This document shows, piece by piece, positions 1 to 64,000 of a DNA stretch of 64,000 nucleotides. Positions within the stretch are counted from its first letter, which is position 1; every line of letters starts with the position of its first letter. The notes beneath the pieces were generated by a model that worked only from the letters and a program-made list of their open reading frames with translations, was not told where the DNA came from and did no database searches. Location of the stretch: the NCBI GenBank assembly GCA_016188965.1, contig JACPGT010000011.1:37632-101631 (forward strand). Reading direction: 5' to 3'. Origin of the DNA: Microcaldota archaeon (GTDB lineage Archaea; Micrarchaeota; Micrarchaeia; Norongarragalinales; Norongarragalinaceae). The position numbers and the translations under genes are program-made.

Positions 1-1
1 C

Positions 2-3000
2 CCAAGCGGCGCGTTCAACGAGGCCGCGACGTTTTCCTTCCAAAACCAGAAAACACCGTGCACTTGCGTCACCGGCAACACCGGCGCTACGCCCATCCCG
101 ACGCCGTCCTTGAATCCCACCGCCACGGCAACACCGGACCCAACGGTTTCCGGTTCCCCAACCGCATCGGTGAGCCCCACCGCATCCGCAACACCGACCG
201 ACACCCCCGGTCCCACGCCTTCCGCAACGCCAACAGCGTCAGCTACCCCGACTCCGACAGGATCGCCAACACCGTCATCGACACCAACCGCAACGCCGAT
301 TCCGGCGCAGGTGGCCCTGATTGTCCCGGACGGCACGGTCCTTGAAGGAATGGCGCATCTGCAGTTCGCTTCGGCCGGCGCCCCTATTACGCCTAAAGAA
401 CTAGCGGTCGAAAACGCGATCCGGTCATACGGCACACCGCTGAAGCCGTTGGTCGTTATGCGCGTCGAGGCTTCCGCCGCCACGTTCGACAACTTGAAGG
501 ATTACAAGGCCGTGTTTGCCGCGTCGTACTTTCCACAACTCACGCCGGCAACCATCAACAGCTTGCTTGGCAGAGGAGTAAGCGTCGCACTGCTGCACGA
601 CGCCGTGGGCTCCGGGCAGGGCCGTCCGGCCAGCGCACGCAGCGAGACAGGCGTCAAGGTATCGCAAAGCGCGGCCTTCTTTGACAAATACGACACGGCG
701 GAGCAGTACGCGAGCATGACGACCGGCGGGAACGACTACACGTTCAACATTGGCGGGTGGCAAACCATCGGCGCCGTCGACATACCGTGGAGTTATCCGG
801 TGCCCACCGCCCAGTACACCGTTTCGACGGCAAACGGAAGGGGCGCGGCATTGGGATACGACCCGTCGGCGCTGACGGATGAAGGAAAAGTCGTGATGGA
901 TCAGATGCTCCGCTGGACGCTGGGCATTATCGCGCCGTCGGACGTGGTGGACGGCAGAGTGGCCCTGGTTGCATCGACTTACAAGGACAACCCGCAGGAC
1001 ATTGACTTGGACGCCCAAGATAAGACGTTGAAAAGACTCATGGAGGAAAACGGACAGGCCGTGCAAATCATATCGCAGAAGAATAGGTTTACCGCGGATT
1101 TTGCCAAGGCCAAGGCAATCACAACGACGTATTTCCCTGGCGTTCCGCTTTCAAAGTACTACAACGCGCTGGGCGCCACGACCCCGCTTTTGCTGGTTCA
1201 CCGGGCCGCGAGTCTGATTCGATACCAGCAACCCTGCATGAATTGCCAGTGGATGCATGTGTCGGCAAGCGTGTCGTTCCTCGGCAAGTATGACGCGGGC
1301 GACTACGCAATGCAAATCACGAAAGGAGGGGATGCCGCTTACGCGACAACGTTGTACAACGGATGGACCCAGATTTCACGCAATCCGGGTTATGGATACG
1401 ACGGTGCGTCGCATTACCGCGCCGTTGGAAAAATGTATAGTGCGTCGTTCGGCTACGACCCGTCGCGGCTTACGCCGGAAGGCGAACTAGTCCTGGGTGA
1501 AGCCATCGCCAACGTCACGGGTGGCGCTCCTGCCAAACAAGCTCAACCCGGCGCGTATGTACTCATAGCGAAAAGCTATGACGCGGTCCCGCAACTTACG
1601 GCTGAGGAATCGGCCGCAAAAACCGTTCTGGAATACGGCGGAGCTGCGGTACAGGTAATCCCGCAAAATGAACGCTTCAAAACCGACTTCTCGAACGCAA
1701 AGGCCGTCGTCGCAGTCCATTCGCCCCCGGCTAAGATTTCCGGATACATGCAAGCACTTAGTTCACGCCGACCCATGCTTTTCCTTCACGATGGAATCAG
1801 GCTGCTGGCGGGCGCCAATGACGCATCCGGCGGTAACCTGATGATCCTTCCCAAAACGGGATCGAACGTAGGAAAAGGATTCCTCCAGAATTACGACTCG
1901 GCTCCAAACTATGCCGAAATCCACATCAGCGACGGCAAGATGTTCGAGACCGGTGGCGTCGGCGGATGGGAGGCGTTGAACCAACGGGGCGGGTGCGGAG
2001 GAGTATGTTATCCAGGGTCGGCGTTTTCAAAGGAAACGGGAACCGGAGATGGGAGCATCCGCAGCGCGATACTCGCGCACGATCCGTCGGCCTTAAACAA
2101 TGAAGGGAAAGTGATGCTCGACGAAGCGGTGCGGTGGATGGCGCACGACAGCGCGTACGCGTACACCGTGCCTTCCGGAACGGTCGCCCTTTTGACCCGC
2201 GATTACAACTTCGACAATAAAGTACAACCCGGTTTGACACTCAACGAAACGCAGGCGGAAAGCGTGTTTACGGGCCTCGGACTACCGGTGGCACGGGTGC
2301 CGCAAAAGCTGAAATACAAGACGGATTGGAGCAAAGCGGCGTTCGTCGCGGTCGCGGATTCGCCGCCCAGCGGGTACAGCATCAACACGTACCTCAACAC
2401 CCGCGCGCCGCGAATGGTTTTCCTGAACACGGGACTCAAAGCGCTAACGATGGGCACAGGAGTTACCCTCAAGAACAGCTATGAAGTGCTTAACACGGCT
2501 GACCGGCCGGAAAGCTTCATGCAAGCCTATGCCCCAACGGACCACCGGGGCGGAGCGTTCCCAATACAAGCCAATCCAGGAGCGTACACGCTGCCGGACT
2601 ACGGCACGAGCGGCAGCTGGAACGTGTGGGGATGGAAAACGGCAGGAGGGGAAGTGGACAGCAATCCGGCAAACTACGCGGTGCGCCCAACGGCGTGGTA
2701 CGTCAAGAACGCGGCCAGGTGCGGCGCTGCGTTCGGATACGCGCCTGACCGCTTGAACCAAGCCGGGACGCTGTTGTTGAAAAACGTAATCCGATGGGTG
2801 TACCACGCGTGCTATCTGCCAAGCAAAGGCGCGGCAAGCAGCGAAACGGTAGAAACAGTGCGACCCTACTACAGCGCTGCGACGGGAACGCAAGGAGCGG
2901 GCCAGTACTCATACAGCTGCGGCGCGGGCCGTGGCGAAGACACCAAGAATATCATGATTGGCAGCGGAATCAACGAGTACGTCTACAAAGTCGAGCTTGA

Positions 3001-3343
3001 AAGCTACAACATGGATGACACGGGCGTTGTCGAGATAAACGGCCAAACCGTCGTCAACAAGGATGTGTGCAGCTACGGCCAGAATACGCCATGCAGCGGC
3101 GGGCCGACCAGCGTGCCGGGACGGGAATGCAAAGGCGGCTGTGCTTGGACCGGCTCCGGGTGGGGCCCGTACCTGACAACTCCTGAAAACGGTTGTGTAA
3201 GGCCGCCGAAGGTCAATCCTCAAATCACGTTGGGCATGCTTCATGAAGGCAGCAATCCGGTGCACGTGAAGGCGAACGACTGCATATGCGGCCAAAACAC
3301 GGCAGAAGCCACGATCAAAGTATACAAAAAAACCGCGCCATGA
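2..3343 (+). CDS. Large repeat-containing surface protein, 5' end cut by window
   Basis: The frame is open from base 2, so the listed ATG at 110 is internal and the N-terminus lies outside the window. About 1113 residues are visible. The first ones (ATFSFQNQKTPCTC) match the same region of the next gene (ATFQFNDKLTPCNC), so a class III signal peptide upstream is inferred. A Thr/Pro-rich linker of about 70 residues follows, then four modules of about 200 residues. Each module opens with a strand such as VALIVPDG, VALVAST, YVLIAKS or VALLTRD and ends with a GYDPSxLTxEG...RW-like motif. The C-terminal ~150 residues are Cys-rich. It is probably exported and pilin-anchored or an S-layer/adhesin-like protein; I recognise no named family. 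Confidence 0.8.
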   Translation, partial: PSGAFNEAATFSFQNQKTPCTCVTGNTGATPIPTPSLNPTATATPDPTVSGSPTASVSPTASATPTDTPGPTPSATPTASATPTPTGSPTPSSTPTATPIPAQVALIVPDGTVLEGMAHLQFASAGAPITPKELAVENAIRSYGTPLKPLVVMRVEASAATFDNLKDYKAVFAASYFPQLTPATINSLLGRGVSVALLHDAVGSGQGRPASARSETGVKVSQSAAFFDKYDTAEQYASMTTGGNDYTFNIGGWQTIGAVDIPWSYPVPTAQYTVSTANGRGAALGYDPSALTDEGKVVMDQMLRWTLGIIAPSDVVDGRVALVASTYKDNPQDIDLDAQDKTLKRLMEENGQAVQIISQKNRFTADFAKAKAITTTYFPGVPLSKYYNALGATTPLLLVHRAASLIRYQQPCMNCQWMHVSASVSFLGKYDAGDYAMQITKGGDAAYATTLYNGWTQISRNPGYGYDGASHYRAVGKMYSASFGYDPSRLTPEGELVLGEAIANVTGGAPAKQAQPGAYVLIAKSYDAVPQLTAEESAAKTVLEYGGAAVQVIPQNERFKTDFSNAKAVVAVHSPPAKISGYMQALSSRRPMLFLHDGIRLLAGANDASGGNLMILPKTGSNVGKGFLQNYDSAPNYAEIHISDGKMFETGGVGGWEALNQRGGCGGVCYPGSAFSKETGTGDGSIRSAILAHDPSALNNEGKVMLDEAVRWMAHDSAYAYTVPSGTVALLTRDYNFDNKVQPGLTLNETQAESVFTGLGLPVARVPQKLKYKTDWSKAAFVAVADSPPSGYSINTYLNTRAPRMVFLNTGLKALTMGTGVTLKNSYEVLNTADRPESFMQAYAPTDHRGGAFPIQANPGAYTLPDYGTSGSWNVWGWKTAGGEVDSNPANYAVRPTAWYVKNAARCGAAFGYAPDRLNQAGTLLLKNVIRWVYHACYLPSKGAASSETVETVRPYYSAATGTQGAGQYSYSCGAGRGEDTKNIMIGSGINEYVYKVELESYNMDDTGVVEINGQTVVNKDVCSYGQNTPCSGGPTSVPGRECKGGCAWTGSGWGPYLTTPENGCVRPPKVNPQITLGMLHEGSNPVHVKANDCICGQNTAEATIKVYKKTAP

Positions 3344-3472
3344 CCTCGAGAATCGCCATGGAACGCGAAACCAACACGACAAAGACACCCGGCAAACCAT
3401 CCCCCAAAAAAATGGCCAACGCGCTCCGGCTTTCGGCCTGAAAAAAAGAGACTTGAAAAAACAAAATACGAT

Positions 3473-3483
3473 ACATTTAAACG
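3473..3483 (+). promoter_or_regulatory. TATA box of the class III signal-peptide gene
   Basis: The sequence CATTTAAACG lies 23-28 nt before the ATG at 3504, the spacing expected for a leaderless archaeal transcript. An A-rich stretch precedes it. The same TTTAAA-at-minus-25 arrangement recurs before many genes in this window. Confidence 0.5.
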
Positions 3484-3503
3484 CAAAGGCATATTCCTAA
3501 ACT

Positions 3504-4865
3504 ATGCGTGGCCAAGGCACGTTCGAATACATCCTACTGTTAGGTGGCGCAGTCCTCATCACGTCCCTCGCGCTTTTCGTGCTCACCACCAGCCAGCCCG
3601 GTATTGACGCGAACAAGCAATGCGCCGTCGCCGCCCGGTCGGCAATCGAATGCTTCAAAGCCGACGGCACATTCCGCGGCGACGCCACCTTCCAATTCAA
3701 CGACAAGCTGACGCCATGTAACTGCGCGGCATACGAAAGCGCAACGGCAACACCGTCCGGTTCAACGCAATCGCCATCGCAAACGCCGACGGCCACGACG
3801 GCGACGCCGACCGTTAGTCCCGTCGCTTCCACTGCGACGCCTACGGCTACGCCCACGGCTACTCCGAGTGCGACCCCGACAGCCACCCCCAGCGCCACGC
3901 CGGAACCGACCGGTACACCGATGCCTACCGTTACGGCCACGCCGATTCCCACGACAACCGCTACGCCCACACCGACACCAACGGCAAAGCAGTACATGAT
4001 CTATGACTTTGCGCCCACATGCGATACATGCAATAACAAACGGGTGCTTATCGTCGAAGTTTCTGCAGGGCAAGCAAAGATAGTTTCGAAGCTGGACGGA
4101 GTGTACGCGGATCATGTCGTACCGTCAGGTAATGGCCGCTTGCTTCTTTCAAGAAGCGCAGAAAAAGAAATTCGCGAAATCGATTCTGGCGGTAACACAG
4201 TATGGACTTACAGAAAAGAGTTTGCCAAAGGTCCTAATTGGGCCGAGGATTTAGTCCCGTACACGGCGCAACGGCTCAAGAACGGAAACACGTTCAGCGG
4301 AAGTTTCGATGGGCCGTATTTTGACTCGCGGCTTCTGGAAATCAAGCCGGATGGAACAATCGTAAACGACGTACACGGAACGTCGTTCGAGCCCAAAACC
4401 GCCTTCCGCCTGCCCAACGGAAACGCATTAGTGGTGGATAAGTGGCAAAGCGTCAAGGAAATCGCACAAGGGGACATACCGGGGCAAGCGATAGTGAAAT
4501 ACTCGATTACGGCCGGCAGTTTGGGCCTCACGCAAATCATTTACGCATATCCGGTCGGGGGGAACCTCTTCGTGTACGGAAGCGGAAAGATTGTCGAAAT
4601 GAGTAACTATCAAACTGACGCGCGAGCCAAGACGTGGGAAAAACAAGTGGGCGACATCGACCACTTTTTCCCGGTGGACGAGAACACGTTGCTTGTCGCA
4701 GACCGATGGGGCAAGGCAGTGTACGAAATGGACAGAACAGGAGCCAAAACATGGGAGTTGAGAAACTCGCTGGACCTTGGCAACTACTGTAGTGAAGCCG
4801 GCATCGTAAACTATCCGTGCAGGCCTCTCCAAATCTACCCCGCGGGGTTCACAGGGTACGGTTAA
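3504..4865 (+). CDS. Exported beta-propeller-like protein with class III signal peptide
   Basis: The protein has 453 residues. It starts MRGQGTFEYILLLGGAVL, a textbook class III (archaeal pilin-like) signal: charged n-region, Q-G-x-x-E-Y motif and hydrophobic stretch. Cleavage is expected before Gln4. A short Cys-containing segment is followed by a Thr/Pro/Ser linker (about residues 75-155), then about 290 residues of repeated short strands such as LLEIKPDGTIV and VYEMDRTGAKTWEL. These look like blades of a beta-propeller of the PQQ/arylsulfotransferase type. The modified enzyme or ligand is unknown. The A24 peptidase at 16456-17304 is a plausible processing enzyme. It is the same architecture as the preceding gene, suggesting a surface-protein pair. 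Confidence 0.75.
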   Translation: MRGQGTFEYILLLGGAVLITSLALFVLTTSQPGIDANKQCAVAARSAIECFKADGTFRGDATFQFNDKLTPCNCAAYESATATPSGSTQSPSQTPTATTATPTVSPVASTATPTATPTATPSATPTATPSATPEPTGTPMPTVTATPIPTTTATPTPTPTAKQYMIYDFAPTCDTCNNKRVLIVEVSAGQAKIVSKLDGVYADHVVPSGNGRLLLSRSAEKEIREIDSGGNTVWTYRKEFAKGPNWAEDLVPYTAQRLKNGNTFSGSFDGPYFDSRLLEIKPDGTIVNDVHGTSFEPKTAFRLPNGNALVVDKWQSVKEIAQGDIPGQAIVKYSITAGSLGLTQIIYAYPVGGNLFVYGSGKIVEMSNYQTDARAKTWEKQVGDIDHFFPVDENTLLVADRWGKAVYEMDRTGAKTWELRNSLDLGNYCSEAGIVNYPCRPLQIYPAGFTGYG

Positions 4866-4919
4866 GCCACCGGCCACTCCGCCCTAAAACATATTAGCCT
4901 CACGTTCCAAGAATGCGCC

Positions 4920-6161
4920 ATGGCCCGCTTTGCCCACATTGCAGACGTCCACCTCGGTGCTTTTCGTGACGCGCGCCTGCGCGAGTTGAACCTTAGGGCC
5001 TTCGAGAAGGCGTTGGACGAAGTCCAGCAGCAGAACGTCGATTTTCTCATCATTGCCGGCGACTTGTTCGACATTTCCATCCCCGACTTGTCGGTCGTCG
5101 AGCGCGCGGTGCGCAAGATGCGTTCGTTGGATAAGCCGATTTACGCCGTGTACGGATCGCATGACTACTCGCCTACGCAGACGAGCGTCATCGACGTGCT
5201 GAACGAAGCCGGTGTGCTGCAAAAAGTCAGTTCGGGCCAGTACGTGGAAGTCAACGAAGCCGGACAAAAAGTGCAGAAACTCCGTTTGGACGTGCTGACC
5301 GATCCGAAGACCGGCGTGCGAATCACCGGCATTTCGGCGCGCAAGCTGGGTTTGGAAAAAACGTACTTTCACGACTTGGACGCCCAGGCATTGGAGGCGC
5401 TGCCGGGTCCGAAGATCTTCGTCTTTCACTGCGCCATCCAGGAACACAAACCGCAGTCGCTGCAACGCGTGGACGCCGTGCCGCTCTCGCTGTTTCCAAA
5501 AGGCTTTGATTATTACGCCGGCGGCCACGTGCACGCCCGCCTTCTGACGGACGCGCCGGACGGCGGGGGCAAAATAGTATACCCGGGCCCCCTGTCGGCC
5601 GCCGACTTTAGAGACATGGAAGAGATCGCGGGCCAGCCGCACGGCTTTTACGTCGTCGACCTTGACGCGAAGAAAGCCGAGTTCGTTCCCGTGCCTTTCG
5701 GGAAAGTCCGAATCGTCCGCATCGACGCCGAAGGCATGGGCTCGCAGGATGCGAATGAACGCATCCAGAAAGCCTGTGGCACGGCGCAAAGCGGAGACGT
5801 GGTTCTTCTGCATACACTCGGCACGCTGGCAGAGGGAAAACCGTCCGACATCGACTGGACGGCCGCGCGGCGCGCGTTGGAACAGGCATGCCCCATCGTC
5901 TACGTCAACAACGCGTTGGAAAGCCGCGAGCGGCAACAGGTCCGGGTCGAGGCGCAGACGCCGGATGCCATTGCCGAAAAAGTGTTCCGAGATACGTTGG
6001 CTGACCGCGACCTGCCGGAAGGTCTTGGAAAAGAAGCGGGCGTCAAGCTCAGCCTGCAACTGCTGGAAGTATTGCGCAAAGAGAATCCGGGAGACAACAA
6101 GAAACGCTGGGAAGACGTCGTCGCGGCGCAAGGCGCACAGGTGCTCGGAATTGAGGCTTGA
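4920..6161 (+). CDS. mre11: DNA double-strand break repair nuclease Mre11
   Basis: The protein has 413 residues and is a calcineurin-like phosphoesterase. Visible metal-binding motifs are D9-x-H11 (IADVHLG), GDLFD at 47-51, GSHD at 79-82 (Asn of the more usual GNHD replaced by Ser, as seen in a subset of archaeal homologues), an HCAIQEH histidine motif near 165-170 and GGHVHAR near 200. It is the manganese-dependent endo/3'-5' exonuclease of the Mre11-Rad50 complex that processes DNA ends. The gene overlaps rad50, the next gene, by 11 nt, so the two partners are translationally coupled. Confidence 0.93.
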   Translation: MARFAHIADVHLGAFRDARLRELNLRAFEKALDEVQQQNVDFLIIAGDLFDISIPDLSVVERAVRKMRSLDKPIYAVYGSHDYSPTQTSVIDVLNEAGVLQKVSSGQYVEVNEAGQKVQKLRLDVLTDPKTGVRITGISARKLGLEKTYFHDLDAQALEALPGPKIFVFHCAIQEHKPQSLQRVDAVPLSLFPKGFDYYAGGHVHARLLTDAPDGGGKIVYPGPLSAADFRDMEEIAGQPHGFYVVDLDAKKAEFVPVPFGKVRIVRIDAEGMGSQDANERIQKACGTAQSGDVVLLHTLGTLAEGKPSDIDWTAARRALEQACPIVYVNNALESRERQQVRVEAQTPDAIAEKVFRDTLADRDLPEGLGKEAGVKLSLQLLEVLRKENPGDNKKRWEDVVAAQGAQVLGIEA

Positions 6162-8160
6162 GTTCCTCGAATTAGACAACATCCGCACGTACGGCTACGC
6201 CCGCGTCGACTTCGCCCAAGGCGTGACGCTGTTTGAAGGCGACGTCGGCTCGGGAAAGAGCACGCTTTTGTACGCAATCGAATTCGCACTTTTCGGCCTG
6301 GGCGATTTGAAAGCCGGCCACTTGTTGCGCCACGGCGCGACGGAAGGCAACGTCAAGTTGGGCTTCGAAGTCGACGGCCGAAAAATCGTCGTTTGCCGCC
6401 GTTTGGAGCGCAAGAAAGACGCCGCACGCCAGGCGCCGGGTTGGATCGAGGAAGACGGCGTGCGCACCGATTACTCGCCGGAAGAACTCAAGGCCCGCGT
6501 CTTGTCCATCTTGCAGTTCCGTGAGAACCCGGCGGTGCGCGCCACGTCGTGGATCTTCCGCTACGCCGTGTTCACGCCGCAGGAGCAGATGAAGGAAATC
6601 CTGACGCTGAAAAGCGAGGAGCGCCTCCAAACTCTTAGAAAAGCCTTCGGTGTCGAGGAGTACAAGACCGCGCAGGAAAACGCCGGCGTGCTGCAGCAAC
6701 GGTTGCGTGAGAAAAGCCGGGAAATCAGAGGGCAATTGTCCAACGTCGAGGAATTGCAACAGCAGAAAGCCGCCGTGGAAAAGCAGCTGGCCGAATTGGA
6801 AAGTCAAAAACCCGCACTGGCTCAACGAGTCCAAGACGCGCAAATGCAAGTCCAAGCCGCGGAAAAGGACGTGCAAAGCCGGCGGGCCGAAAGCCTGGCG
6901 CTTGAGCGCGAAGCGGCTGAAGTGCCCTTATTGCAAAAACGCGTGGAAGAATGGCAACGCCAAGCCGCGCGCCTACAGAGCGACGGGGCGAACCTGGACG
7001 GAAAAGCCAGGCAGTGGGCCGCCGAGCTCAAGACCCTCCAAGGCCAGAACCCGGCCGCATTGGACGACCCGCAGAAAGAATGGGAAGCCGCCCAGGAAAC
7101 CTTGCGCAGACGCCAGACGGAACTGGGCGCTTGCGAGCACGCCGCGCGCGAACACGCCGCGTTACGCTCCGGTACCTGTCCAACGTGCGGGCAGAAGATT
7201 TCCGACGGGCTGAACGGCAAGATCCAGGACGCGGAGAATGCACTCAAGCAGGCACAAATGGCGGTGCAAATGGCCCGCCAAGCCGAGATGGCGCTGCGGA
7301 ACCAACTGACCGCATACAACCAGCAGAAACTGGCGTTGCAGAAAATCCAACAGCTTTCCGAGATGTTCCAGCAGGCTGAAACCCAGCGTCAGGACGTCAA
7401 AGCCCGCGAAGCTGAAGCCTTACAGTCCCTCCAACAGGCCCGTGACGAATTCGAACGCAAGAAACACCACCTGCAAGCCGCAAGCGACGCCAAAGCCAAC
7501 CTGCAACAAACCGAAAACACCTTGCGCCAAAATCAGGCGGCCTTGCAGGCCACGCTCAGCGCCCAGGCCGCGTCCGAGGCCAAGGAAAGCCACCTCAAGC
7601 AGAATCGTCAGGACCTTGAAGCCGCGCTGGAGCGAAAGAAACAGCTGGACGTGAAGCTGAAGGATCTTGAATCGAAGAACGCCTGGCTGGCCGATCCGTT
7701 CATCCCCGCGCTTTCGCTCATCGAGGAGCACGTCTTGCAGCGCATCAACGACGAGTTCAACCGCATGTTTTCCAGATGGTTCGTCCAGCTGCTGGAAAGC
7801 CAGGACCTCTCCGCGGAAGTCGACGCGTCGTTCACGCCCCAAATCCGGCAACAAGGATTCGAGCAGGACTTCACCGCCTTGAGCGGAGGCGAAAAAAGCG
7901 CGTTGGCGTTGGCCTACCGCTTGGCCCTCAACACGTTGGTGCGCCAGACGACGCCGTCGTTGAAGCACAACCTGCTCATCCTTGACGAGCCGACGGATGG
8001 CTTTTCCAAAGAACAGCTCGGCCGCATGCGCCAAGTGCTGCAAGAAGCGGGCGCGCAGCAAATCCTTTTGGTTAGCCACGAGCGCGAACTGGAGGCCTTA
8101 TGCGACCAGGTATTTCAGGTCGAAAAACACGGCGGCGAATCGCGCATCAAGGAACTATAA
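6151..8160 (+). CDS. rad50: DNA double-strand break repair ATPase Rad50
   Basis: The ORF track runs upstream to 5662, but that part is out-of-frame mre11. Homology begins at RLEFLELDNIRTYG, so the TTG at 6151 is the likely start, giving 669 residues, shorter than the ~850-900 usual in archaea. Walker A is GDVGSGKST (about 30-38). Two long coiled-coil arms flank a zinc hook CPTC at about 343-346. The ABC signature LSGGEKS is near 577 and Walker B LLILDEPTD near 610. The short coiled coil would make a compact hook. It is an SMC-like ATPase that tethers DNA and controls Mre11 nuclease activity. Confidence 0.92.
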   Translation: MRLEFLELDNIRTYGYARVDFAQGVTLFEGDVGSGKSTLLYAIEFALFGLGDLKAGHLLRHGATEGNVKLGFEVDGRKIVVCRRLERKKDAARQAPGWIEEDGVRTDYSPEELKARVLSILQFRENPAVRATSWIFRYAVFTPQEQMKEILTLKSEERLQTLRKAFGVEEYKTAQENAGVLQQRLREKSREIRGQLSNVEELQQQKAAVEKQLAELESQKPALAQRVQDAQMQVQAAEKDVQSRRAESLALEREAAEVPLLQKRVEEWQRQAARLQSDGANLDGKARQWAAELKTLQGQNPAALDDPQKEWEAAQETLRRRQTELGACEHAAREHAALRSGTCPTCGQKISDGLNGKIQDAENALKQAQMAVQMARQAEMALRNQLTAYNQQKLALQKIQQLSEMFQQAETQRQDVKAREAEALQSLQQARDEFERKKHHLQAASDAKANLQQTENTLRQNQAALQATLSAQAASEAKESHLKQNRQDLEAALERKKQLDVKLKDLESKNAWLADPFIPALSLIEEHVLQRINDEFNRMFSRWFVQLLESQDLSAEVDASFTPQIRQQGFEQDFTALSGGEKSALALAYRLALNTLVRQTTPSLKHNLLILDEPTDGFSKEQLGRMRQVLQEAGAQQILLVSHERELEALCDQVFQVEKHGGESRIKEL

Positions 8161-8184
8161 ATTCGGTCCGAACGTTAGGGCAGT

Positions 8185-9570
8185 ATGGACGAAGCCCTCT
8201 CACGCCGCATGCGCCTCCTGGACGCCAACCTGCCGTGGTTCGGCTACTCGGTGCTGGACGCCATGGAGAAAGCCGGATCGGGGGCGGCGCGCGAAATCGA
8301 CAAGTCGCTCCAAAGACGAGGCCGCAAGGCTAACATCGCCATCTTCACCGGTCCGGGCAACAAGGGCGGCGACGGGCTCGTCGCGGCACGGCATTTGGCC
8401 GAATCCGGACATGAAGTGCACGTGTTCTTGGCCGCCGAGCCCAAAACAATGGAAGCCAGACTCAACCTGCTGCGCCTGAAGAAAAACAAAAACGTAAAAA
8501 TCGAAAAAATCGATGCCACGCACCTGCCCAAACAGGAATTCGACGCCTACGTGGACGCGTTGCTCGGAACGGGCCTGAAAGGCCAATTACGGCCTCCGTA
8601 CGACGCCATCGTGACTTGGTTGAATACCCAAACCGGCGCGAAGGTGGCCATTGACGTGCCGACGGGTTTTGGCTCAACGCTTTTCTTTCACGACGACCTC
8701 ACCATTTCCATGCACGTTTCCAAAAAACGCGGCGCCAAAGTCGTGGACCTCGGATTGCCCAAAGGGCTGCAGCACGTCGTGGGCCCGGCGCACGTCAAGA
8801 CCTTGAAATTGAACCAAGGACAGCACAAGGGCCAAAACGGAGTCTTGAGCATCATCGGCGGATCCAAAAAATACCACGGCGCGCCGCTGTACGCGATTGA
8901 AGCCGCCGCGCCCTTCGTGGATTTGATTTACTTCCATTCACCGGAAAAAGACAATCACTGGATTGCACGACAGATGAAAACCAAGTCCAAAGCGTTCATC
9001 ACGGTGGAAGATAAAAGCGAACTGCAGACCGCCGTAGCCGAAAGCGACGCCGTTTTGATGGGCAACGGGCTGGAGGAAAATGCCGCCAACAAAGGCCTCG
9101 TCAACCGCCTGCTCCGACAATTTCCGAACAAGGCATTCGTGCTGGATGCGGGAGCCATGATAATGGCCGATTCCAAGCACTTTGGCGGCCGCGTCCTGCT
9201 CACGCCGCACGCCAGCGAATTCAAACGCCGCTTCGGCCTGGCCGCGACGGCGGAAAACGTCCGCAAAATGGCCGCGAAAACCAACTGCATCATCCTGCTG
9301 AAAGGCGTCATCGACGTTATCACCGACGGAAAAGACGTCGTCCGGAACGTGACGGGAAATCCGGGCATGACACGGGGCGGCACCGGCGACGTACTGGCCG
9401 GGTTGGTGGCGGCGTTGAGTACGCAGAACAACTTGTTCCAATCCGCACAGGCCGGTGCCTTTCTGAACGGCCTGGCCGGTGATTGGGTGGCGAAAAAGCG
9501 CCGCGCGTTCACGGCCGACGACGTGGCGAAGGCCTTGCCGGACGCATTGGAAACGGCGTGGCGGGCTTAA
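8185..9570 (+). CDS. nnr: Bifunctional NAD(P)HX epimerase/dehydratase
   Basis: The protein has 461 residues in two domains. The N-terminal YjeF_N epimerase (about 1-200) shows GPGNKGGDGLVAARHL. The C-terminal ADP-dependent dehydratase of the ribokinase-like fold (about 205-461) shows the NPGMTRGGTGDVLAGL nucleotide-binding motif. It repairs hydrated NADH/NADPH: the epimerase interconverts R- and S-NAD(P)HX and the dehydratase restores NAD(P)H. A TATA-like CTATAAATTC lies about 25 nt before the ATG and overlaps the rad50 stop, so it probably has its own promoter. Confidence 0.92.
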   Translation: MDEALSRRMRLLDANLPWFGYSVLDAMEKAGSGAAREIDKSLQRRGRKANIAIFTGPGNKGGDGLVAARHLAESGHEVHVFLAAEPKTMEARLNLLRLKKNKNVKIEKIDATHLPKQEFDAYVDALLGTGLKGQLRPPYDAIVTWLNTQTGAKVAIDVPTGFGSTLFFHDDLTISMHVSKKRGAKVVDLGLPKGLQHVVGPAHVKTLKLNQGQHKGQNGVLSIIGGSKKYHGAPLYAIEAAAPFVDLIYFHSPEKDNHWIARQMKTKSKAFITVEDKSELQTAVAESDAVLMGNGLEENAANKGLVNRLLRQFPNKAFVLDAGAMIMADSKHFGGRVLLTPHASEFKRRFGLAATAENVRKMAAKTNCIILLKGVIDVITDGKDVVRNVTGNPGMTRGGTGDVLAGLVAALSTQNNLFQSAQAGAFLNGLAGDWVAKKRRAFTADDVAKALPDALETAWRA

Positions 9571-9617
9571 AAAAGACAAAAAAAGGCGTATAAACTGGTT
9601 TTTCCACCATCTTGGAC

Positions 9618-9920
9618 ATGGCGAATCCGACTGCAACGGCTGCGCAAGCCGCGGCCGCGTTTCCGTTCGACGTGCTCATTTTCGGCATCGTGCTCATCCT
9701 GTTGGCCGTCGTCTTGTGGTACTTCTTCAAGAACCTGTTAGCCAACACCGTTGCCGGCGTCATCGCGTTGCTGGCCATCAACATCTTGGCCGACGTGGCG
9801 AACTACCCATCCATTAAAATATCCATCACGCTAGTCACCGTGATCATTTCCGCCATCCTGGGCTTAGCCGGCGTGGGCCTTTTGATTCTCCTTAAATTGT
9901 TGGGCGTCGTCATCCAGTAG
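9618..9920 (+). CDS. BofA-like small integral membrane protein
   Basis: It has 100 residues from the ATG at 9618; a TTG six bases earlier is the start in the ORF track. A GTATAAAC box lies about 25 nt upstream of the ATG. The protein has a first membrane helix (FDVLIFGIVLILLAVVLWYF) followed by NTVAGVIALLAINI and a final hydrophobic segment ending LLILLKLLG. This matches the pattern of archaeal proteins annotated as pro-sigmaK processing inhibitor BofA family. Archaea lack sigmaK, so the role is unknown. The next gene begins on the base after its stop codon. Confidence 0.55.
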   Translation: MANPTATAAQAAAAFPFDVLIFGIVLILLAVVLWYFFKNLLANTVAGVIALLAINILADVANYPSIKISITLVTVIISAILGLAGVGLLILLKLLGVVIQ

Positions 9921-10268
9921 ATGAAAATCGAACGAAAGGTCCAAGAGATTTCGCCGTCGGCTTCGACTCACCAACAATACGATCCGGGAAAAGAAGAAGC
10001 CAAACGGTTCGGCATGTGGCGCCAAGCCATCATCGACAACAACCGCCGCGGCGGATTTCCGTTTTCTCACCACGTCATCCGCGTGCTCAAGGCCCATGTT
10101 CAGCCACCAGGAGAGCCGCAAAAGGCACCTTCACCGACCGAACAACCCAGTCGTCAAGTGGACGTACTCCCGGAAGAACAAAAACGCGCCGTGGTTCAAG
10201 CCGCGATAAAAATTCGAAGCCGCGGGTGGAAGCCCGAAGACGACGCTAGAAAGGCGTACGAAGATTAA
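9921..10268 (+). CDS. Hypothetical hydrophilic protein, 115 aa
   Basis: The ATG directly follows the stop of the BofA-like gene, so the two are probably co-transcribed. The protein is charged and soluble, with a disordered Pro/Gln-rich middle (about residues 60-80) and a helical C-terminus containing EEQKRAVVQAAIKI. I do not recognise the family. Its last four bases overlap the convergent RPA-like gene. Confidence 0.55.
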   Translation: MKIERKVQEISPSASTHQQYDPGKEEAKRFGMWRQAIIDNNRRGGFPFSHHVIRVLKAHVQPPGEPQKAPSPTEQPSRQVDVLPEEQKRAVVQAAIKIRSRGWKPEDDARKAYED

Positions 10269-11476
10269 ACCATCCAGCCCAATACGGCTTTTCCGACGAG
10301 TTCTTTCTGGCCCGTGCGGGCGCTTTCTTTGGCGTACGCCGTGAGCCGCACGGTCTTGCCGACGAGGTAGTCCCGCTTCAGTTGGGACAGCAGGTTCAAA
10401 TCCGTCGTATTTTTGGCACCCAACAATTCAGTGGCTGCTGCGTCGAACAGCACGGCACGCATGGGGCCCGAAGCATCGGACACTTCCAGCGACACGTAGA
10501 CCAGCGAAAAGAAGTCCTGCGAACCGCAAGCGCACACGTCTTTTTTCTCGGCGCTCTTGGCACCGCAAGATCTGCACTTGTGCTGCCGCTGCGCGTCCAG
10601 CACCTTGTCGATGCGGACTTCAACGGGCGCGTCGGACGCGTCCAAAGCGGCCAACGTCTTGGGGACGGCGGCCTGCATTTCGACTAAGTCGTGGTTGGCA
10701 GGATTCGGCAAAAGACGGCCGGACCACGAAACATTGATTTCGCCGTTTTTCAGCACCGCGCCTTCGATTTTCACTGCCTCGCCGATCTGCAAGGATTGTG
10801 CGACGTGGGCGTTCTCATCCCAGCACGCGGCAGCCAGACGCGTGGCGCCGTCTGACAGCGTGATCTTGGACAAATAGCCGGCCTTATTCTGGCGTCGGAA
10901 TTCCTTCAACGACTGCTTATCCAACACGCGTGCAAACACGTCGGCTTCCTCGCCTTCGCGCAGTTCGGCCAGGCGGCGGGGCACGACGGGGGACAGCGGA
11001 AGGTTCGCACCGGCGGATTCCGTGGCGTCCGCCACCCAAAATTCGGACGACAGCCGCGAATGAAGCTCTAGGGGATTCTGGATTTTGACGAAGACGTCCT
11101 TGAGGCACAACACGTCGTTGCGCTGGATGCCCGAAGCGGCGTCGACGTCGGAGTTCCACAACACCAGGTCCGCCGCAAAGGTGGCGTCGGCGACGCGGAG
11201 CTTGCAGAGCCGGCCGGAGCGCTCCGCGTTCTGGAAGCGTTTGGGTGAAAAGACGGCGAGCACGCGCACCTGGCAGGATAACGAGGATCCGGCTTGCGCC
11301 GACGATAAGGGAAAGAACTCGACGGGCAAGCGAGGAGTAGGGATGCCGTTTTCGTAGGCCAGCACGCGCAAGGCGGCGTCTTCCGTCAGGAGGCCGACGA
11401 ACTGCTCCTGTTTGCGGCGCACCGCGTCGTCCAGATTGTCGGCCGATAATCGCTGCAGGAGGGCATCTTTGAGCAT
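10265..11476 (-). CDS. RPA-like single-stranded DNA-binding protein (multi-OB, zinc finger)
   Basis: The protein has 403 residues. At least two and probably three OB-fold segments are visible, e.g. VRVLAVFSPKRF...KLRVADATFAADLVLW and EADVFARVLDKQSLKEF...KITLSDGATRLAAACW. They are followed by a zinc-ribbon-like CRSCGAK...CACGS segment (about 318-340) and a last OB strand set. This layout matches archaeal replication protein A (COG1599), which coats ssDNA in replication and repair. The start ATG sits almost on a TTTATAAA box, so either a short internal start or another promoter is used. Confidence 0.72.
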   Translation of the reverse strand: MLKDALLQRLSADNLDDAVRRKQEQFVGLLTEDAALRVLAYENGIPTPRLPVEFFPLSSAQAGSSLSCQVRVLAVFSPKRFQNAERSGRLCKLRVADATFAADLVLWNSDVDAASGIQRNDVLCLKDVFVKIQNPLELHSRLSSEFWVADATESAGANLPLSPVVPRRLAELREGEEADVFARVLDKQSLKEFRRQNKAGYLSKITLSDGATRLAAACWDENAHVAQSLQIGEAVKIEGAVLKNGEINVSWSGRLLPNPANHDLVEMQAAVPKTLAALDASDAPVEVRIDKVLDAQRQHKCRSCGAKSAEKKDVCACGSQDFFSLVYVSLEVSDASGPMRAVLFDAAATELLGAKNTTDLNLLSQLKRDYLVGKTVRLTAYAKESARTGQKELVGKAVLGWMV

Positions 11477-11638
11477 TTATAAAACCCGGCGGGTCATTAT
11501 GTTCCAAACACGGTCGCGTTGGAATTTGGGAACCGCCGGCCATAAAAACATGCGGCCGAAAAACGCCGCCGGAAAGTCGGTTCCCGCCTAATATGAGGCA
11601 ACGCTGCCGGAAAGCCGACGATTACAAGGTGCATCCCC

Positions 11639-12400
11639 ATGGGTCCGACCGAGAAGTACTACCACGAAAAACTCAAGGACAGCGGCGCGCTGTTCTTCGC
11701 GCTGATTGACCCGGACAAGCTGTCGATGGAAAAAGGAGCCCAAGCGGCCGTCCATGCCGAAGAGGCCGGTGCGGACGTCATCTTGGTCGGCGGCTCCATT
11801 GGCGCGCAAGGCCGGATCCTGGACGACACCGTCAAGATGATGCAGGATAAAATCGATTTACCCATCGTGTTGTACCCAGGCTCTCCCGCGGGCTTGACCG
11901 AATACGCCGATGCCGTGTACTTCATGCAGATGCTCAACTCGCGCGACGTCTACTGGCTAGCCGGTGCCCAAATCCAATCCGCCACGGTCGTGCAGCGCAT
12001 GAAACTCGAACCCATTCCCACGACGTACCTGGTGCTTTCGCCGGGCAAGGCCGTGGGCTGGATGGGCAACGCCAACCTGATTCCGCAGGAGCGCGGCGAC
12101 TTGGCGTACGCCTGCGCCCTGGCGGCTAAATATATGGGCTCGCGCGTGGTCATCACCGATTCGGGCTCCGGCGCGCCCACCATTCCGGAAGCGCCGTTCT
12201 TCGCCGCGGTCAAGAAAGCCTGCGGACCGGAAGTCCTCTATTTCTATGGCGGAGGCGTCAAAACGCCGGAAATGGCCGCTCACGTCATCAAATCCGGCGC
12301 GGACGGCGTGCAGATCGGCAACGCTTTCGAAGAGAGCGACCCGGCCAAGATGAAGAAGATGGTCGACGCCGTCAAAAAGGAAGGCAAGAAGAAGGTCTGA
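11639..12400 (+). CDS. Geranylgeranylglyceryl phosphate synthase
   Basis: The protein has 253 residues and is a TIM-barrel prenyltransferase of the PcrB/GGGPS family. Motifs include ALIDPDKL near the N-terminus, GADVILVGGSIG, VLYPGSPAGLTEYADAVYFMQMLNS, GKAVGWMGNANLIP and the phosphate-binding YFYGGGVKTPEMA...GADGVQIGNAF. It joins sn-glycerol-1-phosphate and geranylgeranyl diphosphate, the first committed step of archaeal ether lipids. The next enzyme in the pathway is at 28020-28832, so this organism probably builds its own membrane lipids. Confidence 0.93.
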   Translation: MGPTEKYYHEKLKDSGALFFALIDPDKLSMEKGAQAAVHAEEAGADVILVGGSIGAQGRILDDTVKMMQDKIDLPIVLYPGSPAGLTEYADAVYFMQMLNSRDVYWLAGAQIQSATVVQRMKLEPIPTTYLVLSPGKAVGWMGNANLIPQERGDLAYACALAAKYMGSRVVITDSGSGAPTIPEAPFFAAVKKACGPEVLYFYGGGVKTPEMAAHVIKSGADGVQIGNAFEESDPAKMKKMVDAVKKEGKKKV

Positions 12401-12402
12401 AA

Positions 12403-12555
12403 ATGAAGAATCGGGATCGACTCATTTTTGGCGCAATAGTTGGGGCAATACTAGGTACCCTCATCGCACCATACAATGCTACCATACCGCTAGCGCAATT
12501 TCTAATTTACTTCGCAATTGTAGGGGCAATAGTTTTTAGGCTAGTGAAGTTTTGA
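12403..12555 (+). CDS. Small two-helix membrane protein, 50 aa
   Basis: This ORF is too short for the ORF track. The ATG lies 2 nt after the GGGP synthase stop, and the stop overlaps the next gene in a TGATG arrangement, which supports translation. The protein starts MKNRDRLIFGAIVGAILGTL and has a second hydrophobic stretch ending in RLVKF. The sequence is much more AT-rich than its neighbours. Function is unknown. Confidence 0.5.
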   Translation: MKNRDRLIFGAIVGAILGTLIAPYNATIPLAQFLIYFAIVGAIVFRLVKF

Positions 12556-12887
12556 TGGCACTTCTACCAATTATTTTAGGAATCGCAGTAGTTGTAGCCT
12601 TGCTTTTCATGATTTATTGCCATATGAAAGAAATTGAACTTGATCTGAATCGTGCGGGCTACTTCGGATATGGGATATTAGCACTGCTTAGTGGGGCATC
12701 AATATTGATTGCAGTTTTTCTAAACGCATTTATTCCTCAGGAGCTGCAAAAAATGTTTGAAATTAACTTGTCGGGATTCAATGACTTTTTACTTCCTTTG
12801 TTTATTGGTGGATTGATGAGCACGGTAAATGGAATTAGTACTACAAAAAAAGCATTTTCAAAAGACCTAAAAAAAACCGCAGAATAG
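12555..12887 (+). CDS. Membrane protein with three predicted helices
   Basis: It has 110 residues from the ATG at 12555, which overlaps the stop of the preceding micro-gene (TGATG); a TTG three bases earlier is the start in the ORF track. Hydrophobic segments lie near residues 2-22, 38-60 and 80-97. It carries a charged C-terminal tail ending KDLKKTAE. It forms an AT-rich pair with the gene before it, and both could be recently acquired. I recognise no family. Confidence 0.55.
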   Translation: MALLPIILGIAVVVALLFMIYCHMKEIELDLNRAGYFGYGILALLSGASILIAVFLNAFIPQELQKMFEINLSGFNDFLLPLFIGGLMSTVNGISTTKKAFSKDLKKTAE

Positions 12888-12949
12888 GTTGTGACTTAAA
12901 GCGTAATTTTTTCGAAAAGGTCACCGGCCAGCACCTCTCTTTTCCTTTA

Positions 12950-12977
12950 AATATATAAAGATATTCGGAGATATCTT
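12950..12977 (+). promoter_or_regulatory. TATA box and palindromic operator of a toxin-antitoxin pair
   Basis: A TTTAAATATATAAAG TATA region is immediately followed by a perfect inverted repeat, AAGATAT-(6)-ATATCTT (12958-12977). The palindrome overlaps the expected transcription start of the DUF4258/MqsA-like pair. That is where an autoregulatory antitoxin would bind. Confidence 0.55.
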
Positions 12978-12989
12978 AGTGATGATGTC

Positions 12990-13229
12990 TTGCAGAAAGG
13001 AGAGTACGAAGTCGAATTCAGCGGCCACGCCGTTTTTAGAGCCGAAAGCCGAAACGTGCCAAGTGACGTCATCGAATACGTTATTCAGACTGGAACCTTT
13101 CACCGGTTCGGAAAAGATATGGTAAAAATCAGAAAACCATGGGGTGGCCGAGTCATCACGTGCGTCGGACAAATCAAGGACCAACGAATCCGAATCATCA
13201 CGATCACATGCAGGAAGGCAAACCCATGA
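12990..13229 (+). CDS. DUF4258-type toxin (putative mRNA interferase)
   Basis: It has 79 residues. The ORF opens with a TTG; no in-frame ATG lies nearby. The core EFSGHAVFRAESRNVPSDVI plus a C-terminal beta sheet (VGQIKDQRIRIITI) matches small RelE/MqsR-like DUF4258 proteins that are usually toxins. The stop overlaps the start of the next gene as ATGA. The next gene has the MqsA/YgiT-type zinc finger, so the pair reads as toxin first, antitoxin second, as in mqsRA. RNase activity is inferred only. Confidence 0.65.
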   Translation: MQKGEYEVEFSGHAVFRAESRNVPSDVIEYVIQTGTFHRFGKDMVKIRKPWGGRVITCVGQIKDQRIRIITITCRKANP

Positions 13230-13531
13230 AAAAGAAAACCTGTTTTGAATGCGGCGGCCATTTGGAGCTATTCCGGAGCACTCGCAAAGGAGTGGCGTAC
13301 CAGGCATATCGGTGCAAGAAATGCGGAGAAGTTACGTTCGATATGCAACAAGCGGAAACCTACTGGAAAGCCGCCGAAGAATCCAAAAAAGTCACCTTTA
13401 GCCAATGGGGTCAAAGCCTTGGGCTTCGGATTCCCAAAGAATTGGTCAAGGCGCTTAAGCTCAAGCCCAAGCAAAGCGCCTGCATCTTTGCCGAGGACGA
13501 CGGTTTGCGAATCGTGCCGATTCCAGGTTGA
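13226..13531 (+). CDS. YgiT/MqsA-type zinc-finger antitoxin with AbrB-like tail
   Basis: The ORF track starts at 13139, but the ATG at 13226 overlaps the toxin stop (ATGA) and begins the recognisable domain, giving 101 residues. It starts MKKKTCFECGGHLEL and carries a second pair YRCKKCGEVTFD, a four-Cys zinc site as in MqsA/YgiT antitoxins. The C-terminal half (SQWGQSLGLRIPKELVKALK) looks like a SpoVT/AbrB swapped-hairpin DNA-binding domain instead of the HTH of bacterial MqsA. It probably neutralises the toxin and represses the operator upstream. Confidence 0.68.
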   Translation: MKKKTCFECGGHLELFRSTRKGVAYQAYRCKKCGEVTFDMQQAETYWKAAEESKKVTFSQWGQSLGLRIPKELVKALKLKPKQSACIFAEDDGLRIVPIPG

Positions 13532-13588
13532 ACAAAAACGAGCGAACAGCACGCCAACCCTTAAATCGGCGTTTTCCGTCTTTGCTTC

Positions 13589-14794
13589 ATGGCCGAATTC
13601 TTCTCCTCCGCCCTGCTGGCATTAGCGTTGGGCGGATTGATTGGCCTTGAGCGCGAGCGTTCGGGCCATCCTATGATGGGCGTGCGCAGCTTCGCGCTCT
13701 GCGGCCTGATGGGGTTCCTGGCCACGGTCTTGCCAGGATCCGAATGGACCATCCTGGCCGGATTCGCCGGCATCCTCGTGCTGTCCGCGCTGGTGTACCA
13801 CCTTAAGAGCGAACGCAAAAGCGTGGGCCACGGCATCACCACCGTCATCATGCTGCCCTTGACGTTCCTCTTCGGAGTCCTGGTGGGACTCGACTTGCGT
13901 CTGGAAGCGGCGGCCGTGGCTATCGCCGTCACGTTCATCCTGTTGGAGAAAAGCTACCTGCACCACGCCGCCAAAATGGTCACCAAGGAAGAAATGACGG
14001 ACTTGCTCGTCTTTGCCATCATCGCCTTTATCGCGTATCCCTTTATTCCGAAAGTGCCCATCTCGTTTCTGGACACGTCGTTAAGCCTGGAATACGCCTG
14101 GAAAGTCGTCACACTCATCACCGCCATCGCGTTCGGCTCGCACCTACTCGTCAAGTACACCAAGCATCAAGGCGCCGAAGCCGCCGCTTTTTTAGGCGCG
14201 ACCGTCAGTTCGTTGGCCACGCTGCTGATTTTCCTGCCGAAAGTGCGGGACGAACGGCACGTACTGTCCTTGAATCATCTCGTCAGCGTCGGCACCGTTG
14301 CAGGCTCCCTCTTCGTCCTGGCCATCATGTCTTCCGGCCTATTTGAAAAAGCGTTTTTGCCTTTGGGGTTCATGGGCGTCGTCTTTCTTGGCGCATACCT
14401 GACGTTCGGACCGCGCCTGCGCAACGAGGACGCGCCGTTGCAGCAGCGCGTGTTCTCGCTGGGATTCATCGCCAAATTCACGTTGGTCTTCCTGGCCGTT
14501 GGTATGTTGATCAACCTGCCGCACACCCCCCAGACGCTGTGGATTTCCGCATTCTTAGGCGGATTGCTTTCCTCCACGTCCGTCATCGCCAGCCTAGGCT
14601 ATCTTTTTACCGCCGGACAGGTCAGCACGTCCGGCGCCTTGACGGCCGCCGTCTTGAGCGTCATCGGCTCAAGCCTTTCTAAGTCTGCCGTCTCGTTTTC
14701 ACGCCATCCGCGGCATTGGGACCTCTGGAGTCCGGCCGTCCTCAGCCTGGTTTCCGGCGCCATCGTACTGGTCGCACAGTCCCTGCTGGGCTGA
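13589..14794 (+). CDS. MgtC/DUF4010 family membrane protein
   Basis: The protein has 401 residues and about 11-12 membrane segments. The N-terminal half has the MgtC-like motif LALGGLIGLERERSGHPMMG...RSFALCGLMGFLA. The C-terminal half, with FLGATVSSLATLLIFLPKVR and LGGLLSSTSVIASLGYLF, matches DUF4010. Members are integral membrane proteins of uncertain function, sometimes linked to magnesium homeostasis. A CTTAAATC box lies about 25 nt before the ATG, suggesting a leaderless transcript. Confidence 0.8.
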   Translation: MAEFFSSALLALALGGLIGLERERSGHPMMGVRSFALCGLMGFLATVLPGSEWTILAGFAGILVLSALVYHLKSERKSVGHGITTVIMLPLTFLFGVLVGLDLRLEAAAVAIAVTFILLEKSYLHHAAKMVTKEEMTDLLVFAIIAFIAYPFIPKVPISFLDTSLSLEYAWKVVTLITAIAFGSHLLVKYTKHQGAEAAAFLGATVSSLATLLIFLPKVRDERHVLSLNHLVSVGTVAGSLFVLAIMSSGLFEKAFLPLGFMGVVFLGAYLTFGPRLRNEDAPLQQRVFSLGFIAKFTLVFLAVGMLINLPHTPQTLWISAFLGGLLSSTSVIASLGYLFTAGQVSTSGALTAAVLSVIGSSLSKSAVSFSRHPRHWDLWSPAVLSLVSGAIVLVAQSLLG

Positions 14795-14848
14795 AAAACG
14801 GCCACAGGGACAAAAACAGTTTAACTTAGCCGCGTTCACCTTAAACCG

Positions 14849-15853
14849 ATGAAGACCATCGACGCGGGCCACGGCGGCGGACAAGTATTGCGCTCGGCCT
14901 TGAGCCTCGCCGCGTTGACCGGACAAGCCGTCCACATCACCCACATCCGCCAGAACCGGCCCAAACCCGGCCTGCAGCCGCAGCATTCGGCCTGCGTCAA
15001 CGCCGTAGCGGCCATCAGCGGCGGCATTTGCACCGGCAACGACATCGGCTCGCCCACCGTCACGCTGAAGCCCAAAGCCGTGCACGGCGGCGCGTATGAA
15101 TTCAACATCGGCACCGCCGGTTCGTGTTCCTTGCTGCTGCAATGCGTCTTGCCGCCGCTGTTGTTCGCACCCAAGGCCAGCACCGTGCGCATCGTCGGCG
15201 GCACCGACGTGCCATTCGCGCCGCCGGCGTACTTCCTGGACCGCATCTTTCTTGCGGCCATCCGGGCCACGGGGGCCGACGTTGCGCTGCGCATCGAACG
15301 CCACGGATTCTATCCCAAAGGCGGCGGCGTACTGGAGGCTGAAATTCGGCCCGCGCAAAAGCTCAAAGTCCTGGATTGGACCGCCCAGAAAGCCGTGGCA
15401 AAAGCCCACGCCATCATTTTATCCTGCGGATTGCCGGCGCACGTGGCCGAACGCGAAAAAACCGCGTTGATGGAAGCAGGAATCCACGACGTGCAAGTGG
15501 GGACGCCGCCGGCAACGGGTACTGGAAATGTCGTTTTCCTTCAGACCGACTACGCGCAGGCAGCAGCCATGGGTTTTGATGCTTTGGGGAAAATCAGAAA
15601 AAGTGCCGAAGCCGTGGCCCAAGAAGCGCTGGACAAGATGCAGGCCTTCGAAAAGACGGACGACGCGTGCGAGCCGCACCTGCTGGACCAACTGCTGCTG
15701 TACGCCGCAGTGGCGGACGGCCAAAGCCGCATCCGGTTGCACCATTTAAGCGAGCATGCCATCAGCAACCTCCGCGTGCTGCACGAAATGATGGGAACCG
15801 AGCACTCGTTTGACGGAAAAGTGCTGACGGTCCAAGGCAAAGCCCCGTGCTAG
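14849..15853 (+). CDS. rtcA: RNA 3'-terminal phosphate cyclase
   Basis: The protein has 334 residues. Family motifs seen are DAGHGGGQVLRSALSLAALTG at the N-terminus, RPKPGLQPQH, FNIGTAGSCSLLLQCVLP, GGTDVPFAPPAYF and GFYPKGGGVLEAEI. The catalytic His is expected in the C-terminal EPHLLDQLLLYAA region. It uses ATP to turn RNA 3'-phosphate ends into 2',3'-cyclic phosphates through a covalent AMP-histidine intermediate. It appears monocistronic. Confidence 0.93.
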   Translation: MKTIDAGHGGGQVLRSALSLAALTGQAVHITHIRQNRPKPGLQPQHSACVNAVAAISGGICTGNDIGSPTVTLKPKAVHGGAYEFNIGTAGSCSLLLQCVLPPLLFAPKASTVRIVGGTDVPFAPPAYFLDRIFLAAIRATGADVALRIERHGFYPKGGGVLEAEIRPAQKLKVLDWTAQKAVAKAHAIILSCGLPAHVAEREKTALMEAGIHDVQVGTPPATGTGNVVFLQTDYAQAAAMGFDALGKIRKSAEAVAQEALDKMQAFEKTDDACEPHLLDQLLLYAAVADGQSRIRLHHLSEHAISNLRVLHEMMGTEHSFDGKVLTVQGKAPC

Positions 15854-16024
15854 GCGATTGCTGGCACGGCAAACGAAAAAGGGCCCGCAAAAAAGCGGTC
15901 CAGGAGAAAAACAGGTATTTTTGTAAGAAAACGAGGCTTAAAACTGTCAAGAATGGAAAAACCACTCCAAACGTTTTGTTTTAATAATGCCTTGCGTCCT
16001 AAACGCATGAGAGGTGGGGTTTGA

Positions 16025-16411
16025 ATGACGGAACTGACTATAGTGGCCAAGGACCGCGTCGGCCTGCTGGCGGATATTTCCGACGCGCTAGCCAAAGACG
16101 GCATCAACATTGAATTCGTATCCGTCGAAGCCACGTCCAGTACGGCTATCGTCCACCTCAAAGTCGCCAATTCGCCGGCCGCCAAGAAAAGCCTCACGGC
16201 CGCGGGCTTCCGCGTAGTCGACAAGCACAACCTCCTGTTGCGCCTGAAGGACCGGCCAGGAGAACTGGCGAAGGTCAGCCGCAAACTGGCCGACTCCGGC
16301 ATCAACATCAAGAACGTCTACATCCTGGATGCCGCGAAAAACGAGAAGATCATGGCCATGGACACGTCGGACAACGCCAAGGCCCGCACCGTCCTCAAAT
16401 CATACCTGTAA
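16025..16411 (+). CDS. Tandem ACT-domain regulatory protein
   Basis: The protein has 128 residues made of two ACT domains: MTELTIVAKDRVGLLADISD (about 1-65) and LLLRLKDRPGELAKVSRKL (about 68-128). ACT domains bind amino acids or other small ligands; the ligand here is not evident. A purine-rich GAGGTGGGG lies 6-13 nt before the ATG, one of the few Shine-Dalgarno-like sequences in the window. No catalytic domain is attached. Confidence 0.8.
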   Translation: MTELTIVAKDRVGLLADISDALAKDGINIEFVSVEATSSTAIVHLKVANSPAAKKSLTAAGFRVVDKHNLLLRLKDRPGELAKVSRKLADSGINIKNVYILDAAKNEKIMAMDTSDNAKARTVLKSYL

Positions 16412-16455
16412 GCTAAACCAGGCAGCCGAAGACATCGGGCGCACACGCATGCCGG

Positions 16456-17304
16456 TCAACCGGCCACCAGCGCCCAGACCAAGTCGCCGAAAGCCAGGCT
16501 GAAAAGAAGGCCGGCCAGCAGGTAGGGCCCGAAGCGGGGTAGATGACGGTAGACGGGCACGGTCTTTCTTTTTTTGGCAGACATGAAGTTCTTCAGTTTT
16601 CCCATGGCGGGAATCGTCAACACGCGTTCCAATCCGAAGCGAGTCACGTCCTTTTTGTCCAGTTTTTCCAAAGCCAAGACGTCTTCATCCAGGAGTTGGC
16701 CCAGCGTCTGTGGCGCGACGACGGCGTAATCCACCACGTCTTGGCGGTAGATTAGATAGAATGCGGCGGGAATCCCAAAAAGCATGATGAACGCCTGGCC
16801 GGACATGCCGAAGGGCAGCAGTAGGGATAACGCCACGACGGCCGCGAAACCGGTCAGAAATAAAGCCGCTTTCTTTCCGGGAAACTTTCCGCGTTGCCGC
16901 AGCAAGTCGGCATACCAAAGTGCCGAGCCGGCGGATGCTAAAAGCGACGCTGCCAGAAAGACGCTTAACACGAAAGGCCAGAACACCGGAGTGCGAACAA
17001 AGGGAGAAACGGGCAGCCATAGCGCCAAGCCGGACAGCAGCAAGACGTCCCCGCCGCCGAATTGGCCGGCGCGGTACGAAAAGTAGCCCACGATGCCGAT
17101 GAGGGCGGCGGCCAGCACTGGCGGCCACATCTGGGAAAAAGGAAGGAAGAACACGTTCCAAAGCAGTCCGGTAGCCAGGAAAGCGTACAGCACGCGTTCG
17201 TCCATGAAACTGGTTTTGTGGTCCTGCCAGGCCAATACGGCCGTGACCAAGACGGCGACAAAGACACGGATCCAGGCGTCAAACGGCAGTGCATCGAACA
17301 ACAT
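16456..17304 (-). CDS. A24 prepilin peptidase (EppA/FlaK-like)
   Basis: The protein has 282 residues and about 7-8 membrane helices. The two catalytic aspartates of A24 aspartyl proteases are visible: D28 in LAWQDHKT and D86 in the GxGD motif (QFGGGDVLLL). Such enzymes cut the basic n-region from class III signal peptides before secretion or pilus assembly. The two proteins at the left end of the window carry or probably carry such signals, and a type II/IV secretion ATPase lies 2 kb away. Together they suggest a surface-structure system. A soluble C-terminal loop with DEDVLALEKLDKKDV is present. Confidence 0.8.
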   Translation of the reverse strand: MLFDALPFDAWIRVFVAVLVTAVLAWQDHKTSFMDERVLYAFLATGLLWNVFFLPFSQMWPPVLAAALIGIVGYFSYRAGQFGGGDVLLLSGLALWLPVSPFVRTPVFWPFVLSVFLAASLLASAGSALWYADLLRQRGKFPGKKAALFLTGFAAVVALSLLLPFGMSGQAFIMLFGIPAAFYLIYRQDVVDYAVVAPQTLGQLLDEDVLALEKLDKKDVTRFGLERVLTIPAMGKLKNFMSAKKRKTVPVYRHLPRFGPYLLAGLLFSLAFGDLVWALVAG

Positions 17305-17381
17305 GAAAAACCAACGTCAGGTGCGGGATGAGTAGAGGAAAGAATCCGGACGCTTTAATCCGTTTGCAGGCCGACGGCGCA

Positions 17382-17597
17382 TCATCCGAAGTCGAAATAG
17401 TCGTTGTCCACCGACCAGACGATGAACAGGATGCCCAAGAGGGCAGAGCCGAGGAAGTTGAAGTAGCCGAAGTAGCCTAACGCCAGCATGCCGAGGCCTG
17501 CGACCAGGAAGTGTGGTTTGATGCGGCCGTAACCGGGACGCGGGTCAGTCGGATCGCCGGGCGCGACTTTCGGCGCGGAGTGGTGCGGGTCAGACAT
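17382..17597 (-). CDS. Small membrane protein, 71 aa
   Basis: A hydrophilic Pro-rich N-terminus (SAPKVAPGDPTDPRPGYG) is followed by two hydrophobic segments (VAGLGMLALGYFGYF and LGSALLGILFIVWSV) and an acidic end, DNDYFDFG. It lies downstream of the SRP54 gene and upstream of the prepilin peptidase on the same strand. I do not recognise the family. Confidence 0.55.
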   Translation of the reverse strand: MSDPHHSAPKVAPGDPTDPRPGYGRIKPHFLVAGLGMLALGYFGYFNFLGSALLGILFIVWSVDNDYFDFG

Positions 17598-17770
17598 GGG
17601 AGGAACGAATCAGACAACGCAGGACGAATTGAAAAAGCAGACGGAAAGCGGAAAACGAGGTCCGTCGGGCACCCCGCGGGAAAAGAAGAAATGGACGCGG
17701 AGAAGAAAAATAATGCCGGTAAAGGGAAAAACGCGGCCGGAGAACGGAGAATCACCGAGTTTGGAAAACC

Positions 17771-19075
17771 TCAGGAACCCAGTTTTCCGCCGAATTGCTT
17801 GCTCAACTTGGATAAGAGGCCCTTGTTGCGCTTGACTTCCTTGAGCATTTTCTGCGTTTTCTCGAACTGCTGCACCAATTCGCGGACGTCCGAATCCTTC
17901 ATGCCGGCACCACGGGCTACGCGGGCCTGGCGGCTGGATTCCTTCATCAGGGCCGGGTTGCGCCGCTCCGCCAGGGTCATGCTGTGCACTGCCGCCTCGA
18001 ACGACTTGAGCTTCTTCTCGCTTTGGCCCACCAGTTCCTCCGGCAAATCGTGCTGGCCCAGCATCTGCATGACGGACTTCAGGGGGCCCATCTTCTTGAA
18101 CGCGTTCAGTTGAGAAAGGAAAGTCTCATAATCCAGTTTGCCTTCGTTCCAGGCTTTTTCCAGCTTCTCTTCTTGAGAAGCCGCCTTAGCCGTTTCCAGC
18201 AATTGATCCAAGTCGGGAAAGCCCAGCAAGGTCGCGGCGAACTTCTTCGGATCGAACGCACGAAAATCGGCCAGTTTCTCACCCGAACCTAAGAAGGCGA
18301 TGCGCGAGCCGGATTCGACGACGGAGCTCAACGCGCCGCCGCCCTTGCCCGAGCCGTCCATCTTGGTGATGATGACGCCGGAGAGGCCGACGGCGTCGTG
18401 GAACTGCTTGGCCTGCCGCCCGGCCACCTGGCCGGCATCGGCCGAGACGACTAGGAAAGAGCCGTCGGGTTGGAATTCGCGCGCCACGGACTTCAGTTCA
18501 ACGGCCAGTTCTTCATCAAAAGCGCTGCGGCCGGCGGAATCCAGGATGACGACGTCGTACTTATCGGAGAGCGCGCGGGCCTCGCGCGTAATGGCCACCG
18601 CGTCGTTCGACTCCAACGTGAAGAACGCCACATGCGCCTGTTCGGAAAGCTGTTTTAATTGGGTGCGGGCCGCCGGACGGTGCACGTCGGCGCCCACCAG
18701 GACGACTCTAAGGCCTTTCGAAGCGTAAAAGCGCGCCAACTTGGCCGCCGTGGTGGTCTTTCCCACGCCGAACAAGCCGAGCAGGAGGATGCGTTGCTTC
18801 TGAAGCGAAGGTTCAAAGCCGTTGCCCATGAACGCTTCAAGTTCCTCGTAGACGACCTTGACGACGTGCTCCCGCAGGCCGACGCCGGGCAGAGGCTTTT
18901 CGCTCAAGGCGCGCTCTTTGATCTTCTTCGTCCAGCCCAGCACGAAGCGGACGTTGACGTCGTTGGAAATCAACACGCGCTGCAGGTCCTTGACCAGTTC
19001 GGTTACAGCCGCTTCGTCCACGTAGCGGCCCGACAGCTTGGCCAAAGCCTGACGCAATCCCTTACCCAGGTCCAT
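17771..19075 (-). CDS. srp54: Signal recognition particle GTPase SRP54
   Basis: The listed ORF is extended; the true start is the ATG at 19075 (MDLGKGLRQALAKLSG), giving 434 residues. Layout: N domain (1-90), G domain with GLFGVGKTTTAAK (about 100-112), GADVHRPAARTQL, DSAGR and TKMDGSGKGGGALS, then a Met-rich M domain (about 310-434) that binds 7S RNA and signal peptides. It targets nascent membrane and secreted proteins to the translocon. The G1 motif reads GLFGVGKTT where many homologues have GxQGxGKTT. Confidence 0.93.
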   Translation of the reverse strand: MDLGKGLRQALAKLSGRYVDEAAVTELVKDLQRVLISNDVNVRFVLGWTKKIKERALSEKPLPGVGLREHVVKVVYEELEAFMGNGFEPSLQKQRILLLGLFGVGKTTTAAKLARFYASKGLRVVLVGADVHRPAARTQLKQLSEQAHVAFFTLESNDAVAITREARALSDKYDVVILDSAGRSAFDEELAVELKSVAREFQPDGSFLVVSADAGQVAGRQAKQFHDAVGLSGVIITKMDGSGKGGGALSSVVESGSRIAFLGSGEKLADFRAFDPKKFAATLLGFPDLDQLLETAKAASQEEKLEKAWNEGKLDYETFLSQLNAFKKMGPLKSVMQMLGQHDLPEELVGQSEKKLKSFEAAVHSMTLAERRNPALMKESSRQARVARGAGMKDSDVRELVQQFEKTQKMLKEVKRNKGLLSKLSKQFGGKLGS

Positions 19076-19238
19076 GAGGAACAAATCGTGCCGAAAGGGA
19101 GTTAAAAATGAACGCGTACGGGGGAGGCCGAGGGGCAGCCCGGTGGCGGTCATGCTCCGCGCCGGAATCCAGAAAAAGAAGCCGCAAAGCGCAAGAAGCG
19201 TCGCAAAAGAATAAAGGCGGTTGCGACACTGTCGGCCA

Positions 19239-20642
19239 TCAGGCCGATTTTTTGTAGTACTCGTCCAAAAAGGCCGCGAATTGAGCATGGTCCGATAAGC
19301 CCTGTTCCAGCAGGTAGTCGAGCATCTTCTTGCGCGACGAGACTTCATCCATGATGTCTTTCGGGCGTTTGCCAGTGCCGTTGGCCAACTTCTCGATAGT
19401 GCCGGCCGGATTCGGCGTGCGTTCAATCGAATCGTTCTCCGAATTCCACGCGTAGACCTCGTTGATAGCCGGCCCGTTCTCGCCTGGAAACACTTCCGTC
19501 ACCTGCACCACCCGGCGCACCAAGCCGCGGCGGCGATCGTAGAAGCGCTGCTGGACCACGATCAAATCGGCCAGCGGCAGAAGCGAGCGGGGCACGTTCA
19601 TGGGGTTGTTCTCCAGGCGCGTGATGGCATCGCGCGCGTTGTTCGAATGAAACGTACCCGAAGCGCCGCGCAAGCCCGTGTTCATGGCCGTAAATAGCGT
19701 CTCGGCTTCCGAAGAGCGGATTTCGCCCAGGATAAGCCGGTCCGGACGCATGCGAAGCGAGTTAGTCAGCAGTTCCTGCGCCGTGGTGTGCGTGCCTGAA
19801 ATCAACGGAACCCAGTTCTGACGGCCCACCAAGTTCAACTCGGGCGTGTCCTCGATGGAAATGATGCGTTCATTCGGCGGAATCAGGCTGGACAACGCGT
19901 TGAGCGTCGTGGTCTTGCCCGCCGCGGCCGAGCCGACGATGAGCACGTTCAACGGGTAGAGGCGCAAACCTTCGAACGCGACCCACAAAAAAGCCGCGAC
20001 TTCCGAGGAAATGGTGTTTTCCTTGATGAGGCCCAGCAAGGAGAAGGGGCGCTGGTGGAAAAGCCGGACCGTAACGGCTGGAAACGGCGCGGCAGGCGAT
20101 TTGATGACGTTGGCACGCGAGCCGTCCACCAGACGCACGTCGTCGTACACGTTCTTGGACCCGAACTGCGAAAGGAGCGCGTCCAGGCTTTTTTCGTCGA
20201 AACGGAGGTTGGTGTTGCATACGCCGGCTTTGCGGTGGTAGACCATGACGGGCGTCTCGGTGCCGTTGATGAAGACTTCCTCCAGTTCGTCATCATCAAA
20301 AAGCGGTTGGATGACCTGGTAGCCGTAGAAGCGGCGCAGAACGGCGCGGGCGATGGCCGCCGGATTCTTCGCACCCGACAAAAGCATGGACAAAGCCGAC
20401 AGCAGTGCTTCGGATTTCTTGCGTTGCAGGGGAAGGCCGAATTCCAGCACGTCCAGCGAATTCATGAATTCCTGCCAACCGTTAACGTCGAATGCGTGCG
20501 TCTGGCAGAACGACGGCAACAACAACCGCCTCTCCACGAGGGCCACGACGTCGTTGAACACGGCCACGTCACTGCCGGACAACGCCTCGGGCTGGACGTC
20601 GTACATCGAAAACGGAAAACCCTTGGATACGGTGGCAGGCAT
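19239..20642 (-). CDS. Type II/IV secretion or archaeal pilus assembly ATPase
   Basis: The start at 20642 (MPATVSKGFPF) is chosen because a CTTATAGG box sits about 25 nt upstream; the ORF track extends 69 nt further. About 467 residues. Motifs of the GspE/PilB/VirB11 family are the Walker A GSAAAGKTTTLNAL, the Asp box ERIISIEDTPELNL, Walker B RLILGEIRSSEAETLF and the His-box-like GTFHSNNARDAITRL. It should power assembly of pilus-like structures or secretion of class III-signal proteins cut by the nearby A24 peptidase. A TadC-like membrane partner is not adjacent. Confidence 0.85.
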   Translation of the reverse strand: MPATVSKGFPFSMYDVQPEALSGSDVAVFNDVVALVERRLLLPSFCQTHAFDVNGWQEFMNSLDVLEFGLPLQRKKSEALLSALSMLLSGAKNPAAIARAVLRRFYGYQVIQPLFDDDELEEVFINGTETPVMVYHRKAGVCNTNLRFDEKSLDALLSQFGSKNVYDDVRLVDGSRANVIKSPAAPFPAVTVRLFHQRPFSLLGLIKENTISSEVAAFLWVAFEGLRLYPLNVLIVGSAAAGKTTTLNALSSLIPPNERIISIEDTPELNLVGRQNWVPLISGTHTTAQELLTNSLRMRPDRLILGEIRSSEAETLFTAMNTGLRGASGTFHSNNARDAITRLENNPMNVPRSLLPLADLIVVQQRFYDRRRGLVRRVVQVTEVFPGENGPAINEVYAWNSENDSIERTPNPAGTIEKLANGTGKRPKDIMDEVSSRKKMLDYLLEQGLSDHAQFAAFLDEYYKKSA

Positions 20643-20783
20643 ACGCACAGAGGCACGCAAAACGCCTATAAGACGGTTGCGGAAAAAAGGGAAAGAAAAA
20701 CTACCCGGCACCTCCTAAAGCAACCGGCCGCAGGACAAAGCCCGCTTTTTTATTCGGCCGCGCCGTCATGCTTGCGAGCCGTC

Positions 20784-22148
20784 ATGGATTCCAAACCCCG
20801 CTTGGAGAAAATCGCCCAGCGCGTCGCCCATAAAGTCTCGCCCACGCCCAAACAGGCGGCGGATGAACAGAAGTTCGCACACGGCCTGATGGCCAAACTG
20901 TCCAAAGCGCTGCCCGAAGCCAAATTGCACTTGGTCGGCTCGACTGCGCGCGACACCGGCTTGGTGGGGGACAAGGACATCGACGTCTTTGCCGCTTTTG
21001 AGCGCCACCTGGCTGAAGAGTACATCGTCAAGAAGACCGTCGAGGCCTGCCGCAGATCCTTCCGCATCAAGTGGGAAATGCATTACGCCGAACATCCGTA
21101 CCTCCAAGGCCGCATCGAAAACTATAGTGTCGAAGTCATTCCCTGCTACAAAACGCAGGCCGGACAGAAAATCCAATCCGCCGTGGACCGCACGCCCTTG
21201 CACATGGACTACCTGCAAAAACAGCTTTCTGCGGCCCAGCGGCAGGACGTAAGGGCCCTCAAACGCCTGCTCAAGAGCAACGGCCTGTACGGCGCCGAAC
21301 TGCGCATCCGAGGCTTTTCCGGCCTCCTATGCGAATACCTCATCCTCAACTACCGCAGTTTTTCCGGACTCATCGACGCCGTTCGGCAGTGGAAGCCGCC
21401 GGTGCGCATCGACATGACTGCCGGACCCGGCCGCGGCTCGTCCGCTGCCTTCGACACGCCCCTAGTCCTGATTGACGCAGTGGATGAGTCACGCAACGTC
21501 GCCGCCGTGGTCTCCGCCACCACCCTGCACCGATTTATATCGCTCTGCCAGGCCTTGTGGGAAAAACCGGATGAGATACTGTTCTTCCCTAAAAAGGAAA
21601 AGGCCGCTACCGCAGCTCAGCTGCAGAAAATCCTGGACCGACGCGGCACGCAGTGGGCTGTGTACGCCATGCGCAAGCCGGACGTAGTCGAAGACATCCT
21701 CTGGCCGCAACTGGAGCGAACCGGATTGAACATCCAGAAACAACTCGAACTGAAGGACTTTATGGTCCTGACTCGACATGCTTTCGAAGACGAGAAAAAA
21801 GTCTGCCTTTTTTTCGAATTGCAACACGCCACGCTGCCATCCGTCCGCCGCACCAAGGGCCCGTCGGCTATGCATGGCCCCGCCGTTCGCCAATTCGCCG
21901 CCGGAAAGACCGCTTGGAAAGGACCTTACGTAGAGGGCGAGCGCGTATGGGTGGAGGAAAAGCGTCCGCACACCAACGCATGGAAATTCGTAGGCGAAAT
22001 CCAACGCAGGCCGGAGCGCTTCGGCATCGCCTCGCACCTGCAAAAGCCCTTCAAAACGGCCAAGGCCATCCGAAAAGCTTCAGGCCTCCAACCGCAAGCC
22101 CGCGGTCAACTGGCGCGGTTTCTGACGTTCCGGGAAGCGTGGCTGTAA
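20784..22148 (+). CDS. cca: CCA tRNA nucleotidyltransferase (archaeal class I)
   Basis: The ORF track starts far upstream; the ATG at 20784 (MDSKPRLEKIAQRV) fits homology and gives 454 residues. Nucleotidyltransferase motif: LVGSTARDTGLVGDKDIDVF, with the catalytic Asp pair in KDIDVF and a third Asp/Glu expected in YSVEVIPCY. The central and tail regions follow the archaeal CCA-adding enzyme layout. It adds or repairs CCA ends. None of the four tRNA genes in this window shows an encoded CCA, so it is needed. Confidence 0.92.
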   Translation: MDSKPRLEKIAQRVAHKVSPTPKQAADEQKFAHGLMAKLSKALPEAKLHLVGSTARDTGLVGDKDIDVFAAFERHLAEEYIVKKTVEACRRSFRIKWEMHYAEHPYLQGRIENYSVEVIPCYKTQAGQKIQSAVDRTPLHMDYLQKQLSAAQRQDVRALKRLLKSNGLYGAELRIRGFSGLLCEYLILNYRSFSGLIDAVRQWKPPVRIDMTAGPGRGSSAAFDTPLVLIDAVDESRNVAAVVSATTLHRFISLCQALWEKPDEILFFPKKEKAATAAQLQKILDRRGTQWAVYAMRKPDVVEDILWPQLERTGLNIQKQLELKDFMVLTRHAFEDEKKVCLFFELQHATLPSVRRTKGPSAMHGPAVRQFAAGKTAWKGPYVEGERVWVEEKRPHTNAWKFVGEIQRRPERFGIASHLQKPFKTAKAIRKASGLQPQARGQLARFLTFREAWL

Positions 22149-22200
22149 AAGCCGAAGACCAAAACGCTTAAACCCGCCCGCGGCCAGCTCTTTCAATCCC

Positions 22201-23337
22201 ATGATCATCCGCGACGCCATCCACGGCGGCATCGACGTGAACCCGCTGGAAGAGCAGATTCTCGACCACCCACTGGTGCAGCGCTTGCGGCACGTCCGCC
22301 AATTGTCCTTGGTCCATTTAGTTTACCCATCGGCATTGCACACGCGCTTTGAACACTCCCTCGGCTCCATGCACCTCTCCGGAAAACTGGCCAAGAGCCT
22401 CGGTCTGTCGGATGAACAAGTCCAACTCGTCCGCCTGGCCGGATTGCTGCACGACGTGGGACACGGCGCGTTTTCCCACAGCTCCGACCGGCTTTTAATC
22501 CAGAAGACCGGACGCACGCACGAGATGCGCGGCATGGACCTCGTCGAAAAGACGGGATTGAAAGACGCATTGCAGCAAAACGGAGTCTCCATGCACGAGC
22601 TGCGTGAATGTTTCGAAGGAAAAGGCGGCGGCACCATCATTACGTCGGAACTGGGTTGCGACCGGATGGACTACCTCATGCGCGACGCCTACTTCACCGG
22701 CGTGTCCTACTCCTTGCTGGACCACCAGCGCCTGTTGGAGACCATGACGCTGAAAGAAGGCCAATTGGTCATCCAGGAAAAAGGGGCCGTCGCGGCCGAA
22801 AGCCTCTTGGTCAGCCGGCACCTCATGTTCAACGCCGTCTACCTGCACCCCACGGTGCGCATCTGCGAAGCGATGGTTGAGAAGATGCTGGACACGTCAC
22901 TGCAAGACGGCCAAATCACCATGGAAGGAGTCGCGCAAGGCACGGACGACGCGGTTCTGGCTGACCTGGCGGAAAAACGCAATCCGTTGGCCAACCGCCT
23001 GCTACGACGCGAATTGTTCAAGAAAGCATTTGTCCAACCCGCGGGCCAAAATCAAACGGAAAGCGCGAAAAAACAGATGCATTGCATCATCACCGACGCG
23101 CTGCAGGACGCTGACCTGGATGAAAAACAGCATGTCATCTGCCTGCCGCCGGAGAACAAGACGCACCACGGCATCCACGTCCTGATCAAGGACGGCCGCG
23201 TCATGCCGTTGGAAAAAATTTCGAACCTAGTATCCGCCCTGAACCGTCCATCCAGCCGCGACACGCTCATTGTCGCGTGCGAGAAAGGAATGGAAGAAAA
23301 AGTAGCCAAGGCAGTGCAAACCGCTCTGGCGGACTGA
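22201..23337 (+). CDS. HD-domain phosphohydrolase (SAMHD1/dGTPase-like)
   Basis: The protein has 378 residues. The N-terminus RDAIHGGIDVNPLEEQILDH and HTRFEHSLGSMHLSGKLA followed by GLLHDVGHGAFSHSSD give the HD superfamily ligands: H in the RFEHS segment, the HD pair in LLHDVGH, and a distal Asp in SELGCDRMDYL. Archaeal homologues are related to dNTP triphosphohydrolases; the substrate here is not shown. A CTTAAACC box about 28 nt before the ATG fits leaderless transcription. Confidence 0.85.
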   Translation: MIIRDAIHGGIDVNPLEEQILDHPLVQRLRHVRQLSLVHLVYPSALHTRFEHSLGSMHLSGKLAKSLGLSDEQVQLVRLAGLLHDVGHGAFSHSSDRLLIQKTGRTHEMRGMDLVEKTGLKDALQQNGVSMHELRECFEGKGGGTIITSELGCDRMDYLMRDAYFTGVSYSLLDHQRLLETMTLKEGQLVIQEKGAVAAESLLVSRHLMFNAVYLHPTVRICEAMVEKMLDTSLQDGQITMEGVAQGTDDAVLADLAEKRNPLANRLLRRELFKKAFVQPAGQNQTESAKKQMHCIITDALQDADLDEKQHVICLPPENKTHHGIHVLIKDGRVMPLEKISNLVSALNRPSSRDTLIVACEKGMEEKVAKAVQTALAD

Positions 23338-23352
23338 AAAAAAGAAAAAAAA

Positions 23353-23601
23353 TCAGCCGATTAGGCCGACCTCTTCGACCTGGACGTTGGATACTCCGGA
23401 CAAGGCCTGGACTTCCGCCTCGAAGTCGCGGCCCGAGCCATCTTCCGTCACGAAGGACGCCTGGATGACTTTGGCGCCGAAGACGTAATCAATGACTTTC
23501 GCAGTGTTGCACTCCGACACTGCCTTGACGCGGGCGCACAACTCATCCGGGTTGACGCCTTCGTCGGGGAAGACTTTCATGACGACCATGACTTTACCCA
23601 T
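23353..23601 (-). CDS. ef1b: Translation elongation factor 1-beta
   Basis: The start at 23601 (MGKVMVVMKVFPDEG) gives 82 residues, close to the usual ~90 for archaeal aEF1B. The segments IDYVFGAKVIQASFVTED and VSNVQVEEVGLIG are typical of the GEF domain. It promotes GDP release from aEF1A. It lies downstream of the FAD synthase and Zn-ribbon genes on the same strand; the Zn-ribbon/aEF1-beta neighbourhood is common in archaea. Confidence 0.9.
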   Translation of the reverse strand: MGKVMVVMKVFPDEGVNPDELCARVKAVSECNTAKVIDYVFGAKVIQASFVTEDGSGRDFEAEVQALSGVSNVQVEEVGLIG

Positions 23602-23723
23602 AGCACACACCTTTTGAACTAAAACCAATTGATTCGCGAGCTTACCCCTTTCTTTTTGGTTAGGCCAGCTTTTTCTTTGGAAAGAAAAAGATGACCATCC
23701 ACTCCAACGGCATTGATGGCCCA

Positions 23724-24137
23724 CTACAGGCCGACGTGTTTTTTCAGGATCGAACTTTTGAACTTGTAGGTTTCAAACCCTTTGCCCCGCACCACGCGGG
23801 TCTTCAAACCGTTTTTTTCCAGGAAGGCACGGAGCGCCTCTTTATCGACGCTCTGGTCATAACCCAGCAGCAGGACATCGGGTCGCACTTCACACAGCAC
23901 CAAAAACCAATCACCGGGATTTCCAAGGCGCGCCGAGTCGACGTAGCGGACGGAGGCCACCATTTCCAGGCGTTCGATTTCCGAAAACACTGGTTTTTTG
24001 CCTTTGGTTTTTTCCGCGCTGGAATCACGCGAGACGACCACGACCAGTTCGCCGCCCAGGTCTTTGGCCTGTCGGAACAAGTCCAAGTGACCGGGGTGGA
24101 TGAAGTCGAACGTGCCGGCCACCATCACGCGGACCAA
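23724..24137 (-). CDS. ribL: FAD synthase (archaeal RibL type)
   Basis: The protein has 137 residues in the nucleotidyltransferase superfamily: VRVMVAGTFDFIHPGHLDLF carries the HxGH adenylylation motif, and ARLGNPGDWFLVLCEVRPDVLLLGYDQ follows. Archaeal RibL uses ATP to adenylate FMN to FAD. The TTG start 12 nt before the ATG at 24125 keeps the usual N-terminus. It sits 12 nt after the Zn-ribbon gene, so they are probably co-transcribed. Confidence 0.85.
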   Translation of the reverse strand: MVRVMVAGTFDFIHPGHLDLFRQAKDLGGELVVVVSRDSSAEKTKGKKPVFSEIERLEMVASVRYVDSARLGNPGDWFLVLCEVRPDVLLLGYDQSVDKEALRAFLEKNGLKTRVVRGKGFETYKFKSSILKKHVGL

Positions 24138-24149
24138 GGCGTTCGCACC

Positions 24150-24305
24150 TTACGGGCCGGAGAAGCCGTCGTTGTTCGGGCACGAAAAATGCGTGCCACG
24201 CTTCTTGCAGTCGTCGCAACGCGCAAGGTTCGAGCCGCACGAGGGGCAAGCAAAGCTGGTGCCGCCCAACGAACAGTCACGACCGCAGCTGATACAGGAC
24301 TTCAT
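24150..24305 (-). CDS. Zinc-ribbon RNA-binding protein involved in translation
   Basis: It has 51 residues from the ATG at 24305. Four CxxC-type pairs fill the protein: CISCGRDC, CPSCGS, CDDCKKRG and a final CPNNDGFSGP in which the last CPKC pair is modified. The family (COG2888, HPVT-type zinc ribbon) is found in nearly all archaea beside aEF1-beta. The precise role is unknown. Confidence 0.8.
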   Translation of the reverse strand: MKSCISCGRDCSLGGTSFACPSCGSNLARCDDCKKRGTHFSCPNNDGFSGP

Positions 24306-24561
24306 AATGCAAAACACCTTCTGAAGGCTAATGGATTGAACCAACAAACCGTGCCGAAAACGGCTTTTATAGGTTGTGACATTAACGGGCCGACACAAAC
24401 AGCCGCCACGTCAGCCTTAAAAGACGCGCCCGCCACCGTTTATTTCTCCGGTCCCAGCCTGCCGGCGATTCCGCGTCGCCCGTTTTTCAGTCAGAAGGAA
24501 AGACCCGAGAACCCGCGGAGCTTGCGGTTGCACCCGGCAGGGTCCGACCGTTTTGCTCAAA

Positions 24562-24635
24562 GGGCCCATAGTATAGCCTGGACAGAATGGGAGCTTGCGG
24601 AGCTTCAGACCGGGGTTCGAATCCCCGTGGGCCCG
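24562..24635 (+). tRNA. tRNA-Arg(GCG)
   Basis: The 74-nt cloverleaf has acceptor GGGCCCA/TGGGCCC with discriminator G, anticodon stem GGAGC/GCTTC with loop TTGCGGA (anticodon GCG at 24597-24599), and T arm CGGGG-TTCGAAT-CCCCG. No intron and no encoded CCA. The D stem (GTAT/GAAT) is weak, with one mismatch and wobble pairs. Isotype is read from the anticodon only. Confidence 0.85.
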
Positions 24636-24694
24636 TCCTCTTTTTTTCATACCAATCCCAAGCCACAAAAAGCCTCCGTTCCAACAGAAAAGCC

Positions 24695-25837
24695 ATGCTC
24701 ATCGGTTTGGTCGGCTTGCCGAACAAAGGCAAGTCCACGTTGTTCAACGCCCTCACGGGAGGCGCCGCGCAGGTCGCCAACTATCCATTCACCACCATCC
24801 AACCCAACGAGGGCATCGCCTTTGCGTCCCAGCCCTGCCCCCACGTCGTCCTGGGATTGCAGAAATGCGACCCGAACAACAGCGCCTGCCAAAGCGGCCT
24901 CCGCAAGATACCCGTCAAACTGCTGGACGTCGCAGGGCTTGTCGAAGGCGCGCACGAAGGAAAAGGCATGGGTAACCAGTTCCTCGCCGACTTGGCGGCC
25001 GCCGACGCGCTCATCGTCGTGGCCGACGCCGCCGGAAAGACAGACGACGAAGGCAACCTTACGTCGGGACACGACCCGGCGCGGGACGTGCGCATCCTCG
25101 AAGACGAATTGCAGGCCTGGTTTGAAAGCGTGGTCAAAAAGCACGCCGTGAAGAACAAGGGAAAGCCCCTCAAGGAATTCTACGGGTTGCTCTCCGGGCT
25201 GAAGGTGTCGGAAAACGACGCCGCACACATAGCCACCGACTTGGAACTGCCATCCGAGACGTCGCAGTGGACCAAAGACGAAATCCGGGATTACGCCGAA
25301 GAGATTCGCAAGAAAAGCAAGCCCATCGTCATCGCGGCCAACAAAATGGACGCCGCGCCGGACAAAGCCGCGGCGTTGGAAACCTTGCAAAAGCGCGGCT
25401 ACCCCGTCTTTGCGACTTCGGCCGAAATGGCATTGGCCAAGCAAAAAGCCGTCAGAAACGGATTTGCTCGTGAAGAAAACGGAAAACTGGTGCCTTTGAA
25501 AGAGGATGCCGCAGTGAAGGCGGCCATCGAGCGCATCAACGCGTTCGGCGACGACGGCGTGCAAGCCTTGATGGACCACGTCGTCTTCGACGTTCTCAAA
25601 CAGATCGTCGCGTATCCGGTCGAGGACGAAAAACACTACGCGAACAATTTCGGCAAAGTCCTACCTGACGCTTTCCTGCTCACACAAGGCAGCACCGCCA
25701 AAGACTTGGCAGAAAAAATCCACACGGACCTCGCCGCTGGCTTCCTATACGGCATCGACGCCAAGACCAAGATGCGCCTAGGCAAGGATACGGCTCTCAA
25801 GTCAGGCGACGTCGTCAAAATCATGTCGGCCCGATGA
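24695..25837 (+). CDS. Obg/YchF-family translation-associated GTPase/ATPase
   Basis: The ATG at 24695 (MLIGLVGLPNKGKSTLFNAL) gives 380 residues. G1 is GLPNKGKST, then YPFTTIQPNEG, G3 DVAGLVEGAHEGKGMG and G4-like AANKMDA; a TGS domain closes the protein (KHYANNFGKVLPDAFLLTQG to the end). Close archaeal relatives are YchF-like GTPases that associate with ribosomes. It lies 59 nt after tRNA-Arg on the same strand. Confidence 0.88.
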   Translation: MLIGLVGLPNKGKSTLFNALTGGAAQVANYPFTTIQPNEGIAFASQPCPHVVLGLQKCDPNNSACQSGLRKIPVKLLDVAGLVEGAHEGKGMGNQFLADLAAADALIVVADAAGKTDDEGNLTSGHDPARDVRILEDELQAWFESVVKKHAVKNKGKPLKEFYGLLSGLKVSENDAAHIATDLELPSETSQWTKDEIRDYAEEIRKKSKPIVIAANKMDAAPDKAAALETLQKRGYPVFATSAEMALAKQKAVRNGFAREENGKLVPLKEDAAVKAAIERINAFGDDGVQALMDHVVFDVLKQIVAYPVEDEKHYANNFGKVLPDAFLLTQGSTAKDLAEKIHTDLAAGFLYGIDAKTKMRLGKDTALKSGDVVKIMSAR

Positions 25838-25842
25838 CCGAC

Positions 25843-25860
25843 CATATTATAAATAATATG
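25843..25860 (+). promoter_or_regulatory. Palindromic operator over TATA box of MNT/HEPN pair
   Basis: CATATTAT-AA-ATAATATG is a perfect palindrome with 8-bp arms lying 16 nt before the ATG at 25876. It contains the TATA-like core, so a bound repressor would block TBP. The wHTH on the following protein is the likely binder. Confidence 0.55.
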
Positions 25861-25875
25861 AACATAAAATGAAAT

Positions 25876-26418
25876 ATGTTCAGGTCTTGGCATCGGTTCA
25901 AAGGCTGGAGCGTCCTGGAATACTTCCTCCAACATCCCACGAGCGCCATTCACGTCAACGCTTTGGCGCGACATTTGAAAATAAGCCCCCTAACAGCAAA
26001 CACGTACCTGACTGAATACTTCAAAGAAGAAATGCTTGAACGCGAAGCCAAGGCCAACGCCATATTCTACCGGTTAACCGAAAACCCAATGGTGAACGCG
26101 CTGAAACGGACCTACGCACTCGCCACGCTGCACGAAAACGATTTTGTCAAATCAATCATCTCGGAAAACCCCCAAGCGACCTCGATTGTCCTGTACGGGA
26201 CACGCGCATCGGGAACCTACGATGAAAAAAGCGACTACGACGTCTTGGTCTTTTCCAAGAATCCCACATTTCCAAAACGTGCCGCGTCACGGCTCGACGC
26301 CCCCGTGAGCCTTCGCATCGTTACCGTTGGACAGTGGCGCATGATGAATCCGTCCTTCAAAGAGTCCGTCCGAAAAAACCACGTCGTCCTCTTTGGGACC
26401 GGACTGGTGATGGGATGA
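25876..26418 (+). CDS. wHTH-fused minimal nucleotidyltransferase (MNT antitoxin)
   Basis: The protein has 180 residues. A winged HTH (about 15-68: SAIHVNALARHLKISPLTAN) precedes a pol-beta-type nucleotidyltransferase with YGTRASGTYDEKSDYDVLV; catalytic Asp pair D120/D122. MNT proteins AMPylate and inactivate HEPN toxins in characterised pairs. The stop overlaps the next gene as ATGA, and that gene is HEPN-like. The added wHTH suggests it also represses its own promoter. Confidence 0.8.
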   Translation: MFRSWHRFKGWSVLEYFLQHPTSAIHVNALARHLKISPLTANTYLTEYFKEEMLEREAKANAIFYRLTENPMVNALKRTYALATLHENDFVKSIISENPQATSIVLYGTRASGTYDEKSDYDVLVFSKNPTFPKRAASRLDAPVSLRIVTVGQWRMMNPSFKESVRKNHVVLFGTGLVMG

Positions 26419-26849
26419 ACGTCCAGACGTGTTTTGAGTCCGGACTGCTCAAGCGCATACCTGTCGAGCCCGAACGGGTTCAAAGCGCGCTGGATTTAGG
26501 TCGCCACTACCTGGAACGCGCCCAGGGGAACATGAAAATGCAATACCACGACGTGGCGTTCCTGATGGCCTACAACGCGATGCTGCAAGCCGCCAAAGCC
26601 GCGTTGTTCCACGCAGGCGTCAAGGAACGAAGCCATGTCTGTGCCGTCGCATACCTCCGAACATTATTCGAAACCGAACCGGAAGGGCCCGACCTCGTCG
26701 AATTACTGGACACGTACCGACTCCAACGCCACCGTACACAATACGATGGAGAAACCTTAAGCCAAGAGGAAGCGGAAATGATCATCGAAGACGCGCAACA
26801 TTTCCTGGACTTCGTTGAAGCGAAAACAGAAAGAAGAAAACAAAAATAA
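26415..26849 (+). CDS. HEPN-domain protein (putative toxin/RNase)
   Basis: The true start is the ATG at 26415, overlapping the MNT stop; 144 residues. The all-helical protein ends with TYRLQRHRTQYDG, a HEPN-type Arg/His motif, followed by an acidic helix ending DAQHFLDFVEAK. HEPN proteins paired with MNT domains are RNase toxins neutralised by adenylylation. Together with the preceding gene this forms a complete type VII-like system. Confidence 0.75.
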   Translation: MNVQTCFESGLLKRIPVEPERVQSALDLGRHYLERAQGNMKMQYHDVAFLMAYNAMLQAAKAALFHAGVKERSHVCAVAYLRTLFETEPEGPDLVELLDTYRLQRHRTQYDGETLSQEEAEMIIEDAQHFLDFVEAKTERRKQK

Positions 26850-26854
26850 TTGGC

Positions 26855-27916
26855 CTAAACTTTCCGCACCAGTCTTCTTTTTCCAGGCCCGTCGACGTTC
26901 TGTTCTTCCTCGATCGTCACCAAACGCTTGTCGGCCAATTGCTCCAGGTAGCGCCGGAGCGTGCGTTCGGCCACATCCAGTTCCTTCTGCAAGTCGCCGG
27001 AATACTTCGGCCCGGCCTCCAAAGCGGCCAGGATCGATTGCTCGCCTTCCAAAGCGCCGGCCATGCGTTTTTTGACCGAAGCGTTCAGCGCGTCGTGTTC
27101 AGCCATGGCCGCCCGTACGTCATCCGGCGTCACTTTCAGCGCGCCGCGCCGCTCGGCCGCCTTGCCTGATTTCCACAACACGTCCAACGCCACGCGGGCG
27201 TCGCCACCGGTCTTCGCCGAATACGCCGCGCACAGCGCCACGGCCTCTTCCGGGCACGCGCCCATCTTGAACGCCTTGGGCAATCGGTCGCGCAGGATGG
27301 ATTTGAGCTCCAACGGCGAATAGCGGGGAAAATCCAACGGTTGCAATGAAAGCGAGCTTCTCACGCGGGAATCGAGTTTTTCGAACACGTCCGGCGTGTT
27401 GGTGATGGCCACCACCACGATGGGCACCGGCGAGCGCGACACGTCGTACAGCAATGCTTCTTCTTTCTTGTGGAAAAGCCGGTCGGCCTCGTCCAGCACC
27501 AGCACCAGGCGAATGTCGTTCTTCTGGATGAACTGCAGCAAGTCGGTGCGGACCTCGTCAGTGGCCAGGCCGCGGCGGGGCACGACCAAGCCTACCAACC
27601 GAGCGGCTTCGGCCAGGACGGACTGTTGGGTGTAATGCTGCCAGCAGTTGACGTATGCCACGTGGACGCGTTGCGCATATTCTTTGAATTGCTGCAGCAC
27701 GTACTTAGCTGAACTGGTCTTGCCCGTTCCTGGCGGGCCGAATATCAGCACTGAAGACGCCTTGCGCCCGGAGGCAAACGGACGCAACGCCATGGCCAGC
27801 TGTTCAATCTGTTTTTCGCGTCCCGGAAGGACGTCGGGCAGGAATTCAGGCGACAGGGCGGATTCGTCACGGAACACGCCGGACGCAGGCATTTCGTCAA
27901 AGACGTTGGAAGACAT
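26855..27916 (-). CDS. cdc6: Cdc6/Orc1 replication initiator
   Basis: The protein has 353 residues in the AAA+ fold: Walker A FGPPGTGKTSSAKYVL (about 60-75), Walker B LVLVLDEADRLFHKKEEALL, sensor-1-like VVAITNTPDVFEKLDSRVRSSL, the lid with GGDARVALDVLWK, and a C-terminal winged helix (SGDLQKELDVAERTLRRYL). It recognises origin recognition boxes and loads MCM. The intergenic region in front is only about 100 bp and I see no clustered repeats there, so the origin may be elsewhere (see the region near 55 kb). Confidence 0.9.
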   Translation of the reverse strand: MSSNVFDEMPASGVFRDESALSPEFLPDVLPGREKQIEQLAMALRPFASGRKASSVLIFGPPGTGKTSSAKYVLQQFKEYAQRVHVAYVNCWQHYTQQSVLAEAARLVGLVVPRRGLATDEVRTDLLQFIQKNDIRLVLVLDEADRLFHKKEEALLYDVSRSPVPIVVVAITNTPDVFEKLDSRVRSSLSLQPLDFPRYSPLELKSILRDRLPKAFKMGACPEEAVALCAAYSAKTGGDARVALDVLWKSGKAAERRGALKVTPDDVRAAMAEHDALNASVKKRMAGALEGEQSILAALEAGPKYSGDLQKELDVAERTLRRYLEQLADKRLVTIEEEQNVDGPGKRRLVRKV

Positions 27917-28019
27917 GGGGACACAAGCTTAGGCCAAAAAGCCAAATAAAACGGGCGGTTAACGGAGAGAAGCGAGGGCCAAACGGCCTTTAAATCCGTC
28001 CGAATCCAAGAAGGCTTCC

Positions 28020-28832
28020 ATGCTTAAAAACTGGTGGAGGCTGACCCGCGCCGAGCACGGACTCATCGTTTTCTTAGCCATTCTCGTCAGCCAGTTCGTC
28101 GTCACCAAGGCCCTGACGGCCGCCATGATTTGGCCGGCCGTCGGACCCATGCTGATCACGTGGGGTGCGTTTGCCTGGAACGACTACTTCGGCTACAAGT
28201 CGGACAAGGCACTCAACCGGAAGGACCGCCCCTTGGTCGCCGGCACCATCACACCTAGAGTGGCGCTGTGGGTTGGCTCGGCCCTTATGATCCTGGGCGT
28301 GGCCTTGACGTACCCCGTCGGCGTGGCCGCCTTCGGCATCGCCATCGTCTACACGGCATTGAGCATGGCGTACGACCTGTTCCTCAAGACCCGGCCCTTG
28401 TTAGGCAACCTGTTCATCGCCTCATCCATGAGCATCAGCTTCATTTACGGCAACTACGCCGCCTCCGACACGCTGCATCCCTACGTTTTGCTGTACGCCG
28501 GCGTGGCTTTTTTCGCCGGCCTGGGACGCGAACTAATCATCACGCTGCGTGACGTCGAGGGCGACAAAAAAGCCGGCGCCACCACGTTGCCCATGCTGCT
28601 CGGCCCGCGCGTGACGGTCACAGCCGCCTCCGCGCTCATCTACGGCGCCGCCGCGTTGAGCCTGGTGCCTTTGTTGCGGCCCGTCAGCATTCCCTACATC
28701 GCATTGGCCGTGCTCACGGATGCACTGTTCCTGGTCTCAACGTACTACGTCCTGTTGAGCCAGAAGCTACAGAACCTCAACATGCATGGGAGGGTTGGCG
28801 TTCGCGGCGCTAGGGATTTAGAAAAAAAATGA
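28020..28832 (+). CDS. ubiA: UbiA prenyltransferase, probable DGGGP synthase
   Basis: The protein has 270 residues and about 8 membrane helices. The first Asp-rich motif is WNDYFGYKSDKALNRKDRPL, the second RDVEGDKKAGATTLP. In archaea this subfamily transfers the second geranylgeranyl chain to form digeranylgeranylglyceryl phosphate, following the GGGP synthase at 11639-12400. It diverges from cdc6, with a TTTAAAT box at about 25-30 nt before the ATG. Confidence 0.85.
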   Translation: MLKNWWRLTRAEHGLIVFLAILVSQFVVTKALTAAMIWPAVGPMLITWGAFAWNDYFGYKSDKALNRKDRPLVAGTITPRVALWVGSALMILGVALTYPVGVAAFGIAIVYTALSMAYDLFLKTRPLLGNLFIASSMSISFIYGNYAASDTLHPYVLLYAGVAFFAGLGRELIITLRDVEGDKKAGATTLPMLLGPRVTVTAASALIYGAAALSLVPLLRPVSIPYIALAVLTDALFLVSTYYVLLSQKLQNLNMHGRVGVRGARDLEKK

Positions 28833-28869
28833 AGACGGCGAAAAATAGGAAAAGTAAGCCTGGCCGTTT

Positions 28870-29157
28870 TTAGCCCAAAACGTCCATTTTGCCGAATTTT
28901 CCGAGGGTCAGTTGGGCCTTGTCCTGCCACGTGTTGACGTAGCCGTTGGTAATCTTGACCTTGCTGCCTTCCTTGACCATGTCGATCTGGTCGTTCCAGA
29001 GCACCAGCGTGATGGTGCCGGAATCGTCCTGGATCGTGGCGTTGGCGACGCGAAGGGCACGGCCCATCTTGTTGATCTCGCGCGGCGGCTCGATGCCCAC
29101 GACTTCGGCATCCAAATTGACGCTGCCCATTCCAGGCGTAAGCTCGTTGATCTTCAT
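28870..29157 (-). CDS. Single OB-fold nucleic-acid-binding protein
   Basis: The start at 29157 gives 95 residues (MKINELTPGMGSVNLDAEVV). The strand pattern with ATIQDDSGTITLVLWNDQID and KVKITNGYVNTWQDKAQLTL is the RPA/SOSS-B OB-fold. It probably binds single-stranded DNA beside the larger RPA-like protein at 10.3-11.5 kb. A TTTACTTAAAC box lies about 20-30 nt upstream. Confidence 0.75.
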   Translation of the reverse strand: MKINELTPGMGSVNLDAEVVGIEPPREINKMGRALRVANATIQDDSGTITLVLWNDQIDMVKEGSKVKITNGYVNTWQDKAQLTLGKFGKMDVLG

Positions 29158-29206
29158 ACCATTCCACCCACGTTGTTTAAGTAAAGACAACTGGGACGGC
29201 CGCGCG

Positions 29207-29326
29207 TTAAAAGCGTTTCGAGCCGCCGACACGGACCGCCCTCTTGGGAAAGCCGATGGACCGGATGTAATAGGCCCAGCCGGCTTGCGGGTCGTCGAAA
29301 AGATAGTCAAGGACCGACGTGGCCAT
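29207..29326 (-). CDS. Possible 39-aa protein upstream of the OB-fold gene
   Basis: This ORF is too short for the ORF track. It starts MATSVLDYLFDDPQAGWAYY and ends in a basic tail (GGSKRF). Amino acid composition is protein-like, and it reads in the same direction as the OB-fold gene 49 nt further on. The remainder of the 312-nt gap before the M42 gene shows only the TATA box near 29445. No homology is recognised. Confidence 0.35.
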   Translation of the reverse strand: MATSVLDYLFDDPQAGWAYYIRSIGFPKRAVRVGGSKRF

Positions 29327-29469
29327 CAGAGTGACGGCGCGTGAAGCCGCTTACCGGCAAGGCACCGGGGTGAAAAACATCCACGAACGACACAGAGGGG
29401 AGTAGTCGAATCAAAAGCCGCCTCGCGGGGGGAACGACAACGGATTTAAAAATCCGGGTTGGCGAAAGT

Positions 29470-30555
29470 ATGACTACAACTCATTCTTATCCGGAGATGA
29501 TTTCCATGAAAAACGCCGAAGAAACCCTCAAGGCCCTTAGCCTGATGCACGCGCCTACTGGGCAGGAAAACGAAGTTGCCGATTTCATGGAGAAAAAATT
29601 CAAAGCCTGCGGCTTTTCGGTGACCCGCGACACCTTGGGCAACGTCATCGGCCGCAAGGGAAAAGGAAAGAAAGTCATGGTCGCCTCGCACATGGACGAA
29701 ATATCCATGGCCGTCAAGAGCATCACCGACAAGGGCTTCCTCAAATTCGTCAAAGTCGGCGGCATTTACGATCCGATGCTCATCGGCGCTCGCGTCTTGG
29801 TCCACGCCAAAGAGCGCCGCATGGGCGTGGTCGCAAGCAAAGCCCCGCACGGCATGGACGGCGAAGAGATGAAGAAGATACAAGAGGCCAAGGACCTCTA
29901 CATCGACATCGGCGTTTCGAGTAAAAAAGAAGCGGAAAAACTCGGCATCCGGCCCGGCACGCACATCACGTTTTCCGGCGAATTCAGCCGCCTCAACGAA
30001 CACTGGGTCAGCGGCAAGGCCTTTGACAACCGCGTGGGCTGCACGGTCAACTGTGGCATCGCAGAGGCCTATGCCGACAAACAACCGCCCGTGGAGTTGT
30101 GCCTGGTCGGCTCGGTCCGTGAAGAAAGCGGTCTGTTCGGCGCGGGCGTGGCCACGTTCGCCATCGATCCGGACCTCGCCATCGCGGTCGACGTCACGCA
30201 CGCCTTTGGCGCACCGGGCGAAAGCGAGGAAGACATCCCCGTCGGCCTGGGCAAAGGCCCAGCGTTGGCCATCCTGGAAGGCGGCGGCTACGGCCTTATC
30301 ACGTCCAACGACGTGGTCGAATGGCTCGAATCGGTCGCCAAGAAAGCGAACATGACGCTGCAAATGGAGATTTCCGAGCGCGGCGCGTCCGACGCCTCGC
30401 GCATCCAATACATCCGCCACGGCATGCTCACGGCCTCCGTCGGCGTCCCGTTGCGCTACATGCATTCGCAAGTGGAAGTCGTCGACGTGCGCGACATCGT
30501 GCAGACCGTCAAGTTCATGCAAGGCGTCATCGAGGAATTCCCCAAACGCAAGTAA
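29470..30555 (+). CDS. M42 family aminopeptidase (TET-like)
   Basis: The protein has 361 residues. Metal ligands of the M42 family are visible: H and D in VASHMDEIS, D in GKAFDNRVG, the Glu pair in GSVREESGLFGA, D in IAVDVTHA and the C-terminal H in YMHSQVEVVD. These cytosolic co-catalytic metallopeptidases form dodecameric tetrahedra and degrade peptides after the proteasome. A GATTTAAAAATCC box 20-30 nt upstream supports the ATG at 29470 as a leaderless start. Confidence 0.9.
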   Translation: MTTTHSYPEMISMKNAEETLKALSLMHAPTGQENEVADFMEKKFKACGFSVTRDTLGNVIGRKGKGKKVMVASHMDEISMAVKSITDKGFLKFVKVGGIYDPMLIGARVLVHAKERRMGVVASKAPHGMDGEEMKKIQEAKDLYIDIGVSSKKEAEKLGIRPGTHITFSGEFSRLNEHWVSGKAFDNRVGCTVNCGIAEAYADKQPPVELCLVGSVREESGLFGAGVATFAIDPDLAIAVDVTHAFGAPGESEEDIPVGLGKGPALAILEGGGYGLITSNDVVEWLESVAKKANMTLQMEISERGASDASRIQYIRHGMLTASVGVPLRYMHSQVEVVDVRDIVQTVKFMQGVIEEFPKRK

Positions 30556-30616
30556 GACGCGCAAACAGCCACGCCATAAAGAAAGCCACAAAAACCCCGG
30601 CTCCGTCTCTTTATTC

Positions 30617-31618
30617 ATGGCATCCCAAACGCCGTCCCGGCTTTCCCGGCTCACGCCGCTTCTGTCCAAGCACCCGGTCTTTTTGTCGTCGTTCTACCAC
30701 GAGAACCCAAACACCTACTACTTCACCGGCGTGCAGGAAGATTGGTTTGCCGTCTTAGTGACGCAGGACGAGACGGTCGCCTACGGCATAGGGCCGGAAG
30801 GCGGGTATGACTTCGCTGACCGGACCATCGTCCCGCGGGACATGCGCAAGCACTTCTGGCACTACCTGGAAAAACACAAGATCAGAAAACTAGGGGTGGA
30901 CGAGTCGGACGGCTTGCTGCTGAACCGCCTGTTGCAGAAAAAAATCAAGCCCGTCGGCCTGCATGAGGAATTCCTCAAGATCCGCACCTTCAAAGACGCG
31001 CACGAGAAAGCCTGCATCGCCAAGGCGCAACACCTGACCAAAGCGTGCTTCAACGCGGTGCGGCCGCACATGGTCGGCAAGAGCGAGAACCACGTCGCCG
31101 GACTTCTGGAACTGCAAGCGCGCATGCGCAACGTGCGATTTGAAGCATTCCCGCCCATTATCGCCTCCGCGGCCAATGGCGCTATACCTCACCACCGTCC
31201 CGGCTCACGCAAGATCAAAAAGTCCGACCCCGTCGTGGTGGACATCGGCGTCAAGTACGAGCACTATTGCGCCGACTTCACCCACACGGTCTACGAAGGC
31301 CGCAACGCGCAAACAAAAGACGCAGTGGACGCCGTTAAAGAAGCCTACAAAGCGGCCCGGAAACGCGCAAAACCCGGCGTGAAAGGACACGTCCTCAACG
31401 ACGCGTCGCTGGACGTCATCAAGGAATACGGTTTTGAGAAGCACAGCCACCGCCAACTCGGCCTGCGCATCGGACACCACGTGGGCCTCGACGTGCACGA
31501 TGGCACTGGCGGACTGGAAGAGCAGACGCTAAAAAAAGGCATGGTCTTCACCATCGAACCGGGCATCTACATCCCCGGAAAATTCGGCGTGCGGTTCGAA
31601 GACATCGTACTGCTCTGA
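30617..31618 (+). CDS. pepQ: M24 family Xaa-Pro aminopeptidase
   Basis: The protein has 333 residues in the pita-bread fold. Five metal ligands are seen: D in PVVVDIGVK, D in CADFTHTV, H in GHHVGLDVHD, E in FTIEPGIY and E in RFEDIVLL. The N-terminal creatinase-like domain (1-130) is complete. It cleaves X-Pro peptides and complements the M42 peptidase just upstream (61-nt gap, same strand). Confidence 0.88.
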   Translation: MASQTPSRLSRLTPLLSKHPVFLSSFYHENPNTYYFTGVQEDWFAVLVTQDETVAYGIGPEGGYDFADRTIVPRDMRKHFWHYLEKHKIRKLGVDESDGLLLNRLLQKKIKPVGLHEEFLKIRTFKDAHEKACIAKAQHLTKACFNAVRPHMVGKSENHVAGLLELQARMRNVRFEAFPPIIASAANGAIPHHRPGSRKIKKSDPVVVDIGVKYEHYCADFTHTVYEGRNAQTKDAVDAVKEAYKAARKRAKPGVKGHVLNDASLDVIKEYGFEKHSHRQLGLRIGHHVGLDVHDGTGGLEEQTLKKGMVFTIEPGIYIPGKFGVRFEDIVLL

Positions 31619-31627
31619 TACGAACCG

Positions 31628-32533
31628 TCAAGGCGCGTGCCGGACGACCAAGACGGACGCGTCTTCGACTGGATGCGGCGAGCCGCGCATGAAGTACCGA
31701 AGCGAGCTTTTGAACCGCGCGATGAAGCCCGCGGCCTCCTTGAAGTCCCAACTTGACGCTTGGCTCAAGAGGTGTGGTCCGAAAAACCGGCGCTTGCGGT
31801 CCCGCGCCTCTTCCACGCCGTCCGAATAAGAAACCAACGCATCGTGATGGCCCAAGTCCAGCACGCGCGGACGGTACGAACGGGGATGGTCCTTTAAGAA
31901 CAGGCCAAGGTTCGGCAGGTCGCTGGGTACTCCTTGGCCGGGATTGAACCAGTCGAGGCGCGAGCCTAGCGGGTCCGAACCCCGGTGGACGAAAAGGGGC
32001 ATGCCGGCGAAATTGAGGTAGTGCACCCGGACGTGGGATGGCCGGGAACCGCCGTGCTCCACGGCCACCAACTGCATCAGGCCTTGCGCAAAGACGGGGT
32101 GGGCGCCGGTGCATCCGAAGCCCGACGCGCGCATGAAATGGTACGCGTCGGAAGCGACCGATTTGAGGGCCTTGCCTTCCTGACCCGGGATGAAACGCAG
32201 CTTTGGTAGGGAATTGGCCACGCTGGCTGAAAACAAGTGGGACAGCACGTGAGCTGTCGCTCCTTTGCCCACCCAGTCCATGTGATGCGCCCAATAGTAC
32301 GAAATCTTGCGGCCAGAACGGCCCAAAGGCACGGTCTGCACATGACGCACCTGGACCACATCGCCTCCGGGAACGCCCCGCCAGGACTGCACATGGTGGG
32401 CCACGTCCAAATGAGGCATGGGCTGATCTGGCAATGGCGGGCGGTGCTGCGTATCAAATTCCGCCAGCCGCGCGGCATCCCGTTCGAGGAACGCCTGCCG
32501 GGCCGAACGCGGCGTCCGGGGGCCTAAAACCAT
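31628..32533 (-). CDS. SpoIIE/PP2C-type serine phosphatase domain protein
   Basis: The protein has 301 residues from the ATG at 32533; a CCTTATTTTC box lies about 25 nt upstream. Family landmarks in the C-terminal half are the GHP-like segment GCTGAHPVFAQG, HHDALVSYSDGVEEARDRK, which matches the DxLxLYSDGvxE motif, and a final VEDASVLVVRHA corresponding to DDxTlvvvr. These metal-dependent phosphatases act in partner-switching regulation in bacteria and are uncommon in archaea. No anti-sigma-like kinase or STAS protein is adjacent, so the substrate is unknown. Confidence 0.6.
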   Translation of the reverse strand: MVLGPRTPRSARQAFLERDAARLAEFDTQHRPPLPDQPMPHLDVAHHVQSWRGVPGGDVVQVRHVQTVPLGRSGRKISYYWAHHMDWVGKGATAHVLSHLFSASVANSLPKLRFIPGQEGKALKSVASDAYHFMRASGFGCTGAHPVFAQGLMQLVAVEHGGSRPSHVRVHYLNFAGMPLFVHRGSDPLGSRLDWFNPGQGVPSDLPNLGLFLKDHPRSYRPRVLDLGHHDALVSYSDGVEEARDRKRRFFGPHLLSQASSWDFKEAAGFIARFKSSLRYFMRGSPHPVEDASVLVVRHAP

Positions 32534-32671
32534 GAAGAGCACAGGACGTATAGAGAAAATAAGGCTTTACAAGGGAGCCGTAAAGCATCGGTTTAAAATA
32601 ACGTCCTGCCCTAAGAATCCACGAGGCAAAAACGCTTCTTTTTCGCATTGATTTTCAGGTGATTTGGGACC

Positions 32672-33082
32672 ATGGTGGACGATTCGACCGCGACTTCACA
32701 GGCCATTCCGCAAGCCGAAAGCGGCGCCCCGGCCTCGGGCGAGGCGGACGACATAACCGAAGAGGAAAGCGAAAAGCTGCCGTTTCCGAACGCCCGCGTC
32801 GTGCACATCATCAAGGAGAACCTCAAGCGCGAGCACCAGGTCAAGCGCGAGGCGAAGCTGGCGGCCAACGAGCTGCTCGGCGAGATCATGGCCGACATCG
32901 CGCAGACCATGGACAACGAGGAATACTTCACCCTGTCCGTCGAGCACTTCAACAAAGCGGCGCGCAAGTACCGCGAAATCGGCCTGAACAAGAAACGCAT
33001 CATCCGCATCAAGAAAGTGCTGGAAAAGCAGCGCGCCGAACTGGATGAGATCATCGCCGAAATCGAGCTGGAAAACCCGTAG
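32672..33082 (+). CDS. Histone-fold protein with N- and C-terminal extensions
   Basis: The protein has 136 residues. The core (about 36-104) LPFPNARVVHIIKENL...KREAKLAANELLGEIMADIAQ...YFTLSVEHFNKAARKY reads as helix-loop-long helix-loop-helix of the histone/NF-Y type. It has an acidic N-terminal tail (GEADDITEEESEK) and a charged C-terminal helix, unlike tail-less 65-70-aa archaeal histones. It could compact DNA or act as a specific DNA-binding dimer. It is co-directional with a coiled-coil gene 124 nt downstream. Confidence 0.55.
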   Translation: MVDDSTATSQAIPQAESGAPASGEADDITEEESEKLPFPNARVVHIIKENLKREHQVKREAKLAANELLGEIMADIAQTMDNEEYFTLSVEHFNKAARKYREIGLNKKRIIRIKKVLEKQRAELDEIIAEIELENP

Positions 33083-33206
33083 AAGAACGGGAACCGAACG
33101 CGAAGGAAAAAATAAACAGCAGGGGCACAACGAACAACAAAGCAAAGTGCCGAAGCCGTCTTTTTCCCCACTGCCATGAACCGCCCAACCCCCTCGTGAA
33201 TCAATC

Positions 33207-34085
33207 GTGACCGAACTGAAAGAACAACTTCACAAGGCCAAGGCCGACGTCCAGGCCGTCCAGGAACAGGCGTATGCCCTGCGCTTGAAGAGCCGCGAGG
33301 CCATCGCCGACGTCAAGAAGTTCTACGCCGACGCGGCCGAACTCAAGAAAATGCGCGACGCCGAGAACGAGAAAGTCCGGGAATTCAAGAAAAAACGGCA
33401 GGAAGCCGAAAGCAAAGTCACCGAGGCCATCGAGAAGCTCAAGCCGTTACGCGGCCAATTGGACGGCCTGCCCCGCGCCGAGTCGCCCGGCCGCCTGCGC
33501 GCGGAACTGGAACGCCTCGAGTGGGAACAGCAGACTGAAGCCGTCTCGCCGAAAGCCGAAAAGGAACTCTCGCGCCGCATCAAGGATTTGCGCGAACAAC
33601 TCGCACCGGCTGAAAAGGCGCGAGGCGTGTTCGAACAAATCAAGCCCTTGGAGGAAAACCTGCGGGCGGCCACGGCCGAAGTCCGCATTTACCGAACCGA
33701 ATTGGCCAAGCATGCCAAGGCCTCCGACGCCCACCATGAAGCCATGCTCAAATTGTACAAGAAAGCCGAATCGCTATCCAAGAAAATCGGCGAGAATCTC
33801 AAGCAACTTGACGAGAAACGCGCCTTGCTGGACGAGGAGCGAAAGGAATTCTTCCAAATCCAAGGCCAGGTCAAAGGCGCCGAAAAAGCCCAGATGGATG
33901 CCCGCCGCGCAGAGGAAAAAGCCGAACGCGACCGCATCCAGGCCGAAAAAGAAGCGGAGCGCAACGCCATCAAGCAGAAAGCCACCGGCATTGCCGAAAA
34001 AGCGCTGGAAAAGTTCCGCGCCGGCGGCAAACTGACGTGGGAAGACCTCCAAGCCATCCAGGAAGCCGGATTGGAACTCAAATAA
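33207..34085 (+). CDS. Archaeal coiled-coil protein (COG1340-like)
   Basis: GTG start; 292 residues, almost entirely heptad-rich helix with Lys/Glu/Ala repeats (VREFKKKRQEAESKVTEAIE, RRAEEKAERDRIQAEKEAER). The closing segment FRAGGKLTWEDLQAIQEAG is typical of uncharacterised archaeal coiled-coil proteins of the COG1340 type. It probably has a structural or scaffolding role, unproven. Confidence 0.7.
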   Translation: MTELKEQLHKAKADVQAVQEQAYALRLKSREAIADVKKFYADAAELKKMRDAENEKVREFKKKRQEAESKVTEAIEKLKPLRGQLDGLPRAESPGRLRAELERLEWEQQTEAVSPKAEKELSRRIKDLREQLAPAEKARGVFEQIKPLEENLRAATAEVRIYRTELAKHAKASDAHHEAMLKLYKKAESLSKKIGENLKQLDEKRALLDEERKEFFQIQGQVKGAEKAQMDARRAEEKAERDRIQAEKEAERNAIKQKATGIAEKALEKFRAGGKLTWEDLQAIQEAGLELK

Positions 34086-34123
34086 AGGCAAAGCCTGAAG
34101 AAGGCAACCCCCCTACTTTTCGA

Positions 34124-34504
34124 ATGCGCGACATCCTGTACGCGTTACGCCACGTCCCCGCCACTGTGCACGAGTGGAAGGACAAGGCAGAGCAAAAGAA
34201 AATCCAGAGCGCAGTGACGCAGCTTCGCCGGATCCGGAAAGCCGAACGCGACGGAAAAGTACGCGGCATCCCATTGAGCAAAGGCGACGTCTACGTCGCA
34301 CCCCATCCGGCCGCGAAGCCGAACGGGTCGTACCCCGTCCCGTGGAATGAGAACGGCGGCCTGGAACATTTTTTCCACCAATTGGGACGCCTGAACGAAC
34401 GAATGGAGCAAAATGGCCGCCATGAGGCGTTCAAGGAATTGAACGCCGAAGTCGCCCGCGTGGAAGCCCTCCTCCTGCCACCGTTGAAAACCAAAGCCCG
34501 CTGA
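34124..34504 (+). CDS. Hypothetical protein, 126 aa
   Basis: The start at 34124 (MRDILYALRHVPATVHEW) is chosen over the track start because upstream sequence overlaps the preceding gene. The protein is basic and mostly helical, with one central loop segment (GDVYVAPHPAAKPNGSYPVP). It sits 38 nt after the coiled-coil gene and 10 nt before the E1-like gene, so it is probably in one operon with them. No family recognised. Confidence 0.6.
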   Translation: MRDILYALRHVPATVHEWKDKAEQKKIQSAVTQLRRIRKAERDGKVRGIPLSKGDVYVAPHPAAKPNGSYPVPWNENGGLEHFFHQLGRLNERMEQNGRHEAFKELNAEVARVEALLLPPLKTKAR

Positions 34505-34514
34505 GTGAAACCCT

Positions 34515-35399
34515 ATGACCAAGACCATCGCCGTCGTGGGCGCCGGAGGCGTGGGGGCCGAAACCCTGCTGCGGCTGAAACCCACGCACCACAGAATCCG
34601 CGTCATCGACCGCGATTTCATCGACGAAGACACGCTCAAACGCCAGACGCTCTACCGCAAAGCCGACTTAGGAAACCTCAAGGCGGATGCCGCGGCACGC
34701 AAATTGGGCAAACGGTTCGAAGCCGTCAGCGAACACCTGTCCGAAGAGAACGCCGAAGCCCTGCTGAAAGGCGCGGACGTCGTGCTGGACTGTACGGACA
34801 ACTGGGCCACGCGCGCGCTCATCAACCAGTGGGCCTTGGTGAACCGCACGCCGTGGATCTTCACGTCGGCCATCCGCAGCGAAACGATGACGACCTGCCT
34901 GACGCCGCAGACCGCGTGCTTCATCTGCTGGAACCCCAGCGCGCAAACGCCGCGCTCCTGCCGCGCCGAAGGCATCCGCAAAGCCACCACGGCCACGGCC
35001 GGCCACACCCAAGTGATAGAATTAGACGCGTTACTGGCCGGAAAGCCTAGTTTAGCCGGAAAACTGCAGTACACCGACGTGCAGGCAAAGACGTGCACCA
35101 CGACGGCACTTTTAAGAAATCCGAACTGCCCAGCATGCATGAAAAAAACGTTCCGCTTGCCGAAAACCAAGGCGCTGACGTTGTGCGGCAGCGACGAGTT
35201 CCTCTTCCAGCTGGAAAAGCCCGTTTTGCAGAAAGCGTTGGCTTCCTTGAAGCCCGAACGATTCGGCCAAGTGACGAAAATCGCCTGGAAAAAAAGAGTC
35301 CTAGTCGTCTTTCCTTCCGGCCGCATCCTCGCCCGCGGCATGGACGAAAAACAAGCCCGGGCAGCTATCGACACACTACGGCAGAAATCCGAAGCGTAA
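34515..35399 (+). CDS. E1-like ThiF/MoeB/HesA family adenylyltransferase
   Basis: The protein has 294 residues. The N-terminal nucleotide-binding motif is AVVGAGGVGAE (GxGGxG, 9-14), with DRDFIDEDTLKRQTLY and VLDCTDNWATR (D95). Zinc Cys pairs are CFIC (135/138) and CPAC (205/208). The candidate catalytic Cys is C149 in SCRAEGI, equivalent to the CxEAGV motif of MoeB/UbaA. It should adenylate the C-terminal Gly of a beta-grasp protein for sulfur transfer or conjugation. It is the only E1-like gene in the window and a possible activator of the Ubl at 63.4 kb, but it is 28 kb away. Confidence 0.85.
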   Translation: MTKTIAVVGAGGVGAETLLRLKPTHHRIRVIDRDFIDEDTLKRQTLYRKADLGNLKADAAARKLGKRFEAVSEHLSEENAEALLKGADVVLDCTDNWATRALINQWALVNRTPWIFTSAIRSETMTTCLTPQTACFICWNPSAQTPRSCRAEGIRKATTATAGHTQVIELDALLAGKPSLAGKLQYTDVQAKTCTTTALLRNPNCPACMKKTFRLPKTKALTLCGSDEFLFQLEKPVLQKALASLKPERFGQVTKIAWKKRVLVVFPSGRILARGMDEKQARAAIDTLRQKSEA

Positions 35400-35444
35400 G
35401 GCAACGCCGGAGGAATTAAAGCCGCCAAAGCCATTACGACACGT

Positions 35445-36095
35445 ATGTTCCGATTGAGCGTGGCGTCCCGCGCCTTGGAAATGGCGAAGCGGGCGGATGA
35501 CCGAAAAGCAGGCATCCGAGTGCAAGGCATCACGTGCGACACCCAAAGCATCCGGATTCCGGTCGAAAAAATAATCGACGACAAGAAAGTAGTGGAGCAA
35601 CAGATGCGTTCTGGCGGCGCCGTCACGTTAAAGCTGCGGGCAACCGGCATCCGCCGCAACGCGGACGCCCTCGTCCGGCTTTTGGCTGATTTGGTGCACG
35701 GCCAGCCGACCAACATGCACGAAGTGACGCGCCGGGATTTGGCCGCCGCCTTCGTCAGAACAAAAAGAGGCGTGCAAGTCGCCCCGAAAATAAAGGAAGG
35801 CGCCGTGCATGAAGTGCACGCCGTCATCCGCGAAAGCATCGGCACGATCCGCCAGCGCATCTGCCTGACTTACCGAGACCGCGGCTTGGACATCGAAATC
35901 CGATCCTGGCAGCCGGAAGGATTCGACCTGACCGGACTGAAGAAGACAGGTACCAACCCCGGACGGATGGAAAGCGGATTCGTCCGTGATTTGCGCCACC
36001 TCCAAACCGGTTTCGAAGAACACGGAATAAACGTGCAGTGGCCCACCCAAACCCGGAGTTCAGGGTGGCAGAGCGGGAGGCCCCGGAAAACGTAA
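35445..36095 (+). CDS. Hypothetical protein, 216 aa
   Basis: The protein starts MFRLSVASRALEMAKRADDR and is rich in Arg/Lys with alternating strand-like segments (VTLKLRATGIRRNADALVRL, HEVHAVIRESIGTIRQRICL). There are no membrane segments and few Cys. It follows the E1-like gene by 45 nt on the same strand. I do not recognise a family; a nucleic-acid-binding role is conceivable from its basic character only. Confidence 0.55.
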   Translation: MFRLSVASRALEMAKRADDRKAGIRVQGITCDTQSIRIPVEKIIDDKKVVEQQMRSGGAVTLKLRATGIRRNADALVRLLADLVHGQPTNMHEVTRRDLAAAFVRTKRGVQVAPKIKEGAVHEVHAVIRESIGTIRQRICLTYRDRGLDIEIRSWQPEGFDLTGLKKTGTNPGRMESGFVRDLRHLQTGFEEHGINVQWPTQTRSSGWQSGRPRKT

Positions 36096-36117
36096 GGCCC
36101 ATCGAAACCCAGGAAGA

Positions 36118-36273
36118 TCAGGCGTGCATGCGGCGGGCCAGTTCCGAAAGCCACGCATGCACCGCCGAAACGTTCGGCAAAAAGAACGAAGCATTCGTCC
36201 CCCACGCAAAGCCCACCTGGACGCTGATGCCGCCGGACGCATTCACCGCTGCTAATCCAATGGTGACAACCAT
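36118..36273 (-). CDS. Possible 51-aa protein
   Basis: This short ORF is not on the track. It begins MVVTIGLAAVNASGGISVQV and ends LARRMHA; it reads as one amphipathic or membrane-seeking stretch plus a helix. It lies convergent to the 35445 gene. No clear TATA box stands at the right distance, and an 80-aa ORF lies on the opposite strand, so this is tentative. The rest of 36281-36463 shows nothing I can support. Confidence 0.3.
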   Translation of the reverse strand: MVVTIGLAAVNASGGISVQVGFAWGTNASFFLPNVSAVHAWLSELARRMHA

Positions 36274-36463
36274 CCAATAAAACGGCTTTCACAAAGGAAA
36301 ATGAACGCCAAAAAAATGCGAAAAACACGCGTAAGGTTGCCGATGTGGGCGGCGGCCCGTCCGAATTCGATTTGAAAAACTGCAACAAAAAAAGGGCGAA
36401 AAGAACGCGTATAGAATCACGAAGCTTGCCATCGTGTGCGGCAGCACCGATGATTTTGCTTAG

Positions 36464-36670
36464 AGCAGGGACGGGGAGTTGAACCCCGCTACTCCGCTGG
36501 CCGCCAAAACGAATCCAAAAGACTAGAACCTTTTCTTTTGGTCCGACCATCTTTTCTTTCGGACGCTCGCAAACCACTCCGGTTTGCGGCGCCATGAAAA
36601 CGCCACGCGTTTTCCTTGGAAAGATAAAATGGGCCTGCAGGCGGATACATAGCCGATCTGTCATCCCTGC
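36464..36670 (-). tRNA. tRNA-Cys(GCA) with intron
   Basis: Exon 1 is 36635-36670 and exon 2 is 36464-36498 (71 nt mature). Acceptor GCAGGGA/TCCCTGC with discriminator U, as expected for Cys; D stem ACA/TGT; anticodon stem TCCGC/GCGGA; loop CTGCAGA with anticodon GCA; T arm CGGGG-TTCAACT-CCCCG. The intron interrupts positions 37/38, the canonical archaeal site. CCA is not encoded. The ORF-track entries across this region (both strands) are spurious. Confidence 0.88.
36499..36634 (-). other. 136-nt intron of tRNA-Cys
   Basis: The splice sites fit a bulge-helix-bulge: the four exon bases CTGC pair with intron GCGG, leaving the bulges AG^G and CC^A that the archaeal splicing endonuclease cuts. 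At 136 nt it is long for an archaeal tRNA intron. It contains internal hairpins (for example AACGC-GTG-GCGTT). Confidence 0.75.
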
Positions 36671-36750
36671 AAAAGGAAAAAGACTTGTGCCCAAATGCCG
36701 TTTTAAGCGTTTTGAACGGAAGCCGACGGCCACGGCAAACCGGCGAAGAA

Positions 36751-37518
36751 TCAACCGCCCCGCACGCGCGCCTTCAGGCTATCCAACACCACAGCCAATT
36801 CCTCGAACCCCTCCCGCACGCGCTCGCGGAAGAACGCCAGGACGTACAACATGCCCACCAAAGCGCCGGCAGCATGCACGAAAAAGTCCGGAACGGCCCG
36901 CGCCTCGGCCGCCGCCGTCGCTTCCTGCTGCGTAAGGGTAGCGTTGACCGCTTCGGCTTCGGCCCGCGCCTCGGCCGCCGCCTCGTATTGGCCCGCGGCT
37001 TCCAGCTGGTCCGCCTGAATTTGAAGCGACGACGCCTTCTGGTCAAGGCTTGAGAACGACGCCTCCTTCGCCCAGGCCAAAACAGGAAACGCTACAACGC
37101 TCATGAACAAAGGAACACCCAACAACAGCATGACGCCCCATTTGGGCCGGGAAAGCGACGCGGCGGTCATCAGGCCCGCGATGCCGCCAGACGCGCCGGC
37201 AAGGAACGACGACGGGTTCAACACCCAGAAGACCAGCGCGGCGACCAGGCCGGAGGCCAGGAACACGACCACGACGTGCCGGCCGGACAGCGAGCGTTCC
37301 AACAACAACGCGAAACCGATCAGCGGCACCAAGTTACCCAAGACATGGTTCGCGCCGATGTGGAAGAACAACGAAAACAAAAGCGCCAACGGATTGGCCG
37401 AACCGAAGGCATTCTGCGCCACCAGAGACGTATTCGGATAAAGCAAGCCGCCGGATGAGTAAGCGTAAACGATCAAGACGGCCGCCGTCAGCAGCGCCGT
37501 GGCCCAGGGAAAACGCAT
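36751..37518 (-). CDS. Rhomboid family intramembrane serine protease with coiled-coil insert
   Basis: The protein has 255 residues and six core membrane helices. Rhomboid landmarks are FFHIGANHVLGN in the second helix, catalytic Ser110 in GASGGIAGLM and catalytic His215 in FFVHAAGALVGML. Between the last two helices (about 151-209) is a Glu/Ala/Gln-rich, Cys-free coiled coil (DQLEAAGQYEAAAEARAEAE) that ordinary rhomboids lack. It would project from the membrane near the active site. Substrate unknown. Confidence 0.85.
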   Translation of the reverse strand: MRFPWATALLTAAVLIVYAYSSGGLLYPNTSLVAQNAFGSANPLALLFSLFFHIGANHVLGNLVPLIGFALLLERSLSGRHVVVVFLASGLVAALVFWVLNPSSFLAGASGGIAGLMTAASLSRPKWGVMLLLGVPLFMSVVAFPVLAWAKEASFSSLDQKASSLQIQADQLEAAGQYEAAAEARAEAEAVNATLTQQEATAAAEARAVPDFFVHAAGALVGMLYVLAFFRERVREGFEELAVVLDSLKARVRGG

Positions 37519-38085
37519 AAAGCAAGAACAACGAAGCCGGAAAATAAAAGACGCCGCCTGACGGAGAACTGTGGATTAGAAAGAAAACGGGGGAAAAGGC
37601 GGACCAAATCAATAGCGCAACAATGCTGCGCTGGACCCAAAGCGTGGAAGTAGAAAGAGGCCCGCCCCAATCGGAGCGGGCAGGGCGACCAGTTTAACCC
37701 ACCTTCTCAGAATACGCAAGCATTGGGACGGAAGCGGCCAATAAAAGGTTTTCGGCTGCTTAAATACGAGGTAAAAAAGGTATTGCAGCGAGTTTGGTCC
37801 CTAAAAAAAAAGTCCCGAAAGACGGCGGCTTCAAACAAGTCAGTGTGAAAAAAAAAAGAAAACGGGCCCAATGGGATTTGAGACCGGAACCGTGGAGGAA
37901 TCGGAAGCCCCCGTCGGTCCTTGTGACCGACGGCAACCACGTTTCCCTTCCCAGTTTCACGGTTATCACAAATCCGGATGGATTTGTGTGAGCCACACAA
38001 GTTCCCGAAGAAATTGTGCTGTCCTCCGGCCCCTCCCTCAAAATAGTCTTGAAAAATTAGAAGGAGAGGGCGAGGCGACCGGAGA
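37519..38085. other. 567-nt intergenic region with strong hairpins
   Basis: No convincing gene is present. A TATA-like CTTAAATACG near 37760 is followed by a possible TTG-started 65-codon ORF (37794-37991) with a Lys-rich start. The same stretch carries two perfect inverted repeats: CCGTCGGTC-(5)-GACCGACGG (37911-37933) and CACAAATCC-(4)-GGATTTGTG (37967-37988). GTGTG-AGC-CACAC follows just after. A structured non-coding RNA is at least as likely as the ORF. Confidence 0.4.
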
Positions 38086-38105
38086 GGGGGAACCTGGGTT
38101 CCCCC
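38086..38105 (-). terminator. GC-rich hairpin 3' of tRNA-Lys
   Basis: GGGGGAACC-TG-GGTTCCCCC is a perfect inverted repeat with 9-bp arms beginning 11 nt after the tRNA-Lys 3' end on the minus strand. It may mark transcript termination or 3' processing. Confidence 0.45.
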
Positions 38106-38116
38106 TTAGCGGTCAA

Positions 38117-38229
38117 CGGGCCCGGTGGGATTTGGACCCACGACATTTCGGTTTCCATGAACGAAGCCGCCAGTTGCGGTGGTTTCGCGCTTAAGAGCCG
38201 AACGCTCTGCCAAGCTGAGCTACGGGCCC
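38117..38229 (-). tRNA. tRNA-Lys(CTT) with intron
   Basis: Acceptor GGGCCCG/CGGGCCC with discriminator G; D arm GCTC-AGCTTGGCA-GAGC; anticodon stem TTCGG/CCGAA with loop CTCTTAA (anticodon CTT); T arm GTGGG-TCCAAAT-CCCAC. A 39-nt insertion (38153-38191) interrupts the anticodon loop, most simply at 37/38. The central BHB helix (CTCT with ATGG) has one mismatch, but the inner stem GCGCGAA/TTCGTTC supports a relaxed BHB. The T loop has TCC instead of TTC. Confidence 0.85.
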
Positions 38230-38367
38230 ATCGACGCCAACAGGCATGCATGCCGGTTGCTGGCGCAGAGGGGAAAAAATTGTTCCGAAGCGGGTTTATA
38301 TGGCTTTTTTCATGCACCGAAACAGACAAACGGAATATAAGCCGATGAAAAAGAACATTGTAGCGCC

Positions 38368-38880
38368 ATGGAAAAAATACTGCCGCCGCATTACCGTCCG
38401 CTGATTGAAGACCTCGAGCGTCACGGCATCGATTACACGCCCATCCACGAGGATGTCCAATTCGGACCGCACTTGCTGATCAACACGGCTGGCGAGAACC
38501 GTGGAAAAATCCTGGCAATGCTCAACGCCCGCATCGACGCCCAAGTACGCGCAGAACAAACCCCCCAAGCGCAAACGGGGACGCGCCCTGGCTTTTGGGC
38601 ACGCCTATTCAGAAAGGGGGAAGAAAGCCCCGCGCAAAAGGAAAAAGACACCGGCATCACCCGCGAGATGCGCGAGCCACACATGACCAGGACCTACGAC
38701 ACACTAGAAATCATGGAAAAGAAAGGTGGCGTCGGAACCGGTGACCTGGCGCGAAGCGCTTTGGAGGACTGGGCCCGGGCCCACGCAATAAACGCGTTTG
38801 TCGACGCGACGCCCGTGCGTACAAAAAAAACCGAACGCAAGGTCGCCATCCGAATCATCCCGAGAAACGGCCCGAGCTAG
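38368..38880 (+). CDS. Hypothetical protein, 170 aa
   Basis: The protein starts MEKILPPHYRPLIEDLERHG; a GGAATATAAG box lies about 30 nt upstream. It has a small N-terminal alpha/beta segment, a disordered Gln/Pro/Lys middle (about 60-100) and a C-terminal helical/strand part ending VAIRIIPRNGPS. It is 18 nt upstream of the aTrm56 gene. No family recognised. Confidence 0.55.
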   Translation: MEKILPPHYRPLIEDLERHGIDYTPIHEDVQFGPHLLINTAGENRGKILAMLNARIDAQVRAEQTPQAQTGTRPGFWARLFRKGEESPAQKEKDTGITREMREPHMTRTYDTLEIMEKKGGVGTGDLARSALEDWARAHAINAFVDATPVRTKKTERKVAIRIIPRNGPS

Positions 38881-38898
38881 ACGCCGAATGGAATACGC

Positions 38899-39414
38899 AT
38901 GATCACCGTCCTTCGTTTAGGCCATCGCAAGGACCGCGACAAGCGCGCCAGCATGCACGTGGCCCTCGTGGCGCGCGCCTTGGGCGGTAAGAAAATCATT
39001 TTCTGCGGCGAAGCCGATGACGACCTGCTGCAACGCGTGCACACCGTTTCCCGGAAGTGGGGCGGCAGGTTCACGGCCGAATACGCGACATCCTACCGCA
39101 CCGTTCTGAAAAGCTTCAAAGGCGCCAGGGTACATTTGACCATGTACGGCATCCCGTTGGAAAAAAGCGTTGCCAACATCCGCAAAGCACGCGACATCCT
39201 CGTCGTCGTCGGCTCGGAAAAAGTGCCGGCCGACGTCTACCAGCTCTGCGACTGCAACGTGGCCGTGACGAACCAGCCGCACTCGGAAATCGCCGCCTTG
39301 GCCCTGTTTTTCCGCGAAGTCGAAGGCAAAAAAACGTTGTCGAAACGCTTTGGCGGCGGAGAACTGTCCATTTTTCCCTCGGAATCCGGGAAAAATGTAA
39401 CAAGGAATAAATAG
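38899..39414 (+). CDS. trm56: tRNA (cytidine(56)-2'-O)-methyltransferase aTrm56
   Basis: The protein has 171 residues of the SPOUT class. The N-terminus VLRLGHRKDRDKRASMHVAL is the family hallmark; the knotted SAM-binding region is HLTMYGIP...ILVVVGSEKVPADVYQLCDCNVAVTNQPHSEIAALALF. It methylates the ribose of C56 in the T loop of archaeal tRNAs. It is followed closely by TFE. Confidence 0.92.
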   Translation: MITVLRLGHRKDRDKRASMHVALVARALGGKKIIFCGEADDDLLQRVHTVSRKWGGRFTAEYATSYRTVLKSFKGARVHLTMYGIPLEKSVANIRKARDILVVVGSEKVPADVYQLCDCNVAVTNQPHSEIAALALFFREVEGKKTLSKRFGGGELSIFPSESGKNVTRNK

Positions 39415-39439
39415 CCATGCGATGAAAAGCTGTGCTATG

Positions 39440-39997
39440 GCGCGACGCGGCAAATCCAGCCCCTTATTGGAGCAAATATTCTCATTTGCCCAGGAAGTGT
39501 CCGGAGACCGTGGATTCCAGATCGCCCAAACGCTCGGCGAAGGCGCCACCGACGAAAAAATCGAGAAAAAGACCAAACTCAAGGTCGCCGAAATCCGCGC
39601 CACCTTGAACCAACTGCACCAGCATGGCATCGTGGAGTATACGCGCGAGAAAAACATGTCCAACGGCTGGTTCACCTACACCTGGCGCATCAACCCCGAC
39701 CGCGCCATGCGCAACTTCCTCACCGCCAAGAAGCGCGAATACGAAAAGCTCCGCAACCGCATGACTTCGGAAGAAACCGTCCTTTTTTACAAGTGCCGTA
39801 AGTCCTGCACCAAACTGGATTTCGACAAGGCCATGGAATACGGCTTCCGTTGCCCCGAATGCAACGGCAAAATGGCCTACGCGCAGAACCAAGGCGAAGT
39901 CAAGATGCTGGAAGACAAGATCAATGCGTTGGAACAAATCCTGACTTCGGGCGTGCCCACCATCGGCGACCAGACGGAAATGCGCAAAGTCGTCTAA
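39440..39997 (+). CDS. tfe: Transcription initiation factor E subunit alpha (TFE)
   Basis: The start at 39440 (MARRGKSSPLLEQIF) is favoured by a GGAATAAATAG box 30 nt upstream; an in-frame ATG at 39422 is the alternative. 185 residues: extended winged helix (about 10-85), long charged helix, and a zinc ribbon YKCRKSCTKLDFDKAMEYGFRCPECNGKM. TFE helps promoter opening and stabilises the RNA polymerase complex. The tail (MLEDKINALEQIL) is the usual coiled segment. Confidence 0.9.
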   Translation, partial: ARRGKSSPLLEQIFSFAQEVSGDRGFQIAQTLGEGATDEKIEKKTKLKVAEIRATLNQLHQHGIVEYTREKNMSNGWFTYTWRINPDRAMRNFLTAKKREYEKLRNRMTSEETVLFYKCRKSCTKLDFDKAMEYGFRCPECNGKMAYAQNQGEVKMLEDKINALEQILTSGVPTIGDQTEMRKVV

Positions 39998-40108
39998 GCC
40001 CGTGATAACCGGTCACCGGCCACGTCGTCCAAATCCGTATTACTTCGCCAGCCCTAAGCATGCACCTGAAATCCGGACGCAAAAAAATAGCCGGACAGAG
40101 GCAAGGCG

Positions 40109-40978
40109 ATGGTCCAACGAATCGGCGAATTGGTGAAACAATACCGCGACCAGAAAATCCCAACCTCCGCCATCGCGGAAAAGACCGGGGAGCCGTAAGA
40201 GTCGGTCAAGCGGAGGCTCCTCCGCCACTTGGGCAAAACGCAATACCTGAAAATCGCCCGTTCGGTTGGCGGCCGAACCATGGCGGAGCGCGTGCGTGCC
40301 AATCCGGCCTTTCGTCAAAAATACGCCACCAACATGCGAGAAGTGGTTGGCCAAAGTCTGAAGACCCGAATACAGGATCGCGCATTCCGTGCGGCGTGGA
40401 AAGAAAAGGCAAAGAAAGGATCGAAAAAAGGCCTCGGACGCATCCGCCAGCTGATGCAAGACCCGTCGTTCCTACGGGCGTGGCGGGAAAAATGCCGCAA
40501 GGGAGGCAACGCGGCACACGATCGTTGCCTTGGAATACACGTGAAGGAAAACGCGGCCGCAAGAAAACAAGGATCGATTCGAGGCCTGCAACATACCGGG
40601 CGTAAAGTCATCGGGCCGTGCGGCGAGTCGATGTACAACGTCCTGGAAAAGAAGGTGGCAAGCATCCTCAAAAAACAAGGCGTGCCTTACCGGTACGAAG
40701 AACGATTCGATACGGATGAGGGCAACGGTTTTTGCAGCATCGACTTCACGGCAGGAAACCTCTTCATCGAAGTCACCGATTGGGATGACGCAAGAGAAAA
40801 GTCACGCAAACTGAACCGGAAATACCGGATGCTCAAGCACCAATTGCCTCGCCATGCCGCATTCGTCGTCGTGACAAAGCCAGGACGAGTTGAGCAGTAC
40901 CGGCGCCACTTAGAAAAGGATATAAGGGTCGTTCATCCCAGACAACTAACGGTATTCCTAGCGCAAATAGCGGGGTAA
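40109..40978 (+). pseudogene. Nuclease-like gene with in-frame stop in its N-terminal HTH
   Basis: An ATG at 40109 opens a frame MVQRIGELVKQYRDQKIPTS that runs into TAA at 40196, after which the same frame continues without interruption (SVKRRLLRHLGKTQYLKIAR) to 40978. The first part plus the post-stop residues make one helix-turn-helix. The C-terminal half (VPYRYEERFDTDEG, FCSIDFTAGNLFIEVTDWDD) has the F-x-I-D...IEVT spacing of a PD-(D/E)XK or Vsr-like nuclease. It is either a nonsense-inactivated gene or a 250-aa protein restarted at the TTG at 40229. Its stop codon lies inside the first exon of tRNA-iMet. Confidence 0.6.
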
Positions 40979-41085
40979 CAACAGCTAATTCGATTTTTAC
41001 GGATTAACTTTTGCCTCAAGGGTAGCCAGGAGTGCCCGCTGGGCTCATAACCCGGAGATCAGTGGTTCAAATCCACTCCCCGCTA
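40969..41085 (+). tRNA. Initiator tRNA-Met(CAT) with intron at position 9/10
   Basis: Exon 1 is AGCGGGGTA (40969-40977) and exon 2 is 41020-41085; the mature RNA is 75 nt. A1-T72 in the acceptor, D stem GGG/CCC, anticodon stem CTGGG/CCCGG with three G-C pairs (initiator hallmark), loop CTCATAA, T arm AGTGG-TTCAAAT-CCACT, discriminator A. The 42-nt intron (40978-41019) fits a bulge-helix-bulge: GGGG pairs with CCTC, with bulges TA^A and AA^G and an inner CAA/TTG helix. Exon 1 overlaps the last codons of the nuclease frame. Confidence 0.85.
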
Positions 41086-41619
41086 TTTCTCATTCTTTGA
41101 CTTTCAACAGCTAGACGCGGGAAAGGCGAGGCGCAGGGCGACCGTTGAAAACCCCACACTTCGTTGTTTTTTCCTCACCCGGCTGCCGCGTGCAGGAAAA
41201 AAAAGCGAAACCGCCACCATGCGGCAAACGTTGCAAACCTTGTGCGGGCAATCTTGAGTTTTCGCCGCAACGCAGGCAAGCCGCCGCCAGGCGCGCGTAT
41301 CGTCGTTGAAACCGATACGGACACGCGCCACGAAAAAAAATAGTCAGTTCGAGGGAAAGAGTGAGTGCAAGCGATCGGAAACAGGTGTAAGGCCGCGAAG
41401 AAAAAAATATGCGAAAAAAACGAGGCGGCGATGAAAATGGGCGTCGACACGTAAAAATCAAAGACGGCACGGAAAAACACCTCCGTTTTACGAGGTAAAA
41501 AATCCGCACTGGAAATGGATTCGGTAAAAAAAATGTCCTGAAAAATATTTTCCGATCACGATTTTTTTCCGGCATCGTTATATACCATCGAACAATAATG
41601 CGTGCGGTGAATCTACCCC
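41086..41619. other. 534-nt region without a supported gene
   Basis: Open frames here (for example 41104-41331 minus, with a few Cys) look like shadows. The stretch is A-rich, with several runs of 7-8 A. A TTTCAAC/GTTGAAA inverted repeat lies just after the tRNA. The TTATATACC TATA box of the next micro-ORF is near 41578-41586. Confidence 0.4.
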
Positions 41620-41676
41620 ATGGCTGCAAAGAAGAAGAAAGCTGCAAAGAAAGGCGGAAAGAAGAAGAAGAAATAA
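41620..41676 (+). CDS. Lysine-only basic micro-protein, 18 aa
   Basis: ATG to TAA encodes MAAKKKKAAKKGGKKKKK. A TTATATACC box lies about 35-40 nt upstream. The composition resembles the tails of eukaryotic H1 or bacterial Hc1 and would bind nucleic acid. It is far below any gene-finder limit, but the clean promoter and composition make translation plausible. Confidence 0.4.
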   Translation: MAAKKKKAAKKGGKKKKK

Positions 41677-41955
41677 TTTTCGCGAAAAAGACGTCCGCAT
41701 GAATCTGGACGCGCGAGAACGTTTTCTTGATCGAATCCTTTCCCCTTTCACTTTTTTAAAAAAACCACCCTGTTTTTTCCCTTCCCAGCGCAAGCGTGCG
41801 GCGTTTGTTAGGACAAAGATGCCAAAAACAAAATACATCCCAAGCGATTCTACGAATTGCGGGATAGCACAGAACAATTTGCAGCAAACCGCGACGCGTT
41901 TGTCAGGTCACGCTCGTAGTTTGCTATAATATACCGCCGAACACCACGAAACCGT

Positions 41956-42882
41956 ATGGCCAAGCGCCTGCCGATCCTCAAGAGCACCGACAGCGTCAAG
42001 CGCAAGGCAGCATTCGCGTCGCAGTTCGCCGGAAACACCGACCGGAGATACAAATACCTCCGGTTCATCGAGAGGGAATTCGATTTCGCGACGTGGAAGG
42101 CCCAGGCGCACATGATGAAGGCGCTGGCCGGCGTCGCCCGCAGCTATCCGCGGCACAGCCAACGCATCCTGCAGTTCCTGGGGGCGCGAATGAGAGCGGA
42201 ACACTTTGCGACAGCCATGCGGCCGCGAGGCGACGACGCGCCGCATTCGTCCGGCGCCCGAGGCTACGTGCCGAAGGTGCTCCGGAAAATCATTCTGACC
42301 GGACGGGGCGACGAGGTGCTGCGGTTCGTCCGGCGCAAGTACGATGAGGCCGATGACCAGGGGAGGAAACTTTTGTTGCACGCATTGGAGCCACTGGCCA
42401 CGGCGAAGCATCGCGAGCACGCTGACGCGCTATTGCGCTTGGCCGCACATTTCCTGCATCAGGAACCCACCGCGCATCACCACGCTTGGGTCGGACTCGG
42501 CGTGCGCGCTTCGGGGCAGGCCAACGCCAGGGCGGCCATCGAGTTCTTCAAGACGGCATACGAATACGCTCCGCCGGAGGAACGTGAGAAAATCCACCGC
42601 GGACTGCTGGATCGGTCGAGCACGTCTTCCGTGCGCCACGTGATGGAAGCGGCCGTGCACCTGGCACACGAGAAGGACAACTGGACGCGCGCCCGCATGG
42701 CCTTGCTGCTGAACGCCGTCATCGTACACGCGCGGGAATGGAAGGATGAAGGTTTGGCACAGGAAGCGGCGGCCGAACAGCGCCGGATCCAACTCACGGG
42801 AAAAGCGACGGAGCGGCAGCGTCGGCGGCAGGGACGCGGGAAGCTGGAAAGCGACCTTGAAAATCACGACCTGGGGACGTAA
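41956..42882 (+). CDS. Helical-repeat hypothetical protein, 308 aa
   Basis: A CTATAATATACC box 25-30 nt upstream supports the ATG at 41956. The protein is almost wholly helical with repeated paired helices (DQGRKLLLHALEPLATAKHR, ANARAAIEFFKTAYEYAPPE) reminiscent of HEAT or TPR folds, and has a basic tail (ATERQRRRQGRGK). It is a probable scaffold or RNA-associated protein; no family recognised. The preceding 279 nt hold no supported gene. Confidence 0.6.
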   Translation: MAKRLPILKSTDSVKRKAAFASQFAGNTDRRYKYLRFIEREFDFATWKAQAHMMKALAGVARSYPRHSQRILQFLGARMRAEHFATAMRPRGDDAPHSSGARGYVPKVLRKIILTGRGDEVLRFVRRKYDEADDQGRKLLLHALEPLATAKHREHADALLRLAAHFLHQEPTAHHHAWVGLGVRASGQANARAAIEFFKTAYEYAPPEEREKIHRGLLDRSSTSSVRHVMEAAVHLAHEKDNWTRARMALLLNAVIVHAREWKDEGLAQEAAAEQRRIQLTGKATERQRRRQGRGKLESDLENHDLGT

Positions 42883-42953
42883 ACACAGAGCCGCAGCTGA
42901 CAGGTCAAAAAAAATGGAAAGGCCGGAAATCCCGGCAAAACGAAGCGTAGGAA

Positions 42954-43274
42954 TCAGAAGTGGCGGCGGTAGCGGGCGGAGTACGGCAAAGCCTTCTTGG
43001 GCGCGGCTTCGACGGGCTCTTCCGGCTCCTCGGCGACGGGTTGGCTCGAGACAATGATGATCTTCTCGACGGCCTTGACCGACTTGTACATAATGGTCTT
43101 TTCCTTGAAGATGCGCTTGGCGTCTTCCTTGGACGCGGCGCGGATGGGCTCCAGCGTCAGGCGGGCGGCTTCGCCTTTCTGCAGGTCGATGATGACGTCG
43201 TAGACTTTTCCGACGAAGTCAGCCTTGTCTGTGTAGACGTCCATCCCAATCAATTGCGACATTTTCAACGCCAT
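42954..43274 (-). CDS. PRC-barrel domain protein
   Basis: The protein has 106 residues. The N-terminal ~75 form a PRC barrel (MSQLIGMDVYTDKADFVGKVYDVIIDLQ), followed by an acidic Pro/Glu-rich linker and a basic C-terminus. Small archaeal PRC-barrel proteins include the CdpB cell-division factors that link FtsZ ring components; assignment to that role is inference. The gene has the 14-mer CCGATTAGTGGAAC about 100 nt upstream. Confidence 0.72.
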   Translation of the reverse strand: MALKMSQLIGMDVYTDKADFVGKVYDVIIDLQKGEAARLTLEPIRAASKEDAKRIFKEKTIMYKSVKAVEKIIIVSSQPVAEEPEEPVEAAPKKALPYSARYRRHF

Positions 43275-43363
43275 TTCAGCTCAATCCTCCGAAAACAAAA
43301 ACCAATTGCGAAAACTGATGCATAGAGGCACGCCGGGGCTTAAAAAAGCTTTCCGGCAGCTCG

Positions 43364-43377
43364 GTTCCACTAATCGG
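43364..43377 (-). other. Repeated 14-mer CCGATTAGTGGAAC
   Basis: This is an exact copy on the minus strand, upstream of the PRC-barrel gene and about 25 nt before a TTTTTTAAGC TATA-like box. The same 14-mer occurs at 52285 and 55683. No G-run follows here. Confidence 0.6.
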
Positions 43378-43445
43378 AAAATGGAAAAACTAAAATGCAA
43401 GAGTAAAAGTCGCACAGGTTACCGAAAAAGCGGACCATAGTTCCC

Positions 43446-43844
43446 CTATTCGACGCGGATGGGGAGGCGTTTACGGACCTGGTTCAACACGTGGCCGTAG
43501 TCGCGGTAGTGCGCCGAGGCGAACACGTCGACCGGATACGTGCCGGGCGCGCTTTTCTGGTTGGAAAACACGCCGACTTTGAAACGCTTGGTCTGGCCGG
43601 GAGCCAGTTCACCCAAACGGATTTCACGCTCGTGCGAGATGCCGGTGCGGTCCATACCCAGCACACGGGGAACGGTAATGGTAATCGACGTCAGCAGGGG
43701 CTGGTCGTGCAGGTTCTGCAGGGAAATCTCCAAGTCTACGCCGTCATTCTTGTATTTAGCCAAGCGGAAGGGGTGCAGTTCGCATTGCAGATCGTAAAGA
43801 CCGCCTTTGACGACTTTCTTGCTGAAAATATCGAAAAAGCCCAT
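43446..43844 (-). CDS. Hypothetical protein with Ig/arrestin-like beta fold, 132 aa
   Basis: The ATG at 43844 (MGFFDIFSKKVVKGGLYDLQ) is preferred; upstream track sequence is unlikely coding. Alternating strands such as LLTSITITVPRVLG, REIRLGELAPGQTKRFKVGV and GTYPVDVFASAHYRDYGHVL suggest an all-beta domain. The amphipathic N-terminus (FFDIFSKK) could touch membrane. Function unknown. Confidence 0.65.
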   Translation of the reverse strand: MGFFDIFSKKVVKGGLYDLQCELHPFRLAKYKNDGVDLEISLQNLHDQPLLTSITITVPRVLGMDRTGISHEREIRLGELAPGQTKRFKVGVFSNQKSAPGTYPVDVFASAHYRDYGHVLNQVRKRLPIRVE

Positions 43845-43948
43845 GGGACGGAACCTCGAGAGAATACAGACGCCGTTAGCAGGGACGCACGATTTTTTAT
43901 ACGTTGCGAGAACACAAGAACCCGGAAAGAAAGACGCAGGAAACCCGT

Positions 43949-44374
43949 ATGCAACAGAAACGACCGACACGCGTGGCTTTTTTCTGTGACTTGGGAATCC
44001 GGGCATCGGAAAACGTACACCGGGCCGCGCTGGATCTCATCCAAAGCCAAGGAATGGACAACATACGCCTCTATCACGGAGGATTGTATGATGAAACTGC
44101 CAAGCACAGCGGCACATACCACTTATCACAAGGACGGACGAGCGAAAGACTGCATTTGAGCGAAATCGACGTTATCGTGCCGCTGACCGTAGACACTCAA
44201 CAAATCATGCGGGCCCGCTTGAGGCTACTGGAAGGCCACGACAAACCCAGGCTCATTCCGATTCATGAACACCAAATCAAACCAGATAACATCAACCCGG
44301 CACTGCTTCTACAGCTTCTCCGGATGTTGGCCCAAGATGAGGACCCGCACGGAACCAGAGAAAAAAGAGTATGA
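43949..44374 (+). CDS. Hypothetical alpha/beta protein, 141 aa
   Basis: The ATG at 43949 is preferred to 43904. The protein begins MQQKRPTRVAFFCDLGIRAS followed by a helix and a strand, which superficially resembles a low-molecular-weight phosphatase start, but the loop is C-x4-R, not the required C-x5-R-S. A second Rossmann-like unit (IDVIVPLTVDTQQI) follows. Divergent from the preceding gene. Confidence 0.5.
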   Translation: MQQKRPTRVAFFCDLGIRASENVHRAALDLIQSQGMDNIRLYHGGLYDETAKHSGTYHLSQGRTSERLHLSEIDVIVPLTVDTQQIMRARLRLLEGHDKPRLIPIHEHQIKPDNINPALLLQLLRMLAQDEDPHGTREKRV

Positions 44375-44437
44375 ATTCCCGGAGAAATGGCTGAAAAAAA
44401 GCGGCGGCGGCCATCGCGCAGCCTCCACTAGAAACCG

Positions 44438-45496
44438 CTAGACGCCCAACTGCCGCTTCAGCAGGTTCAGCACCGTGAGGCTGCGCGAATAGTTCTTGTA
44501 AATCGGCTCGGTGACGTATAGAATTTCTTTGGGCGAGGCGACCAGTTCCGGCACCGATTCATAATACTGTTGGAGGCGTCGGTTGAACGAGCTGACATCC
44601 GGATGCAAGAATTCGAGGCACACGTTGTACTGCGAACCGGCAATGGAGGAAAAGAGCATGACGTTGGGGTCGGCCTGGGCGGCCGAGACGAGTTTGTTGA
44701 ACGGTTCGCGCGGCACCGGCGGGATCTGCAACAGAAGGAAACCGAACAGCTTCAAACCAAAAGCCAGGGGGTTCAGCCGGGGCAAGTACTCGAAGATGAT
44801 GTTTTCCGTCTGCAGAAATTCCAACGAGGAGGAAATAGTCGCCAGGTGCAGGCCGGTCGCGCGTTGGATGGTCCGCAAGTGCGGCCGGATGGCGCCGGGC
44901 TCGAACAGCGCCTTGATGATTTTGAGACGCACCGCATCGGCCGCCTGGATTTTCTTGTTCGCCGCCACCGGTCCCTGCGCCGCCAAAATCTGGCTCACGG
45001 CGAAGCTGAAACGGTCGTCCTTATACACAGGGTCGGAAAAGAAGTACACCGCGCGCCGGCGCACGAGGGGATACGCATCCGGTACGTCCTCATGGTACAA
45101 CCGCACCGTATCGCGGTGGAAGTCCTCCACCGTCGCGTACATGTCGCGCGAGACGAGGTTGTGTTCGCCGGAAGCGATGGAACCAAAGAAGCGCACGTGC
45201 GGGTTGTTGCGACCCCACGCCACCATTTGGTCCAACGTCTTTTTTTCCGACAAGTCAAAGCTGGCCATCGAGAAAGCCTCGACGGGAAACCCCATTTTGC
45301 GCCAGTTCAATGAAGGCAAGTAGGAGACAATGGCATGCTGGGCGTACAGGAAATCCAGCGACGCCGACAAAGTGGGCCGCGAAAGCCCGGTGCTCTTCTG
45401 TAAGAAAGAGAGACTGGGACGAAGGCCGCCCTTGGTGAACAACGCGTCCAGCACCTGCAACCGGCGTGCGTCCAACAATTGCTTGCTTCTCGGCAT
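44438..45496 (-). CDS. Tandem-duplicated Lrp/AsnC-like regulator
   Basis: The start at 45496 (MPRSKQLLDARRLQVLDALF) gives 352 residues. Two copies of a winged HTH plus alpha/beta ligand domain are seen: HTH 1 GGLRPSLSFLQKSTGLSRPT, HTH 2 GAIRPHLRTIQRATGLHLAT; effector halves contain FFGSIASGEHNLV and LFSSIAGSQYNVC. The duplication would let one chain form the dimer that Lrp proteins normally build from two. Target genes unknown. Confidence 0.7.
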   Translation of the reverse strand: MPRSKQLLDARRLQVLDALFTKGGLRPSLSFLQKSTGLSRPTLSASLDFLYAQHAIVSYLPSLNWRKMGFPVEAFSMASFDLSEKKTLDQMVAWGRNNPHVRFFGSIASGEHNLVSRDMYATVEDFHRDTVRLYHEDVPDAYPLVRRRAVYFFSDPVYKDDRFSFAVSQILAAQGPVAANKKIQAADAVRLKIIKALFEPGAIRPHLRTIQRATGLHLATISSSLEFLQTENIIFEYLPRLNPLAFGLKLFGFLLLQIPPVPREPFNKLVSAAQADPNVMLFSSIAGSQYNVCLEFLHPDVSSFNRRLQQYYESVPELVASPKEILYVTEPIYKNYSRSLTVLNLLKRQLGV

Positions 45497-45736
45497 TTTC
45501 ACCCACCCCCCATCCGTTACTGTGTCTTTTCGCAGCGTTTTGGTCTCAAAAATACGATTTACTGAAAGAATTATGCACATATTTGTTTTAATGGTTTCCC
45601 TCGTTTTATTTGCAGCAAGCGGGGGGGCAGAAAGCGCAGATGTTGGCACACGTGTACTTGCTCTGGTATTACTTGGGCAAAAAACCGCAGGACGAATAAG
45701 CGGGCTTTATAGGGCGAAAACCCCTTGACAACGAAC

Positions 45737-46264
45737 ATGGCCGTTGCCGAGTGGTTGTACGAACTGGGCGAGCTTAAGCGCATCGCGCGCAGTGGGTGGT
45801 GGACCGCCAAGGTGCGGCAACCGGAAACCGTGGCCGAGCATTCCTGGCGCGCCGCGTGCATCGCGTACGCATTGGCGCTCGAAGAAGGCCTTGACGCGCC
45901 AGCGGCAGCCGTGGCGGCATTATTTCACGACGCGCACGAGGCGCGTACGCTGGACCTGCACAAAATGGCCAAAAAATACGTCCGATCGGATGCGATACGG
46001 GCCGCGGTGGAGCAGAACGCCGCGTCACCGGCCAAGACCCGTCTAGAGCTTGATAAACCCATCCCGTCTGCAATCAAGACGGTGGTAAAAGATGCGGACC
46101 TTCTGGAAATGGCGGTTACGGCACAGGAATACATGGCAGCGGGGCATGTAGAAGCCCGCGCGTGGCGGGACGGCGTCAAGGCCAAACTTGCGACCAAGAC
46201 GGCGAAGAAATGGTACGGCGAAATCCGCCGGACCCAGCCGTCCGAATGGTATCGAAAAAACTAA
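45737..46264 (+). CDS. HD-domain hydrolase (YfbR-like 5'-nucleotidase type)
   Basis: The ATG at 45737 gives 175 residues; a TTG at 45725 is the track start. HD ligands: H in TVAEHSWRAA, the HD pair in ALFHDAHEARTLD and D in VVKDADLLEMA. This is the HD_3/YfbR pattern of deoxyribonucleoside monophosphatases. An archaeal role in nucleotide pool sanitation is likely but not proven. Confidence 0.78.
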   Translation: MAVAEWLYELGELKRIARSGWWTAKVRQPETVAEHSWRAACIAYALALEEGLDAPAAAVAALFHDAHEARTLDLHKMAKKYVRSDAIRAAVEQNAASPAKTRLELDKPIPSAIKTVVKDADLLEMAVTAQEYMAAGHVEARAWRDGVKAKLATKTAKKWYGEIRRTQPSEWYRKN

Positions 46265-46308
46265 TGGACGCGGGATGGCGCCGAAAAATAGGCCCACGGA
46301 CATGGGCG

Positions 46309-46593
46309 TCAAACACGCGTTTCCGGGTTAATCTTGGCAGCAGCCGCCTCAATTTGTTTCTTTTCCAATTCCAACTCGGCCAGCAAATCCTTGACTTTGA
46401 AGTTTTCCGACGCCGCCGTCACGGTCGCGAATATGGCCGTCGGCATCTGTTTGTTAATTCGGTAGGCGTCAATCACGGCGTGCAGTTCTTGGTCGGAAAA
46501 GCCGGATAGCAGGATGATTTTCGTCGACTTGCCGTTGGCATGGTTGGCCCTATCGACGGATGCGAACGTGTTTTCAGAAGCGGGCGCCGGCAT
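46309..46593 (-). CDS. DUF3783-like protein, 94 aa
   Basis: The core IILLSGFSDQELHAVIDAYR...TAIFATVTAASENFKVKDLLAEL follows the DUF3783 pattern, a small alpha/beta domain of unknown function common in archaea. The C-terminus is a charged helix. It lies 42 nt after the two-helix membrane micro-gene on the same strand. Confidence 0.6.
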   Translation of the reverse strand: MPAPASENTFASVDRANHANGKSTKIILLSGFSDQELHAVIDAYRINKQMPTAIFATVTAASENFKVKDLLAELELEKKQIEAAAAKINPETRV

Positions 46594-46635
46594 GGGAAAA
46601 AACCTCGGAAAGAAAACGGAAAAAATAGCGGAGAA

Positions 46636-46785
46636 TCAGACGATAAGCGCGACGCATGCCATGCCGACAAGTACCAGCCACCAGGCCGATTCGTCCGACA
46701 GCGGGTTGGACAAGATGTTGGTAATCTGGCCGAAGACGGAAAACGTCAGGAAAAGCAACGTGTTGGTGATGACGGCTAAGACCAT
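46636..46785 (-). CDS. Two-helix membrane micro-protein, 49 aa
   Basis: Not on the ORF track. The ATG abuts the stop of the preceding zinc-ribbon gene, which supports coupled translation. It starts MVLAVITNTLLFLTFSVFGQ and ends with a second hydrophobic segment (WWLVLVGMACVALIV). Likely a small membrane subunit of unknown role. Confidence 0.5.
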   Translation of the reverse strand: MVLAVITNTLLFLTFSVFGQITNILSNPLSDESAWWLVLVGMACVALIV

Positions 46786-47190
46786 TTACGCCATCCTCCG
46801 AGGAAGCGGCAGAATTTCACCGCACGCCTTACAGATTTTTTCCTTGCGTTTGTAGTTGAATTCAAACGACGTGCCGCCGCAATGCGGACAGCCCAAACCG
46901 CCAGCCGGGTTGGAATGATAACTCTTCCAAGCGTCTTTCGTATCACCGTAGACAACAGCGCCGCCGGACGAATAGACTTTGGGCGAATCGCCGGACGCCG
47001 GCTTGGACGCGGCGGAAATGGCCGATGACGCGCCAATCTGCGTGTCGCCCGGCTTGTTCGAAACGGGCGTTTCCGGAAGCGGGTCGCGGGTGATGTCGAG
47101 GCGATCGGAGTCGCAACGAGGGCAACGAGAGACGCGGGAACGGTCATCCGCCTTGAATTCCAAGCGGCAATTCTTACATCTGACTTTCAT
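46786..47190 (-). CDS. Double zinc-ribbon protein, 134 aa
   Basis: An N-terminal ribbon (MKVRCKNCRLEFKADD...CPRCDSDRL) is joined by a Ser/Pro-rich linker to a C-terminal ribbon (GLGCPHCGGTSFEFNYKRKEKICKACGEI). Such proteins often bind nucleic acid or RNA polymerase. It is followed immediately by the membrane micro-gene. Confidence 0.7.
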   Translation of the reverse strand: MKVRCKNCRLEFKADDRSRVSRCPRCDSDRLDITRDPLPETPVSNKPGDTQIGASSAISAASKPASGDSPKVYSSGGAVVYGDTKDAWKSYHSNPAGGLGCPHCGGTSFEFNYKRKEKICKACGEILPLPRRMA

Positions 47191-47442
47191 GAAGGTTTTT
47201 GTGAAAACACCCGCTTAAAAACAAGGGGTTGCGGCGTTTTGCACAAACAAGCAACGGAAAAGGAAAAAACGGAAAGAGGCGCCCGCCAGCGCAAGGGGCC
47301 GAGATGAAGGAACGGCCTGCGCCCCCTCGCGAGAAGACGGAGGCAGAAAAGCCACAGAAAGCAACGTCATCCGCAAGGCCAACCTTTATTTTCCCGCGTT
47401 TTCCCCCAATGAGTCTACGACAACACCCAGGTGAACGCGCAT

Positions 47443-48669
47443 ATGAAACGCTTACTCGTAGTCCTCGACGGCGTCGGCGACCTGCCCCACCCCGACTTGG
47501 GCAACAAAACGCCCCTGCAGGCCGCGCACGCGCCGGCATTGCAGACACTCGCCCGCGGCGGCCAAGTGGGCCATTTGCGCATCGCCAAGCAAATCGCGCC
47601 GGAATCCGACGTGGGCGTCTGTAGCGTACTGGGGCAGAATCCGTTTGAAGACCACGTGGGACGCGGGCTTTTGGAGGCTAAAGGCGCCAACGTAGCGTTC
47701 AAAACCGGCGACCTGGCTCTGCGCGCCAACTTCGCCACCTGCCAGGCCGACGGCAAGACGTTGGCGGACCGCCGCGCCGGACGGGGCCTGGATGAAGCCG
47801 ACGCGCACGCCTTGGCCGCCGAAGTCAACGCCAAAGTCAAACTAGACGACGCCACGTTCAGCTTCGTGGCCACCAAAGGCCACCGCGCCGTCTTGGTCAT
47901 CCACGCCCAGGAGCCGTTGGATTGCCACATCAGCAACACCGACCCGGCGTACGAAGTCATCGACGGGCTTGGCTCGGCCAAACGCACGTTCGACATGGCC
48001 ATCACGCCGGCGCGCGCCTGGAAGGACGAAGCCGGTTCGCGCCGTGCGGCGCAATTGGTCAACGAATTCACCGAAAAAAGCTTCCGCGTGCTGGAAGCAA
48101 GCGCCATCAACGCCCGCCGGCGCAAGGAAGGCACGCTGGCGGCCAACTGCGTGCTGCTGCGCGACCCGGAAAGCCGCGACAAAAAACTCCGACGCCTGCC
48201 AGGCGACTGGGCCATCCTCTCGGAAATGCCCATGGAGGAAGGTATCGCGCAACTCATGGACATGCGCGTGGTGCGCCTGGACAAACAAAAAACGGCCGAA
48301 GCCGCGTATGCGCACGCCGTGCAGATGACGCTCAAGACCCTGAAAGAAGCCGACGGCGTCTACGTTCACCTCAAGGCACCCGACGTGTTCGGGCACGACG
48401 GCGACGCCAAAGGCAAAACGCAAAGCATTGGGGAAATCGACGCGGACTACTTCAAGCCCCTATTGGAAAAACTGGACCTCGCCAACGTGCGCATCGCCGT
48501 CACGGGCGATCACAGCACGCCGTGCATCCACCATTCGCACTCGGCCGACCCCGTGCCATACCTGCTCGGCGGCGCCGGCATCCGGGCCGAAAACCAGCCG
48601 TTCGACGAGACCAATACCGGGCCTACAATCAACGGGTGGGAATTGATGCCCAAATTACTGCGAAAATAA
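47443..48669 (+). CDS. apgM: 2,3-bisphosphoglycerate-independent phosphoglycerate mutase (ApgM)
   Basis: The ATG at 47443 (MKRLLVVLDGVGDLPHPDLG) gives 408 residues; a GTG 12 nt earlier is possible. Metal-site segments of the alkaline phosphatase superfamily: VVLDGVGD, the nucleophile region SDVGVCSVLGQNPF, VHLKAPDVFGHDGD and AVTGDHSTPCIHHSHSADPVP. It interconverts 3- and 2-phosphoglycerate; enolase for the next glycolytic step is at 49.9-51.1 kb. Confidence 0.92.
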   Translation: MKRLLVVLDGVGDLPHPDLGNKTPLQAAHAPALQTLARGGQVGHLRIAKQIAPESDVGVCSVLGQNPFEDHVGRGLLEAKGANVAFKTGDLALRANFATCQADGKTLADRRAGRGLDEADAHALAAEVNAKVKLDDATFSFVATKGHRAVLVIHAQEPLDCHISNTDPAYEVIDGLGSAKRTFDMAITPARAWKDEAGSRRAAQLVNEFTEKSFRVLEASAINARRRKEGTLAANCVLLRDPESRDKKLRRLPGDWAILSEMPMEEGIAQLMDMRVVRLDKQKTAEAAYAHAVQMTLKTLKEADGVYVHLKAPDVFGHDGDAKGKTQSIGEIDADYFKPLLEKLDLANVRIAVTGDHSTPCIHHSHSADPVPYLLGGAGIRAENQPFDETNTGPTINGWELMPKLLRK

Positions 48670-48738
48670 AGGCCACGCCAAGAAAAAAGGCATCCGCCAC
48701 AGGCAAAGGGCCGGCGCATGGCCCAAAACGACAATCAA

Positions 48739-49737
48739 TCAACCGGCGACGTAGAGCAACTCGGCCGCCAAAGCGCCTAAATAGACCAACAACAGCACCG
48801 CGCCTTCATACTTAGTCACGCGGCCCTTGATGGTGAAGCCCATGAACAAGAAAGTAATCAACAACAGCGCGGGAAGGGTGATGGCGCGACTGGACGCCTC
48901 CAGCGTCACCGGCTGCAGGAGGGTGAACACGCCCACGCTGATCAGCAAGGTGAAGATATTCGAGCCAATCGTCTCGGAGACGGCTAACTCCTCTAAACCC
49001 CGCCGCGTCGCTTGCACGGCCGCCGCCAGGTTCGGCAAAGACGGCCCCAGTGCGCCCAACGTGATGCCGATGACGAGGTCCGACACGCCGAACGTCGAAC
49101 TGAAGTAGATGAGCGAATCGGTGAAGAACTGCGCGCCCAACAACAACGTCACGCCGCCGGCCAAGAAAACGCCAAAACCGTCCCGCAACGTCAACGGGCC
49201 CAAGTGGACTTTGCCGACCAACTCCAACGTCTGGACCATCTGTTTGCCTTCCTTCTGTGACTCTTTCTTGCCCAGGATGCGTTCCTGTTGATAGACGTTA
49301 ATCAGGTACGGCACGAACAACAACAAAAAAACGGTGCCGTCCACGCGGTCCAACACGCCGTCGTTCAACGCCATGGCTGCCACAATGATGGTCGCCACCA
49401 TCATGAACACCAAGTCGCGCAGCAACATGACGCGGCTGACGCGCAAGGGCCGGATCATGCTACAAAGTCCGATGATCAGGCCGATGTTGACGATGACCGA
49501 GCCGATGATGGTGCCCAATCCAATTTGAGGATGGCCCTTGAAAACGGCCGATCCGGCCACGAGCAACTCCGGCAGTGAGAGCATAATCGAGACGAGAATC
49601 AGGCCCACGGCGACGCTGGTGGTGTGAAACCGCTCGGCCACGTGCGACGCCGAGTCCGTCACCCATTCCGCGCCTTTGAGAAGCAGTGCCGCGCCGCCCA
49701 ACAAAAGACCGGCATTGAACAATAGGCCAAGAACCAT
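48739..49737 (-). CDS. CaCA-family sodium/calcium exchanger-like protein
   Basis: The start at 49737 (MVLGLLFNAGLLLGGAALLL) gives 332 residues and about 10 helices. The two alpha repeats are VGLILVSIMLSLPELLVAGS...GTIIGSVIVNIGLI and IGITLGALGPSLPNLAAAVQ...SETIGSNIFTLL. Members exchange cations such as Ca2+ for Na+ or H+. The usual TSxPEL of repeat 1 reads LSLPEL. Confidence 0.85.
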   Translation of the reverse strand: MVLGLLFNAGLLLGGAALLLKGAEWVTDSASHVAERFHTTSVAVGLILVSIMLSLPELLVAGSAVFKGHPQIGLGTIIGSVIVNIGLIIGLCSMIRPLRVSRVMLLRDLVFMMVATIIVAAMALNDGVLDRVDGTVFLLLFVPYLINVYQQERILGKKESQKEGKQMVQTLELVGKVHLGPLTLRDGFGVFLAGGVTLLLGAQFFTDSLIYFSSTFGVSDLVIGITLGALGPSLPNLAAAVQATRRGLEELAVSETIGSNIFTLLISVGVFTLLQPVTLEASSRAITLPALLLITFLFMGFTIKGRVTKYEGAVLLLVYLGALAAELLYVAG

Positions 49738-49882
49738 ACCAACCTTTTTTCGAGCCGTGTTTTTATAGGCCTTTGGAAACGCGGACAGAACAAAGCAGCG
49801 GCTTTGAAGTGGAAAAAAACGAAAAGAGAGAAAAAAACAAGTTGGGAAAAAAGGAGGTTGTTTGAAGAAAGAGGCGAAGCCC

Positions 49883-51127
49883 CTAAGGTAGTTTGAACCG
49901 CGCCAAAGGCACTCCGTCCTCTTCAATGCGAAGCAGGCGGTTGTACTTGGCCGTCCGCTCGCCACGCGCCGGCGCGCCCAGTTTGATCTGGCCGCAGGCC
50001 AACGCCGTGGCCAAATCCGAGATGAACGCGTCTTCCGTCTCGCCGGAGCGGTGCGACACCATCACGTTCCAACCGAACGACTCGGCTATTTGCGCCGCCC
50101 GGAGGCTTTCCGACAAAGTGCCGATCTGGTTGACCTTCAACAAAAGAGCCGAGCAACTCAACTGGGCGCGGTCGATGCGTGCCGGGTTCGTCACCAACAA
50201 ATCGTCGCCGACGACTTGGCATTTTCCAGCAAACACCGCGCGCAAACGCGCAAAATCGTCGAACGCTTCCTCGTGGAACGGATCCTCTATACTGATGAAG
50301 CGGTACTGACTTTGAAGTTCGGCGTAGTGGTTCAACAACTCGCCGGGCGTCAGGATCTTACCGTCAACGTGGTACGCTCCGGTCCGGGCGTCGTAGAACT
50401 CGGAAGCGGCACAATCCAACGCCAAGGCCATCTTCTGCCCATGGCCGTTCTCCTCAACCGCCCGCCATACCAAATCCAACGCCTGGCGCACGTTGGACAC
50501 GTCCGGCGCGATGCCGCCCTCATCCCCCACGTTGCCCGCGGGCGCGCCGAATTTCTTCACCGCATCCTTCTTGAGGCTCTGGTACGTCTCGGCCACCATC
50601 TGCGCGGCCTCGCCAAACGTCTTGGCGCCAGTAGGCACCACCATGACTTCTTGGATCTTGAGGCTCGAGCCTGCATGCTTTCCTCCGTTGAGCACGTTGG
50701 CAAACGGCAACGGCAAAAGGGGCTTGCGCTTCAACGAGGCGGCCAGGTAAGAATACAACGGTTTGGAGCCGGCAAACGCACGGGCGCCGGCCAAGCTGAC
50801 GGCCAACAACGCGTTGGCGCCTATTTTTTTCTTGTTGGCCGTGCCATCGGCCTTCAACAAGAATGCGTCCAACTCCGCCTGGGACTTGAAGTCCTTAGTC
50901 TTCATTGATTTGCCCAACGCCTGCACGTGGCCGACTGCCTTTGAAACGCCTTTGCCGTGAAAGGGCCGGCCGCCATCCCGCAATTCGACCGCTTCGTGAG
51001 TGCCAGTAGACGCGCCGGAAGGCACGGAAGCCGTGAACCACGCGCGGCCGACTTGAAGACCGGCTTCGACCGTGGGGTTACCACGAGAGTCCAAAATCCA
51101 GCGCGCGTTAACGGAAGAGACCTTCAT
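49883..51127 (-). CDS. eno: Enolase
   Basis: The ATG at 51127 (MKVSSVNARWILDSRGNPTV) gives 414 residues. Signature segments: VPSGASTGTHEAVELRDGG, GNVGDEGGIAPDV, SIEDPFHEEAFDDF, VGDDLLVTN and the catalytic-Lys loop LLLKVNQIGTLSES with VSHRSGETED. It converts 2-phosphoglycerate to phosphoenolpyruvate. A long 580-nt non-coding region lies upstream with a TTTTTTAATCC box near 51235. Confidence 0.95.
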   Translation of the reverse strand: MKVSSVNARWILDSRGNPTVEAGLQVGRAWFTASVPSGASTGTHEAVELRDGGRPFHGKGVSKAVGHVQALGKSMKTKDFKSQAELDAFLLKADGTANKKKIGANALLAVSLAGARAFAGSKPLYSYLAASLKRKPLLPLPFANVLNGGKHAGSSLKIQEVMVVPTGAKTFGEAAQMVAETYQSLKKDAVKKFGAPAGNVGDEGGIAPDVSNVRQALDLVWRAVEENGHGQKMALALDCAASEFYDARTGAYHVDGKILTPGELLNHYAELQSQYRFISIEDPFHEEAFDDFARLRAVFAGKCQVVGDDLLVTNPARIDRAQLSCSALLLKVNQIGTLSESLRAAQIAESFGWNVMVSHRSGETEDAFISDLATALACGQIKLGAPARGERTAKYNRLLRIEEDGVPLARFKLP

Positions 51128-51379
51128 CAGTAACCCACCCAAACGGCCAGAACCGTCTGCTTTCGCCGCCAGTGGATTCGGACGGGAAGAAGACGGGACG
51201 TACCGGCTTGGCACGCATTACGCCGGCCGGATTAAAAAATCAAGAGGCTGTCACACACCCCCCAACAAAAGGCGAAGAACCTCGGCAGGGAACAAACCGC
51301 CAACCTGATTCGCCTCCAAACACAACAAACACCAATTAACCATCAAGGAAACAACAAAAACAACCCACCCACCCCACAA

Positions 51380-51392
51380 TTCCACTAATCGA
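51380..51392 (-). other. ORB-like motif (TCGATTAGTGGAA) with G-run
   Basis: On the minus strand TCGATTAGTGGAATTG is followed by GTGGGGTGGGTGGG. The AGTGGAA core plus downstream G-run resembles archaeal origin recognition boxes. One base differs from the 14-mer at 52285 over the shared core. Confidence 0.45.
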
Positions 51393-51480
51393 CATACGGG
51401 CGGGCACGCAGGAAAACCAGACAGTGTGAAAAGTGTGAAAAGAACATCGGGCAACTTGGGGTGGGGAAAGAACGGTTTTA

Positions 51481-51570
51481 TAGCAAACCAAGAAAGTAAC
51501 CCGACTCAAGTGTCTTGGTTTGCTATCTAGCAAAGCTGTATGTTTCACGACTATTTGGCAAGTTTTGCTA
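51481..51570. repeat. Inverted-repeat cluster of TAGCAAA sites
   Basis: TAGCAAACCAAGA (51481-51493) and TCTTGGTTTGCTA (51513-51525) form a perfect 13-bp inverted repeat around a 19-nt loop. Two further TAGCAAA copies follow at 51528 (plus) and 51564 (minus, within TTTTGCTATAA). It may be a multi-site operator or a transcribed hairpin. Confidence 0.55.
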
Positions 51571-51706
51571 TAAGTTGGTGATAGTGTAAGGTGTTTTGAA
51601 AGTGTTTGTTCGGAAGCAAAAAGAAAAAGTATATGAAAAAAGATACAGAAAACAAAAAAACACAAAAGAGAAAAAATAGGAAAAACAAAAAACACATAAA
51701 AAGTCG

Positions 51707-52240
51707 TTAAGCCGTTGTTTGGTTCTTGAATTCTCCTTTGTATTCTGCTTTTCCTTTCAAATCATTAAACAGAATCTGACAAATGATTGTTTTAGGTTGT
51801 AGATGAAGGGTATGTGGAGATAAGTTGACGATTTCCAAGACTTGGTGATTTGAAACTCCAGGTTGGATCATTCCGGAGGATACGTGAACCAACAAACCCA
51901 ATCGTGCAAGCCTGCTTCTTCCTTCAATAAATGCACATGTTTTGTTGTCAAGCGTCAGTTTTTCATACGTAACTCCTAAAACCAATTCTCCTGGTTTTAG
52001 TTGGATGAATTTCCCATCCGAGATGACGATTTCTTCATGTAGATGGTCATCGTATTGGGGGTTGCCTGAAACCAGAACTGGTTTTTTTGATTTTTTTATT
52101 CTCTTGAAATGGTTCCCTAACCTGAAATCAACCGAACACGAACCGACCAACTTCGCATCATACGGCTCAATCCTGATTTTCCCGTTGCGTATGGCTTTGA
52201 AAATTTCCGGCTTGGCCCAAACCATCTGTCTTGCCACCAT
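51707..52240 (-). CDS. dcd: dCTP deaminase / dUTPase family protein
   Basis: The protein has 177 residues. Motifs: GSCSVDFRLGNHFKRI, PGELVLGVTYEKLTL, and the catalytic and trimer core EGRSRLARLGLLVHVSSGMIQPGV...HQVLEIVN. It deaminates dCTP toward dUTP or dUMP for thymidylate synthesis. The gene is noticeably AT-richer than enolase next to it. The alternative start MVWAKPE at residue 6 is possible. Confidence 0.88.
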   Translation of the reverse strand: MVARQMVWAKPEIFKAIRNGKIRIEPYDAKLVGSCSVDFRLGNHFKRIKKSKKPVLVSGNPQYDDHLHEEIVISDGKFIQLKPGELVLGVTYEKLTLDNKTCAFIEGRSRLARLGLLVHVSSGMIQPGVSNHQVLEIVNLSPHTLHLQPKTIICQILFNDLKGKAEYKGEFKNQTTA

Positions 52241-52284
52241 TTTTCAGTGTTTTTTTTTACGGCCGCTTGGTTTCACCCCAACGA

Positions 52285-52298
52285 CCGATTAGTGGAAC
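52285..52298 (+). other. Repeated 14-mer CCGATTAGTGGAAC with G-run (ORB-like)
   Basis: CCGATTAGTGGAACTAAGGG continues into a longer run of G. AGTGGAAC-x3-GGGGG is very close to the core of euryarchaeal origin recognition boxes (GTGGAAAC-x3-GGGG). It lies between dcd and a wHTH gene. Confidence 0.5.
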
Positions 52299-52317
52299 TA
52301 AGGGGGGGGTGGGGCTA

Positions 52318-52755
52318 TTAAGTTTGCCCGTCCTTCGCGACGTCGTCCATATCGCACGTGTCGCTGCCCGTCATCCCCTCACCCGTCCTCCGGCGTTTCC
52401 AATTCCTCCAAAACACCGCGTACGCCCAAAGGCCCATGGCGAACTCCTCGGATAACTCGAACACCGCGCCCCTTCTTTCCTGCCGGATCAGGCCGCTTTG
52501 CTCCAAAGCCCGCAGGGCCAGGTGCAAGGCGCTTTTTTGCGCTCGGGTTTCGGACAGAAGCGCCGTAAACGTCCGCGGCTTTTCGGACAGAAGCGTCAAG
52601 ACCTGCACGGCCAGCCGCTTGCGCTTCTGTGAAAAGGAGAAACAGCGGTCCACCAGGTCGAAAAGGGTGAACTGGCCCGTTCGAATTTTCGCGCCGTCTG
52701 TCAAATCAACCCGCAGATGGGCAAACTGTTGTTTTTCGACCGATTCGGATGCCAT
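52318..52755 (-). CDS. Winged-helix transcriptional regulator, 145 aa
   Basis: The ATG at 52755 (MASESVEKQQFAHLRVDLTD) is used. The wHTH is LTLLSEKPRTFTALLSETRAQKSALHLALRAL with a wing ending GLIRQERRGAVFELSEEFA. It is last in a minus-strand operon headed by the PhoU/AbrB gene. Ligand and targets unknown. Confidence 0.65.
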   Translation of the reverse strand: MASESVEKQQFAHLRVDLTDGAKIRTGQFTLFDLVDRCFSFSQKRKRLAVQVLTLLSEKPRTFTALLSETRAQKSALHLALRALEQSGLIRQERRGAVFELSEEFAMGLWAYAVFWRNWKRRRTGEGMTGSDTCDMDDVAKDGQT

Positions 52756-52792
52756 GGTTGTTTCGCTTCCGACGCTGGCCGTCAAATCGGCA

Positions 52793-53263
52793 TCATGTTT
52801 TTTCCGGGCCGGGGGTCTGGCCCCGTTTGATCCGCCACGTTTCGACCAACGAACTCCACTCGCGGCCGATGTGTTGCAACGCCTCGCCGAAACGCATCGA
52901 CGCTTTCAGCACCATCTTGTGCCGCTTGTCCTTCTCATCCTGGCCCGTTGGATTGCGCCGCTCCCGTGCCAACAAGCCGCAGCGGACCAATTTGGGAATC
53001 ACGAGGTTGCGGAGGGTGGAGTTGGCCGTGTTGTTCTCCCGCTGCCACGCCGAAATGGCCTTTCCGTCCATCTCGCCGGTTTGTGAAATGTGCCGGACCA
53101 GCTTGACGGCGATGTCGTACTGCACCGCCTGCAAGTGCGGCGGAAACAACAACTTTAGGATGTCGTCGGCTTCCCACCGCGCGCCCAGGCTCATGGGCAA
53201 TTTGCCGTATTCGAACAGAAGCGATTTGCGCGAAGGCAAACCGCGCGTGCGAGGACCGTTCAT
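52793..53263 (-). CDS. Winged-helix-like protein, 156 aa
   Basis: The start at 53263 overlaps the stop of the upstream gene as ATGA. The middle (DGKAISAWQRENNTANSTLR followed by a second helix and GLLARERRN) reads as a wHTH. A helical C-terminus follows. The paired wHTH genes in one operon could form a heteromeric regulator. Confidence 0.6.
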   Translation of the reverse strand: MNGPRTRGLPSRKSLLFEYGKLPMSLGARWEADDILKLLFPPHLQAVQYDIAVKLVRHISQTGEMDGKAISAWQRENNTANSTLRNLVIPKLVRCGLLARERRNPTGQDEKDKRHKMVLKASMRFGEALQHIGREWSSLVETWRIKRGQTPGPEKT

Positions 53264-53727
53264 TTTGCTCTGCCTTCCTTTGTCTGGCTCCATAAGATCG
53301 CTAAAAGGTAGTGTCGGTCGTATTGGTGGCGGGCGGACAATTTGGTGAGCGCCGCTTGGACTATCGGATTCAGTTTCTCCGGACTCATTTTCCCGATTTC
53401 ATGCGGATTGTCCATTTTGGGAATTCCATGTTCCTCCCAGATTGCGTCTGCCTCCTCCGCAAGGATATGGCGCGCGATTGCAACCGTACCCACTTTGGCA
53501 AAATCCGACTTGAACGCCCGCCATTTTGCCGGTTCGCTCGGGAACATTTCCATTCGTGCCCCTTCGCCTTCGATTTCCTTGACTGTGTTAAAAAACCGGG
53601 TGAACGGATTCCTGCTCCTTTCAAGCTGTGCGGCATCCCGGACGCGTACGATGGCTTGCACTCGCTTGACTCCGTATTTATTTTTGCTGCGCGGGTCGTT
53701 CGCAAACGCGTGTAAAATTTCGTGCAT
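53260..53727 (-). CDS. Hypothetical protein, 155 aa
   Basis: The protein begins MHEILHAFANDPRSKNKYGV, continues with a basic region (RVQAIVRVRDAAQLERSRNP) and ends in helices. It starts 11 nt after the PhoU/AbrB stop and overlaps the next gene by 4 nt, so it belongs to the same operon. No family recognised; the composition is compatible with a nucleic-acid-associated protein. Confidence 0.55.
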   Translation of the reverse strand: MHEILHAFANDPRSKNKYGVKRVQAIVRVRDAAQLERSRNPFTRFFNTVKEIEGEGARMEMFPSEPAKWRAFKSDFAKVGTVAIARHILAEEADAIWEEHGIPKMDNPHEIGKMSPEKLNPIVQAALTKLSARHQYDRHYLLAILWSQTKEGRAK

Positions 53728-53738
53728 GTCCGTTGCCC

Positions 53739-54692
53739 TTACGGCGCGTTTTGTCTTAATCCTTTTGTCCCCTTGGCCGGTGGACGTCCGCCTGCTGGCT
53801 CCTTCAACATACTACTTCCCTCGACTCCGCTTTCCAGCTCTTTCACGGCTGCCAAATCGGCCGCCGTGTCCTCCCACTCCATGCAATACCGCAGGATGTC
53901 GCTCAAGCGCGCCCACTCCAGCGCCGACTTGCGCCGCAACGCTGCCAAGTCTGCCGCCAAGGCTTCCTGGGCTTCCGACGCCGCCTCGCCCGTTTTGCCG
54001 TCGAAGAACTCCCCCGCTGCCTGCTCGTACGCCGCCCGCACTTGCGCCAACAACGCTTTGGAATGCCGCGGCCCTTCGGCGACGAACTGTTCCAACTCGT
54101 CCGCGACGTTCTCCAAGGCGTTGGCCGCCAACGCTTCAAAACGGCCCGACGCGCCGCCACCGGTTCCCATGCCCCGCAACGCCAACGTGTACCAGCGGTT
54201 GGCTTCCCGCTCCCTACGCTCCGCCGTGGCCGCCGCTTCGGCCGGTTTGGAAAACGCCGCTTCGGCCGCGTCGAACAACGAGCGGTTCACAGCATGCATC
54301 CGCCGCAACAACGTGCTCAACACGTATTCCTGCCCCGAAGCGTACACCCGCAGCGTCACTTGCCGCGGTGCCTCCGCTACGCCTTCCACGGCCGCCAAAT
54401 GCTGCCGCGCTGCCTCTGCCAACTCGGCGGCGGCTTTGCCGTTCAGCACGATGTGCTCCGCTCCGGCCACGTACGCTGAAATCACGGCTCTCAAGGCCTG
54501 TGGCCCATCAGCGTCCACCGCCGCGCTGCGTGCCGCCGGCTGGCCCTGCACATCCACCCGCAGCGCTCCGTCCGGCAACTGCTCCACGTGTGCCGCCGTT
54601 CCCTGCCGGACCCTTTTTGCGTCCGCCCAAGACTTCGGCAGCGACACGATGAACGTATTGCGTCCTGTTTTCTGAATCCGTCGCACATCCAT
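53739..54692 (-). CDS. PhoU-domain protein with AbrB-like N-terminus
   Basis: The start at 54692 (MDVRRIQKTGRNTFIVSLPK) gives 317 residues. The first ~45 form a SpoVT/AbrB hairpin domain (RRIQKTGRNTFIVSLPKSWA), the rest long helices of two PhoU repeats (LSTLLRRMHAVNRSLFDAAE; ALEWARLSDILRYCMEWEDT). This archaeal family regulates transcription in response to phosphate, as judged from related proteins. A GAATATAGA box is about 25 nt upstream. It heads a four-gene operon and stands at the left edge of the candidate origin region. Confidence 0.82.
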   Translation of the reverse strand: MDVRRIQKTGRNTFIVSLPKSWADAKRVRQGTAAHVEQLPDGALRVDVQGQPAARSAAVDADGPQALRAVISAYVAGAEHIVLNGKAAAELAEAARQHLAAVEGVAEAPRQVTLRVYASGQEYVLSTLLRRMHAVNRSLFDAAEAAFSKPAEAAATAERREREANRWYTLALRGMGTGGGASGRFEALAANALENVADELEQFVAEGPRHSKALLAQVRAAYEQAAGEFFDGKTGEAASEAQEALAADLAALRRKSALEWARLSDILRYCMEWEDTAADLAAVKELESGVEGSSMLKEPAGGRPPAKGTKGLRQNAP

Positions 54693-54771
54693 GTTTGTGG
54701 TATATATCATCTATATTCTATGTGGCGTTTGTATATATTAATTGGGTGTTTTGAGTGTTGTGGTTGGACGC

Positions 54772-54957
54772 ATGAAACTTCAAACGGAACCGGATCAAGC
54801 AGGATGGCTCTACGCAGGCTTTGTCATCGTATTGCTGTCCGCTTTGGTCTTGGCGCCCAACCCCGCGTTCATCGTGGCCAGCCTATTGGTGCTGGCCTTA
54901 TTCTACCCTTCTTCCGCTCCGCCCCAAGGAATCCTGGAACACCAGGCTCACCCTTGA
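54772..54957 (+). CDS. Small membrane protein, 61 aa
   Basis: The ATG at 54772 (MKLQTEPDQAGWLYAGFVIV) is preferred to a TTG at 54742. Two hydrophobic helices (VIVLLSALVLA; FIVASLLVLALF) are followed by a short hydrophilic tail. It is divergent from the PhoU/AbrB gene, with a GTATATATTAATT box upstream. No family recognised. Confidence 0.45.
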   Translation: MKLQTEPDQAGWLYAGFVIVLLSALVLAPNPAFIVASLLVLALFYPSSAPPQGILEHQAHP

Positions 54958-55682
54958 TTTTTCCCAAAGCCTCGTTTGTGTTGGCGGTATACCGTTCAAT
55001 GTTATGCCGGGGTTCGGTTCGCTTCTTTCAGAACCGTTTGCTGACGAAATGGGCAGATTTTCCTTGTCCGTACCTCTTCTCCATTTTGTTTGACCGCCCT
55101 CTTTCATACTCCCTTCCGCGCCCTTTTCGAGCAAACCGGATTTAAACGCCTTATTGTTGGGGCCGGGGCGGTTTTGGGTCGTTTTCTTTATTTACTCGTT
55201 GTTTTCAACGCTTTTTTGTCCACGGCCTTTTTTTTCAAAACCCCTTCTTTTTCTAGTTCGCCTATTTGCCGTTTCCGCTCGCGTTCGGGTCTTTCTGGGC
55301 AGGTTTTCCCCACCGCACTCTTTTTTTGAATAGCGGCAGTGGGGTGGTATGTCTTGATTTGCGTCAAAACCCTGTTTTGGACGTGTTTTACAGGGTTTAC
55401 TCAAAGGGTTTTGGGCGTTTCGGCCGGTTCTACCGTTTGGAGCCGAACGAGCCGTCCATTGTTTTTTTGGCCCAAATCTTTTGGCCATTTATTCTGGCCC
55501 GAACGGGCCGTTATTGGCATTTTGGCGGCCCGTGGTAGTTTTTGAGAATTTTTAAAATGGCCAGATCCATCGCGGGTCGTTTTTTCCAAATTTTTCGCTT
55601 TCAAAACCAAAAATCACCAAAACGTAGGCAGTTTTTTTTCATTTTTTGTTTTTTTGGGGGTTAATAATAGAGGAAGAAAATG

Positions 55683-55696
55683 CCGATTAGTGGAAC
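55683..55696 (+). other. Repeated 14-mer CCGATTAGTGGAAC
   Basis: Exact third copy of the 14-mer, inside the T-rich region. It is followed by AATGCGG and has no G-run. Variants of the same motif lie at 56322-56336 (minus, CCCGATTAGTTCAAC, in the end of the antitoxin-like gene) and 56653-56664 (plus, CGATTAGTTGAA). Confidence 0.55.
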
Positions 55697-56302
55697 AATG
55701 CGGTCTTGCTCAATATCAAAATGTTATATTGATTGGTCGATTGTTACTTCATTTTGGTGTGTTGGTTTATTCCTGGTTTAGCTCGTAGGCGCGTGTGCGG
55801 CTCGATCTGCGTGTCCGGCTCCCGTTGGCGTGTTCGGGTGTTTGTGCATGTTTTTCAAGTGCAAACCGTGATCGAAACGGGGCGCGAGTTGCCCGTTATT
55901 TTGTAATAATATATTGGTATTATGCGAATTCTTCTCAAGTGGTGTAACAAAAATAGCGGAACTGGCACTTTCGGGGTGTTTTAATTGCATTTCTTGTTTG
56001 GGCATCCCTGGGTGGCCCCTAGCCCTTATTCAATACTTTAATGGTGTAACTACATATTTGGTTTTGCCAACTGTGGCTTCTTTCCATGAGGTATTTTTGT
56101 CACTATTATGGTATTTGGTTATTACTAAAACATTGTAATGGTGTGTCGCATTTTTGTTTGATTTTGGTTGAACGGGCCGGCGGTGTGGTTTGCTTTGCAC
56201 GGCGCCGCCTAAATTGTGGTTTAAATGGCATTTTCAGGCCGTTTGGAGGTCGTTTATTGGTGTGTGTCTTGTTTAGGCACGCCCGAATGCGTGCGGGGTG
56301 CG

Positions 56303-56584
56303 TTACTTTTGTTCTGCTTTAGTTGAACTAATCGGGTTTTTTTCGTCTTTGAACGCCTTGTGATGCATCGAAAACCATTTGAGGGAGTCGGCAAATTCAT
56401 CCGCTTCGGCCTTATTTTGGCTCTTTTCGGCCCCGGCGGGGCTTCTGCGGGCTACTTTATCTTCCAGAAGCGCTTGGATTGTCTTGTCCAGGCTGAACCG
56501 TGTTCCATGGCGTGCCTGCAATTTTCCTGACAGTTTTTGGAGCTGATTGTATGTCTCTTCTTGCACACGAATAAGTTTTGTCAT
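56303..56584 (-). CDS. VapB-like antitoxin, 93 aa
   Basis: It starts MTKLIRVQEETYNQLQKLSG and continues with RHGTRFSLDKTIQALLEDK, the strand-helix-helix pattern of archaeal ribbon-helix-helix antitoxins. A charged tail follows. A GATTTAAATAG box lies about 33 nt upstream. No toxin (PIN or RelE) is adjacent on either side, so it is an orphan or a DNA-binding regulator. Confidence 0.6.
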   Translation of the reverse strand: MTKLIRVQEETYNQLQKLSGKLQARHGTRFSLDKTIQALLEDKVARRSPAGAEKSQNKAEADEFADSLKWFSMHHKAFKDEKNPISSTKAEQK

Positions 56585-56817
56585 AGGGTAATTTATGTTA
56601 ACTTTGTTTCACTATTTAAATCTATTTACGTCTAAAATTGGTAGTTTGGCGTCGATTAGTTGAAAATTGATTCTGTATTCTGTGTTTACTCTTTTTTGTT
56701 CTGCGTCATGTTATCGGTGTTTACTGGCAGTGTTTACTAAATTTATCTACTTAATTTACTTTTGGGTTTTGGTGGAATTCGTTTTCTGCCCCATTTTTTC
56801 AAGAAATTTTGATTTTC

Positions 56818-57450
56818 CTGCCTATTTTTGGCATTTTTTGGTCATTTTTGATCAAAACGCAGCTGTTTCGGGCCCAATTCGCTCGCTTTCGGCCCTTTGT
56901 ATCGGCATTTGGCTTATTTTCAGCAAAAATGCGTGAAAATCTGCCTGTTTTGGCGCATTATGCGCCCGATTTGTGGTTTTCCGGCCCGTTTCAATCGTTT
57001 AGAGGCGATTTTTTGGTCTCTTTTTACCTCCAAACCTCAAAATTCGCGTTATTTGCCCCGAATCTACCTTTTTCGTCGTTTTTCACAGATTTTGGCGTGT
57101 TTTTAGTTGTTTTTGATGTGCCTTTGGCGCAGGTTTGGTCTTTCAATGCAAAAAATCAGTGTTTTTACCCAAAATCTGCCTATTTCGGGCCTTTTTGGCC
57201 CTTTTTTCTTTGTTTTAGTCAACGAGATGGTGGTTTTCGGACTTTTCCCTTGTGTTTTGACCCAATTCAATCAAAAAACAGGCGTTTTTTGTGTTTTTCT
57301 GCCTATTTTGGCTCGTTTTGGTTGTTTTACGTCTCGAATCGACCATTCCGGGTGAATTTCTGCTCACGTTGCCTCTTGGCGGGCTATTTTTCCCGATTTT
57401 TACTGTAGTGGGGCCTTTCGAGCCCTATCGGTTTGCCCTTTTCTACCTGC
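56818..57450. repeat. Degenerate ~123-bp tandem repeat, T-rich
   Basis: The motif CTGCCTATTTTGG or close variants recurs at about 56818, 56941, 57064, 57176, 57299 and 57443, i.e. steps of 123, 123, 112, 123 and 144. Units end with an A-rich AAAAT before the next CTGCC or CTACC. The + frame 56809-57408 translates to repeated segments such as NLPVLAHY, NLPFSSFF, SAYFGPFW and SAYFGSFW, but it is Phe-rich junk-like sequence and probably reflects the DNA repeat. Confidence 0.55.
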
Positions 57451-57543
57451 CGTTTGCTTTGTCGGCTTATTTTGGCCTGTTTTTGAGTTTTCTGCCTATG
57501 TTTAATTTTGGGTTCTCTGGTTGTTTTCGCCCCATATTCCATT

Positions 57544-57568
57544 GCCTTTAAATAGCCTATTTAAAGGC
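57544..57568. repeat. Perfect 25-bp palindrome
   Basis: GCCTTTAAATAG and CTATTTAAAGGC flank a single C: 12-bp perfect arms. It lies at the right end of the T-rich region, 135 nt past the 3' end of the minus-strand 460-aa gene. It could be a dimeric protein site, a cruciform or a terminator hairpin. Confidence 0.65.
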
Positions 57569-57702
57569 TCGGACGGCACGGTTGCCTTCAAATGGTCTGA
57601 ATGTGCCTTAAAGGTTGTTTTTGGCGTGTATGGGCGTCGTGTTGGGGTTTGGGTGTGTGTCGGGCGCGAGGGGCCGCCTAAGTTTTGGCGGTATACCGTA
57701 GG

Positions 57703-59085
57703 TCATAGTTCGCGCATCATGCGCCGCTGCCGAAGTTTTTCAAGGCTGATGAGTGTGGCTGGCTCGACGCTTACCCGGCGTTCGTTTTGCCAACTCACGC
57801 GGGCGCTGGTTTTTCTTTTGTAGCGGGGTTGGTACTCGACGCGGACGACGGGGGCGGCGGCGTAGGCCTTGAGGATGGTGCCCGGCCTGTTTTGTAACGC
57901 CTCGGCGGTTTTCTTCAGGTCGATGATGTGGAGTTTCTGCTGGTGGGGTATGATCCACCAGATGGGGTGGGGGCTTTGGAGGATGGCTTGCCGTTGTTCC
58001 GGGTTTTTGAGCGCGTCGTAGAGGTGTTGCTCGATGGTCATGTCGTGGTCGTATCCTGCCGCATCGGTGAATTGGCGGTAGGCGACGGTCACGTCGCGCT
58101 CGTCCGTCCGGCTTGCGGTGAATTCGGCGGTCTCATCGACGCTGGGGTGCCTTCCGGTATAGAATGCGATGGCGGCCTGCCGGCTGGGGCGGGGCAGTTG
58201 TCGGGCGAGGTCCTGCGTCCATTGGCGTAGCGTCTTCTCGACGTTCTTCTGGCGCGTCCGGGCGGTTTTTTTTGCAGTGGCTTGTTGGCCGTGCAGTTTG
58301 ACCATCTGGGCGACGGCGAATCGGTAGCGCAGGGCGTGGCTGGCGATCCGGATTTTTCGGGTGATGACGGGGCGCATAGACCGTGGCGCTTCATGTGTTT
58401 TTCGGGTGTCTTCGCGCGGCTCGCCGTGCTGGACCAAACCGGCCGGTTCGATTTCAACGATGATGGGGATGCGGTGCGGGGCCATGGGTTTGGTCTGGAC
58501 GACCAAGTCGGCGGGCCAGCCGCGTTTTCGCAGGACTTCGTTGAGGTCCTCGCCGGGTTTCATGGCGCGGATCCAGCGGACGAAGTTGGGCGGTGCGTCG
58601 GGTGCGCTCTGGTCGCGGATGGGCCCGAGGGTCGTCTCGCCGCGGCCGACGATTTCGTAGTGGCTGGGATGTTTGTGCAGCAGGTCCTGGAATTCGCGGC
58701 GTATCTTCCAGCCGCGGTCGCTCATGCTGGCGATGCGGAGGCGGGCTTTCTGTACGATGGCGTCTTGCAGTGCCTGGCTGCAGCCGGCCAGTATTCTTTT
58801 TTCTTCGGCGCGAAGCTTTCGTCCCAGCCGCTGGGTGAGGCGGGTTTCCGTTTGGACGTGCAGTTCAAGCGCGGTTTTGATGATTTCGCGGTCTTCGGGG
58901 CGGGGGTAGATGGCGTCGCCCAGTATGTTTTGGATTTCGTCCCATGCGGGGTCGGAGTCCGGTTTTGCCTGTGCTTCCAATTCGGCCCATTTTTTCGGGT
59001 TTTCCCTTCGGTTTTGCTTGAGCCGTTCGACGGCGTCCATGAGGTATTGCTCGATGTGTTTGGCCTCGTGGGGGAGCATCGTCAT
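57703..59085 (-). CDS. Hypothetical protein, 460 aa
   Basis: No family recognised. The N-terminal half is helical and charged (HEAKHIEQYLMDAVERLKQN; LGRKLRAEEKRILAG), followed by a region with strands (RIPIIVEIEPAGLVQHGEPR), a basic linker (ATAKKTARTRQKNVEK) and a C-terminal part with PIWWIIPHQQKLHIIDLKKT. The real start may be M3 (59079), given the TTTTATT box 24-30 nt before it. It shares a compact divergent promoter with the Lhr helicase, suggesting linked expression. Confidence 0.65.
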   Translation of the reverse strand: MTMLPHEAKHIEQYLMDAVERLKQNRRENPKKWAELEAQAKPDSDPAWDEIQNILGDAIYPRPEDREIIKTALELHVQTETRLTQRLGRKLRAEEKRILAGCSQALQDAIVQKARLRIASMSDRGWKIRREFQDLLHKHPSHYEIVGRGETTLGPIRDQSAPDAPPNFVRWIRAMKPGEDLNEVLRKRGWPADLVVQTKPMAPHRIPIIVEIEPAGLVQHGEPREDTRKTHEAPRSMRPVITRKIRIASHALRYRFAVAQMVKLHGQQATAKKTARTRQKNVEKTLRQWTQDLARQLPRPSRQAAIAFYTGRHPSVDETAEFTASRTDERDVTVAYRQFTDAAGYDHDMTIEQHLYDALKNPEQRQAILQSPHPIWWIIPHQQKLHIIDLKKTAEALQNRPGTILKAYAAAPVVRVEYQPRYKRKTSARVSWQNERRVSVEPATLISLEKLRQRRMMREL

Positions 59086-59109
59086 TTTATCCGGCGTGCG
59101 TCAATAAAA
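59083..59109. promoter_or_regulatory. Overlapping divergent promoters
   Basis: CATTTTATCC (59083-59092) sits 24-29 nt before the Lhr ATG. On the other strand GTTTTATTG (59110-59102) sits 24-30 nt before the third codon of the 460-aa gene. Both transcripts would be leaderless, and each TATA box lies at or within the opposite gene's 5' end. Confidence 0.5.
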
Positions 59110-59113
59110 CTCC

Positions 59114-61900
59114 ATGTCTTCCGACCCGGCCAGCTTGCTTCATCCGTCCGTCTTGGAGTTGGCTCGGCACAAGGGCTTTTTGGCATTCACACCGGTCCAG
59201 CGGGAGGCGTTTCCGCGCATCGTCGCGGGGCAGGACGTCCTGTTGATGGCGCCGACGGGTTTTGGAAAGACCGAGGCAGCGGTTTTGCCCATTTTGTCGA
59301 AGCTTGCCCAGTTGAAGGCCGAGGGCGTGGTGCTGGAGGGCGTGCAGGCGTTGTACATCACGCCGCTGCGCGCGCTGAACCGCGACATGGTCGAGCGGCT
59401 TTCCTTCTTTTGCAAGATGTTGGGCCTCACGTTGGGCGTGCGTCACGGGGATACTAGTTCGTACGAGCGGGTCAAGCAGAAACAGCAGCCTCCGCACATC
59501 TTGGTGACGACGCCGGAGAGCCTGGGGGCCTTGTTGGTCGCCGGCATGCGGGATTCGCTGAAAAACGTCCGGTTCGTCGTGGTTGACGAGGTGCATGAGT
59601 TGGCGTATTCCAAGCGTGGCGTGCAGTTGAGTCTGGCGTTGGCGCGCCTGTCGTTGTTGGCCAAATTCCAGACCATCGGCCTGTCCGCGACGGTGGCCAG
59701 CCCGAGGGACGTGGCGGCTTTCTTAGGGCCCAAGGTTGAAATCGTGGATGCTTCGGGGTTGCGCAAGATGCATTTGGAGGTCGTGCGTCCCAAGGAAGGC
59801 GTGGCGTTGGAGGGCATGAGCCGCGAGACGGCTTCTCGCCTGGCGGCGTTGTCCGACTTGGTACGCACGCACAAAAAGACGTTGGTTTTCGTGAATACGC
59901 GGTTCATGGCCGAGGCGCTCGGCGCGCTTTTGCGGCCTCTTTTGGGTGAGGATTTCGCGGTTCATCATTCGTCTCTTTCCAAGGAGGCCCGCTTGGAAGT
60001 GGAGCAGTTGTTCAAGTCCGGCGGTTTGAAGGCCCTAGTCTGCACGTCGTCCTTGGAGTTGGGCATGGACATCGGCGACGTGGATTTGGTGGTGCAGGTC
60101 GGCTCTCCGCGGCAGGTGACGCGTCTGGTGCAGCGGGTGGGCCGTTCGGGTCATAAGCACCATTTGGTTCCCAAGGGCGTCGTGGTGGCGACGGATGATT
60201 TAGACCAGGTGGAGGCCGAGGTGTTGGTGGTTTTGGCGCATGCGCGCCGTTTGGAGCCGCAGGCGTTGCGGAACGGCTGCCTGGACGTGCTGGCGCATCA
60301 AATCGCGGGCCTGGCGCTTGATTTTGGTCGTATCCGGCTACGGGGGGCGGTGGACGTGTTCCGTGCCCGGTCGTATTTGTACCGCGATCTGGATTTGGTG
60401 GCTGCGCGGGCCGTGGTGGACCAACTGTCGTCCGAGGGGTTGGTGGCGTTCGATGGCGACTTCATTGAGCCGAACGCTCGTACGCGGTTCTACTATTACG
60501 AGAACTTGAGCACTATTGCGGATTTGAAGAAGTTCTTTGTCAAGAACGCCGAGGCGAACAAAAACGTTGCCCTGTTAGACGAGGCGTTCGTTTCTAACTA
60601 TCTGCAGGTGGGCGCGGCGTTCATCGCGCGTGGCCGGGCGTGGAAAGTCCTGTCGATGGACGAGGAGGAAATCGTGGTGGAGCCGGCGCGGGACGTCGAA
60701 GCGGCGATTCCGGACTGGGTGGGGGAGGAAATCCCGGTGGAAAAAGGCGTGGCGGCGTTGGTGGCGCAGGCCGTGGCCGGACGGGCTGACGCGGTCATCG
60801 GCAAGGAAAATGAGGGCGGCGGTTCCGCGGCAGGACCCCGCGAGGACGTCACCGCTGCATCTGGGTTGTTTGGTGCTGAGGCTGGCGGCGCAACGGATGC
60901 TGTTGTCGTGCCCGCGGTTGCTTCCGATTCGTTTTCGCGTGCGTTCGTTTCCAAGCAGGCGGCTTTTTTCACTCCGTCAGCCAGCACCCTGGTTGTGGAG
61001 TGTCAGAAGTCGGTGGCTGTCGTGCACGCTTTCTTCGGGCACAAGATCAACGCCGCTTTGGCGCAGTTGTTGGCGGCTTCCTTTGCGGCGCGCGGAAAAG
61101 CGGTGCGGACGCGCGCGTCGGCGTACGGCGTGGTGTTGGAGTTCTCGAAAGCCGCGGACGGCGAGGCGGTGGCCTCCATCCTTCGCTCGCTCAAGGGCGC
61201 CGCTGTGCGGCCAATGTTGGAAAAGCAGTTGCCCGAATCGCCGATGTTCGCCACGCGTTTCGTGCACGTGGCCAAGCGCTTCGGCTTCTTGCGCAAGGAC
61301 CGCGACTATACGGCCGTAAGCGTCAAGCGGCTGGCGGTTTTGATGCGGGAGTCGGTCATCGGCCGCGAAGTGCTGGCCGAATTGTTCTACGACAAGCTGG
61401 ATGCGGTGGGTCTGGAGGAAGCTTTGCCGTCGGCGTCGGTGCGCGTATTAGCTGCGGACCACTGGTCGGCTTTGGCCAAGGCCATGCTGGACGCCGGCGG
61501 GTTTTCCGAGTTGTATGCCGCGTCGGAGCCGACGGAGAAAGTGGTCAAGGCCTTTGAGGAAGACCTGTTGGCCAAGCGGGTGGTGCTGCATTGCGATTTC
61601 TGCAAGCAGCGCTTCTCGCGCCAATTGTCGGCGCTTAAGGAGCCGCTGAAATGCATCCATTGTGATTCGCCGCGGTTGTTTCCGGAAGATTATCTGTCCA
61701 AGCCGGAGCAGGCGCGCGTGGCCGGGCTGGTGTCCAGTTACGGCCGAAAAGCGGTCTTGGCCCTTAGCACGTATGGCGTGGGTCCGGAGGGCGCGGCGCG
61801 CGTCTTGTCGCGGCTGCACAAGACGGATGTTGATTTGTTCTACGACTTGTTGCAGTCGCAGAAGGATTTCATCCGGACGAAGAAGTTCTGGAAGGCATAA
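59114..61900 (+). CDS. lhr: Lhr-type superfamily 2 helicase
   Basis: The protein has 928 residues. Motifs: Q-like FTPVQREAFPRI, Walker A APTGFGKTEAAVLP, Ia ITPLRALNRDM, Ib TTPESL, DEVH in VVVDEVHELAYSKRG, III LSATVAS, IV/V VCTSSLELGMDIGDVDLVVQ, VI QRVGRSGHK. A winged helix and Lhr core follow. The C-terminus has a Cys4 zinc site (CDFCKQRF...CIHCDSPRLF). A low-complexity Gly/Ala insert lies near 560-605. Archaeal Lhr helicases act in DNA repair and recombination. Confidence 0.9.
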   Translation: MSSDPASLLHPSVLELARHKGFLAFTPVQREAFPRIVAGQDVLLMAPTGFGKTEAAVLPILSKLAQLKAEGVVLEGVQALYITPLRALNRDMVERLSFFCKMLGLTLGVRHGDTSSYERVKQKQQPPHILVTTPESLGALLVAGMRDSLKNVRFVVVDEVHELAYSKRGVQLSLALARLSLLAKFQTIGLSATVASPRDVAAFLGPKVEIVDASGLRKMHLEVVRPKEGVALEGMSRETASRLAALSDLVRTHKKTLVFVNTRFMAEALGALLRPLLGEDFAVHHSSLSKEARLEVEQLFKSGGLKALVCTSSLELGMDIGDVDLVVQVGSPRQVTRLVQRVGRSGHKHHLVPKGVVVATDDLDQVEAEVLVVLAHARRLEPQALRNGCLDVLAHQIAGLALDFGRIRLRGAVDVFRARSYLYRDLDLVAARAVVDQLSSEGLVAFDGDFIEPNARTRFYYYENLSTIADLKKFFVKNAEANKNVALLDEAFVSNYLQVGAAFIARGRAWKVLSMDEEEIVVEPARDVEAAIPDWVGEEIPVEKGVAALVAQAVAGRADAVIGKENEGGGSAAGPREDVTAASGLFGAEAGGATDAVVVPAVASDSFSRAFVSKQAAFFTPSASTLVVECQKSVAVVHAFFGHKINAALAQLLAASFAARGKAVRTRASAYGVVLEFSKAADGEAVASILRSLKGAAVRPMLEKQLPESPMFATRFVHVAKRFGFLRKDRDYTAVSVKRLAVLMRESVIGREVLAELFYDKLDAVGLEEALPSASVRVLAADHWSALAKAMLDAGGFSELYAASEPTEKVVKAFEEDLLAKRVVLHCDFCKQRFSRQLSALKEPLKCIHCDSPRLFPEDYLSKPEQARVAGLVSSYGRKAVLALSTYGVGPEGAARVLSRLHKTDVDLFYDLLQSQKDFIRTKKFWKA

Positions 61901-61948
61901 CCGTGCTTTTTGAGGGGTGGTATTGTGTTTGACCTTCGAAACGGTCGG

Positions 61949-62308
61949 TCATTTGTGGACGAGGATTTTCCATCCCGCGTGTTTTCCGCCTTCTTTCAGT
62001 TCTTCGGTATTCACTTTGATGCCGTGTGTCTTGCGGGCTTCGCGTCCCTCGATCAACGCCAGTTGGATGATTCCGGATAGTTTTTCCATGGGTGGCAGGC
62101 GTTGTTTTTTGGCGTCTCCTCGGTTGTAATTCTCGGTTTGTTCGTGCGTGAGCGGGACGTGAAGATGTATTGCGGTCATCCGTCGTGTCGTGAACAGTCC
62201 TCCCAGCCATTTTTTTTCTTGCCATTGTTCGTGGGGTTCCACTCCCCGGAGGCCTTGTTGCTGGAGGTGTAGCTGGATGGCGTCCGCCGCGGCCCGGATT
62301 CTTTTCAT
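61949..62308 (-). CDS. Uncharacterised protein of the Ubl/E2 operon, 119 aa
   Basis: Last gene of the operon; its ATG overlaps the stop of the 45-aa gene (ATGA). The protein begins MKRIRAAADAIQLHLQQQGL, then EKKWLGGLFTTRRMTAIHLH, and ends KHAGWKILVHK. It is small, mixed alpha/beta, with no Cys and so not a RING or zinc protein. No family recognised; operon position suggests a role with the E2. Confidence 0.6.
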   Translation of the reverse strand: MKRIRAAADAIQLHLQQQGLRGVEPHEQWQEKKWLGGLFTTRRMTAIHLHVPLTHEQTENYNRGDAKKQRLPPMEKLSGIIQLALIEGREARKTHGIKVNTEELKEGGKHAGWKILVHK

Positions 62309-62442
62309 TTTTCAGTCCCCGTTTTTTTTCCTGTGTTTTCGCTTTTCGGCCAGGTTTCGATGAATTCGTAATCATTCTCATGCGGAGGCGCGCGTTCTTC
62401 CAACGCCTTTTGGACGACTTTGACGATGGCTGGTTTTTTCAT
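62305..62442 (-). CDS. 45-aa protein of the Ubl/E2 operon
   Basis: Too short for the ORF track. It starts MKKPAIVKVVQKALEERAPP, then an acidic aromatic segment (HENDYEFIETW) and a basic tail. It lies 15 nt after the 137-aa gene and overlaps the 119-aa gene by 4 nt, a strong sign that it is translated. Confidence 0.55.
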   Translation of the reverse strand: MKKPAIVKVVQKALEERAPPHENDYEFIETWPKSENTGKKTGTEK

Positions 62443-62457
62443 GGTGTCTAGTCCGTT

Positions 62458-62871
62458 TCAATTCTGCCAGTTTTTGCGTGCGTCTTCGAGCAAGCCCCGG
62501 GGTTCGGGTTTATCCCAAATCACTTTTCGTGGGAGTACGCCGATAATTTCCAGCCGCTGCCGGATTCGTTCACGGGCCGCTTCGAGGTTTTTATGGCCGG
62601 CGTAGATGTTGGCGGTAAGCGTCATGTGGGCTTCCTTCGGATTAGTTCCAGGCTCTATCCGCAACTGGGTGAGTCCGGCAGGCTTTAATTCGGATTTGAT
62701 TTGTTCCCAGTACGCGCCGGCGCCTTCAGAGTTGGTTCCATCGGGCAGTTCGGCGCGGACGTGCACGATGACCCTTCCCGACGTGAAATGTTCGACCTTC
62801 ACTTCGCGTTGATCGTATCGTATTCTTGCGGTTGACTCCAACTCGGCCAACCGGTTGAAAAACGGAATCAT
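62458..62871 (-). CDS. Uncharacterised protein of the Ubl/E2 operon, 137 aa
   Basis: The start at 62871 (MIPFFNRLAELESTARIRYD) overlaps the E2 stop as ATGA; the longer track ORF is a shadow of E2. It has a strand-rich centre (VKVEHFTSGRVIVHVRAELP, THMTL-like AHMTLTANIY) and a charged C-terminal helix (EAARERIRQRLEIIG). No Cys and no known motif. Tight coupling to E2 suggests a partner subunit. Confidence 0.65.
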   Translation of the reverse strand: MIPFFNRLAELESTARIRYDQREVKVEHFTSGRVIVHVRAELPDGTNSEGAGAYWEQIKSELKPAGLTQLRIEPGTNPKEAHMTLTANIYAGHKNLEAARERIRQRLEIIGVLPRKVIWDKPEPRGLLEDARKNWQN

Positions 62872-63335
62872 AACTTGACCACCCTCGGCCCTTTGGGTAC
62901 GTTTTGTTCCAGTTCGGGGTGTTCCAGGTAGTATCGCGCCGCTTCCTCGTTCAGCGGGCTTTGTGGGTTGGGGTTTTTCAGAAGCTGGTATAGTGCGTTG
63001 ATGACGGAAAGCAGGGTCTGGCCTTCGCTCCATTGGTTGACCAGTTGGATGCAGACGGCGCCGTCTTCGGCCCGGATGTTGGGATGGAAAATGGGAGTCA
63101 GCCAGTAGACCATCAATCCGCCGGGGTAGGGGTAGTCGCGGGTCAGTTCAATCAGGACGGTGTGCTGCGTTCGGGTGTATAGTTGGCCGTTGTCCAGAAA
63201 CTTTCCTGGCGCGTTGGTGAGGCTGACGGTGTACTCCATGCCGTCTTGGGATGCTTCGAAATGGATGCCGGCGGCGGTCAGTTCCCCTGTTTCGCTTTGG
63301 AGGCGTCGTTGGAAGATGGCGTCGGGAAGTCGCAT
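62868..63335 (-). CDS. E2 ubiquitin-conjugating enzyme-like protein
   Basis: From the ATG at 63335 it has 155 residues; a TTG at 63347 is also possible. UBC landmarks in order: TVLIELTRDYPYPGGLMVYW (PxxPP-like strand turn), HPN motif in TPIFHPNIRAEDG, catalytic Cys nine residues later (GAVCIQLV), then Trp in NQWSEGQTLLSVINALYQLL and NPNPQSPLNEEAARYYLEHP, the typical E2 C-terminal helices. It should carry a Ubl as a thioester and pass it to lysine. A TATA-like AAAAATAAG stands upstream in the 88-nt gap after the Ubl gene. Confidence 0.93.
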   Translation of the reverse strand: MRLPDAIFQRRLQSETGELTAAGIHFEASQDGMEYTVSLTNAPGKFLDNGQLYTRTQHTVLIELTRDYPYPGGLMVYWLTPIFHPNIRAEDGAVCIQLVNQWSEGQTLLSVINALYQLLKNPNPQSPLNEEAARYYLEHPELEQNVPKGPRVVKL

Positions 63336-63423
63336 ACGCAAGACCAAGTCGAATGCATGGCTAGGATGATACGCTTATTTTTGTTTTTGCATGTCCGGCG
63401 TGCGCGGCGTAACCGTGTTTTTT

Positions 63424-63666
63424 TCATCCGCCGGTGGGGTCCGGCATGAGCAGCAGGTGGTCGTTTTCCTTGACTCCGGCTTCGCCGATGGTCACGTCGG
63501 GGCCTAGGATGCGGTGGTCGGCCGTGGATAGAACGAAGCGGTCCTTGAGTTTGAGGCTGTCGGACAGCACGTCGAGGATGGATGAGACGGTGAACGCCGG
63601 TTCAACGGCGACGACCACTTCTTTTCCGGACGTGGTGTGGGTGATGGTGATGTTGAATTCAGTCAT
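63424..63666 (-). CDS. Ubiquitin-like modifier ending in Gly-Gly
   Basis: The protein has 80 residues. The beta-grasp pattern is clear: two N-terminal strands (FNITITHTTSGKEVVVAVEP), helix (FTVSSILDVLSDSLKL), strand RFVLSTADHRIL, and the ubiquitin-like TIGEAGVKENDHLLLMPD. It ends PTGG directly at the stop codon, so no processing is needed. Neighbouring E2 argues for protein conjugation over sulfur-carrier function (MoaD/ThiS). The start overlaps the stop of a small upstream frame. Confidence 0.88.
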   Translation of the reverse strand: MTEFNITITHTTSGKEVVVAVEPAFTVSSILDVLSDSLKLKDRFVLSTADHRILGPDVTIGEAGVKENDHLLLMPDPTGG

Positions 63667-63791
63667 GGCAATCGGTAATCGTTGTCACGGCTGCGATTAA
63701 AATCGTTTGGGTAGTCTGGCCGGTGGCTGGGAGCGAAAGGACGACGGTACGTCGTTGTGCGCGTGGTCGTGGCAAGGTCGGTGGATTTCAT
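63663..63791 (-). CDS. Possible 42-aa protein before the Ubl gene
   Basis: The ATG at 63791 has an AAAATACG box about 30 nt upstream and the stop overlaps the Ubl start as ATGA. The peptide is Thr/Arg/Pro-rich (TTTRTTTYRRPFAPSHRPDY) and looks disordered. The same frame stays open back to 63905, where it overlaps the transposase stop. It could be a translated leader or noise. Confidence 0.35.
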   Translation of the reverse strand: MKSTDLATTTRTTTYRRPFAPSHRPDYPNDFNRSRDNDYRLP

Positions 63792-63901
63792 GGCGGAACT
63801 TGCCGGGCAGTAACCCCGCGTATTTTGTTTAATTATCGTTTTGGGTTTTGTGCCGGCTTTGTGTTGTCCGCTTTTAAGGTTCCCTCTACGATTTGAAATG
63901 G

Positions 63902-64000
63902 TCATTTCTTACCCCTCTTTTCCGCATACGCTTGCGCGGGCGTCCGCAAACGCCCGCTGGCAAGCTCCAACGACATGTGCGGACGCACGTCATTGTACCA
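63902..64000 (-). mobile_element. C-terminal end of an integrase-core transposase, truncated by window
   Basis: The last 32 codons read WYNDVRPHMSLELASGRLRT and PAQAYAEKRGKK, the typical end of the rve/IS481- or IS3-type transposase core (YN..RPH.sL...TPaqay). The rest lies beyond the window. It is immediately upstream of the Ubl locus on the same strand. Whether the copy is intact cannot be seen. Confidence 0.7.

Follow-up and report, generated by a model that had tools for sequence, protein, structure and literature searches.

The segment between 54.98 and 57.70 kb of the window, about 2.7 kb from one bracketing palindrome to the other, is very probably the chromosomal replication origin of this archaeon, and apparently the only one. 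The window is the stretch of 64,000 nucleotides analysed here, the right-hand 64 kb of a 101.6-kb contig (C15), and the segment lies in a T-rich spacer of about 3 kb. The source genome (G000) is a 1.37-Mb draft of 21 contigs, 89% complete, so that a second origin could lie in the missing sequence; the genes of all its contigs were called by our own codon-usage method. Judged by its named relatives, which are Candidatus Micrarchaeota from groundwater, the source organism is a DPANN archaeon of that group.

Strand composition of the genome

The + strand is rich in A and C up to the locus and rich in G and T beyond it, as the original prediction had it; the zone of change, about 51.7–55.3 kb, overlaps only in its right part with the 54.7–57.7 kb that had been proposed. 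The cumulative GC-skew minimum of the whole of C15 falls inside the spacer (window position 55,320), and the cumulative keto minimum, which is also the AT maximum, falls 3 kb to its left (51,702). This offset counts against an origin at the spacer, though the GC minimum lies inside it. The depth of the V on C15 is matched by none of 10,000 block permutations, and by 20 of 10,000 when the block signs are also flipped.

The switch had been claimed to be independent of gene direction, and the four-fold degenerate sites bear this out: their AT skew is positive to the left and negative to the right for genes on both strands, with values for the two strands of +0.26 and +0.36 on A-rich contigs and −0.33 and −0.22 on T-rich contigs. 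GC skew is strongly affected by the direction of the genes, and with so large a transcription component it is a poorer witness than AT and keto skew. A single AT-skew sign runs along whole contigs; C1 is T-rich over 392 kb, and C4 and C17 are A-rich over 152 and 197 kb, respectively.

A two-state model over genes was applied to the 19 contigs with enough genes (1.36 of 1.37 Mb), and the possibility that the skew minimum lies elsewhere did not materialize: exactly one A-to-T switch was found, on C15 at the spacer locus. Exactly one T-to-A switch was found as well, on C13 near 37.6 kb (outside the window), which is a candidate replication terminus. Since an A-to-T change is unaffected by the arbitrary orientation of contigs, the pattern is that of one origin and one terminus, and the locus carries the global minimum of cumulative strand skew expected of a bidirectional chromosomal origin.

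Genes, boxes and palindromes of the spacer

The nearest genes on either side of the spacer are both on the minus strand and the T-rich spacer is gene-poor, in agreement with the original prediction, yet it contains two small genes or ORFs that are conserved in relatives (56303..56584 and 54772..54957). The genes of the locus, with the nearest initiator gene, are as follows.

26855..27916, minus strand: Orc1/Cdc6 initiator paralog, 27 kb from the spacer
53739..54710, minus strand: left flanking gene, 323 aa, N terminus like an AbrB/MazE-type swapped hairpin (Pfam: MazE 0.04 alone)
54772..54957, plus strand: hydrophobic ORF, 61 aa, matched by ORFs in the corresponding position of G001, G002 and G008
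56303..56584, minus strand: ribbon-helix-helix-like (RHH-like) gene inside the spacer, 93 aa, weak VAPB_antitox match
57703..59085, minus strand: right flanking gene, 460 aa, an orphan between the right palindrome and Lhr
59114..61900, plus strand: Lhr-type large helicase, the syntenic anchor of the locus

The 323-aa protein is probably an archaeal PhoU-like regulator by sequence resemblance, and its ortholog borders the spacer of G001 too. Orthologs of the RHH-like gene occur within the corresponding spacer of G001 and G002, and in G006 and G004 they adjoin Lhr. The designation "-like" reflects a weak Pfam similarity and a low-confidence predicted structure of the 93-aa protein (helix-helix, pLDDT 68), and a fold search with this model gave no significant match. 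No relative of the 460-aa gene was found in the genomes of 59 relatives or in the genome contigs, and as an orphan it was dropped as a synteny anchor. The second of the two Orc1/Cdc6 paralogs in the genome is on contig C1; no initiator gene adjoins the spacer, the nearest orc1/cdc6 being 27 kb away (about 25 kb in G001). A ParA-family gene beside the spacer was likewise not found, the AAA_31 search giving one clear match, on C13, and another match that overlaps the SRP54 gene (window 17771–19426).

Near the right end of the window is a gene for a canonical ubiquitin-conjugating E2 (62868–63347, minus strand; PF00179 at 2e-19, with HPN and the active-site Cys, and PDB UBE2B at 3.5e-13), which adjoins the gene for a ubiquitin-like protein of 80 aa with TGG at its C terminus (63424–63666, minus strand). 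The E2 is present in 26 of the 28 genomes searched, which comprise G000 and relatives, and frequently has Lhr as a neighbour, whereas it was found in 0 of 14 control genomes; no pairing of Micrarchaeota with ubiquitin-conjugating was found in the open-licence literature. A ThiF/E1-like protein (34515–35399, plus strand; PF00899 at 2.7e-38) is a possible partner of the E2 and ubiquitin-like pair. Two tRNA-like Rfam matches that have no ARAGORN call lie at 38117–38229 (minus strand; 113 nt, which may contain an intron) and 41019–41077 (plus strand).

The spacer carries copies of an asymmetric 17-bp element, about WWWWYCTGCCYA, termed here the CTGCC box. Boxes were scored with a PWM of 17 positions trained solely on G001, G002, G003 and G006, with G000 held out. 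The elements of the spacer are as follows.

54983..54994: left bracketing palindrome GGCGGTATACCG, one of two copies in 1.37 Mb
55046..55062, minus strand: CTGCC box GAAAATCTGCCCATTTC, 21.2 bits
55292..55308, minus strand: CTGCC box GAAAACCTGCCCAGAAA, 14.0 bits
55621..55637, minus strand: CTGCC box AAAAAACTGCCTACGTT, 18.1 bits
55686..56147: core in which ATTAGTGGAAC / AATAGCGGAAC and TAATGGTGTAAC-like motifs recur; the alignment of G000, G001 and G002 has conserved blocks here
56614..56763: candidate duplex unwinding element, TTTACT-rich, 71% A+T
56780..56796, plus strand: weak CTGCC box CGTTTTCTGCCCCATTT, 10.0 bits
56812..56828, plus strand: CTGCC box ATTTTCCTGCCTATTTT, 22.6 bits
56935..56951, plus strand: CTGCC box GAAAATCTGCCTGTTTT, 16.3 bits
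57170..57186, plus strand: CTGCC box CAAAATCTGCCTATTTC, 20.8 bits
57293..57309, plus strand: CTGCC box GTTTTTCTGCCTATTTT, 22.8 bits
57354..57370, plus strand: degenerate CTGCC box GAATTTCTGCTCACGTT, 13.7 bits
57486..57502, plus strand: CTGCC box AGTTTTCTGCCTATGTT, 17.9 bits
57544..57568: perfect palindrome with 12-nt arms, GCCTTTAAATAG/CTATTTAAAGGC, TATA-like
57687..57698: right bracketing palindrome GGCGGTATACCG, the other of two copies in 1.37 Mb

Three minus-strand boxes lie left of the core and seven plus-strand boxes (five clear, two weaker) right of it, an arrangement of inverted asymmetric repeats flanking an AT-rich element. That element is of the kind expected of an Orc1/Cdc6-type archaeal origin, and only 17 of 54,516 genome windows of 150 bp are as AT-rich as the 150 bp at 56614. 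Central TGGTGT and AGTGGAA repeats are enriched in the core, and GGCGGTATACCG occurs in G000 once at each spacer end and nowhere else. At 12 bits, the held-out PWM gives 73 matches over the whole of G000, 9 of which fall in the 3-kb spacer against 0.14 expected; this is the top cluster, the densest other 3 kb holding 2. Near both orc1 genes the matches are scattered and form no cluster. A weak secondary cluster at 24–29 kb of C1, seen at a low threshold, was rejected as due to AT-richness (2 matches at 12 bits). Gene-poor islands of low GC (0.40–0.44), possibly integrated elements, were noted at C15:19.2–26.4 kb (outside the window), C1:24–29 kb and C17:180–185 kb.

The locus in related genomes

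The locus was compared with that of G001, from the same genus, and of G003, G006 and G009, from other genera. In G001, the PhoU-like gene (minus strand) and the Lhr helicase gene (plus strand) flank a 3.1-kb AT-rich spacer (61,314–64,397), and on this 180-kb contig the keto argmin lies at the left spacer edge (61,248) and the GC argmin within the spacer (63,539). G003 has a compact version with five boxes, in which the keto argmin lies at 24,393 and near-palindromes at 24,435 and 25,873 bracket the locus, and in G006 the RHH-like gene adjoins Lhr and a weak keto minimum is found there. The recurrence of the switch at orthologous or homologous loci, more weakly in the two other genera than in G001, together with the single switch genome-wide, supports the candidate replication origin that had been proposed.

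In terms of the palindromes, GGCGGTATACCG is found exactly at both spacer ends in G001 and G002, variants of it around a central TATA are found in G003 and G009, and palindromes similar to that at 57544..57568 occupy the corresponding place in G001 and G002. Extra exact palindromes in G001 (contig C6) and G020 (contig C57) were rejected as second origins, as they lie in coding or promoter DNA and no boxes accompany them. The inverted box layout is seen likewise in G002, G003 and G009; G001 has a plus-strand box where left minus-strand boxes are expected, and its own left minus-strand boxes are weak.

For box scans across genomes, models were built without G001 or without G003, and the genus of G009 was never in training. 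The model built without the scanned genome places 9 of 11 matches in 180 kb within the G001 spacer and 5 of 6 matches in 29 kb within the G003 spacer. In G009, a single 1.7-kb stretch, located about 3 kb upstream of the Lhr gene, holds 9 of the 13 matches in 180 kb, three on the minus strand followed by six on the plus strand; bracketing near-palindromes and a shortened RHH-like gene are also present in it. The box array is present in G009 and G004 with no clear local skew minimum, which indicates that the two do not always go together. Order-level relatives gave no clear counterpart of this anatomy, which was found within one family only.

Proposed replication model, rival readings and known origins

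We infer that replication forks start at the spacer, that the boxes are Orc1 sites, and that the RHH-like protein and the palindromes regulate initiation. One of the two Orc1/Cdc6 paralogs is the probable initiator; it would bind the CTGCC boxes, which, oppositely oriented on either side of the core, would act as the origin recognition boxes (ORBs) of this lineage. Melting of the AT-rich DNA at about 56.6 kb would follow, and two MCM helicases would be loaded facing apart. Of the two forks leaving the spacer, the one moving left would copy the + strand as lagging strand and the one moving right as leading strand, and over evolution this asymmetry would have produced the observed A/C-to-G/T switch. 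More speculatively, the probable role of the end palindromes and the embedded RHH-like protein is to bind the origin or to regulate it, for instance by restricting initiation or by coupling it to segregation.

A variant of this model, which we regard as unlikely, is that the boxes and palindromes are recognised by a non-Orc1 protein, perhaps the RHH-like one, which in this Micrarchaeota family initiates or licenses replication; if true, this would be a replicator-initiator pairing new to archaea. Less probable still is that the box array is mainly a partition site (centromere) or an RHH-bound regulatory region near the replication start and distinct from it. RHH proteins such as SegB and ParG are common centromere binders, the RHH-like gene sits inside the array and is conserved together with it, and the keto extremum is 3 kb off the spacer. 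However, no ParA-type ATPase is adjacent, the sole clear AAA_31 match being on C13, G009 retains the array although its RHH-like gene is shortened, and the skew minimum with the inverted layout around an AT-rich core fits an origin better.

There is very little probability that an ancestral origin shaped the skew and that replication now starts elsewhere, near orc1/cdc6 or in an origin-free manner. The orc1 genes are 27 kb away and on another contig, and Thermococcus kodakarensis is described as replicating independently of Cdc6 and an origin (PMC5663688); against this, neither orc1 gene has a skew minimum or box cluster, and different genera have kept the boxes, palindromes and AT-rich core. 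It is scarcely credible that the switch marks a misassembly or the border of a large inversion: it stands alone, on a contig of a draft assembly and 9 kb from the contig end, and C13 carries a reverse switch, but in the independent assemblies of G001, G003 and (weakly) G006 the composition switches at the homologous position, gene order being conserved, and an inversion would not create the conserved inverted-box anatomy of the spacer.

A chromosomal origin at the spacer has to be set against the known archaeal origins, which typically comprise an AT-rich region flanked by ORBs beside the initiator gene (PMC4010727). Sulfolobus oriC1 requires both ORB2 and ORB3, which lie in inverted orientation on either side of its unwinding element (PMC12141716). 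The spacer resembles Pyrococcus oriC and Sulfolobus oriC1 in its AT-rich region with asymmetric repeated boxes inverted around it and in the presence of Orc1/Cdc6 in the genome, and resembles Pyrococcus in being a single origin. It differs from these ORB origins in its boxes, which read WWWWYCTGCCYA whereas the ORB core is CAGTGGAAAC, in the distance of 27 kb to orc1/cdc6, in its unique bracketing palindromes and embedded RHH-like gene, and in its length of about 2.7 kb. The canonical ORB TTCCAGTGGAAAC gave one 2-mismatch match in the window against 1.83 expected; the sole exact genome match of this mini-ORB, on C11, was set aside, as it forms no cluster and lies inside an ORF reading like an ABC-type permease, probably a transporter gene. 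The lack of a canonical ORB cluster and of an adjacent orc1/cdc6 counts against an origin, and with a layout that is origin-like the spacer is best described as a variant of the archaeal origin, not a standard member.

Haloarchaeal orc-adjacent origins share the diverse, lineage-specific boxes in inverted arrays; unlike the single, non-adjacent one here, they lie beside their cognate orc1/cdc6 and number several per genome. Single-peak skew is reported for 18 of 224 archaeal RefSeq genomes, all Euryarchaeota, and for one DPANN archaeon (PMC7111523). The genome studied here shares with that DPANN archaeon a bacterial-like single-peak cumulative skew; the review that cites the latter describes no origin anatomy (PMC7111523), whereas here a probable origin is located together with its elements. 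The origins of DPANN archaea are almost undescribed, and among open-licence full texts no located Micrarchaeota origin was found. The spacer suggests that archaeal origins can sit far from the initiator gene and use unfamiliar boxes, and tools that seek ORBs beside cdc6 would probably miss such an origin. With a located origin, the replication rate of organisms that nobody can grow could be derived from the peak-to-trough pattern of metagenome coverage, and the spacer offers concrete DNA sites for tests with purified Orc1 and RHH protein.
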